Positions 1 through 29,245 of a DNA stretch of 29,245 nt are shown in pieces (the stretch's first letter is position 1; each line of letters opens with the position of its first letter). Under the pieces are notes generated by a model. It was not told where the DNA came from and ran no database searches. It was given only the letters and a program-made list of their open reading frames with translations. The DNA comes from a virus. The stretch is taken from IMG/VR virus record IMGVR_UViG_3300024520_000366, positions 1 through 29,245 of that record. One strand, 5' to 3'. The translations under genes were made by a program, and so were the position numbers.

Positions 1-488
1 CTTTAAAAGCAGAGCTAGTTAAAGATGGCGCTTATGTTTCAGGAGACTTAGCGGAGCAAATAGAGTTTAGTTCTATAATCAATGGGCAAGGCTTTGTATT
101 TACGCTTAGACTTAAAGACTATTACGATTATGTGAATAAGGGTGTAAGTGGAACAGAAAAGAAAAGAAATACACCCTATTCTTATATGTCTAGCTCTAAG
201 ATACCTTTTTACTTTGCCAAAAGGTGGATGAATAATAAAGGTTTGTTTTTACCGAAAGGCACAGCTTTTTCAAGTATGGCAACTAGGAAAACTTACAAAG
301 TAGGTTCTAAGGACTCACAGGCTTTTGCAATGGCTAGAAGTTGGAAAGAGAAAGGAATAAAAGGCAATCATTTCTACGATAAGGTAGTAACAGAAAAGAG
401 ACTAGACAAACTTAAAAAAGACTTAGCAAGTGCAGCAGCAGGAGATATGAAAACAGTAATAACAGACAGCTTTAAAAGACTTAAATAA
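1..488 (+). CDS. Neck / tail-completion protein, 5'-truncated by window edge
   Basis: The reading frame is open from base 3 with no stop, so the gene begins before the window. A GTG at 132 is inside the open frame and is not the likely start. About 161 residues are visible. The pattern LVKDGAYVSG, then a beta-rich stretch, then YYDYVNKGVSG resembles HK97 gp10-like tail-completion/neck proteins, in which a Y-x-x-[FY]-V-x-x-G motif recurs. The C-terminus is a basic helix (KRLDKLKKDLASAAA). It ends in a TAATG overlap with the next gene, so it is translationally coupled to tail genes. Its place before tail-tip genes fits a connector role, but the functional call is by resemblance only. Confidence 0.6.
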   Translation, partial: LKAELVKDGAYVSGDLAEQIEFSSIINGQGFVFTLRLKDYYDYVNKGVSGTEKKRNTPYSYMSSSKIPFYFAKRWMNNKGLFLPKGTAFSSMATRKTYKVGSKDSQAFAMARSWKEKGIKGNHFYDKVVTEKRLDKLKKDLASAAAGDMKTVITDSFKRLK

Positions 489-1693
489 TGGCAATAGTAA
501 TAAATGCAACCCCTAAGGACTTTGCTCCTGTTTACAATAAAATGGAGTATCTTATTACATCCGATAATACAGCACAGCCTAACTTTGCTCACTTAGTAGA
601 TATCTATATAAATGGCTCAGTAACTAAAACTGTAAGACTAAGGATACCAGTAAGACCATCCGATAGTAAAGGAAAGGTAGACATCCATAGAGTGTTAGAG
701 TCGGCTTTAACTAGTAACGTAGGTAACCCAAGCCCTACAGCAGATGAAGGAACTTATAATGCAGATAATAGCTCACTAACTTATATAGTTAAGTTTGGCG
801 AGGAGTATGGAGCTACAGTAGTACAATATCCTGACCTTACAGTAGACTCAAGCAGAAAGGCTTTTAACGCATCTTTAGAGAAGCGACCTTTTATTGATTG
901 GGATGTTACCGAGTATGAAATGGATGGAGTTACTAAGAAATTCCTTACTAATATGCCCGATAATAACAAGGTATCTTTAAACTCTCACGGATGGCTATAC
1001 TATAAAGAGGAAACTACATTGAGTATGTTTAGCGTTGTTACATTTGATTCAGCAGGAGCAACTATTGACGCTTTTAAAATAGACGCATCTACTACGAGCG
1101 CAGACATACAGTATTTGCCTAGTTCTCCTGCATCTTTAAATAATATAGACAATGCAAATATAATACTAGGAGCGCAGCCTATTATAGATTCTAGCGTAGC
1201 ATATTACGAGGTATATGTTGGCGCACCCTCTCAAGTATCCGAAACTAGAACTTTTGTACTAGAGGAGTCCTGCAAGTACAATACAAATACTTTAATCTTT
1301 CAAAACAACTTAGGAGCATTCGATAGCTTTACATTCTATTTAGGAGATACATCTACTACAGCGATAGAACGAAAGGATATGAAGGTAAACGTAGACACGG
1401 TAGTAGGTACTGATATTGTCTATTCAATGAATGAGAGAGAAAAGGTAACTTACTACACAAAGAAAAGCACTACAATTAAGTTAATGTCAGATTGGATAAC
1501 AGAAGCAGAAAGCAACTGGTTATTAGAATTAATCTCTAGTCCTGAAATATACTTACAAGAGGGTAACGAATTAACAGCAGTCGCTAAGATTAAAGCAACT
1601 AACTACACTAAAAAGAAAGTAGTAAGGGATAAACTATTCAAAATAGATGTAGAGCTAGAGCTAGGGTATGACGATTACAGACAACGTATATAA
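488..1693 (+). CDS. Tail structural protein, 401 aa, function unassigned
   Basis: The protein is beta-rich with no signal peptide or membrane segment. It starts MAIVINATPKDFAPVYNKM and continues through YLITSDNTAQPNF and VDIYINGSV. This opening is one I associate with Bacteroidetes phage virion proteins located next to tail genes. Its DIHRVLESAL and RIPVRPS stretches belong to the same conserved N-terminal unit. The start overlaps the previous stop (TAATG) and the next gene abuts directly, so it is part of one tail operon. A distal-tail or baseplate adaptor role is plausible because it sits just before the large tail-tip gene. No catalytic motif is visible. Confidence 0.6.
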   Translation: MAIVINATPKDFAPVYNKMEYLITSDNTAQPNFAHLVDIYINGSVTKTVRLRIPVRPSDSKGKVDIHRVLESALTSNVGNPSPTADEGTYNADNSSLTYIVKFGEEYGATVVQYPDLTVDSSRKAFNASLEKRPFIDWDVTEYEMDGVTKKFLTNMPDNNKVSLNSHGWLYYKEETTLSMFSVVTFDSAGATIDAFKIDASTTSADIQYLPSSPASLNNIDNANIILGAQPIIDSSVAYYEVYVGAPSQVSETRTFVLEESCKYNTNTLIFQNNLGAFDSFTFYLGDTSTTAIERKDMKVNVDTVVGTDIVYSMNEREKVTYYTKKSTTIKLMSDWITEAESNWLLELISSPEIYLQEGNELTAVAKIKATNYTKKKVVRDKLFKIDVELELGYDDYRQRI

Positions 1694-4621
1694 ATGGTTA
1701 CAGAAAAGTTAATAATAGAAGGGGTTACTATTCCGATAGATAAGGGTATTTCTACGGTGCTAACTTTTAGTATTAAGGATATACAGCAGCCCGATAAGGT
1801 TAAATCTAGCTTTAGTAAAACCATTAAGCTACCGGGAAGTAAAGCAATAAATGATAAGCTAAATTTTATATTCGAGGTTAATTCAGATTCTACCTTTAAC
1901 CCAAATTTGAAACTAGATGCAGTTTACTATCAAAATGACATTGCAGTATTTAGTGGGTTTATTCAGTTAAAAGACATCCATAAAAAAGACTATAATCAAG
2001 TAGAATATAGTGTAGTGCTATTTGGAGAAACTGCAAACATATTTAGAGAGCTTGGCAATAAGTTCTTAAATGATGCAGGAATGAATTGGGATGAATTAGA
2101 CCACGACTATACAAGGGTTATACAAGAAAATAGTTGGGATACTAGTTACATTCTTAATGGAGCAGTAGAACCTTTCCAGTATGGAAATGGCTTTACCTAC
2201 CCTATGATAAACTATGGCAATGATACAGATATAAACGTATATAATGTTAATGAGATGTTTCCTGCTGTATATGCTAAAGAGTATATAGATAGAATGTTTG
2301 CAGATTCAGGATATACCTATACATCTACTTTTTTTAACGATTCATTATTTAGACATTTAATTATTCCTTTTAATGGTAAGGAATTTAAACCAACTCAAAC
2401 AGACCTAAGCCCTAGACGAGTACAAGCAAACACTCCTTTATTCGTATCTAGCGGAGTGGATAATTACAACCTAGATAGTTCTTTAGGTGGGCAAGTATTT
2501 TTTGACTCAAACGATATATGGCAAATGAATGATTTGCGATTCTCTAATGAAACACTAGACGCTAATAACCAATATAACCCAGCTACAGGAGTTTTAACAG
2601 TAGGAGCTAGTGGCTTTTACCGAGTTTCTGTAGATGTTACTGTACAGATGGAAACAACTCCAAAAGCAGGAGCAGCACTACCGAACAACATAGTAAGTGA
2701 TAGAGACCCTATGTTTATAAACCTTTTAAATATAAAAGCAAACGGAGCTATTCAAAATGGACTATCTACTAATACGACAGCTCCTACTCCTTTATCTCCT
2801 GCTGTAACTTATCAAACTGCTAACCCTACGACTTATCCTAATAATGATTTTAAGCAAGGGGTTACTACTGTTTCTAGGAATTATAACCCCCCCAACAGAT
2901 ACCAGTTAAGCGTAGATGTACAATTACAAGCAGGAGACTTAATAACTGTAGACCTATGGACTGCGTGGTATGCTCAGGCAGGAGGCAATTATGCGAGTAC
3001 ACCTTATTATGACATTGTAAGTGGAGATAGATATGACGCAGATTTTAAGGTTATTTTAACAGATGCAAACTTTTCATTTAATATATTAGATTCTTTATAC
3101 ACAGAGGGCGACACTATAGATATGTTTTCTGCTATTCCTGACAAGGTAAAACAAAGAGACTTTTTAACATCCATTATTAAGATGTTTAACCTCTATATGA
3201 TACCTGACGAGAGCAATCCTAAGAATATTATAATAGAAACTAGGGAGGACTTTTATACTACAGATGTAATAGACTGGAGTCAAAAGCTAGATTATTCTAA
3301 AGAGCATACTTTAACACCGACAGGAGTAACTAATAAACAGAAATACATATACACTTATAAACAGGATAGCGACTATTACAATAAGAAGTACGAAGCTAGT
3401 TGGCTAGATATTTACGGAAGTAGAAACGTCTACCTAGAGAATGACTTTAATAAAACAGACCATAAGACAGAGCTTATCTTTTCTCCTACTCCAATGGTAG
3501 GACAGTTAGACAACAATAGAGTTATAAGTACTATAATAGATGTAGACCAAACATTACAGCAAAAGACTATTAAATCAAATATCAGAATACTTTACTATTC
3601 AGGTTTAAAAGATAGCGTTATTAATTGGGTACACGAGGCAATAGCAGGGAATGTATTTAGAGGCGAGTATCCTTATGCTGCACATTTCAACGACCCATTC
3701 AACCCTAGCATTGATATTAACTTTGGACTACCTAGAGAGATATACTACGATAACACCTACGGAAGTATTACGGTAACTAATAACAATTTATATAATGCTT
3801 ATCACAGAAAAGAATTAGAGCAGCTTACAGACAAGGATAGCAAGATATTTAAAGGGTATTTTTTATTAAACCCTACAGATATTATAAACCTATCTTTTAG
3901 ACCTAGTTACTTTTTTGAAAATGAGTACTGGACTTTGCACAAAGTTATGTATGGCAGTTCCGTTTATCAACCTAGTAAGTGCGAGTTTTTAAAACTAAAA
4001 GCAGTACCTACTCCTAGTATAATAACAGAAGAACTAATAGGAGGACTAGGCTTTATAGGAGATGAAGAAATACCTATAATGGACGAGGATGTATTCTCTG
4101 GAGATAACCTGCTTTCTATGAAGTCAAGCAATGTAGAAGGGTTAAACAACTTTATAGATAAGTCTGCAATGTACGTAGATATTAAAGGAGATTCTAACAA
4201 GGTATTCACAAACAGTAAAAACATAACTATACAAGGCGACAGCAATACTATATATTCTGACTTAGAAAATGTAACCCTAATTAATACTAATAACGTAACA
4301 GTAACAGAGTCAAATGTAACCTACATTAATGGAGAGATAAAAGGAACAGGAAGCGTAGTAACCATAGATTCAAATACTACAGCAGACGAAAAGGTAAGTA
4401 CTTATTTGTGCGATACATCAGGAGGTAGCTTTATTATTTCATTGCCTGACTTTCCGACTGTTGGGAAGGTATGGAACTTTAAAAAACTAGCATTAAACAA
4501 TACAGTACAAATAAGAGTAAACGCTCCTAACTCAATAGATGGGCAACTAGTTAAAAACATAAACGCAATTAACAACTCCTATACATTACAATTTGATGGA
4601 GCAACTTATAAGATAATATAA
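1694..4621 (+). CDS. Large tail-tip protein, hub-like N-terminus with C-terminal fibre/beta-helix domains
   Basis: This 975-residue protein is the largest in the window. The N-terminal part (about 1-130) has the phrase KVKSSFSKTIKLPGSKAIND and alternating strands like baseplate hub/tail-associated proteins of Bacteroidetes phages. The middle (about 130-830) is beta-rich, with an inserted domain near 260-450. Residues about 855-905 show short Asn/Thr/Val repeats (KGDSNKVFTNSKNITIQGDS and similar) that suggest beta-helix turns. The last 75 residues (SGGSFIISLPDFPTVGK ... YTLQFDGATYKII) resemble a fibre C-terminal knob module. It starts immediately after the upstream stop. The likely role is to cap the tail tube and carry host-contact domains; the hub assignment is inferred. 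Confidence 0.65.
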   Translation: MVTEKLIIEGVTIPIDKGISTVLTFSIKDIQQPDKVKSSFSKTIKLPGSKAINDKLNFIFEVNSDSTFNPNLKLDAVYYQNDIAVFSGFIQLKDIHKKDYNQVEYSVVLFGETANIFRELGNKFLNDAGMNWDELDHDYTRVIQENSWDTSYILNGAVEPFQYGNGFTYPMINYGNDTDINVYNVNEMFPAVYAKEYIDRMFADSGYTYTSTFFNDSLFRHLIIPFNGKEFKPTQTDLSPRRVQANTPLFVSSGVDNYNLDSSLGGQVFFDSNDIWQMNDLRFSNETLDANNQYNPATGVLTVGASGFYRVSVDVTVQMETTPKAGAALPNNIVSDRDPMFINLLNIKANGAIQNGLSTNTTAPTPLSPAVTYQTANPTTYPNNDFKQGVTTVSRNYNPPNRYQLSVDVQLQAGDLITVDLWTAWYAQAGGNYASTPYYDIVSGDRYDADFKVILTDANFSFNILDSLYTEGDTIDMFSAIPDKVKQRDFLTSIIKMFNLYMIPDESNPKNIIIETREDFYTTDVIDWSQKLDYSKEHTLTPTGVTNKQKYIYTYKQDSDYYNKKYEASWLDIYGSRNVYLENDFNKTDHKTELIFSPTPMVGQLDNNRVISTIIDVDQTLQQKTIKSNIRILYYSGLKDSVINWVHEAIAGNVFRGEYPYAAHFNDPFNPSIDINFGLPREIYYDNTYGSITVTNNNLYNAYHRKELEQLTDKDSKIFKGYFLLNPTDIINLSFRPSYFFENEYWTLHKVMYGSSVYQPSKCEFLKLKAVPTPSIITEELIGGLGFIGDEEIPIMDEDVFSGDNLLSMKSSNVEGLNNFIDKSAMYVDIKGDSNKVFTNSKNITIQGDSNTIYSDLENVTLINTNNVTVTESNVTYINGEIKGTGSVVTIDSNTTADEKVSTYLCDTSGGSFIISLPDFPTVGKVWNFKKLALNNTVQIRVNAPNSIDGQLVKNINAINNSYTLQFDGATYKII

Positions 4622-4770
4622 TGACATACATACCCGACATATATAGCGGAGTTAATTATATAGCTCCTAATTCAATTCTAACTATTATACAATATAGTCA
4701 AATGATTAACTATGGCGGTTTAACTATCTCAGGTACTCTAGTAATCAATGGCGACTTAATTTTAAAATAA
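4621..4770 (+). CDS. Small virion-associated protein, 49 aa
   Basis: The ORF begins at an ATG overlapping the stop of the large tail-tip gene (TAATG), which supports expression by coupling. The encoded protein, MTYIPDIYSGVNYI to GDLILK, contains the GxLxIxGxLxxNGDLI pattern (GGLTISGTLVINGDLILK). That pattern is common in short beta-structured tail fibre appendages of Bacteroidetes phages. There is no membrane segment. It sits between the tip protein and a fibre-like protein, so a small tail-tip accessory role is likely but unproven. Confidence 0.6.
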   Translation: MTYIPDIYSGVNYIAPNSILTIIQYSQMINYGGLTISGTLVINGDLILK

Positions 4771-4777
4771 CAAACAA

Positions 4778-5440
4778 ATGGCACACATACAAATAGGAAC
4801 AGCAGATGGTAGCACTTTAGGCAACCCAATAGCAGGAGACTTTTACATCTTCATAGATAGTAACAACGCAAATAAATACACGCTAAGAAATAGCTCAGGA
4901 ACTGACACTATCTTAGGAGGTGGAGTAGCTGCAACTCTTTATGGTTTATATTCTCAGACTGTACAAAGTGCAACTATTAACACAGTAGGGGAGCAGTCTA
5001 TTGTAGGGAGTGGAGTAGGAGCATTAACAGTTCCTGGAGGTTTCTTTACTGTTGGGGATTCTTACCACGCTAAAATAGGTGGAGTCCTCAATGCTACTGG
5101 AGGCGGTAGTCGTTCAGAATTAATTGTAAACATTAAAAGCGGTGCAATCGTTCTAGCGAGTACAGGGGTGTTTGATTTAGATACCGCAACAAATCAAGGG
5201 TGGGAATGTGAATTAGATTTTACAATAGCAACCATAGGAGCTAGTGGAAGCATCTGTACAAATGGAAATTTTGCTTATGTGAAAGATAATGACCGAAAAG
5301 TAAGCGGATATATTTTTCAAGATGTTCAAACAATTAATACAACCATAAGTAACACCTTAGACATAACTGTAGAATGGAACGTATTAAACGCAGGAGATGA
5401 CATATACAGCGCAAACTTTGTATTATTTAAAACTTACTAA
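4778..5440 (+). CDS. Fibre-like protein with C-terminal jelly-roll domain, 220 aa
   Basis: Residues 1-50 (TADGSTLGNPIAGDFYIFID, then KYTLRNSSGT) look like an attachment or trimerisation segment. Residues about 55-220 form a beta-sandwich-like unit with SIVGSGVGALTVPGGFF, VGDSYHAKIGG, NIKSGAIVLASTG and a closing YSANFVLFKTY. I know this pattern from uncharacterised proteins of aquatic phages and large eukaryotic viruses, where it resembles a trimeric jelly-roll head. It lacks catalytic motifs. Its place between the tail-tip gene and the tape measure suggests a receptor-binding or decoration protein. The domain assignment is by pattern memory. Confidence 0.55.
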   Translation: MAHIQIGTADGSTLGNPIAGDFYIFIDSNNANKYTLRNSSGTDTILGGGVAATLYGLYSQTVQSATINTVGEQSIVGSGVGALTVPGGFFTVGDSYHAKIGGVLNATGGGSRSELIVNIKSGAIVLASTGVFDLDTATNQGWECELDFTIATIGASGSICTNGNFAYVKDNDRKVSGYIFQDVQTINTTISNTLDITVEWNVLNAGDDIYSANFVLFKTY

Positions 5441-5443
5441 GAT

Positions 5444-7612
5444 ATGGCAGACGATAAATTAGCATTAAGTATAGAGATAGAAGCTGATAGGGCGCAGATG
5501 TCTCTAGGCGAACTAGAAGCAGGGTACAAGGGTTTAAGAACACAGCTAGAAGGCACTAATAGAAGAACAGAGGAAGGTCGGAAAGAGTTTAAAAGAATAG
5601 CTACACAAATGGCTCAGACTAGTACCGAGATAAAGAATATGGAACTCGCTTTTGAAGGTTTAGACAAAGAGCAGGTTGCTAGTGAACTCGGAAGCGTTGC
5701 GGGAGGTATTGGAGATGTAACAGCTAGTCTAGTCTTAATGGGTGGCGAGAATGAAACTATAGAGCAAATGGCAGCAAGTATAGAAACTGCTATGGCTATT
5801 TCTATGGGTTTAAAGGGAGCTATAGAGGGGATGAGTTCTGCTCAAAAGCTATGGACTAATGTACTTAAACAAAGTACAGCAATGCAGAAACTTTTAACCT
5901 TTGCTACTAAAGCGTGGGGTAAAGCATTAATAGCAACAGGGATAGGTGCAATAATAGCATTAATAACTACTCTAGTTGTCTATTGGGATGACTTAACGGT
6001 AGCTATTGGACTATCTACTAAAGCGCAAAAGCTAAACAACCAAGTAACTCAAGAAGCTATAGACGCTGTAGGCGACGAAATAAGCGCATCCGATAAACTA
6101 CAAAAGACTTTAAACGATGAGTCTAAAACAAGGGAGGAGAAGAATAAGGCTATTATAGCATTACAAGATGAATACCCTAATTTACTTTCTAACATAGACA
6201 CAGAGAAAGACAGTATAGATGACATAAATAAGGCTTTAGTATTAAACACTAAATTAGTAATGTTAAGGGCAGAGCAGGAAGCTCTAGCATCGTTAAGGGC
6301 TGAACAAACAAAGGAACAATATAAGTCTAGAATAGAGGCGCAGACAGGAGTCAATAAAGGTTTATACGAGGAGGCTTTAGGGCTTGTAACAGTATTTGAA
6401 GCTCAAGACTTTGCTACAGCAGCAACCAATAAATCTATCGCAGCTAATCAAAAGCAAATAGAGGTAATAGATGAGTTAGCCGATGCTAAACAAAAAGAGA
6501 TTGACGCATTACTAGAAGCAGGAGCAGTAGGCGAAGTTGAAATAAAGCAAGAGGAAAAAAGAGAAAAGAAACGAGATGAATGGAAAAAGAAAAAAATTGA
6601 GGATAATAAAAAGCTAATAGAAGATGCTAAAGTCTTAGCAGAATTTGAGGAGGAACAGGCAAGGCTAAAGATAGAACTTATCCAAGACGAGGGAGAACGC
6701 AAAAGGGCAGAGATAGAATATAACACCCAGTTAGAACTTGAGGCTTTAGAAAAGAAAGGGCAATTAACTTTTGACGCTGAAATGCTTATAGCTCAAAAGA
6801 AACATAAAGCACTAGCAGACTTAGAGAAAGAGGAGGATGCTAAAAGGTTTGCATTAGAAAAAGAAGCTCAAGCAAAAAGAGATGAATACGATAAACTACT
6901 ATTTGACGCTAAGGTAGCAAATGAGGTAGAGGAAACAGAAAGACAGAGACTACAGATAGAGGAGGACTTTCAAAACAATATAACAGAATTAGAGGAGCAG
7001 GGTCTATTAACTACAGAGTTAGAGATAGAGTTATTAATGGCTAGAGAAAGTGCTTTAGCAGAAATTAAACAAAAAGCAGAGGATGATGACGAAGAAAGGA
7101 GGCAGAAGAACTACGAAGCAGGTAAGCAATTATTAAGCTCTCTATCTGCTTTAAATAGCGCAGCCTTAGATAATGATTTAAAAAAGGCAGGAAATAACGA
7201 AGCTAAAAAAGAGAAGTTAAGAAAGGCGAGTTTTGAAAGGGAGAAAAAGTTAAATGTAGCAATGGCTTTAATTAATGGCGCTCAAGCATTAACAAGCATA
7301 TTTGCACAGTATCCTAAATTTGATGGAGGGTTTGCAATGGTAGCAGCTTTGGCAAGTTCTGTAATTACAACAGCAGCAACTATAGCTAAGATTAAAGCTA
7401 CTACTTATCAGGGTGGTGGAAGCCCTGCAACTCCTGAAACAACCACAGAGCCTAGACCCGATGGAGCAGGAGCAGGAGGTAACGGAGCATCTATAACTCC
7501 AGTTAGTAACACTAGCACAATACTAGGAACTCAACAGGTATATGTAACTGAAACCGATATAACAGAAACACAAAATAATGTAAGCGTAATAGAAGAAAGC
7601 GCAACTTTTTAA
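5444..7612 (+). CDS. Tail tape measure protein
   Basis: The 722-residue protein has the typical tape measure profile. It is strongly helical, with an N-terminal LEAGYKGLRTQLEGT coiled coil. A hydrophobic, Gly-rich membrane-spanning segment lies at about 161-180 (ALIATGIGAIIALITTLVVY). A long charged coiled coil rich in Glu and Lys spans about 200-560. A second hydrophobic Ala-rich region lies at about 600-650. Tape measures set tail length and enter the host membrane during DNA ejection. By the usual 0.15 nm per residue rule the tail would be about 100 nm. It follows the fibre-like gene after 3 bases. No frameshifted gpG/gpGT-type chaperone gene is recognisable upstream. Confidence 0.9.
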   Translation: MADDKLALSIEIEADRAQMSLGELEAGYKGLRTQLEGTNRRTEEGRKEFKRIATQMAQTSTEIKNMELAFEGLDKEQVASELGSVAGGIGDVTASLVLMGGENETIEQMAASIETAMAISMGLKGAIEGMSSAQKLWTNVLKQSTAMQKLLTFATKAWGKALIATGIGAIIALITTLVVYWDDLTVAIGLSTKAQKLNNQVTQEAIDAVGDEISASDKLQKTLNDESKTREEKNKAIIALQDEYPNLLSNIDTEKDSIDDINKALVLNTKLVMLRAEQEALASLRAEQTKEQYKSRIEAQTGVNKGLYEEALGLVTVFEAQDFATAATNKSIAANQKQIEVIDELADAKQKEIDALLEAGAVGEVEIKQEEKREKKRDEWKKKKIEDNKKLIEDAKVLAEFEEEQARLKIELIQDEGERKRAEIEYNTQLELEALEKKGQLTFDAEMLIAQKKHKALADLEKEEDAKRFALEKEAQAKRDEYDKLLFDAKVANEVEETERQRLQIEEDFQNNITELEEQGLLTTELEIELLMARESALAEIKQKAEDDDEERRQKNYEAGKQLLSSLSALNSAALDNDLKKAGNNEAKKEKLRKASFEREKKLNVAMALINGAQALTSIFAQYPKFDGGFAMVAALASSVITTAATIAKIKATTYQGGGSPATPETTTEPRPDGAGAGGNGASITPVSNTSTILGTQQVYVTETDITETQNNVSVIEESATF

Positions 7613-7623
7613 AATATAAGAAT

Positions 7624-8850
7624 ATGGAAAAGATAGAAGTATTTGAACTGGTAATAGACACCGATGACGAGTCTGGAATTTCACAAATAGCATTTGTAGA
7701 TTTCCCTGCTATTGAGTCTAATTTCTTACAGTTCACAGAACAAAAAGAACATAAATTTAAAATTAAAGACGAGGAGAAAAGGATAGTAGAAGGGTACGCA
7801 ATGATTAGCCAACTGTTAATACCTCGCATAGATGAGAACGGTAAAAAGTTCTTTGTTAAATTCTCAGCTAAAACAATAGAGCAGATAAGAGAAAAGCAGA
7901 GTAGACTAGGTCTTAATAATTGTTTTAACCTTATGCACGATTCAGAGAATAAAGCAGAGGGCGTATATATGTTAGATAACCTTATTATAGATAATGAAAG
8001 AGGAAAGGTAGCACCTAAGGAATTTGAGAAAGTACCAAACGGTTCGCTATGGATAAGTGCGAAAGTTGATAACGATGAAATATGGAACGCAATAAAGGCT
8101 GGAGAGTTCTCGGGATTTAGTGTAGAAGGGTTATTTAAGCAACTAGAAAGCGTTTCAATGGACGAAAATTTAATTAATAAAATAAGGGAAACTATACAAG
8201 ACTTTGAAAAAAGTATAGAGGACAATGTACAACTAAGTAACAAACAAACAATAGATAATATGAGTAAAGAAACTTTAGACAAAGTAAAGAGCTTAATTTT
8301 TGGCGAAGAAACAACAGAGGTAGCTGTAGAGGCAACTCCAGAAGTAACTGAAATTAAGTTAATGGCTGCTGAGTTAGCAGATGGTACAATGGTAAATATA
8401 GACCCTGCTTTAGAAGTTGGTGCAGTAGTTACTGTTGAGGTAGAGGGCGAAGTAGCTCCAATGCCTAACGGAGAATATCCACTAGCAGACGGAACAATAG
8501 TAACTATTTCAGAAGGTGCAATATCTGACATCAAAGAAGTAGAGGCAGAGGAAGAGGAAGTAATGGAAACAGAAGCAACGCCAGTAACTGAAACAGTAAC
8601 AGAGGCTAAGATTAGAAAAATAATCGAAAGCACAGAAACAGTATTCGCTAAGGTTGAAACTTTAGAAACTGAATTAGAAACAGTAAAAGCAGAATTTGCT
8701 AAATACAAAGAGGAAAGCGACACAAAAGAAAAAGCTATGTTTACAGCAGTAGAGGAACTTGCAAAAGAGTCTAGCGTAGCACCTATCAAAAAGAAAAGAA
8801 GCGGAGTTATATCTCCTAAAAAGAAATCAATTTTTACAGTAAACAAATAA
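7624..8850 (+). CDS. XkdF-like prohead serine protease fused to a scaffold-like C-terminus
   Basis: Residues 1-175 match the XkdF/Peptidase_S78_2 pattern. Markers are QIAFVDFPAIES, EGYAMISQLLIPR, the NLMHDS motif with probable catalytic His105, and GEFSGFSVEGLF with probable catalytic Ser166. Residues 213-408 are highly acidic, rich in Glu, Thr and Val, and end in a coiled coil (about 325-385) and a basic tail (KKKRSGVISPKKK). That composition is typical of assembly scaffolds, which are removed by the protease during head maturation. The gene lies directly before the major capsid gene, the standard place for protease and scaffold. An in-frame ATG at codon 213 may start a separate scaffold product. 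Confidence 0.85.
   Translation: MEKIEVFELVIDTDDESGISQIAFVDFPAIESNFLQFTEQKEHKFKIKDEEKRIVEGYAMISQLLIPRIDENGKKFFVKFSAKTIEQIREKQSRLGLNNCFNLMHDSENKAEGVYMLDNLIIDNERGKVAPKEFEKVPNGSLWISAKVDNDEIWNAIKAGEFSGFSVEGLFKQLESVSMDENLINKIRETIQDFEKSIEDNVQLSNKQTIDNMSKETLDKVKSLIFGEETTEVAVEATPEVTEIKLMAAELADGTMVNIDPALEVGAVVTVEVEGEVAPMPNGEYPLADGTIVTISEGAISDIKEVEAEEEEVMETEATPVTETVTEAKIRKIIESTETVFAKVETLETELETVKAEFAKYKEESDTKEKAMFTAVEELAKESSVAPIKKKRSGVISPKKKSIFTVNK
8260..8850 (+). CDS. Possible nested scaffold protein from an internal start
   Basis: An in-frame ATG at codon 213 of the protease gene begins MSKETLDKVKSLIFGEE, which reads like a natural N-terminus. It would give a 196-residue acidic, coiled-coil protein containing only the scaffold part. 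The upstream bases are A-rich (AACAAACAATAGATAAT), the type of leader used elsewhere in this genome. Lambda C/Nu3 is the known precedent for a scaffold made from an internal start in the protease gene. Seen: the in-frame ATG and the abrupt composition change. Inferred: its use in vivo. Confidence 0.35.
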   Translation: MSKETLDKVKSLIFGEETTEVAVEATPEVTEIKLMAAELADGTMVNIDPALEVGAVVTVEVEGEVAPMPNGEYPLADGTIVTISEGAISDIKEVEAEEEEVMETEATPVTETVTEAKIRKIIESTETVFAKVETLETELETVKAEFAKYKEESDTKEKAMFTAVEELAKESSVAPIKKKRSGVISPKKKSIFTVNK

Positions 8851-8865
8851 TAAAAAAAAATAATT

Positions 8866-9810
8866 ATGGCATTCGACGTAACGGCACTTAGTGCATATAT
8901 TGAACAAATGGACTTTCCTTTGATTGCACAGATGCAAGCGACAGGAGGATTAGCAGAAGTAGCTAACATCCAAACAGGAATTAAAGGAAGCTCAAACCTA
9001 CAGTTTTTATCTACAGACGTAGTATTTGGAGCAGATGGCTGCGCTAGAGTAACAGGAGACGCAACAGTATTTTCTCAGCGTACTATTACAGTAGGAGCTA
9101 TTCAAGTAGCAGAGGATTTATGTGTAAAAGCTCTTAACGGATACTGGGCGCAAGTTCTAGTAAAACAAGGAGCAGCAGGAGAGGAAGAATTGCCAATGGA
9201 GATTGAGGCAATTTATATGGAGAAGAAAATGAACGCTCTTAAAAATCAACTTGCGATATCAGACTTTCAAGGAGATTTGCTTAGTGGTGTGAACAACCTA
9301 TCATTTTATGACGGCTTGCTAGTTCAAGTAGATGCTGATGGAACTGTAATAGATGGTAACACAGGAGCAGTAACAGTAGCAACTGGAATTTCTAGCTCTA
9401 ATGTACTAGACATCTTAGATGGTATGTGGGAGTCTATTCCTGACAATATCAGCGAAGCAGATGACTTGTCTTTGTGGGTTCCTACATCAGTATATAAAAA
9501 GTATGTAGTAGCACTTAAGAACGCTAACCTATTTCATTATTCAGGAGATGGCGAGCAAGTTAAACTTTACGGAACAAACGTAGCTTTACGTTCTACTGTT
9601 GGACTACCAAGCGCAGCAGGAACAGAGAGAATGATTTTGGCTAGAGATAGCGGAATAACTATAGGAATGGATGGAGATTCTGACGAGGACGCAATGAGCG
9701 TAAGATTAGACCCAGTATCTGAGAAAAGCATTTTCTTCGATTGTACGTTTAAGCGGGGAATTTCTTATAATTTTGGAAATGAAATTGTAGAATTTACATT
9801 AATTCCTTAA
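8866..9810 (+). CDS. Major capsid protein
   Basis: The 314-residue protein directly follows the protease/scaffold gene and carries a very A-rich leader (AATAAAAAAAAATAATT), consistent with high expression in Bacteroidetes. Its content fits an HK97-fold capsid of the type seen in phages of this phylum. It has an N-terminal helix (TALSAYIEQMDF), an E-loop-like region around VFSQRTITVGAIQVAEDLC, a long spine-like helix (EIEAIYMEKKMNALKNQLA), a P-domain-like LWVPTSVYKKYVVAL, and a C-terminal strand KRGISYNFGNEIVEF. A strong terminator stands 23 bases after its stop. The identification rests on context and overall pattern. Confidence 0.85.
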   Translation: MAFDVTALSAYIEQMDFPLIAQMQATGGLAEVANIQTGIKGSSNLQFLSTDVVFGADGCARVTGDATVFSQRTITVGAIQVAEDLCVKALNGYWAQVLVKQGAAGEEELPMEIEAIYMEKKMNALKNQLAISDFQGDLLSGVNNLSFYDGLLVQVDADGTVIDGNTGAVTVATGISSSNVLDILDGMWESIPDNISEADDLSLWVPTSVYKKYVVALKNANLFHYSGDGEQVKLYGTNVALRSTVGLPSAAGTERMILARDSGITIGMDGDSDEDAMSVRLDPVSEKSIFFDCTFKRGISYNFGNEIVEFTLIP

Positions 9811-9833
9811 TAGGACTTTAACAATAACTTAAG

Positions 9834-9866
9834 AAGGGGTGGGTAATTGCCTAACCCCTTTTTTTA
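9834..9866 (+). terminator. Intrinsic terminator after the capsid gene
   Basis: The stem AAGGGGT pairs with ACCCCTT across a 13-base loop and is followed directly by a T run. It would limit read-through from the capsid gene into the tail tube gene. Confidence 0.85.
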
Positions 9867-9891
9867 TAAACACTAAAAAAAAGAAAATATT

Positions 9892-10407
9892 ATGGCGTGT
9901 GCATTAACTCAAGGAAGGGCAATCGATTGCAGAAATTCCACAGGCGGGGTAGAAGAAATTTTAATAGCTAACTTTGGAGATATCACTATTGATACAGTAG
10001 CAGCAGGAGTAATTACTGCGCTAACCCAAGCAGCAGCTACTAGCTTTTATCGTTACTCCTTAGAAAAAGAAAACGGAAGTTTAGTAGAAACACATACAGG
10101 GTCTTTAGAGAATGGGACTAATGTTTATGATTCTGTCTTAGACTTTAACACTAAAAACTTAACAGCATCAGAAAGCGAGGAGCTAACACTTTTAGACCAA
10201 GCTAGATTGTTCGTGATTGTAAAAGATATGAATGGAATTTATTGGACTGTAGGAGCATATCACGCAGCAGATAAACTAAGCGGTACATCTGTAACTGGTG
10301 CAGCGTTTGGAGATTTAAATGGCTTTACGTATTCAATAAGCTCTAAAGAGTCTGTTAGAATGTTGGAGGTAGATTCTACTGTAATTGCAGGTTTAACAAT
10401 AGCATAG
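9892..10407 (+). CDS. Probable major tail tube protein
   Basis: The 171-residue protein starts MACALTQGRAIDC and contains a YRYSLEKENGSLVET strand pair. It continues with RLFVIVKDMNGIYWTVGA and ends with the phrase GAAFGDLNGFTYSI. This set, especially the G-x-x-x-GDLNG[FY] turn near the end, is a pattern I associate with tail tube proteins of Bacteroidetes siphophages. It is isolated between two terminators and has an A-rich leader (AAAAAAAAGAAAATATT), as expected for a very abundant virion protein. A head decoration protein is the main alternative because it sits directly after the capsid gene. Confidence 0.65.
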   Translation: MACALTQGRAIDCRNSTGGVEEILIANFGDITIDTVAAGVITALTQAAATSFYRYSLEKENGSLVETHTGSLENGTNVYDSVLDFNTKNLTASESEELTLLDQARLFVIVKDMNGIYWTVGAYHAADKLSGTSVTGAAFGDLNGFTYSISSKESVRMLEVDSTVIAGLTIA

Positions 10408-10427
10408 TTTTAAACAACTAATTAAGG

Positions 10428-10457
10428 AAAGGGTAGCGTAATTGTTACCCTTTTTTT
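10428..10457 (+). terminator. Intrinsic terminator after the tail tube gene
   Basis: An 8-bp perfect stem (AAAGGGTA with TACCCTTT) and a 10-base loop are followed by a run of T residues. With the terminator after the capsid gene it brackets the tube gene. Confidence 0.85.
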
Positions 10458-10704
10458 ATGCTCCAAAATAAAATACTTACAAAAAAATTAGGTTTTGTCA
10501 ATAATTGCCTAGAGCTATTTTAAAGCGTTTTAAGACACTTTCGCCTTTCGTTAGTATGTTACCATTAAAAAAAATAGTTCGTAGAAAGCCCATTTCTATT
10601 GGGCTGTAGAGCTAAAAATAAACAGTTAAAAATTTGGTTAATTAATTATTTTTTATTATAGCCTTTATTTTATACAACTAATAAAAATTTTTACAATAGA
10701 TAAT
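10458..10704 (+). other. Noncoding gap, AT-rich, with one hairpin
   Basis: I see no convincing gene on either strand; only ORFs of 17-21 codons occur. A hairpin with stem AGCCCA/TGGGCT and a 7-base loop lies at 10587-10605 without a following T run. Bases 10615-10704 are extremely AT-rich. Because the preceding gene ends in a strong terminator, a promoter for the portal operon is expected here. I cannot point to a clear TTG...TAnnTTTG pair. Confidence 0.5.
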
Positions 10705-10878
10705 ATGGAGTTAAAAGATGAATACAAAAGAGGCGGTTCTGTCTATCATAAAGTAGTCGGACACGTTGCCATAGTAAACGATGAAAAACAGTTTGCTAAA
10801 TATAAAAAATTGGGCTTAGATGTTTTTAAAGCTGAGAAGAAAAAGAAGGAAAAGAAAGACAAAAGTGATTCTGAGTAA
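10705..10878 (+). CDS. Small conserved head-region protein, 57 aa
   Basis: The ORF begins MELKDEYKRGGSVYHKVVG. It has a short beta-like core (HKVVGHVAIVNDEKQ) and a very basic Lys-rich tail (KAEKKKKEKKDKSDSE). It ends in a TAATG overlap with the next gene, which supports it as real and coupled. The start is the first ATG after a long noncoding gap. Similar small proteins with a Y-H-K-V-x-G-x-x-x-I-V-N core occur between capsid and portal genes in related phages, as far as I recall. No function can be assigned. Confidence 0.65.
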   Translation: MELKDEYKRGGSVYHKVVGHVAIVNDEKQFAKYKKLGLDVFKAEKKKKEKKDKSDSE

Positions 10879-11273
10879 TGCCTATTTTAATAAACGAAAA
10901 TACTACAAGCAATCTAACTTTAACACTAAAGGAAAAGAGTACACTATCTTCTCCAGTTTACCTATTTCAATTTAGGAACGTAACAGAGAAAGTAAGTTAC
11001 TATTGCATAATGTCAGATACTAGCTTATTCAAGGATAGATACAACGAGTTTGTATTTACAGAGGGAACAGACCTACCTTTAGTAGGGGAGTTAATTTTAG
11101 GAGCAGGAGGACAATATGAGTACTTTGTTTACGAACAAACTAGCTCAACTAACCTAGACCCTGAACTATCAACAGGCTTAGTAGAAAGTGGACTAATGGA
11201 CTTAGAGCGTGCAAGCACTACCTATAATCAGCACGAAATAAATCAGACTTACACAACCCATCAAGTACAATGA
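10878..11273 (+). CDS. Virion-region protein, 131 aa, function unassigned
   Basis: The protein is beta-rich and soluble. It starts MPILINENTTSNLTLTLKEK, followed by SSPVYLFQFRNVTEK, then GGQYEYFVYEQTSS. The N-terminal pattern (an Ile/Leu strand, then LTLxEKxTLSxPxxLFxF) is shared by small structural-region proteins of Bacteroidetes phages. The C-terminus is rich in Thr, Gln and His. Both ends overlap neighbours by a few bases (TAATG before, ATGATGA after), placing it in the portal operon. A head accessory or adaptor role is possible; nothing in the sequence decides this. Confidence 0.6.
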   Translation: MPILINENTTSNLTLTLKEKSTLSSPVYLFQFRNVTEKVSYYCIMSDTSLFKDRYNEFVFTEGTDLPLVGELILGAGGQYEYFVYEQTSSTNLDPELSTGLVESGLMDLERASTTYNQHEINQTYTTHQVQ

Positions 11274-13063
11274 TGAATAAAGAAAATATTTTAATCTTTA
11301 ATTTTGAGGCTAACAAGCCACCAGTATTTAAAGAGGAAAGAGGAAAGGACTATATCGTATATGGTACAGAAGCACCTTATAAGAATTTATACCCTGACTA
11401 TTTAGTAGAATTATACAATACATCAGGAAAGCATAACTCTATTATTAACGGCAAGACTAACTACATAAGCGGTAGAGGTTGGAAAGTAGACCAAACAGTA
11501 AGAACTTTAGAGGACAAAGTAAAGCTAGAAGGGTTTATACAGCATCCTGGAAACGACTCACTATTTGAACTTACTAAAAAGATTGTAAAAGATAACGAGT
11601 TGTTTGGTGGTTATGCTTTAGAAGTTATTGTTACAAAGGATGGCAAAGGTCTTATAATTAATCACATTGACTTTGGAGACATTCGCGTAGGAGTAGAGGA
11701 GGACACTTATTTTTATACCTCAGACTGGGCAAGTAGAAAGCCAACCTCAAATGAGGACTTTGAAACATTAAGCTCTTTTCCTTTTGATGGTTCAGCAGTT
11801 AAAGGAGAAAGATACATTTGTTATTACAAGAGTTACAGACCTAATCTAAAAGAGTACCCTTTGCCAAATTACATAAGCGGGATAAATTACATAAAAAGTG
11901 ATTACGAGGTTTCCAACTATGTATTGAACTCAGTATCAAATGGTTATTCAGGTGGTACGATTTGGAACTTTCATAATGGGCAACCTACTCAAGAGGCTCA
12001 AGCATATATTAAAAAACAGATTAAAAATAAGCATCACGGAAGTAATAACGCAGGCGAGCCAGTTATAATCTTTGACGATGGAAAGGACAAGGGAGTAGAA
12101 ATAATAAGTACTAATCCTAACGGTCAGGATGACAAGTTCATAAACTTAAACCAACAGATACAAGACGAAATATTTACAGCTCACGGAGTAGATGCTTCTG
12201 TATTTATTAAAACCATAGACACAGGCTTTAGCAATAACGCAGACGAGTTAAGGGTAGCAATAGAGGCTATGAATAGTAGTTACATTGAGCCTAACCAAAG
12301 AATGTACGAAAAGCTATTTAATGACTTTGTTGTTTTGTTAGGAATGCCTAGCGGTCTTAAAATAGAAAAGATAGCACCAATTAAGGTACAAATTTCAGAG
12401 AGTACTTTAGTTTCTGTATTAACTACTGACGAGATAAGAGAACTTGCAGGATACAAGCCTTTAGAAAAGCCTTTAGAAAAGAAAACAGAGCAAGTATTTA
12501 GCAATGACGAATTAGAATTAGCATTTAGTAAAATAGGTTATACAGATGACCAAATAGAAGTTATAGAAGTATTTGACATTGATTATAACCCTTTCGACTT
12601 TGCGGATATGTCGCCAATAGATAGCCAAGTTATAGACATTATTAAAGCAAACCCTAAAGTAACAGTAGAGGAGATAAGCGACCAAGTAGGAGAAACACCT
12701 AGCGAAGTTCAAAAGAGAATAGATAGACTGGTTAAGAATGGATTGTTAGACCTACAGAAAACTAAAATAAAAGTAACAGAGGAAGGGGAGCAGGAAGTAT
12801 CAGAACTTATCACAGTTTACAAATACCAAAAGAGAGCCGACATAAGCGGTAGCGAAATAATCGCAGGCACTAGAGATTACTGTAGAGATATGTTAAGTAG
12901 GGATAAGAGTTACACTAGACAGGAGCTTTTAGGAATGGTTAATGATTTCGGGCAAGGTACATTTACACATCGAGGGGGATGGTGGAATAGGAACGGAAAC
13001 AGAGTACCCTACTGTAGGCACGTATGGTCTGCACGTACTGTCAAACTTAAACAAAATGCTTAG
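11270..13063 (+). CDS. Portal protein with fused winged-helix and MuF-like C-terminus
   Basis: Residues about 1-400 form the portal core. Markers are LVELYNTSGKHNSIINGKTN, KIVKDNELFGGYALEV, a clip/stem-like region, and DDKFINLNQQIQDEIFTAHG with later EAMNSSYIEPNQRMYEKLF. The portal forms the dodecameric DNA gate at the capsid vertex. Residues about 460-505 look like a winged helix (VIDIIKANPKVTVEEISDQV). Residues about 520-597 have TRDYCRDMLSRDKSYTRQEL, RGGWWNRNG and VPYCRHVW, resembling the end of MuF-type minor head proteins. A single ORF thus seems to combine portal and minor-head functions. Two ATGs overlap the upstream stop, and either could be the start. Confidence 0.85.
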   Translation: MMNKENILIFNFEANKPPVFKEERGKDYIVYGTEAPYKNLYPDYLVELYNTSGKHNSIINGKTNYISGRGWKVDQTVRTLEDKVKLEGFIQHPGNDSLFELTKKIVKDNELFGGYALEVIVTKDGKGLIINHIDFGDIRVGVEEDTYFYTSDWASRKPTSNEDFETLSSFPFDGSAVKGERYICYYKSYRPNLKEYPLPNYISGINYIKSDYEVSNYVLNSVSNGYSGGTIWNFHNGQPTQEAQAYIKKQIKNKHHGSNNAGEPVIIFDDGKDKGVEIISTNPNGQDDKFINLNQQIQDEIFTAHGVDASVFIKTIDTGFSNNADELRVAIEAMNSSYIEPNQRMYEKLFNDFVVLLGMPSGLKIEKIAPIKVQISESTLVSVLTTDEIRELAGYKPLEKPLEKKTEQVFSNDELELAFSKIGYTDDQIEVIEVFDIDYNPFDFADMSPIDSQVIDIIKANPKVTVEEISDQVGETPSEVQKRIDRLVKNGLLDLQKTKIKVTEEGEQEVSELITVYKYQKRADISGSEIIAGTRDYCRDMLSRDKSYTRQELLGMVNDFGQGTFTHRGGWWNRNGNRVPYCRHVWSARTVKLKQNA

Positions 13064-13211
13064 TAGTTACCAAAGGTTAAAATTTAAAAAGGAAGCAGCA
13101 CAGAAAGCAGCAGAGGAACTTAAAGAAGATATAGAGTTTATTATTATGCGACCACACACAGCAAGAGCAAAGAATATAAGAAGGGAAGTAAAAGAAAAAC
13201 ACAATGGCTAG
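13056..13211 (+). CDS. Small basic protein, 51 aa
   Basis: The frame is open further upstream inside the portal gene, but the ATG eight bases before the portal stop is the natural coupled start. The protein is helical and charged (MLSSYQRLKFKKEAAQKAAEELKED) with a basic tail (ARAKNIRREVKEKHNG). It overlaps the following connector gene by 8 bases. It has no membrane segment and no recognisable family. Its position between portal and connector suggests a virion assembly accessory, but this is context only. Confidence 0.6.
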   Translation: MLSSYQRLKFKKEAAQKAAEELKEDIEFIIMRPHTARAKNIRREVKEKHNG

Positions 13212-13758
13212 AACACTATTAATAGATATGGACTACATAAAACAGAACTCGATTCTAGATGAGAATGTAGACGAACGCCTAATGGTAGATGCTTTGTGGA
13301 CTGCTCAAAGGGAGTATATTTTACCTATTCTAGGTACTGACTTATTTAATGACATTATAACCAAAGCAGCAGCAGGAACGCTAGCAGGGAATGACTTAGT
13401 ATTAGTTAATACTTATATAGCACCTTGCTTATTAAAATACTTAGTTTTTGAAATGACTCCTATCCTAGCATACAAATACAGGAATAAGGGAGTAGTACAA
13501 CAGAACTCAGAGAATAGTCAAGTAACATCCTTTGATGACCTTAACCACTTGTTAAACAGATGGAGAGATAAAGCGGAGATGTTTGCAAATGATATAATTA
13601 ACTACCTATGTGCTAACTCTACATTGTTTCCTTTATATACAAGTAACTCAGATGGCGACGACATTATACCTAGTAACTCTGCTTTTACTGGTGGGTTATA
13701 TTTAGGTAACGGAAAGTCTAGAGGAGGCTTTGACTACCTTAGAGATTGCTGCGATTAA
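13204..13758 (+). CDS. Head-tail connector-like protein (DUF6712-like)
   Basis: The 184-residue protein begins MARTLLIDMDYIKQNSILDENV and has helices with ALWTAQREYILPILGTDLFN, LVNTYIAPCLLKYLVFEMTP and LLNRWRDKAEMFANDIINYL. This mostly helical pattern, with an early IlgtDLFnd phrase, resembles the DUF6712 family of Bacteroidetes phages. Those proteins occupy the place of the gp6-type adaptor ring below the portal. It lies just after the portal and before a tail-terminator-like gene, which supports that role. The C-terminus contains Gly-rich and Cys residues (GGFDYLRDCCD) of unknown meaning. Confidence 0.7.
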   Translation: MARTLLIDMDYIKQNSILDENVDERLMVDALWTAQREYILPILGTDLFNDIITKAAAGTLAGNDLVLVNTYIAPCLLKYLVFEMTPILAYKYRNKGVVQQNSENSQVTSFDDLNHLLNRWRDKAEMFANDIINYLCANSTLFPLYTSNSDGDDIIPSNSAFTGGLYLGNGKSRGGFDYLRDCCD

Positions 13759-13761
13759 AAT

Positions 13762-13893
13762 ATGGGAAAGAATAAAGTAAAAAAGTTTAGTATAGTAGAC
13801 AGAAAGCTAAGAAAGTTTAGAGATGAAAATAACGTACAACCAAATAATAAAACAATTCGAGGACTTCGCAACAGCTCACAGACAGATAAATGA
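13762..13893 (+). CDS. Doubtful small basic ORF, 43 aa
   Basis: An ATG 3 bases after the connector stop opens a 43-codon frame encoding a very basic peptide (MGKNKVKKFSIVDRKLRKFR). It fills the only gap in this tightly packed operon, but its second half overlaps the next gene by 71 bases in another frame. It could be a leader peptide that couples translation of the downstream gene. No homology is recognised. Confidence 0.35.
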   Translation: MGKNKVKKFSIVDRKLRKFRDENNVQPNNKTIRGLRNSSQTDK

Positions 13894-14278
13894 GTTCGGC
13901 AATGGCGACCTTTGGGAAATTGTACAGCACGATACGTTATTAAAGGACTATAATTATCCTTTGTTATTTGTTCAGGATAGTCCTGCAAGTATTGGAGATG
14001 GCTTTATAACTAACGGTTTTAACATCTTAGTAATGGATAAGGCAAACGAGGGAACGGTTGAAACAGAGGTTAAAAGCGACACCTTATTAATCTTATTAGA
14101 TACTATTGCATACTTTGAAAAGCTATATACAGATAACTGGAAATTTGTAAGTATAGAAAAGACAGGAAGTATCTCTAGCTTTACCGAAAGATTTGACGAC
14201 ACATTAACAGGATGGACAATGTCAATAAGCCTTAAACAACCACTAGCATACGACGAATGCCAAATACCACAAAATTAA
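13823..14278 (+). CDS. Tail terminator-like neck protein, 151 aa
   Basis: The protein starts MKITYNQIIKQFEDFATAHR and has an alpha/beta pattern. A central FNILVMDKANEG strand is followed by KSDTLLILLDTIAYFEKLY. It ends with RFDDTLTGWTMSISLKQPL and a short DECQIPQN tail. The DxLTGWxxxIxL phrase near a C-terminal Cys is typical of neck-region proteins in Bacteroidetes phages, and the small alpha/beta layout fits tail terminators that cap the tube. Its place after the connector gene supports this. The start at the first ATG lies inside the small upstream ORF. Confidence 0.6.
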   Translation: MKITYNQIIKQFEDFATAHRQINEFGNGDLWEIVQHDTLLKDYNYPLLFVQDSPASIGDGFITNGFNILVMDKANEGTVETEVKSDTLLILLDTIAYFEKLYTDNWKFVSIEKTGSISSFTERFDDTLTGWTMSISLKQPLAYDECQIPQN

Positions 14279-14290
14279 TAAATAAATAAA

Positions 14291-14566
14291 ATGACAAACT
14301 CAGGAGAATTAATTGCCATAAATGGCGTAGTAATTATTAACGATGCAGCAGAGAATGTAGTAAATGCAGACTCTTATTACGTAGCAGAGGACACAGTAAT
14401 AGCACGAATAGAAATTAACGGAGATGACACGACAGATGTTAAAGCTAATTATATTTCTACCCCTGCCACAGCAGTAAAAGGAGGTATATTAATAACGCCT
14501 CAAAGTGGCGATTACTTTAGTGCAATAACTTTAACTAGTGGCTCTGTTGTAGCTATCTTAAAATAG
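14291..14566 (+). CDS. Small beta-structured virion protein, 91 aa
   Basis: The protein (MTNSGELIAINGVVIINDAA ... TPQSGDYFSAITLTSGSVVA) consists of alternating short strands with turns and has no signal or membrane segment. The ending, YFSAITLTSGSVVAILK, resembles small appendage or decoration proteins found beside fibre genes. Its leader is A-rich (AATAAATAAATAAA). It lies directly before a receptor-binding-like protein, so it may be a virion surface protein or a base for it. I do not recognise a named family. Confidence 0.5.
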   Translation: MTNSGELIAINGVVIINDAAENVVNADSYYVAEDTVIARIEINGDDTTDVKANYISTPATAVKGGILITPQSGDYFSAITLTSGSVVAILK

Positions 14567-14569
14567 ACT

Positions 14570-15406
14570 ATGCACGGATACGGATATGGATATAAAAACA
14601 GCTTAGTAGTAGGTGCAGGAGGAGGAGGAGGCTCTTATCTAGTGGACAACTACTCTCCGTATGTAGCTTATGACTTGCGTAAAATTTCAAGCGCAGCAAC
14701 AAACTCTATTAGAGTAAGAAGGTCAAGCGATAACGCAGAGCAAGATATTGGATTCAACGGAGATGCTTTAGACGAAACAGCATTAACTACATTTTGTAGT
14801 GGTACAGATGGTTTTGTTACTACATTCTATGACCAAAGCGGAAACTCTTTAGATGCTGTAATGACTACAGCCTCTAGCCAACCACGTATTTGCTTAAATG
14901 GCGTTATTGATTTAGTGAATAGCAAACCCGCTATTTTAGGCGATGGTGTTAACGATAGCTTAAGGGTTACGGGGTTAGTTGGTTCTTTGCCTAATACCCA
15001 ATTTGCACTTTATGATAAGGTGGGAACGTCGGGGTATTTTGGGTCATTTGGACTTACAAGTGGTATTACTGGTTTTGGCTTAGGTAGTACAGGCTCAAGA
15101 ATATACCAAAATGGTGGAGCATTCGGACCTTTTTCAGCTTTAAACACACAGGCTTTATTAATGATGAAATCAACAGAGCTAACAACTTCAGACTGGAAAT
15201 TTTATGAGAATGGCAGCGTAATAACTAACAGTGGCGAAACTATAGGAACACTTACCTATAATAGAATAAGTTTATTTGATAGACCTAATAATGTTAGTAG
15301 ATGTAATATGTATCTTCAAACATACTTATTATTTAATTCGGATGAGTCAGTTACGAACAGGGTAGCTATTCAAGACAATATAAACACTTATTATTCAATT
15401 TATTAA
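14570..15406 (+). CDS. Receptor-binding-type protein with arabinofuranosidase B / LamG-like domain
   Basis: After a short Gly-rich N-terminus (VVGAGGGGGSYL) comes a beta-sandwich pattern: YVAYDLRKISSA, IRVRRSSDNAEQDIGF, FVTTFYDQSGNSLDAV, QPRICLNGV and KPAILGDGVNDSL. This series matches the concanavalin-like fold annotated as the alpha-L-arabinofuranosidase B catalytic-like domain in many phage tail proteins. In that family the segment binds or processes surface polysaccharide. The lectin-like half extends to about residue 260. Activity is unproven. The neighbours are a small beta protein before it and a small acidic protein after it, suggesting a host-recognition module distinct from the one near 4.6-5.4 kb. 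Confidence 0.7.
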   Translation: MHGYGYGYKNSLVVGAGGGGGSYLVDNYSPYVAYDLRKISSAATNSIRVRRSSDNAEQDIGFNGDALDETALTTFCSGTDGFVTTFYDQSGNSLDAVMTTASSQPRICLNGVIDLVNSKPAILGDGVNDSLRVTGLVGSLPNTQFALYDKVGTSGYFGSFGLTSGITGFGLGSTGSRIYQNGGAFGPFSALNTQALLMMKSTELTTSDWKFYENGSVITNSGETIGTLTYNRISLFDRPNNVSRCNMYLQTYLLFNSDESVTNRVAIQDNINTYYSIY

Positions 15407-15407
15407 T

Positions 15408-15656
15408 ATGATAGTTTTAGGATATAAATTTTTAACAATAGAAGATTTTAATACTTCAAATGCTTTGTGTAATAAATATTACGGCATACCTGTAAATGAT
15501 ACAGACACAACAAGAAACTGGATAGCTTACTCAATAAGTTATACTGTATCTAATGAGATTGATTTTTACTTTTGGGTAGGCAATGAAACTATTATTTTAG
15601 GTTCTCCTACAGAGTTTGAAGTTAGAGAGAAAACAGAACCAATACAAATGAAATAA
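15408..15656 (+). CDS. Small protein downstream of the receptor-binding gene, 82 aa
   Basis: The protein reads MIVLGYKFLTIEDFNTSNAL, then KYYGIPVNDTDTTRNW, then IDFYFWVGNETIILGSPTEF. It is acidic, soluble and probably alpha/beta. Small proteins with an N-terminal helix, a YGIP phrase and a closing LGxPxEFE strand often follow fibre genes in related phages. They may act as fibre chaperones or caps, but this one has no known function. The start lies 1 base after the upstream stop. Confidence 0.55.
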   Translation: MIVLGYKFLTIEDFNTSNALCNKYYGIPVNDTDTTRNWIAYSISYTVSNEIDFYFWVGNETIILGSPTEFEVREKTEPIQMK

Positions 15657-15667
15657 ACACATAGAGG

Positions 15668-16060
15668 ATGGATGGGATGGAGTTGGCGTTTAATACTAAA
15701 GATGTTATATACATAATCGGTTTTGTAGTTACTGGGCTTAGTGCTTGGTTTAAAGTGAAGATAGACAAAGAGAAGATGAGCAATGAAATTTTTATACTAG
15801 AAAAGGAAATGCTAAAATGCGATGAACAATTCAAACACGAGGTTTTAAATGCTAAGAATGGCAGGAGAGCTACAAAAAAGGAAGCTATGGAATATATCGA
15901 CAAAGCAGAAAGTACACTACATTCAAGAATAGACAGAGTACGAGATGACAACTTAAAGAGCTACGATAAACTAGAACTTAAAATAACTGAACTAGATAAG
16001 AAATATGATGTATCGACTTTGGCAATTATTACAGCAATTCAAAACAGTAAAAATGTATAG
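15668..16060 (+). CDS. Membrane-anchored coiled-coil protein of the lysis cassette
   Basis: Residues 13-28 (VIYIIGFVVTGLSAWF) form one N-terminal membrane segment, followed by a charged coiled coil over about 31-120. The gene directly precedes the endolysin and overlaps it. One transmembrane helix plus a coiled coil recalls XhlA-type or other accessory holins, with the topology reversed. It may anchor or gate the lysis complex, or instead be a virion-release or superinfection protein. Two in-frame ATGs (15668 and 15677) are possible starts; the second follows a GGATGG stretch. Confidence 0.6.
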   Translation: MDGMELAFNTKDVIYIIGFVVTGLSAWFKVKIDKEKMSNEIFILEKEMLKCDEQFKHEVLNAKNGRRATKKEAMEYIDKAESTLHSRIDRVRDDNLKSYDKLELKITELDKKYDVSTLAIITAIQNSKNV

Positions 16061-16487
16061 ATTTAGTTCAAGGAGTTTAAGCAGATTAGAATACGTAGAG
16101 CCTATTCTTATAGCTATTTTAGAGGAGGCTATAAAAGACTCTCCTTATGATTTTGGAATACCTAGAGATGGAGGCTTTAGAACCTTTCGCAGACAAGAGG
16201 AGCTTTACGCTAGAGGTCGAACAACAGAACAATTAATCGAAAAGGGAATAACAGACTTAGAAGGTAGACCCGACAAAAGTCGTATTACTTGGACTCTTAA
16301 AAGTTACCATATGACAGGCAAGGCATTTGACATTTACGCTTATGTAGATAGGAAAGCAAGTTGGGATATGAAGTACCTAGAACCTATCGCACGACATTTA
16401 ATAAGAGTAGCATCTAGCTATGGCATTGTTCTTAACTGGGGTTACGACCTTTGGAAAAAGGATGGCGCACATTTTCAAATAGATTAA
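16053..16487 (+). CDS. Endolysin, M15-family L,D-type peptidase
   Basis: From the ATG that overlaps the upstream stop the protein is 144 residues. It shows the M15 zinc-peptidase signature: SYHMTGKAFD with His86 and Asp93 as metal ligands, and KKDGAHFQID with Asp137 and His140. An N-terminal RDGGFRTFRRQEELY substrate-site motif also fits phage M15 endolysins such as T5 lysozyme-like peptidases. These cut peptide bonds in peptidoglycan stems. There is no signal peptide, so export depends on the holin encoded next. An upstream in-frame ATG at 16005 lies inside the previous gene and is less likely. Confidence 0.9.
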   Translation: MYRFSSRSLSRLEYVEPILIAILEEAIKDSPYDFGIPRDGGFRTFRRQEELYARGRTTEQLIEKGITDLEGRPDKSRITWTLKSYHMTGKAFDIYAYVDRKASWDMKYLEPIARHLIRVASSYGIVLNWGYDLWKKDGAHFQID

Positions 16488-16504
16488 CAACTAAAAAAAA
16501 CAAA

Positions 16505-16684
16505 ATGAAACGATTATTCAAAACAGGAATAGTAACAACTTTAATGGGGTTAACAATTATATCAATAGCTATATGTTTATACGTTAGTAAACACCACACC
16601 GAAACAGAAGCAGGAGCAGTAGCTGCTTTAGGTTTATTGTTATTAAGGTCTAACGATTCGCTAATAGGGCTTAAAAAGAAATGA
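16505..16684 (+). CDS. Holin, small two-helix membrane protein
   Basis: From the ATG after an A-rich leader (AACTAAAAAAAACAAA) the protein has 59 residues. It has a basic start (MKRLFKTG), a first membrane segment at about 7-26 and a second hydrophobic stretch at about 35-48 (AGAVAALGLLLLRS), ending in Lys residues. This layout is typical of phage holins, which form the inner-membrane lesions that let the endolysin out. It lies between endolysin and spanin. An in-frame upstream ATG at 16451 is inside the endolysin gene and would add a non-hydrophobic extension, so it was not chosen. Confidence 0.75.
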   Translation: MKRLFKTGIVTTLMGLTIISIAICLYVSKHHTETEAGAVAALGLLLLRSNDSLIGLKKK

Positions 16685-17103
16685 GAATACTAATACTTTG
16701 TATTTTTTTAATCTCCTGCAATGCACAAAATAGACTTAATAGAAAAGTAAAGAGAGCAGAGAACTACGCTTATAAACACGGACTAGTAATTAAGGATACT
16801 GTCCGGGTAGTTGATACTGTTATAGTGGATAATTATATACACGACACTACAGCGACTATAATAAAGCACGATAGCACTATAGTAGTGAATAACGAGAAAG
16901 TCTTTCTAAGGTACTTTTATGACACCCTAAGACAAGAGATATACCACGAAATAGAGTGCAAAGGAGACACTATAATTCGCGAGGTATTAGTTCCAGTAGA
17001 TAAGGTCAAAGTAATAGAAAAGGATAACAGATATATGATAGTCTTAATTGTCTTGTTATCTGCTTTGTTCTTTGTAGTTCTTAGGAGAAATTATGTAAGT
17101 TAA
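16681..17103 (+). CDS. Unimolecular spanin (u-spanin)
   Basis: The N-terminus MRILILCIFLISCNAQ is a lipoprotein signal with lipobox LISC, putting the acylated Cys13 in the outer membrane. The C-terminus has one transmembrane helix at about 119-134 (MIVLIVLLSALFFVVL) followed by RRNYVS, which would sit in the inner membrane. Between them is a beta-rich periplasmic region with repeated DTV/DTI phrases. This two-membrane layout defines u-spanins such as phage T1 gp11, which fuse inner and outer membranes in the last step of lysis. The start overlaps the holin stop (ATGA), completing the lysis cassette. Confidence 0.85.
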   Translation: MRILILCIFLISCNAQNRLNRKVKRAENYAYKHGLVIKDTVRVVDTVIVDNYIHDTTATIIKHDSTIVVNNEKVFLRYFYDTLRQEIYHEIECKGDTIIREVLVPVDKVKVIEKDNRYMIVLIVLLSALFFVVLRRNYVS

Positions 17104-17110
17104 TATTTAG

Positions 17111-17118
17111 TATATTTA
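17111..17118 (+). promoter_or_regulatory. Promoter-like -7 element, TATATTTA
   Basis: TATATTTA lies 15 bases before the phosphoesterase start and just after the lysis cassette. It resembles the Bacteroidetes TAnnTTTG -7 box with the last base changed, preceded by TTTAG. No clear TTG -33 box is found. Confidence 0.4.
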
Positions 17119-17133
17119 CGCAAATTTAAAACT

Positions 17134-18168
17134 ATGCAGCATAGAAATACTACAAGACTAAGACTTAAAGACGACGAGCTAGACCTTATCCAGAAATACA
17201 GAAGGATAAAAGAAGAAAGTATAGCAGCAGGGATTAATCCTGACGATGTAAAACACGGATGGCTCAAGACAGACAAGAGTAGTTTATTCTTTAAAAACCC
17301 AAATTTTAAAACAGAAGAAAAGAATAAGTTTGCTGAGGACTTAATAGAGGAGCTTAAACAATACTCTCCAAAGTATCCTACTATAAAACGGAGTAAGTCA
17401 GCAGATGGGCATTTATTGGTATTAGACCCTGCCGACATTCACGTAGGTAAACTATGTTCTATATTAGAAACTGGTAAAGAGTATAACCAACAGATAGCAG
17501 TTAGACAAGTAAAGGAGGGCGTACAAGGAATACTAGATAAGTCTAGCGGCTTTAATATAGATAAGATTAATTTCATTGCAGGTAACGATATACTGCACAC
17601 AGACACACCCAAAAGAAACACGACAAGTGGAACTCCACAGGATACAGATGGAATGTGGTACGAAAATTTCTTAAATGCTAAGAGGTTATACGTTGAGATT
17701 ATTGAGCAACTAATACAAATAGCAGATGTACACTTTACATTTAACCCCAGTAACCACGATTATATGACAGGGTTCTTTCTAGCGGATGTAATTAAAACAC
17801 ATTTTAGACATTGTAAAAATATAACTTTTGACTGTAGTATCTCACATAGAAAATACTTTAAATACTATAAGAACTTGATAGGTACGACTCACGGAGATGG
17901 AGCAAAGAACCAAGACTTACCATTATTAATGGCTACTGAAAGACCTATTCTCTGGAGTGAAACAGATTACAGATATGTATATACACACCACGTTCACCAT
18001 AAAAACGCAAAGGACTACATAGGTGTAACTGTAGAAAGTTTACGAAGCCCAAGTCCTGCTGATAGTTGGCACGATAGAAATGGATATATATCTAAACAAG
18101 CAATAGAAGGGTTTATACATCACAAAGAGAATGGGCAAATAGCTAGACTAACACACTACTTTAAATGA
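17134..18168 (+). CDS. Calcineurin-like metallophosphoesterase
   Basis: The 344-residue protein carries all signature motifs of the metallophosphoesterase fold. They are Asp101-x-His103 in DPADIHVGK, Gly-Asn-Asp at 150-152 followed by His155, Asn207-His208-Asp209 in PSNHDY, His253 in THGDG, and THHVHH at 284-289. Residues 1-85 form a charged helical N-terminus (TTRLRLKDDELDLIQKYRRI) with possible helix-turn-helix character. Phage members are usually annotated as DNA-exonuclease or phosphoesterase-like with unknown substrate. It is transcribed after lysis genes, possibly from its own promoter, and overlaps the next ORF by ATGA. A role in DNA processing is likely but unproven. Confidence 0.8.
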   Translation: MQHRNTTRLRLKDDELDLIQKYRRIKEESIAAGINPDDVKHGWLKTDKSSLFFKNPNFKTEEKNKFAEDLIEELKQYSPKYPTIKRSKSADGHLLVLDPADIHVGKLCSILETGKEYNQQIAVRQVKEGVQGILDKSSGFNIDKINFIAGNDILHTDTPKRNTTSGTPQDTDGMWYENFLNAKRLYVEIIEQLIQIADVHFTFNPSNHDYMTGFFLADVIKTHFRHCKNITFDCSISHRKYFKYYKNLIGTTHGDGAKNQDLPLLMATERPILWSETDYRYVYTHHVHHKNAKDYIGVTVESLRSPSPADSWHDRNGYISKQAIEGFIHHKENGQIARLTHYFK

Positions 18169-18347
18169 TACGAATAGAACTATCTGACGATGAAATAGAA
18201 TACAGCACTTACTTTCCTATTAGAGATGCTCACGACTTAATGTATAGCTTTGAGGAAATGGTTAGAATGTACACTAAAGCAGAAATAGAAGTAGATACTT
18301 ACATCCTAGAGAGGGCAAAAGAAATACATATTAAAAAGAATAATTAA
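18165..18347 (+). CDS. Small acidic protein, 60 aa, unknown
   Basis: The protein (MIRIELSDDEIEYSTYFPIR ... RAKEIHIKKNN) is acidic in its first half and has a helix with EEMVRMYTKAEIEV. It is coupled to the phosphoesterase through an ATGA overlap, so it may act with it. No family is recognised. Twelve bases after the stop stands a promoter-like element that appears to start a separate transcript. Confidence 0.55.
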   Translation: MIRIELSDDEIEYSTYFPIRDAHDLMYSFEEMVRMYTKAEIEVDTYILERAKEIHIKKNN

Positions 18348-18358
18348 AATAAAAGACT

Positions 18359-18366
18359 TATATTTG
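18359..18366 (+). promoter_or_regulatory. Promoter-like -7 element, TATATTTG
   Basis: A perfect TAnnTTTG match, preceded by an A-rich stretch and AAAAGACT. It stands only 29 bases before an intrinsic terminator and no ORF lies between, so it appears to drive a short RNA. Confidence 0.5.
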
Positions 18367-18370
18367 GGCT

Positions 18371-18431
18371 TTCATAGTTTAGGTTTAGTTTTGGAAAGAG
18401 AGTTAACATTCATTTGTTAGCTCTTTTTTTT
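18371..18431 (+). ncRNA. Putative small RNA of about 60 nt
   Basis: A promoter element and a strong terminator frame about 60 bases without a start-stop reading frame of useful length. Near the 5' end, TTTCATAGTTT (18370-18380) is the exact complement of AAACTATGAAA at the start of the 24786 gene. It is also nearly complementary to the starts at 26612 and 20172. The transcript start is estimated as 5-7 bases after the -7 box. Existence and target pairing are inferred. Confidence 0.45.
18395..18431 (+). terminator. Strong intrinsic terminator
   Basis: The arm AAAGAGAGTTAACA pairs with TGTTAGCTCTTTTT over up to 14 pairs, two of them G-T. The loop has 6 bases and the T tract follows directly. 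Confidence 0.85.
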
Positions 18432-18516
18432 GTGCCTAATTAAAATAACTGCTTTAAAATTTTTTTATTCCAAAAGTTCTATTTAATATTGTTGAAAACT
18501 TTAAAACTATAACACT

Positions 18517-18813
18517 ATGAAAAATACAATTTTAAAATTCGGAAAGTACAAAGGGCAAGATTTTTACTCAACTCCAAAGTCATACCAAAATTGGCTAATT
18601 AGTCAAGATTGGTTTAAAGCGCCAAAACAGGCAGCAGATTTATGGAATGTAGTTGTCGTTTTTGAGCGTGAATATGCTATGGCTACTGGTTGCAAAAGCG
18701 AAACATTACATTATAATTTGTCTTTTGAAGATGCTAAAGACCTTAAAGAAGTTGAAAGCTACAATATTTATGACGGGGTAGATTATTATACAGTAACACA
18801 AGTAAAACAATAA
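18517..18813 (+). CDS. Small early protein with FGKYKG (DUF3820/ExoX C-terminal-like) motif, 98 aa
   Basis: Residues 6-30 read LKFGKYKGQDFYSTP followed by SYQNWLISQDWF. This is the pattern of the small DUF3820-like domain also seen at the C-terminus of exodeoxyribonuclease X and in many phage early proteins. The rest (GCKSETLHYNLSFEDAKDLK) is acidic and alpha/beta. Its leader AAACTATAACACTATG is nearly identical to that of the gene at 18873. It lies between two terminators with no obvious promoter of its own. The motif suggests nucleic-acid metabolism but no catalytic residues are visible. Confidence 0.6.
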   Translation: MKNTILKFGKYKGQDFYSTPKSYQNWLISQDWFKAPKQAADLWNVVVVFEREYAMATGCKSETLHYNLSFEDAKDLKEVESYNIYDGVDYYTVTQVKQ

Positions 18814-18823
18814 CAAAACAAAT

Positions 18824-18851
18824 AGGCGCTATTAATTTAGTGCCTTTTTTT
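18824..18851 (+). terminator. Intrinsic terminator
   Basis: AGGCGCTA pairs with TAGTGCCT (one G-T pair) across a 6-base loop, and seven T residues follow. Confidence 0.85.
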
Positions 18852-18872
18852 ATTTCTAAAAACTATAAAACT

Positions 18873-19055
18873 ATGGAAACATCTTTTAACAAAATTTGCA
18901 AAAGTATTGCAACACTTAAAACAGAGTCTCAATGTGAATCTATTGAGGCAATGATTAAGACCTTCAAAGATAAGTACAAAAGAGAAGGACACGAGTACGC
19001 TTACATATTGGTAGGCGCTTTATTAATGGCTAAGACTTTAAAATTTAAACAATGA
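18873..19055 (+). CDS. Small helical early protein, 60 aa
   Basis: The frame is open from 18840, but that region is the terminator. The ATG after AAACTATAAAACT gives METSFNKICKSIATLKTESQ, a sensible start. The protein is helical and ends with EYAYILVGALLMAKTLKFKQ, a mildly hydrophobic segment that is probably not a membrane helix. The stop overlaps the next ATG. No function is recognised. Confidence 0.55.
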   Translation: METSFNKICKSIATLKTESQCESIEAMIKTFKDKYKREGHEYAYILVGALLMAKTLKFKQ

Positions 19056-19282
19056 AAGTAAAAGGATTAACAGTAATCAGTAAAAAAATAATCACAGATT
19101 TTGGATGTATAGATATGTCTGACGCTATGCGATTAGATATGTTAGGGATGGAAATTGATTCTAAAACACATACTTTAGACTCGTTAAAAAAGACATCTGC
19201 ATTTAGTTGTGCATTTATGAACTTTAATCTTACTGACGAATATTTAACAGATTTATTAACTTTTCAAAAAAATATAAAATGA
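19052..19282 (+). CDS. Small early protein, 76 aa, unknown
   Basis: The protein (MKVKGLTVISKKIITDFGCI ... YLTDLLTFQKNIK) has several Met and Cys residues and an alpha/beta character. It overlaps both neighbours by ATGA junctions, so it is part of a tightly coupled early operon leading to the ERF gene. No motif identifies a function. Confidence 0.55.
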   Translation: MKVKGLTVISKKIITDFGCIDMSDAMRLDMLGMEIDSKTHTLDSLKKTSAFSCAFMNFNLTDEYLTDLLTFQKNIK

Positions 19283-19464
19283 AAAGAAAACTAACCCACT
19301 CACTTTACGAAATGCAGAAAGTACAGAAAGACCTTTGGGAAGTATTTACAACCGACTACTGGGATAATGGAACTTATACAGTAAAGGAACTTTCACACCA
19401 CTCAACAGAACGTGAAGCAATAGAACAGAAATTAATTAACAAACATAAAAACATAAACAAATGA
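19279..19464 (+). CDS. Small early protein, 61 aa, unknown
   Basis: The protein reads MKRKLTHSLYEMQKVQKDLW, then TDYWDNGTYTVKELSHHSTE. It is basic overall, with an aromatic-rich middle and a helical Lys-rich end. It is coupled at both ends by ATGA overlaps and directly precedes the ERF annealing protein gene. No known domain is seen. Confidence 0.55.
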   Translation: MKRKLTHSLYEMQKVQKDLWEVFTTDYWDNGTYTVKELSHHSTEREAIEQKLINKHKNINK

Positions 19465-19997
19465 AAGAACTACTAAACATTCAAAGCGAATTAAAAGCAC
19501 CTAAGAGCCAATATAATAACTTTGGTAAGTATAAGTATAGAAACTGCGAAGATGTCTTAGAGGCTCTTAAACCACTCTTAAAAAAGAATAAATGTGCTTT
19601 GTATATATCCGACAATATACTAGAGGTCGGAGGATTGGTATTTGTAGAAGCAATAGCAACTATACAAAACGAGAAAGGACAAGACGTATCCGTATCTGCA
19701 CAGGCAGGAATTAACCCAAATAAAAAGGGAATGGATATAGCGCAGTCTTTCGGTAGCTCCTCCAGTTATGCGAGAAAGTATGCCCTTAACGGATTGTTCT
19801 TAATAGACGATACTAAAGACGCAGACACAGAAGCACCTCAACCCAAGCAAAAAGAAAAGATAACAAATGGCGACCTTTCGGGAATGATGTTAAAAGCTAG
19901 TATAGGAGATTTAAGGACTATAATAAAAGACTTTGCCCTAACAAAAGAGCAAGCAGAAAAGGTAACAGAATTAGGTAAAAAATTAAAAACTAAATAA
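19461..19997 (+). CDS. ERF-family single-strand annealing protein
   Basis: The N-terminal 135 residues show the ERF signature. LNIQSELKAPKSQYNNFGKY is followed by YRNCEDVLEALKPLLKK, then FVEAIATIQNEKGQDVSVSA, then KGMDIAQSFGSSSSYARKYA. The last of these holds the conserved G-S-x-x-S-Y-x-R-K-Y-A segment. ERF proteins anneal complementary single strands in phage recombination, like Red beta or RecT. The C-terminal 40 residues are a charged linker and helix. It works naturally with the YqaJ-like exonuclease encoded one gene later, the usual pair for two-component phage recombination. Confidence 0.9.
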   Translation: MKELLNIQSELKAPKSQYNNFGKYKYRNCEDVLEALKPLLKKNKCALYISDNILEVGGLVFVEAIATIQNEKGQDVSVSAQAGINPNKKGMDIAQSFGSSSSYARKYALNGLFLIDDTKDADTEAPQPKQKEKITNGDLSGMMLKASIGDLRTIIKDFALTKEQAEKVTELGKKLKTK

Positions 19998-19998
19998 G

Positions 19999-20175
19999 AT
20001 GGAAACTATTTTAAGAACTGAACTAGACACAGCAGACAAAAGAATAATAGTATTAGAGAGTACTATTGAAACTTATAAGCGTATTATAGCTGCTTTAGAT
20101 GAACGAATAGAACTAATGGAGCGAAACCATAAGTTTGAATTAGAAAACTTTTATACTAAAAACTCTGAACTATGA
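19999..20175 (+). CDS. Small coiled-coil protein, 58 aa
   Basis: The ORF starts 1 base after the ERF stop and ends in an ATGA overlap with the exonuclease gene, so it is almost certainly translated. The protein (METILRTELDTADKRIIVLE ... NFYTKNSEL) has heptad-like Leu/Ile spacing through residues 5-50 and should form a coiled coil. Its location between annealing protein and exonuclease suggests a bridging or accessory factor, but no family is known to me. Confidence 0.6.
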   Translation: METILRTELDTADKRIIVLESTIETYKRIIAALDERIELMERNHKFELENFYTKNSEL

Positions 20176-20810
20176 AAATAAGAAGCAGCGCACTAGGTAA
20201 AATTATGACAAACCCTAGAAAGAAAACAGATACATTGTCAGCAGGATGTAAAACGTACATCAAAGAATTAGTAAAGGAAGATTTATTTGGTTATAAAACC
20301 ACAATAGATTCTAAGTACCTGACTAAGGGAATAGACTTAGAAGATACTAGCATAGACCTTTACAACGAGGTACACAATACTCTATATCTAAAGAATACAG
20401 AAAGGCTAGAGAATGAGTTTATAACTGGAGAATGCGACATTAACGCAGAGAACAAAATAATAGATATAAAGACCTCTTGGAGTTTAGAGACATTTCCTGC
20501 TGCTCCTGAGGACATAAATAACAAAGACTACGAATGGCAACTACGTTCTTATATGTGGCTCTACGATAAGCCTAAAGCAGAACTAGCCTACTGTATGGTA
20601 TCAACTCCTGACTACTTACTAAAAGATTGGGATAATTATAAGATACACAAAGTTGATAAGTTCGACCCATTTCTAAGAGTTACTACTATTTCATTTGAAC
20701 GTGATACAGAAAAGGAGCAACTAATAAAAGAGCGAGTAATAGAATGCGGTAAATTTTATATTGAGTACAGGGATTCTATTTTAAACAAGCAATTAATACT
20801 AAGCGAATGA
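20172..20810 (+). CDS. YqaJ-like recombination exonuclease, PD-(D/E)XK fold
   Basis: The 212-residue protein has the lambda-exonuclease-like core. Asp89 lies in FITGECDI, and Asp98-x-Lys100 lies in KIIDIKTSW, giving the D-(D/E)-x-K site. Downstream, YEWQLRSYMWLYDKPKAELA holds the conserved QLRxY helix typical of YqaJ and RecB-like phage nucleases. N-terminal RSSALGKIMTNPRK is the usual substrate-binding start. It would digest 5' strands at DNA ends and hand the 3' tail to the ERF protein. ATGA overlaps link it to both neighbours. Confidence 0.85.
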   Translation: MKIRSSALGKIMTNPRKKTDTLSAGCKTYIKELVKEDLFGYKTTIDSKYLTKGIDLEDTSIDLYNEVHNTLYLKNTERLENEFITGECDINAENKIIDIKTSWSLETFPAAPEDINNKDYEWQLRSYMWLYDKPKAELAYCMVSTPDYLLKDWDNYKIHKVDKFDPFLRVTTISFERDTEKEQLIKERVIECGKFYIEYRDSILNKQLILSE

Positions 20811-21028
20811 GAAAAGAGGATAGATTTAAGCCTTACATTTACAAGGTCTATAATAGTAGTGGAAAGCTAGAGGAGTATAGCAGGTATTACAGAACTAAAA
20901 GAGAAGCTGTATACTGGTATAAGACTCAAGGCAAATGGCTAGAAAAACACCTCAACAGAAAACTAATATTAATCGACACAGATATAAACTTATTCACTTA
21001 TGTACCACGCGCACTACTTAACAGATAA
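20807..21028 (+). CDS. Small basic protein, 73 aa, unknown
   Basis: The protein reads MRKEDRFKPYIYKVYNSSGK, then YYRTKREAVYWYKTQGKWLE. It is rich in Tyr, Lys and Arg and probably binds nucleic acid or another early protein, though no motif proves this. It is coupled to the exonuclease by ATGA, and its last 29 bases overlap the DnaA-like gene in another frame. Confidence 0.55.
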   Translation: MRKEDRFKPYIYKVYNSSGKLEEYSRYYRTKREAVYWYKTQGKWLEKHLNRKLILIDTDINLFTYVPRALLNR

Positions 21029-21398
21029 AGGGGTAAAAGCCTATTTAAGAACAATAGACGAGGAAGTCTATAGAAAATATAAACAAATGTATTTAAATAG
21101 AGATAAGCACATAGAGAATATATGCAGGATAGTATTTAACTATTTTGATGTGCCACTAGAAATAATTAAGAAAAAGAACAGACAAGCTCAGCTAGTAAGA
21201 GCTAAACAATTTACAGCCTATTTTCTAAGGCGAGAAGTAAACAAAACATCGTTAAGCGAAATAGGTAAAATATTTGACCTAGACCACGCTACTATATTAC
21301 ATTCAATAAATAAGATAAAAGGAGTTATAGAAGTAGACAAAGAATATAGAAACTATCACAATGAGTTAAGCTCTAAGATGATGGAATTATATAAATAA
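21000..21398 (+). CDS. Stand-alone DnaA domain IV-like DNA-binding protein
   Basis: Residues about 37-125 match the DnaA C-terminal domain. IENICRIVFNYFDVPLEII is followed by RQAQLVRAKQFTAYFLRREV and then by SLSEIGKIFDLDHATILHS. The last phrase corresponds to the DnaA signature helix-turn-helix (R-D-H-[ST]-[TV] in DnaA; LDHAT here). There is no AAA+ ATPase domain, so it can bind DNA but cannot assemble like DnaA. It may mark the phage origin, compete with host DnaA, or regulate transcription. It sits two genes before the replication initiator. The start is uncertain: 21000 overlaps the previous gene, while an ATG at 21087 would keep the whole domain. Confidence 0.8.
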   Translation: MYHAHYLTDKGVKAYLRTIDEEVYRKYKQMYLNRDKHIENICRIVFNYFDVPLEIIKKKNRQAQLVRAKQFTAYFLRREVNKTSLSEIGKIFDLDHATILHSINKIKGVIEVDKEYRNYHNELSSKMMELYK

Positions 21399-21404
21399 AA
21401 ATAG

Positions 21405-21412
21405 TATATTTG
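21405..21412 (+). promoter_or_regulatory. Promoter-like -7 element, TATATTTG
   Basis: A perfect TAnnTTTG match 21 bases before the SSB-like gene, preceded by AAAATAG. No TTG -33 box is evident. It would start a transcript with a very short A/T-rich leader. Confidence 0.5.
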
Positions 21413-21433
21413 TAACCAATTAAAAATTAAATT

Positions 21434-21775
21434 ATGGATTTAGAAATAAAAGGAACTCTAACCAAAATAGGAGAAACAGTAACAGGAACTGGAAAGGATG
21501 GCACGCCTTGGCAGAAGCTAACTTACACAGTAGAAACAGACCAAACGTATAACAACCTATACGCTTTTGAAGTATTCTCACAGGAGAAGGTAGAACAATT
21601 TAAGAAGTACAACGTAGTAGGTACTAAGGTAAGCGTAAAATTTAACGTCAGTACAAATGAATGGAAAGGTAAATATTTCACGACATTGCAGTCTTGGAGA
21701 TGCACAAAAGACGATGCTCAGACTACAGAGAAAGAGACTGTACAAGCTACGACAGAGGATGACTTACCCTTTTAG
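21434..21775 (+). CDS. SSB-like OB-fold protein (DUF3127-like)
   Basis: The 113-residue protein starts MDLEIKGTLTKIGETVTGTG and has strands WQKLTYTVET, LYAFEVFSQ, VSVKFNVSTNEWKGKYFTTL and SWRC. This matches the DUF3127 OB-fold family common in Bacteroidetes and their phages. The acidic end, TTEDDLPF, resembles the C-terminal tip by which SSB proteins recruit replication partners. It probably coats single-stranded DNA during phage replication. It follows its own promoter and precedes the structured leader of the initiator gene, consistent with a replication role. Confidence 0.8.
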   Translation: MDLEIKGTLTKIGETVTGTGKDGTPWQKLTYTVETDQTYNNLYAFEVFSQEKVEQFKKYNVVGTKVSVKFNVSTNEWKGKYFTTLQSWRCTKDDAQTTEKETVQATTEDDLPF

Positions 21776-21823
21776 GAAGGTAATAGGTTTATTTTTAAGC
21801 AACGGATACAAAATAAAATAGCT

Positions 21824-21831
21824 TATATTTG
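21824..21831 (+). promoter_or_regulatory. Promoter-like -7 element, TATATTTG
   Basis: A perfect TAnnTTTG match preceded by AAAATAGCT, near-identical to the element before the SSB-like gene. It lies about 150 bases before the replication initiator start and would begin the structured leader RNA. Confidence 0.55.
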
Positions 21832-21835
21832 TACA

Positions 21836-21962
21836 ACTTAGATAAATAATTACAATAGATATATGTAGGCAGGTACAAAAGGTCTACAGTAATATACTAA
21901 TAAATTGAACCCTTTAACGGTTAGTAGAGTTGTACCCTCGAACGCTGTTAAAGGGTTTTTTT
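21836..21962 (+). ncRNA. Structured leader or small RNA before the replication initiator
   Basis: About 125 bases run from a promoter element to a terminator with no useful ORF. A 5-bp hairpin TGTAG/CTACA (21864-21868 with 21884-21888) holds GGTAC and CAAAAGGT in its loop. The 3' part is an 11-bp stem with a 28-base loop. GGTAC at 21872 can pair with GTACC at 21932 in that loop, giving a possible kissing interaction. GTACAACT at 21831 is also complementary to AGTTGTAC at 21928, if it is transcribed. An attenuator, riboregulator or free small RNA are all possible. Confidence 0.5.
21908..21962 (+). terminator. Terminator-like hairpin with an unusually large loop
   Basis: A perfect 11-bp stem (AACCCTTTAAC with GTTAAAGGGTT) encloses a 28-base loop and runs into seven T residues. 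It lies 12 bases before the initiator start codon, so it would control how much transcript reaches the replication genes. Confidence 0.75.
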
Positions 21963-21969
21963 ATACACA
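21961..21969 (+). promoter_or_regulatory. DnaA-box consensus match
   Basis: TTATACACA fits the consensus TTATNCACA exactly and lies 5 bases before the replication initiator start, partly within the T tract of the terminator. Roughly one chance match is expected in a window of this size, so only its location makes it notable. Confidence 0.35.
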
Positions 21970-21974
21970 ATATT

Positions 21975-22610
21975 ATGGCAAAAGACTTACCTTATTTTAA
22001 GTTCTTCTGTTCCGAGTGGAACGATGGAGATATAACCCTAGAAGATTACGAGATACAAGGATTATTTATTAATATCTGCTCCTATTACTGGAGTAGTGGT
22101 TGCGAAATTTCACTACAAAAACTAAAAAAAAGATTCAGAAATCAGGATAAAAACATAAATTATCTGTTAAAAACTGAAATAATTAAGAGAAAAAATAAAA
22201 ATATTTCTATAAATTTTTTAGATGAACAATGGATTGAAAGACAAACCAAAAGCAGTAAGAACTCAGCAGCAGCAAAGGCTAGATGGGATAAGCAAACGCA
22301 ATGCGAACGCAATGCGAACGCATCAGAAATGCAATGCGAAAGTGATGCCATTAAGATAAGAGAAGAAAAGAAAAGAAAAGATAAGATAAGAGAAGAACTT
22401 TTTAGCTCTCAAGTTTGGAAGGAAGGAATAGCTAAACTAAATAAATGTAAATTAATTGAGGTAGAAAAGTTTTTAGTTATATTTTTGGAAGGTCAAGAAT
22501 TAGACGATAATTTAGACAGAGATTTACAGGAGGTTAAAAAACACTTTAGAGCGTGGTTTTCAAAACAAAACTTTAAATCTAATAAACCAAAAAGAACTAT
22601 AGCACTATGA
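21975..22610 (+). CDS. Replication initiator / replisome organiser with internal iterons
   Basis: From the ATG after TATT the protein has 211 residues; an open frame upstream lies inside the terminator. Residues 1-100 (LPYFKFFCSEWNDGDITLED, then GLFINICSYYWSSG, then FLDEQWIERQTK) look like the winged-helix N-terminal domain of phage replication proteins of the Lin1244/DUF4373 type. Residues 108-135 form a low-complexity linker encoded by 11-bp DNA repeats and an A/G-rich tract. Residues 136-211 are helical and may recruit the helicase. It is coupled by ATGA to the primase-helicase gene. The layout mimics lambda O, where the origin lies within the gene. Confidence 0.75.
   Translation: MAKDLPYFKFFCSEWNDGDITLEDYEIQGLFINICSYYWSSGCEISLQKLKKRFRNQDKNINYLLKTEIIKRKNKNISINFLDEQWIERQTKSSKNSAAAKARWDKQTQCERNANASEMQCESDAIKIREEKKRKDKIREELFSSQVWKEGIAKLNKCKLIEVEKFLVIFLEGQELDDNLDRDLQEVKKHFRAWFSKQNFKSNKPKRTIAL
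22298..22341 (+). repeat. Iteron array, four 11-bp units
   Basis: GCAATGCGAA occurs at 22298, 22309 and 22331. A degenerate unit (GCATCAGAAAT) at 22320 keeps the exact 11-base spacing. Eleven is not a multiple of three, so the copies are read in different codon phases (QCE, then NAN, then QCE). The repeat is therefore a DNA-level feature. This suits binding sites for an initiator on one face of the helix. Confidence 0.8.
22353..22397 (+). repeat. A/G-only tract with 15-bp direct repeat next to the iterons
   Basis: AAGATAAGAGAAGAA occurs at 22353 and 22383, exactly 30 bases apart, within a tract of purines broken only by a few T residues. Lying 12 bases after the iterons, it fits a DNA-unwinding element, as in lambda's origin. 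Confidence 0.65.
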
Positions 22611-24370
22611 ACAACTTTATAGAATGGAATACTCTTAACTTTAAAAAGGATAAAGGACAAGAAAAGATACGCTGTCCTGAGTGCGATAACTCTAGGAGCG
22701 ACAAAACAGACAAGAGCTTACAAATTAATCACAATGGAGGATATGGTAAATGTCATTACTGTAGTGCTTTAACTTTTAGAGATAAGAACGAATACGAGCC
22801 AAAGGTAATACTACCTAGTCAAGACTGGCAGAACTTTACTAAACTATCTGAGGGGATGGTTAAATGGGTAGAGAATGAAAGAGCAATAGGACAGCACTCA
22901 CTTATTCAGTTAGGAATAACAGAAGAAAAACAATACCAACCACAACTAAAAAAAGAATGCAGTAATATTGTATTTAATTATTTTGAGGGCGATACTGTAG
23001 TAAACAAAAAATATAGGTCAGCTCAAAAGAACTTTACACAAACAGCAGGAGGTAAAAGCATATTCTATAATATTAATTCTGTAGTAGGAGAGTCTGAGGT
23101 TTGGATAGTTGAGGGTGAATTTGATGTTTTAGCTCTGCATCATATAGGTATAAAGTCAGCTATAAGCGTTCCTAATGGAGCAAATGACAATGACGAATAC
23201 TGGAAGAACTCAGAGAAGTATTTAAAAGATGTAAAAAAGTTTATTATAGGAGTAGACAACGACACAAAAGGAAACGAGCTAAAGGATAAAATAGCACATA
23301 GACTAGGTAGGTGGAGATGTGAATATGTAGAATGGAAAAACAAAGACGCAAACGGAGATTTACAAAAAGGAGTATTAAAACAATCTGTAGTAAATAGAAA
23401 TAAATTCCCAGTAAGTGGAACGGTTACTATTTCAGATTTAAAAAATGAAATATTTGACTTTTATAATAACGGACTACCCGAAACAATCAAACCAAAAGCA
23501 GAATGTTTTAAAGATATAAACAGCTTTTTTAGTTTAATGCGTGGACATCTTTGTACAGTTACAGGAATACCCTCACACGGTAAGTCTGAGTTTACAGAAT
23601 GGTATGTTATGAACTTAGTAAAAGACTTTAAAATGAAAGCTAGTTTCTTTACTCCTGAACACGCACCATTTGCACTACATCAAACTAGGTTTATTCCTAA
23701 AGCAATAGGAAAACCATTTTGGAAAAGTCAAGACAATAGAATAACTCCTGCGGATATTGAAAGGTATGTAGCTTGGGCAGACCAAAAAATATACTATACT
23801 ATGCCAAACTCAGGAGAGGTCGCAGACTGGAATTGGATACTAGATACTTTTAAACAGCAGATGTTTAGCTATGGAGTAGATATATTTGTTATAGATGCTT
23901 TTAACAAAGTAGTCGGAGCATCTGACAAAAAAGATATAGACGCAGTATTAACTAGGCTTACAATGTTTGCACAAACTAACAATGTTATAATAATGTTAAT
24001 AGCACACCCTACAAAGATGCGAAAGGAGGAGGATAATACTTTTAGCGTTCCTACGCTCTACGATGTTTCAGGTAGTGCAGACTTTAGAAATCAGACTCAC
24101 GATGGTTATGTAATACATAGAGACTTTAACGATAACTCTGTAATGTTTCAAAACCTAAAGACTAAGTATAATTTTCAAGGCGATATAGGTAAGAATTGCT
24201 TTTTAAATTATGACATACCTACAGGCAGATATTATACAGCAGGGGGTTACGTTCCTACATTTGATTTAACAAAAGATTTTGATAGTCAAGAAAAACAACT
24301 ATCTTTAAAACCAAACGCAGACTTTGACTTTTTACCTAATGAGGATGAGCTAGAAGATTGCCCATTTTAA
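22607..24370 (+). CDS. Primase-helicase, T7 gp4 / Twinkle type
   Basis: The 587-residue protein combines a zinc finger (CPEC at 23-26 and CHYC at 49-52), a TOPRIM primase domain and a RecA-like hexameric helicase. The primase region has the acidic VEGEFD motif at 168-173 and VDNDT at 216-220. The helicase has Walker A TGIPSHGKSE at 319-328, Walker B VDIFVIDA at 424-431, and motif 3-like IMLIAHPTK at 462-470. It primes and unwinds DNA at the phage replication fork. The start overlaps the initiator stop (ATGA), so the two are made together. The short acidic C-terminus (EDELEDCPF) could contact a polymerase. Confidence 0.93.
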   Translation: MNNFIEWNTLNFKKDKGQEKIRCPECDNSRSDKTDKSLQINHNGGYGKCHYCSALTFRDKNEYEPKVILPSQDWQNFTKLSEGMVKWVENERAIGQHSLIQLGITEEKQYQPQLKKECSNIVFNYFEGDTVVNKKYRSAQKNFTQTAGGKSIFYNINSVVGESEVWIVEGEFDVLALHHIGIKSAISVPNGANDNDEYWKNSEKYLKDVKKFIIGVDNDTKGNELKDKIAHRLGRWRCEYVEWKNKDANGDLQKGVLKQSVVNRNKFPVSGTVTISDLKNEIFDFYNNGLPETIKPKAECFKDINSFFSLMRGHLCTVTGIPSHGKSEFTEWYVMNLVKDFKMKASFFTPEHAPFALHQTRFIPKAIGKPFWKSQDNRITPADIERYVAWADQKIYYTMPNSGEVADWNWILDTFKQQMFSYGVDIFVIDAFNKVVGASDKKDIDAVLTRLTMFAQTNNVIIMLIAHPTKMRKEEDNTFSVPTLYDVSGSADFRNQTHDGYVIHRDFNDNSVMFQNLKTKYNFQGDIGKNCFLNYDIPTGRYYTAGGYVPTFDLTKDFDSQEKQLSLKPNADFDFLPNEDELEDCPF

Positions 24371-24393
24371 ACTACATAAAAACAAATAAAACT

Positions 24394-24789
24394 ATGGATG
24401 AAAAATTAACTATTGATTTAATAAACAAGGAATTTAAAACAGACCTTGCTTTAGTTAATTATGAGTTTTGTGATTATGACGCAGAAGATAAAAACTACAT
24501 TGTTGAGGTAAAGAATAGAAAAGAGTTTTACAAAGAAAAATTAATAGAGTGCATAAAGTTGTTTAAAAACTTTCAAAACTCACAGATTAAAAACAAAGAT
24601 TTTTTATACATTGTAACAGATGAGCAAGGGGTTTATATTTTTAACATATCAAAAAAGATAGATACAATAATCTCAAGTAAAATATATAAAACACTACAGC
24701 CTGAAACAACAGAATTTTATAAGACAAAGAAAATAATTAAATACGTTTACTTTTTAGATGTGAAACTTTCAAAACAAATAAAACTATGA
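24394..24789 (+). CDS. Small PD-(D/E)XK-like protein, 131 aa
   Basis: The start is taken at the ATG after ACAAATAAAACT; an upstream in-frame ATG lies inside the helicase gene. The protein reads MDEKLTIDLINKEFKTDLAL with FCDYDAEDKNYIVEVKNRKE, which fits an Asp27-Glu38-x-Lys40 site of the PD-(D/E)XK fold. A following helix (EKLIECIKLFKNF) and strand (FLYIVTDEQGVYIFNI) complete a minimal core. No close family is recognised. A nuclease or structure-specific endonuclease for replication intermediates is likely, but the site assignment is inferred. Confidence 0.55.
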   Translation: MDEKLTIDLINKEFKTDLALVNYEFCDYDAEDKNYIVEVKNRKEFYKEKLIECIKLFKNFQNSQIKNKDFLYIVTDEQGVYIFNISKKIDTIISSKIYKTLQPETTEFYKTKKIIKYVYFLDVKLSKQIKL

Positions 24790-25154
24790 AACTATTAAAA
24801 CAATGCTCCTTAGATGGAGTAACAAGACGAAAAGACAAGAGCTTAAAAATTTCTTTTATTACAACTATGGAGCAATCCAGTAATGAATTAATGGAAATAG
24901 ATAAACTACTAGACACAAACGGAATATTATACTACAAAGATAGCGAAGGACTTTCTACAGATGAAATAAACCAAATAGATAAGGTTGTACTAGACAAACC
25001 TAACGGAAAGACTCAGAGCGAAAGACTAAGAAATGTATTATATTTATATTGCAAACAGAAGATAGGTAAAGAGCCGACAAAAGAACAGTTTGCTGAGTTC
25101 TATCAAAAGTACACAGAGAAGTATATACAGTATATTAAAGACCAGTTAAATTAA
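24786..25154 (+). CDS. Conserved phage protein next to replication genes, 122 aa
   Basis: The protein starts MKLLKQCSLDGVTRRKDKSL. Its C-terminal half holds KPNGKTQSERLRNVLYLYCK and EFYQKYTEKYIQYIKDQLN. The K-[ST]-x-S-[EQ]-R-L-R-x-V-L phrase followed by an FxxFYxxxxExxI helix is widespread in small proteins of siphophages near replication genes. To my knowledge it has no established function. It is coupled at both ends (ATGA before, TAATG after). Its start region AAACTATGAAA is complementary to the putative small RNA at 18.37 kb. Confidence 0.6.
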   Translation: MKLLKQCSLDGVTRRKDKSLKISFITTMEQSSNELMEIDKLLDTNGILYYKDSEGLSTDEINQIDKVVLDKPNGKTQSERLRNVLYLYCKQKIGKEPTKEQFAEFYQKYTEKYIQYIKDQLN

Positions 25155-25504
25155 TGAAGTACAATAATGATTTTAAATATGACTTAGAAGTAGGGCAAGT
25201 AGGGGAGAAGTATCTAGGCAATATATTACAGTCAAAAAAGATAGAAGTTAAAACAGATTTACAAGCTCACAAGACTGGTAACATATTTATAGAGTATTAC
25301 TCACGAGGTAAGTCCTCAGGAATATCTACAAGTGAAGCAGATTTTTACGCTTTTATATTGTCAAATGAAAAGATAGTGCTAATTAAAACTACAGAGTTAA
25401 AAACTATTTGTAGGAGATACATAAACACAAAGAGAGATATTAACGGAGGAGATTCTAACACCTCAAAAGGAATACTATTACCAATTAAAGAATTATTATT
25501 TTAA
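25154..25504 (+). CDS. PD-(D/E)XK nuclease, Holliday-junction-resolvase-like
   Basis: The 116-residue protein has DLEVGQVGEKYLGNIL, then KIEVKTDLQAHKTGNIFIEY, then GKSSGISTSEADFYAFIL. The E-V-K-T-D site (residues 31-35), the TGN-x-[FY]-IEY strand and the SGISTSEAD phrase are typical of small phage PD-(D/E)XK proteins annotated as resolvase- or VSR-like nucleases. It likely processes branched DNA during recombination or packaging. It overlaps both neighbours by TAATG and precedes NinG, which also acts on recombination intermediates. Confidence 0.7.
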   Translation: MKYNNDFKYDLEVGQVGEKYLGNILQSKKIEVKTDLQAHKTGNIFIEYYSRGKSSGISTSEADFYAFILSNEKIVLIKTTELKTICRRYINTKRDINGGDSNTSKGILLPIKELLF

Positions 25505-26022
25505 TGAGATGTAAAGTTTGTAAAGATAAATTCGAGCCTAAGTACTTTCTCCAAAAGACTTGTTTTGACCCTAGCTGTATTTTAGAATACAAAAACAAAG
25601 TAAAAGCCAAAGAGTGGAAGCAAGAAAAGAAAGTTTTAAAAGAAAAGCTAAAAACTAATTCAGACCACGTTAAAGAGTTACAAGTAATATTTAATAAATT
25701 TATTAGAGCAAGAGATAAAGACAAAGGATGCATAAGTTGTGGAACTAAACTAACTGGTAAGTATGACGCAGGGCATTATTATTCGTGCGGCTCTTATCCT
25801 GAGCTAAGATTTAACGAGGACAATGTTCACGGTCAATGTGTTCATTGTAACCAATGGAAACACGGTAATTTAATAGAATATACAAAGAGGTTGCCTTTAA
25901 GAATAGGAGAGGTAAAATTTCATAGCTTAGAGGTTAAGGCACATATAAAACAAAAGTACTCTATTCCTGAGTTAATATTGAAAAAAAATTATTATAAAGA
26001 GTTAATTAAGTCAATGAAATAG
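25504..26022 (+). CDS. ninG: NinG/Rap-like recombination protein
   Basis: The 172-residue protein follows the NinG pattern. Two N-terminal Cys pairs (CKVC at 3-6; C20 and C25) come first, followed by a basic helical linker. The core is FNKFIRARDKDKGCISCG, YDAGHYYSCGSYPELRF and NVHGQCVHCN. The last cluster resembles an HNH-like zinc site. Lambda NinG (Rap) is a structure-specific endonuclease that resolves recombination intermediates and channels them toward Red-type exchange. Here it sits with an ERF/YqaJ system. The gene ends three bases before a promoter-like element and structured noncoding segment. Confidence 0.85.
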   Translation: MRCKVCKDKFEPKYFLQKTCFDPSCILEYKNKVKAKEWKQEKKVLKEKLKTNSDHVKELQVIFNKFIRARDKDKGCISCGTKLTGKYDAGHYYSCGSYPELRFNEDNVHGQCVHCNQWKHGNLIEYTKRLPLRIGEVKFHSLEVKAHIKQKYSIPELILKKNYYKELIKSMK

Positions 26023-26024
26023 TT

Positions 26025-26032
26025 TATATTTA
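26025..26032 (+). promoter_or_regulatory. Promoter-like -7 element, TATATTTA
   Basis: TATATTTA preceded by GAAATAGT, similar to the elements before the SSB-like gene and initiator leader. It overlaps the region just after the NinG stop and would begin the structured segment before the homing endonuclease. Confidence 0.45.
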
Positions 26033-26104
26033 CAATCGTAGCGAAGTCTAATTAACTTCTGCAAAAGGTTCTACATTCCTGCTACGATTCTTTAATAATG
26101 TAGG
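26033..26104 (+). ncRNA. Structured RNA segment before the homing endonuclease
   Basis: A perfect 9-bp stem AATCGTAGC/GCTACGATT (26034-26042 with 26081-26089) encloses a smaller hairpin GAAGT/ACTTC. The loop contains CAAAAGGTTCTACA, shared almost exactly with the leader of the replication initiator. CTACA at 26071 can alternatively pair with TGTAG at 26099, suggesting two exclusive folds. The T tract after the stem is weak, so it is not a simple terminator. A leader control element is the best guess. Confidence 0.5.
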
Positions 26105-26120
26105 TAAAATGTAAAATAAA

Positions 26121-26615
26121 ATGCAAGAAAAAGAAGTCTGGAAAGACGTTAAAAATTACGAGGGATTATATCAGGTTAGTAATCTAGGTAGAGTTAAAAG
26201 CTTAAGGTTTAATAAAGAAAAGATAATGTCTGGTAGACCTGATGGAAGTGGTTACTTATTAGTTCCGTTAAGAAAAGACAGTAAGACACTAACGAAAAAA
26301 ATACATAAACTAGTTGCTATGGCATTCTTAGGTCACATCCCTAATGGTCATAAATTAGTAATCGACCACATAGATAACAATAGATTAAACAATAATCTTA
26401 ACAATCTACAAGAGTTATCGAATAGAGACAACTGTGTCAAGAACACAAGCAGAGGTCTCAGTAAATATGTAGGGGTTAGTTGGATGGTTAAGAATAGAAA
26501 ATGGGTTTCAAAAATATATATAAATGGAAAACAAATATACTTAGGGTCATTCATTAAAGAAATAGATGCACATAAAGCATACCAAAATAAAATTAAACAA
26601 TTAAAACAACTATGA
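26121..26615 (+). CDS. Free-standing homing endonuclease, NUMOD4-HNH-AP2
   Basis: Three modules are visible in 164 residues. NUMOD4 is at about 3-50 (EVWKDVKNYEGLYQVSNLGR). An HNH nuclease follows at about 60-105 (KLVIDHIDNNRLNNNLNNLQ, with His83 and the Asn pair). An AP2-like DNA-binding domain lies at about 114-158 (YVGVSWMVKNRKWVSKIYIN, then YLGSF and AHKAYQ). Such genes cut phage genomes lacking the insertion and spread between relatives. All key residues look intact. It separates NinG from the methyltransferase and carries its own structured leader, while its stop overlaps the methyltransferase start. Confidence 0.9.
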   Translation: MQEKEVWKDVKNYEGLYQVSNLGRVKSLRFNKEKIMSGRPDGSGYLLVPLRKDSKTLTKKIHKLVAMAFLGHIPNGHKLVIDHIDNNRLNNNLNNLQELSNRDNCVKNTSRGLSKYVGVSWMVKNRKWVSKIYINGKQIYLGSFIKEIDAHKAYQNKIKQLKQL

Positions 26616-27262
26616 AAGTAACAGATAAAATAACAATTACCAACGAGGATAATATGCAGCTAATGTCAAGATATGAAGATAATCACTTTGATTTAGCTAT
26701 TGTTGACCCACCTTATGGGATAAAAAGAGATGGACAAGAAGAAACTTTTACTAAAAACAGAAAGCACAAAAGAAAGCATCATAAACAAAAACAATGGGAT
26801 TCTGCAAGACCAAATAAAAAATATTTTGACCAACTTAAAAGAATATCAAAACATCAAATTATATGGGGTGCAAATTATTTTGTTGAATTTTTAAATGATA
26901 GTACAATGGGGTGGATTTTTTGGTATAAAGGTCAACAAGGCTTATCAATGTCAGATGGAGAAATAGCTTATACATCCTTTCAAAAAGCAACAAGACAAAT
27001 TAATATTAATCGGGGTTATATTGCTAAAAATGGTGGAAGCATACACCCAACACAAAAACCCGTTAAATTATACGAATGGCTTTTAATGAACTACGCAAAA
27101 GAAGGAAACAAAATACTTGACACGCATTTGGGAAGCGGTTCAATTGCGATAGCTTGCCATAATAGAGGCTTTGAATTAACAGCGTGCGAATTAGATAAGG
27201 AGTATTACGAAGCAAGTATTAAGAGAATAAACCAACAGATAGCACAGCAAAGATTATTCTAA
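26612..27262 (+). CDS. Orphan N6-adenine-type DNA methyltransferase
   Basis: The 216-residue protein has motif IV DPPY (32-35) near the N-terminus. The target-recognition region follows (about 40-140), then HPTQKP (145-150) and the AdoMet-binding motif LDTHLGSGS (169-177). This order is that of beta-class methyltransferases, and DPPY points to adenine (or N4-cytosine) methylation. No restriction endonuclease gene is adjacent, so it probably protects phage DNA from host restriction or regulates packaging or transcription. A Lys/His-rich stretch (RKHKRKHHKQK) lies in the recognition region. Confidence 0.9.
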   Translation: MKVTDKITITNEDNMQLMSRYEDNHFDLAIVDPPYGIKRDGQEETFTKNRKHKRKHHKQKQWDSARPNKKYFDQLKRISKHQIIWGANYFVEFLNDSTMGWIFWYKGQQGLSMSDGEIAYTSFQKATRQININRGYIAKNGGSIHPTQKPVKLYEWLLMNYAKEGNKILDTHLGSGSIAIACHNRGFELTACELDKEYYEASIKRINQQIAQQRLF

Positions 27263-27381
27263 TGAAGCAGCTAGACCTATTAAAATACATTGATAAAATT
27301 AACCCGCCAAAGAAACTAATTGCTAAAGATTACGTTATCAAAAATATTAAACAAAAAAAAGTATTATATTTACAGACGTGA
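27262..27381 (+). CDS. Small basic coupling ORF, 39 aa
   Basis: The ORF (MKQLDLLKYIDKINPPKKLI, ending KKVLYLQT) starts in a TAATG overlap with the methyltransferase. It ends in a GTGA overlap with the sigma-like gene, so both junctions favour real translation. It is basic and helical. Its last codons overlap a TATATTTA promoter-like element. It may mainly serve to bring ribosomes to the GTG start of the next gene. Confidence 0.5.
   Translation: MKQLDLLKYIDKINPPKKLIAKDYVIKNIKQKKVLYLQT
27365..27372 (+). promoter_or_regulatory. Promoter-like -7 element, TATATTTA
   Basis: TATATTTA followed by CAGAC and then the GTG start of the sigma-like gene, only 5 bases after the box. A transcript starting here would be leaderless or nearly so. 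Confidence 0.4.
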
Positions 27382-27854
27382 ACGAAAGTTTTATAAAAGA
27401 AAAGAGGCAAGTAATAGAAACAGCTTGTAAGAATATCTGTAAGCATTCTGACATTTGGAAAGACTTAGCGCAGGAAGTAAACATATATTTTTTAACTAAT
27501 GAGTTACCTAATAACCTCAACAAAATAGATGGCTTTATATTCGTGGTAGCTTATAAGATGTTTCACTTGTCAGGTAGCGAGTTTAACCGCTTGCACTTTG
27601 ACAATGTATTAAGAGAATCTACAGAGCTAGACTATCTTAAATTAAAAGATATTCCGTATATTAGTGAGAATGTTTATAAGGAGTACCTAGAGCAAGTTAA
27701 ACAACTGGATGAAATGGAGCGTATTTGGGTAGAGGAGATAGTTAAAAGAAACCTATCTATAAAACTATTCTCAGACCACACAGGAATACACAGAGCCACA
27801 GCTAAGGAACGAATGGAAAGCATATACAATAAATTAAGAAAGCAAAACAAATGA
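27378..27854 (+). CDS. Sigma-70/ECF-like transcription regulator, 158 aa
   Basis: The N-terminal half has NICKHSDIWKDLAQEVNIYF, which resembles sigma region 2 of ECF-type factors (D-x-x-D-L-x-Q-E-V). The C-terminal half has LDEMERIWVEEIVKRNLSIK, then DHTGIHRATAKERMESIYNK. That is a region-4-like helix-turn-helix that would contact a -35/-33 element. Similar small sigma-like proteins occur near the end of early regions in flavobacterial phages. It may redirect host RNA polymerase to phage promoters. The start is GTG, chosen because no ATG lies between the upstream stop and the sigma region and because of the GTGA coupling. Confidence 0.65.
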   Translation: MNESFIKEKRQVIETACKNICKHSDIWKDLAQEVNIYFLTNELPNNLNKIDGFIFVVAYKMFHLSGSEFNRLHFDNVLRESTELDYLKLKDIPYISENVYKEYLEQVKQLDEMERIWVEEIVKRNLSIKLFSDHTGIHRATAKERMESIYNKLRKQNK

Positions 27855-28099
27855 GCATAATAATAATTTCGATACTGGTAATACTTGGATGGACTAGCCT
27901 TTTTAAACAAACCTTTACAACTAAAGAGGGTTTTAGATACGTTTACAAACCAATAAGTAAAATACTTTATGCTTTAGACTTTAAACCTTTGAGCTGCGCT
28001 TACTGTCTTTCTTTTTGGTTTGGGTTGGTTTTATCTATAGGCTCTTTAGATATTAGCTATATGGTTATATTTTTATACTTTGCAATAAATAGAGATTAA
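27851..28099 (+). CDS. Small membrane protein with CxxC, 82 aa
   Basis: Residues 2-18 (IIIISILVILGWTSLF) and about 55-78 (WFGLVLSIGSLDISYMVIFL) are hydrophobic and likely membrane helices. Between them lies LDFKPLSCAYCLSFW with a conserved-looking C-A-Y-C. This pattern recalls a DUF1360-type C-x-x-C-x-x-[FW]-W motif. It is coupled at both ends (ATGA, TAATG). Possible roles are superinfection exclusion or membrane takeover, but no function is known. Confidence 0.6.
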   Translation: MSIIIISILVILGWTSLFKQTFTTKEGFRYVYKPISKILYALDFKPLSCAYCLSFWFGLVLSIGSLDISYMVIFLYFAINRD

Positions 28100-28512
28100 T
28101 GGACTACAGAGAATTAAAATGGGGAGCTTTAAAAAGCTATGGAACTAAGCTAGGGATAAACACCAAAGGAATGACTAAAGAAGTCCTCTTAGAGTGGTTA
28201 GATGCTATGCCTGATGTAGCACACGGAATAGAGGAGCTAACACCTTTTACAGGCATTAAACAAAACCACCCATTATTCGAGGAGATAAAAGACTATTTAC
28301 CATATTTAAAAGCATTTAAGAAACTAAAAGCAGTATCTAGGGCAAGGGAAGTAAACGAGGCAATAGCTACTTTGTTTATTAAATACATAGAGGAGCAGAA
28401 AAATATACGTATTAATTTAGGATGTGGCAGATGTGTTCACAGCTATTACGAAAGAATGATAGCAGGATATAACAAGTTAGTTGATGAGTATGGAGGAGGA
28501 GAACGTATATAA
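28099..28512 (+). CDS. Protein with N-terminal SAP/HeH-like fold, 137 aa
   Basis: The N-terminus LKWGALKSYGTKLGINTKGM with KEVLLEWLDAM looks like a SAP/HeH helix-extension-helix DNA- or RNA-binding motif. The middle is helical (YLPYLKAFKKLKAVSRAREV), and a GCGRCVH segment with two Cys and a His follows. This set could suit a terminase-small-like or regulatory DNA-binding protein, but no family is certain. Its stop lies 22 bases inside the next small ORF. Confidence 0.55.
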   Translation: MDYRELKWGALKSYGTKLGINTKGMTKEVLLEWLDAMPDVAHGIEELTPFTGIKQNHPLFEEIKDYLPYLKAFKKLKAVSRAREVNEAIATLFIKYIEEQKNIRINLGCGRCVHSYYERMIAGYNKLVDEYGGGERI

Positions 28513-28651
28513 CTATTACCTAGAGATTAAAGAGGATGGTAACCTTTATATGGTAACAGAGTATATGAATGGTTATATTACAGAATGGTCAGCAAATGCC
28601 ACAATAGAAGTAAATGACGAAGTATATTTTATTAACCTATATGAAGATTAA
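28490..28651 (+). CDS. Small acidic protein, 53 aa
   Basis: The ORF (MEEENVYNYYLEIKEDGNLY ... EVYFINLYED) starts at an ATG preceding a purine-rich GGAGGAGGAG stretch inside the end of the upstream gene. It is acidic and beta-like. It ends with the TATGAAGATTAA junction that recurs downstream. No function is recognised. Confidence 0.5.
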   Translation: MEEENVYNYYLEIKEDGNLYMVTEYMNGYITEWSANATIEVNDEVYFINLYED

Positions 28652-28655
28652 GCTA
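28641..28655 (+). repeat. 15-bp direct repeat, copy 1 of 2 (second at 28847-28861)
   Basis: ATGAAGATTAAGCTA occurs exactly twice, 206 bases apart, and its core ATGAAGATTAA recurs at 29000. The core encodes the terminal ED-stop of two different small ORFs and simultaneously an MKIK start in another frame. Confidence 0.7.
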
Positions 28656-28663
28656 AAAGAAAT

Positions 28664-28828
28664 ATGAAAAATAAAATGACAAAAAAACAAGCACATAATT
28701 ACTTATATTTATTATGGGAAACTGGAGAAGTACCATCTAATTTCACAGAAGACCATACAGAATATCATAGAGCTATTGAGCAAGTAATGAATTTAGGTTA
28801 TTTGTTATGGGAAGATTTTTTCGATTAA
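28664..28828 (+). CDS. Small acidic protein, 54 aa
   Basis: The ORF (MKNKMTKKQAHNYLYLLWET ... NLGYLLWEDFFD) has a helical, Trp-containing pattern and a mostly acidic second half. A 12-base gap separates it from the previous ORF. Two ATGs near the start are possible (28664, 28676). It resembles other tiny early phage proteins; no family is recognised. Confidence 0.5.
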   Translation: MKNKMTKKQAHNYLYLLWETGEVPSNFTEDHTEYHRAIEQVMNLGYLLWEDFFD

Positions 28829-28856
28829 TAACCCTACTTAACAAAGATGAAGATTA

Positions 28857-28910
28857 AGCTACCATAGTAACAAAAGCAAACCAATAGTTACAGAAATAGC
28901 TACTATAGTA
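28857..28910 (+). repeat. Pair of near-palindromic sites in a gene-free stretch
   Basis: AGCTACCATAGTA at 28857 and AGCTACTATAGTA at 28898 differ at one base and are 41 bases apart. The second contains a perfect 10-base palindrome, TACTATAGTA. Together with the preceding repeat they occupy the 98-base gap before the next ORF. Operator sites are possible. Confidence 0.45.
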
Positions 28911-28926
28911 TTAAACCAAAACAAAG

Positions 28927-29010
28927 ATGAAAGAGATAGCATTATTTAGTTGGGTATTAGCACTGTTTGTTATTTGCTATATTGTATTAAAAAAAAAGTA
29001 TGAAGATTAA
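28927..29010 (+). CDS. Tiny single-helix membrane peptide, 27 aa
   Basis: The ORF encodes MKEIALFSWVLALFVICYIV followed by LKKKYED: one hydrophobic helix with a positive cytoplasmic-type flank. It ends in the TATGAAGATTAA junction and overlaps the next ORF by 11 bases. Such tiny membrane peptides occur in phage early regions, but chance cannot be excluded. Confidence 0.4.
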   Translation: MKEIALFSWVLALFVICYIVLKKKYED

Positions 29011-29164
29011 ACGTAAACACTATAAAGCCCTACAGTATGCCTCACTTATTCAGAGGTGGAAATACTTGCCCAGTAACTTTATATTTGAGGTAGTACAAAA
29101 TAGCGAGGTAAACGAAATAATGTTAAACAGAAATAGAATAGAGAGGAATGATAAAAGATTTTGA
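29000..29164 (+). CDS. Small basic protein, 54 aa
   Basis: The ORF (MKIKRKHYKALQYASLIQRW ... IERNDKRF) is basic, helical and rich in Arg and Asn. Both ends overlap neighbouring ORFs, typical of the dense packing in this region. It has no recognisable domain. Confidence 0.5.
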   Translation: MKIKRKHYKALQYASLIQRWKYLPSNFIFEVVQNSEVNEIMLNRNRIERNDKRF

Positions 29165-29245
29165 AGCAATGGACTGGAGCAAAGAATACACATACAAAGA
29201 TAGAAAGATATACATTAGCCACGAGACTAAGAAGTATATTATCTG
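29148..29245 (+). CDS. Start of a small protein, 3'-truncated by window edge
   Basis: An open frame starts at an ATG within the end of the previous ORF (MIKDFEAMDWSKEYTYKDRK) and is still open at the last base; 32 codons are visible. The visible part is charged and aromatic. No function can be stated from this fragment. Confidence 0.45.
   Translation, partial: MIKDFEAMDWSKEYTYKDRKIYISHETKKYII

Follow-up and report, generated by a model that had tools for sequence, protein, structure and literature searches.

A putative replication origin within its own initiator gene in a Bacteroidota-like phage, with repeats whose core is associated with an initiator peptide

With a probability that we put at roughly 0.8, the segment at 22297-22397 of the window (the whole stretch of DNA analyzed here, a linear IMG/VR virus record of 29,245 bp) is a phage replication origin located within the gene of its own initiator. 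We observed direct repeats that are conserved as DNA while their core changes, that precede an A/G tract, that are exchanged jointly with the DNA-binding part of the initiator and that carry a core associated with a short peptide of the same protein; origin activity, binding, melting and helicase loading are inferred. An origin inside the initiator gene had been proposed in a preliminary description of this DNA, and the order of binding domain, iterons, tract, C-terminus and helicase in the window and its relatives, together with the periodicity at the DNA level, supports that reading. Beyond it, the design also spans other initiator families and phyla, and the peptide-iteron association is new to the present analysis. 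The initiator/origin family is apparently undescribed. The relevant features are the following:

21000-21398, upstream of the initiator gene: DnaA domain-IV-only protein (Bac_DnaA_C 2.8e-17)
21434-21775, plus strand: single-strand DNA-binding protein (DUF3127; phrog_4932 1.5e-22, PF11325 1.2e-19)
21975-22610, plus strand: initiator gene, 211 aa, ATG start (the mechanical open reading frame starts at TTG 21930)
22047-22211, plus strand: part coding for the winged helix, residues 25-79 (AlphaFold model, block pLDDT about 90)
22212-22289, plus strand: part coding for the post-wing helix (helix 80-112 in the AlphaFold model)
22297-22341, plus strand: iteron array, four 11-bp units with core CGCAATGCG (from the repeats and lag-11 conservation in relatives)
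22342-22352, plus strand: degenerate fifth unit with boundary GTGATGCCATT towards the tract (from sequence comparison)
22353-22397, plus strand: A/G tract, candidate DNA-unwinding element, 76% A+T, 42/45 purine, coding for KIREEKKRKDKIREE
22398-22610, plus strand: part coding for the C-terminal domain (weak DUF7833)
22607-24370, plus strand: primase-helicase (Toprim + DnaB_C), overlapping the initiator stop by 4 bases

The repeats, the tract and their genomic setting

In a PHROG search the initiator matched phrog_29280 (1e-17) and phrog_9327, a 'primosomal protein' (7.9e-5). The winged helix claimed for it earlier is predicted by the AlphaFold model (H25-40, H47-53, H58-66, E71-73 and E76-78), in which the class peptide SAAAKARW occupies residues 96-103 at the end of the post-wing helix. 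DUF7833 is present in 9 of 29 family members according to Pfam, and PDB searches by sequence and by fold returned nothing significant, the best match to the window model being the DnaD N-domain at E 0.3. Upstream of the initiator gene are encoded an ERF annealing protein, an exonuclease, the DnaA domain-IV-only protein and the single-strand-binding protein. The named relatives have Flavobacterium, Cellulophaga and Leeuwenhoekiella as hosts. The phage type is Bacteroidota-like, in keeping with its initial description as Bacteroidetes-type.

Other observations concern the remainder of the window. The gap 5' of the initiator gene (21820-21965) contains a promoter-like box, TATATTTG, and, after it, a strong hairpin resembling a terminator, GAACCCTTTAACGG...GCTGTTAAAGGGTTTTTTT (fold z -3.1). 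This region is a possible leader attenuator or small RNA; an Rfam search of the window, hairpin region included, gave no match. The words AAAACTAT/AAACTATG recur near gene starts at 18495-18522, 18859-18874 and 24781-24799, and a minus-strand open frame of 485 codons (7512-8969) lies opposite the gene at 7624-8850, probably as a by-product of codon composition.

Three copies of GCAATGCGAA are found at 22298-22307, 22309-22318 and 22331-22340, and a degenerate unit, GCATCAGAAA, at 22320-22329. The preliminary description had reported four 11-bp units with exact spacing and shifting codon phase, and this is what we find: unit starts are spaced exactly 11 bp apart and fall in codon phases 2, 1, 0 and 2. 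The core CGCAATGCG is itself a 4+1+4 inverted repeat (CGCA-A-TGCG). In the whole window, GCAATGCGAA is the sole non-simple 10-mer with three occurrences inside 60 bp; it is found nowhere else in the 29 kb with one mismatch allowed, and no such 10-mer triple arose in dinucleotide shuffles of the window (0/200). The lag-11 match of the window itself gave P = 0.004 against synonymous recoding of the same protein. The window showed no second array. The junction between iterons and tract, ATGC(C/T)AT(A/T)AA, is kept in several relatives.

The A/G tract adjoins the iterons, and its role in melting is inferred. AAGATAAGAGAAGAA occurs at 22353 and again at 22383, which bears out the purine tract and 30-base repeat noted previously, but this phase is not independent of the KIREE protein repeat because 30 is a multiple of 3. 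Another stretch with 42/45 purines is located at about 6549 in a tail tape-measure-like gene; the tract by itself is therefore not distinctive in the window and was dropped as a distinctive feature on its own. In relatives, tract codons lean to purines for Arg (AGA 117/118 vs 211/405 elsewhere), Ile (ATA 40/41 vs 355/812) and Lys (AAG 82/154 vs 371/1375), while the Glu codons of relatives' tracts show no purine bias. The tract sequence varies by group (AAGAGAAGAG, AAAGGAAAGT, ACCAATACCAAT, ACCAGACACCAG) and is not strongly A+T-rich in GC-rich relatives. On the coding strand it lies 3' of the iterons in the window relatives as well as in the Lin1244_N and DUF1376 groups.

Binding sites within a regulator's own gene could also serve autoregulation, in which case binding of the initiator to the iterons would merely repress or time the initiator gene and the helicase operon. 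The array does sit in a replication gene cluster, and the iterons of plasmid initiators often double as operators. We nevertheless consider an operator in place of an origin unlikely, as the array is positioned about 320 bp into the coding sequence, at a distance from the promoter- and terminator-like elements (21820-21970), and as an operator has no need of the composition-biased tract behind it. Moreover, where this layout occurs in lambda O and in SPP1 gene 38, it constitutes an origin (PMC7466680, PMC6316719).

Conservation of the array as DNA and exchange of the cassette

We retrieved 35 homologous loci of the initiator gene with the whole protein and further loci via alignment. In 59 non-redundant relatives, the self-match of the 60 bases 5' of the tract was compared with that of synonymous recodings of the same peptides. 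The lag-11 match was 0.481 vs 0.350 after recoding (z 18.5), with harmonics at lag 22 (z 10.9) and lag 33 (z 7.9). Lag 11 was the best lag within the range 7-20 in 44/59 relatives and reached P <= 0.05 in 45/59; a first set of 27 relatives had given z 14.0. Since relatives are not independent, these z values are descriptive. The repeated word differs by group (CGCAATGCG, TGTTCAACA, ACCGAA, AACCTAA, AGCAATGCT or CCACCCTTAAA), and three relatives carry 10-bp ACAACC units instead. The same spacing with differing words is expected if the spacing is selected. An alignment of homologues at the DNA versus the protein level had been recommended as a check, and it shows the 11-bp periodicity kept as DNA and the linker protein not kept. 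Against the origin reading, no clear linker array was found in some family members, namely L078, L094, L097 and the non-RW DUF1376 group. The cumulative GC skew, likewise recommended, rises monotonically in the window, and its minimum is not at the array in two complete relatives; in Flavobacterium phage morran9-1 the minimum is at 9399 and the array at 14890. GC skew was dropped as origin evidence.

Could the DNA repeats be a mere by-product of a low-complexity charged linker grown by slippage? The tract codes for IREEKKRKDKIREE, and charged linkers of a similar kind are common among relatives. Yet the units pass through all three frames, the lag-11 signal exceeds synonymous recoding at the above z of 18.5, and in one Lin1244_N relative (L261) the iteron units share a GC-to-AC change while the amino acids change, which would represent an apparent concerted change of the core. 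Frame, recoding and L261 data refute a protein-level repeat for the iterons, and we give this explanation next to no credence.

Comparison with close relatives revealed exchange of the cassette. In L009, the gene for the single-strand-binding protein is 94% identical to that of the window and the next intergenic region 92%, followed by about 50% identity from roughly codon 8 across the iterons to mid-tract. Matches are back at 22370 within the tract (20/20), and identity is 99% across the C-terminus and the primase. L010 and L011 present the same pattern. The iterons of the exchanged cassette have an 11-bp word of their own (AAGCAA). As judged from these alignments, the winged helix or binding domain and the iterons were replaced jointly while the C-terminus stayed with its helicase, the C-terminal domain thus being exchanged independently of winged helix and iterons. 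Array and tract might accordingly be kept mainly as short homologies for the exchange of initiator modules, given that the swap breakpoint falls in the tract and that the phage encodes an ERF annealing protein. Such a recombination joint does not account for the fixed 11-bp spacing with different cores or for the peptide association described below, and it can be a side effect of an origin; as the main role of the segment we regard it as very unlikely.

Wider initiator families and the peptide-core association

The exact 20-mer GCAATGCGAMCGCAATGCGA is present in at least 119 IMG/VR stretches, against a chance expectation that we estimate at well below one, assuming about 4e10 bases. Most of the matches listed lie in the linker of DUF1376 or Lin1244_N proteins, and the contigs range from 31 to 68% G+C. 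The same design is thus found in phages of very different bacteria. Sets selected by their N-domain gave a lag-11 z of 13.7 for Lin1244_N (31 sequences) and 13.0 for DUF1376 (44), but both lean towards the 20-mer because their seeds came from its matches. The DUF1376 loci were scanned with a five-sequence alignment, an 18-sequence one being too diverse. Microbacterium phage BLAST matches to the iteron (E 4) were rejected as chance, the gene beside the capsid genes not being an initiator.

DUF1376/YdaU proteins (PF07120) resemble the window protein in secondary-structure order, in the peptide that ends the post-wing helix and in the linker array, and the TGTTCAACA/AGKASA class is found in both groups. 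AlphaFold models of the window protein and of a DUF1376 protein have the same order, H-H-H-H-E-E-long H, SAxxRW closes the equivalent post-wing helix in the latter, and the window model matched a DUF1376 protein in BFVD at 2.5e-6. Nevertheless, PF07120 is absent at E<=0.01 from the window protein and 28 aligned relatives (29 members), and the match of the nearest relative that has one, morran9-1, is below the cut-off (E 0.0013, 19.5 bits vs gathering 30.1). The links between window and DUF1376 are limited to phrog_9327, the fold and this sub-threshold match. Lin1244_N proteins (PF14297) share with the window the CGCAATGCG iterons, SAxxRW and the A/G-rich tract, but their N-domain has no detectable sequence similarity to that of the window, whose protein did not match PF14297 by sequence or profile. 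Compared by profile, the window family showed no similarity to DUF1376 or to Lin1244_N, and we therefore claim no family membership for the window protein.

Several annotated relatives are named replication initiation or primosomal proteins. Genes for a helicase, primase-helicase or helicase loader (DnaC-like) are found 3' of the initiator in the window and in phages of Vibrio, Acinetobacter, Flavobacterium, Cellulophaga, Porphyromonas and Enterococcus. YdaU of E. coli, a product of the Rac prophage, belongs to the DUF1376 group and to the AGKASA class, and matches phrog_678 ('replication initiation O-like'). Its own repeats are weaker, with about 12-bp spacing and a lag-12 P of only 0.06. The Rac prophage carries an active origin, oriJ (PMC3945230), the mapped position of which we did not find in the literature accessible for checking. 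By blastn, no CGCAATGCG array was found in E. coli genomes; E. coli has the TGTTCAACA class. The ydaU gene of E. coli 7_26_9A breaks off near the array, and an IS3-type element (IS600) is annotated directly after it. Our literature searches returned no paper joining Lin1244 with replication and none joining ydaU, ydaV and replication, and the papers found to mention DUF1376 are, to judge by their titles and abstracts, not about origins.

Across the groups, the stretch that follows the wing sorts into peptide classes that match the iteron core: SAxxRW with CGCAATGCG in 59/67 cases, AGKASA with TGTTCAACA in 18/18 (E. coli YdaU included), GGRPK with ACCGAA or AACCTAA in 12/12 and AGxxGG with AGCAATGCT in 7/7. 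Within DUF1376 only, 24 proteins have both SAxxRW and CGCAATGCG, 2 have SAxxRW without the array, none has the array without the peptide and 18 have neither. As the peptide classes were defined after looking, they were tested by two scans on DNA patterns alone, with near-duplicates collapsed and all figures given among the matches listed. The CGCAATGCG scan yielded 51 cases with SAxxRW, 0 with AGKASA and 15 with neither; the TTCAAC scan yielded 51 with AGKASA (AGKASAxxR), 0 with SAxxRW, 2 with both and 10 with neither (51:0 vs 0:51, Fisher 5e-30). Several of the 'neither' cases deviate only slightly from the motif (AALSRW, AAKSRW) or were read in antisense. As the CGCAATGCG scan had also served to notice SAxxRW, the TTCAAC scan alone is fully out of sample; the statistics carry no phylogenetic correction.

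This association suggests a simple recognition code, although contacts between peptide and bases have not been shown and peptide and array could instead be merely physically linked, without direct recognition. In its full form, to which we assign an even chance, the code would be transferable: a peptide of some 8 residues closing the post-wing helix would read the core of the 11-bp iterons a few codons downstream in the same gene, and this self-recognizing cassette would move between initiators across phyla, spanning several winged-helix initiator families without detectable sequence similarity. The proposed pairs are SAxxRW-CGCAATGCG, AGKASAxxR-TGTTCAACA, GGRPKK-ACCGAA or AACCTAA, and AGxxGG-AGCAATGCT, with AGKKGA-CCACCCTTAAA and GGAPKG-10-bp ACAACC units as further ones.

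Some loci depart from the common layout. The array lies within the winged-helix coding region in L558, and L605 and L613 have a CCACCCTT array on the opposite strand; array position is therefore not fixed. Five DUF1376 loci (L432, L438, L443, L457 and L475) lack both SAxxRW and the CGCAATGCG array; further on, they contain repeats of the PATAPATPAT type (CCTGCAACG words), which may belong to a different class of array.

The core also bears on whether the sites are meant for another protein, either the DnaA domain-IV-only protein or the host DnaA. A domain-IV protein (2.8e-17) is indeed encoded nearby, but most array-bearing relatives have no such neighbor within the flanking sequence examined (at most 4 kb, in some cases less), and it is the initiator's own peptide that the core follows, which makes a DnaA-type binder highly improbable. 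The domain-IV protein was rejected as the binder, not being conserved with the array in the flanks examined. In these flanks it is present in close relatives, weakly in L026-L028 and in no others.

Likeness to known origins and implications

Iteron plasmids with a winged-helix Rep carry, like the window, short head-to-tail repeats beside an A+T-rich element, but plasmid iterons are usually longer and located outside the rep gene, and no Rep domain was detected in the window protein. A further parallel is lambda gene O, whose middle part holds the iterons and the A+T-rich tract that form the origin (PMC7466680). The window shares with lambda and the lambdoid/Stx phages the order of binding domain, origin, C-terminal domain and helicase-loading gene, as well as modular exchange. 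Similarly, in E. coli FHI_NMBU_11 a DUF1376-DnaT fusion lies directly 5' of a gene annotated as replication protein P, so that a DUF1376-group member adjoins lambda P. In contrast, lambda has iterons of about 19 bp (oligonucleotides in PMC7466680) and the window has head-to-tail ones of 11 bp, and the core in window relatives varies and follows the peptide class. No Pfam match to lambda O was found for the window protein or its aligned relatives. In the Bacillus subtilis phage SPP1, gp38 binds direct repeats within its own gene beside an A+T-rich unwinding element (oriL), and genes for a helicase loader and a DnaB-type helicase come after gene 38 (PMC6316719). In addition, SPP1 possesses oriR, a second copy at a distance of about 13 kb, for which no counterpart was seen in the window. 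Of the features of the lambda O/SPP1 design, the window has repeats in the initiator gene, their conservation at the DNA level and an adjacent Toprim/DnaB_C gene; its adjoining A/G tract is a candidate for the unwinding element, and binding and origin activity are inferred. By analogy, it would work like the lambda O and SPP1 gp38 origins without belonging by sequence to the lambda O family.

In the mechanism that we propose for this origin, several initiator molecules would occupy neighboring 11-bp iterons on one helix face, 11 bp being about one turn, with the winged helix and the following helix recognizing the iteron core. The assembled complex would then strain and open the neighboring A/G tract, which is rich in A+T and asymmetric between the strands, and the C-terminal domain would deliver the primase-helicase encoded immediately downstream.

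The origins of most phages are unmapped, and a linker motif that is legible from sequence alone would give candidate origins for large phage groups. The motif is found in at least 100 environmental phage contigs and in E. coli YdaU, and would explain the odd repeated linkers (NANAMRTQCERNA, REEKRREEK, KESKVKESK) of 'primosomal' and 'DUF1376' proteins. The peptide-iteron association makes initiator specificity directly testable, and the E. coli K-12 member provides an accessible model, given the known active origin (oriJ) of the Rac prophage.
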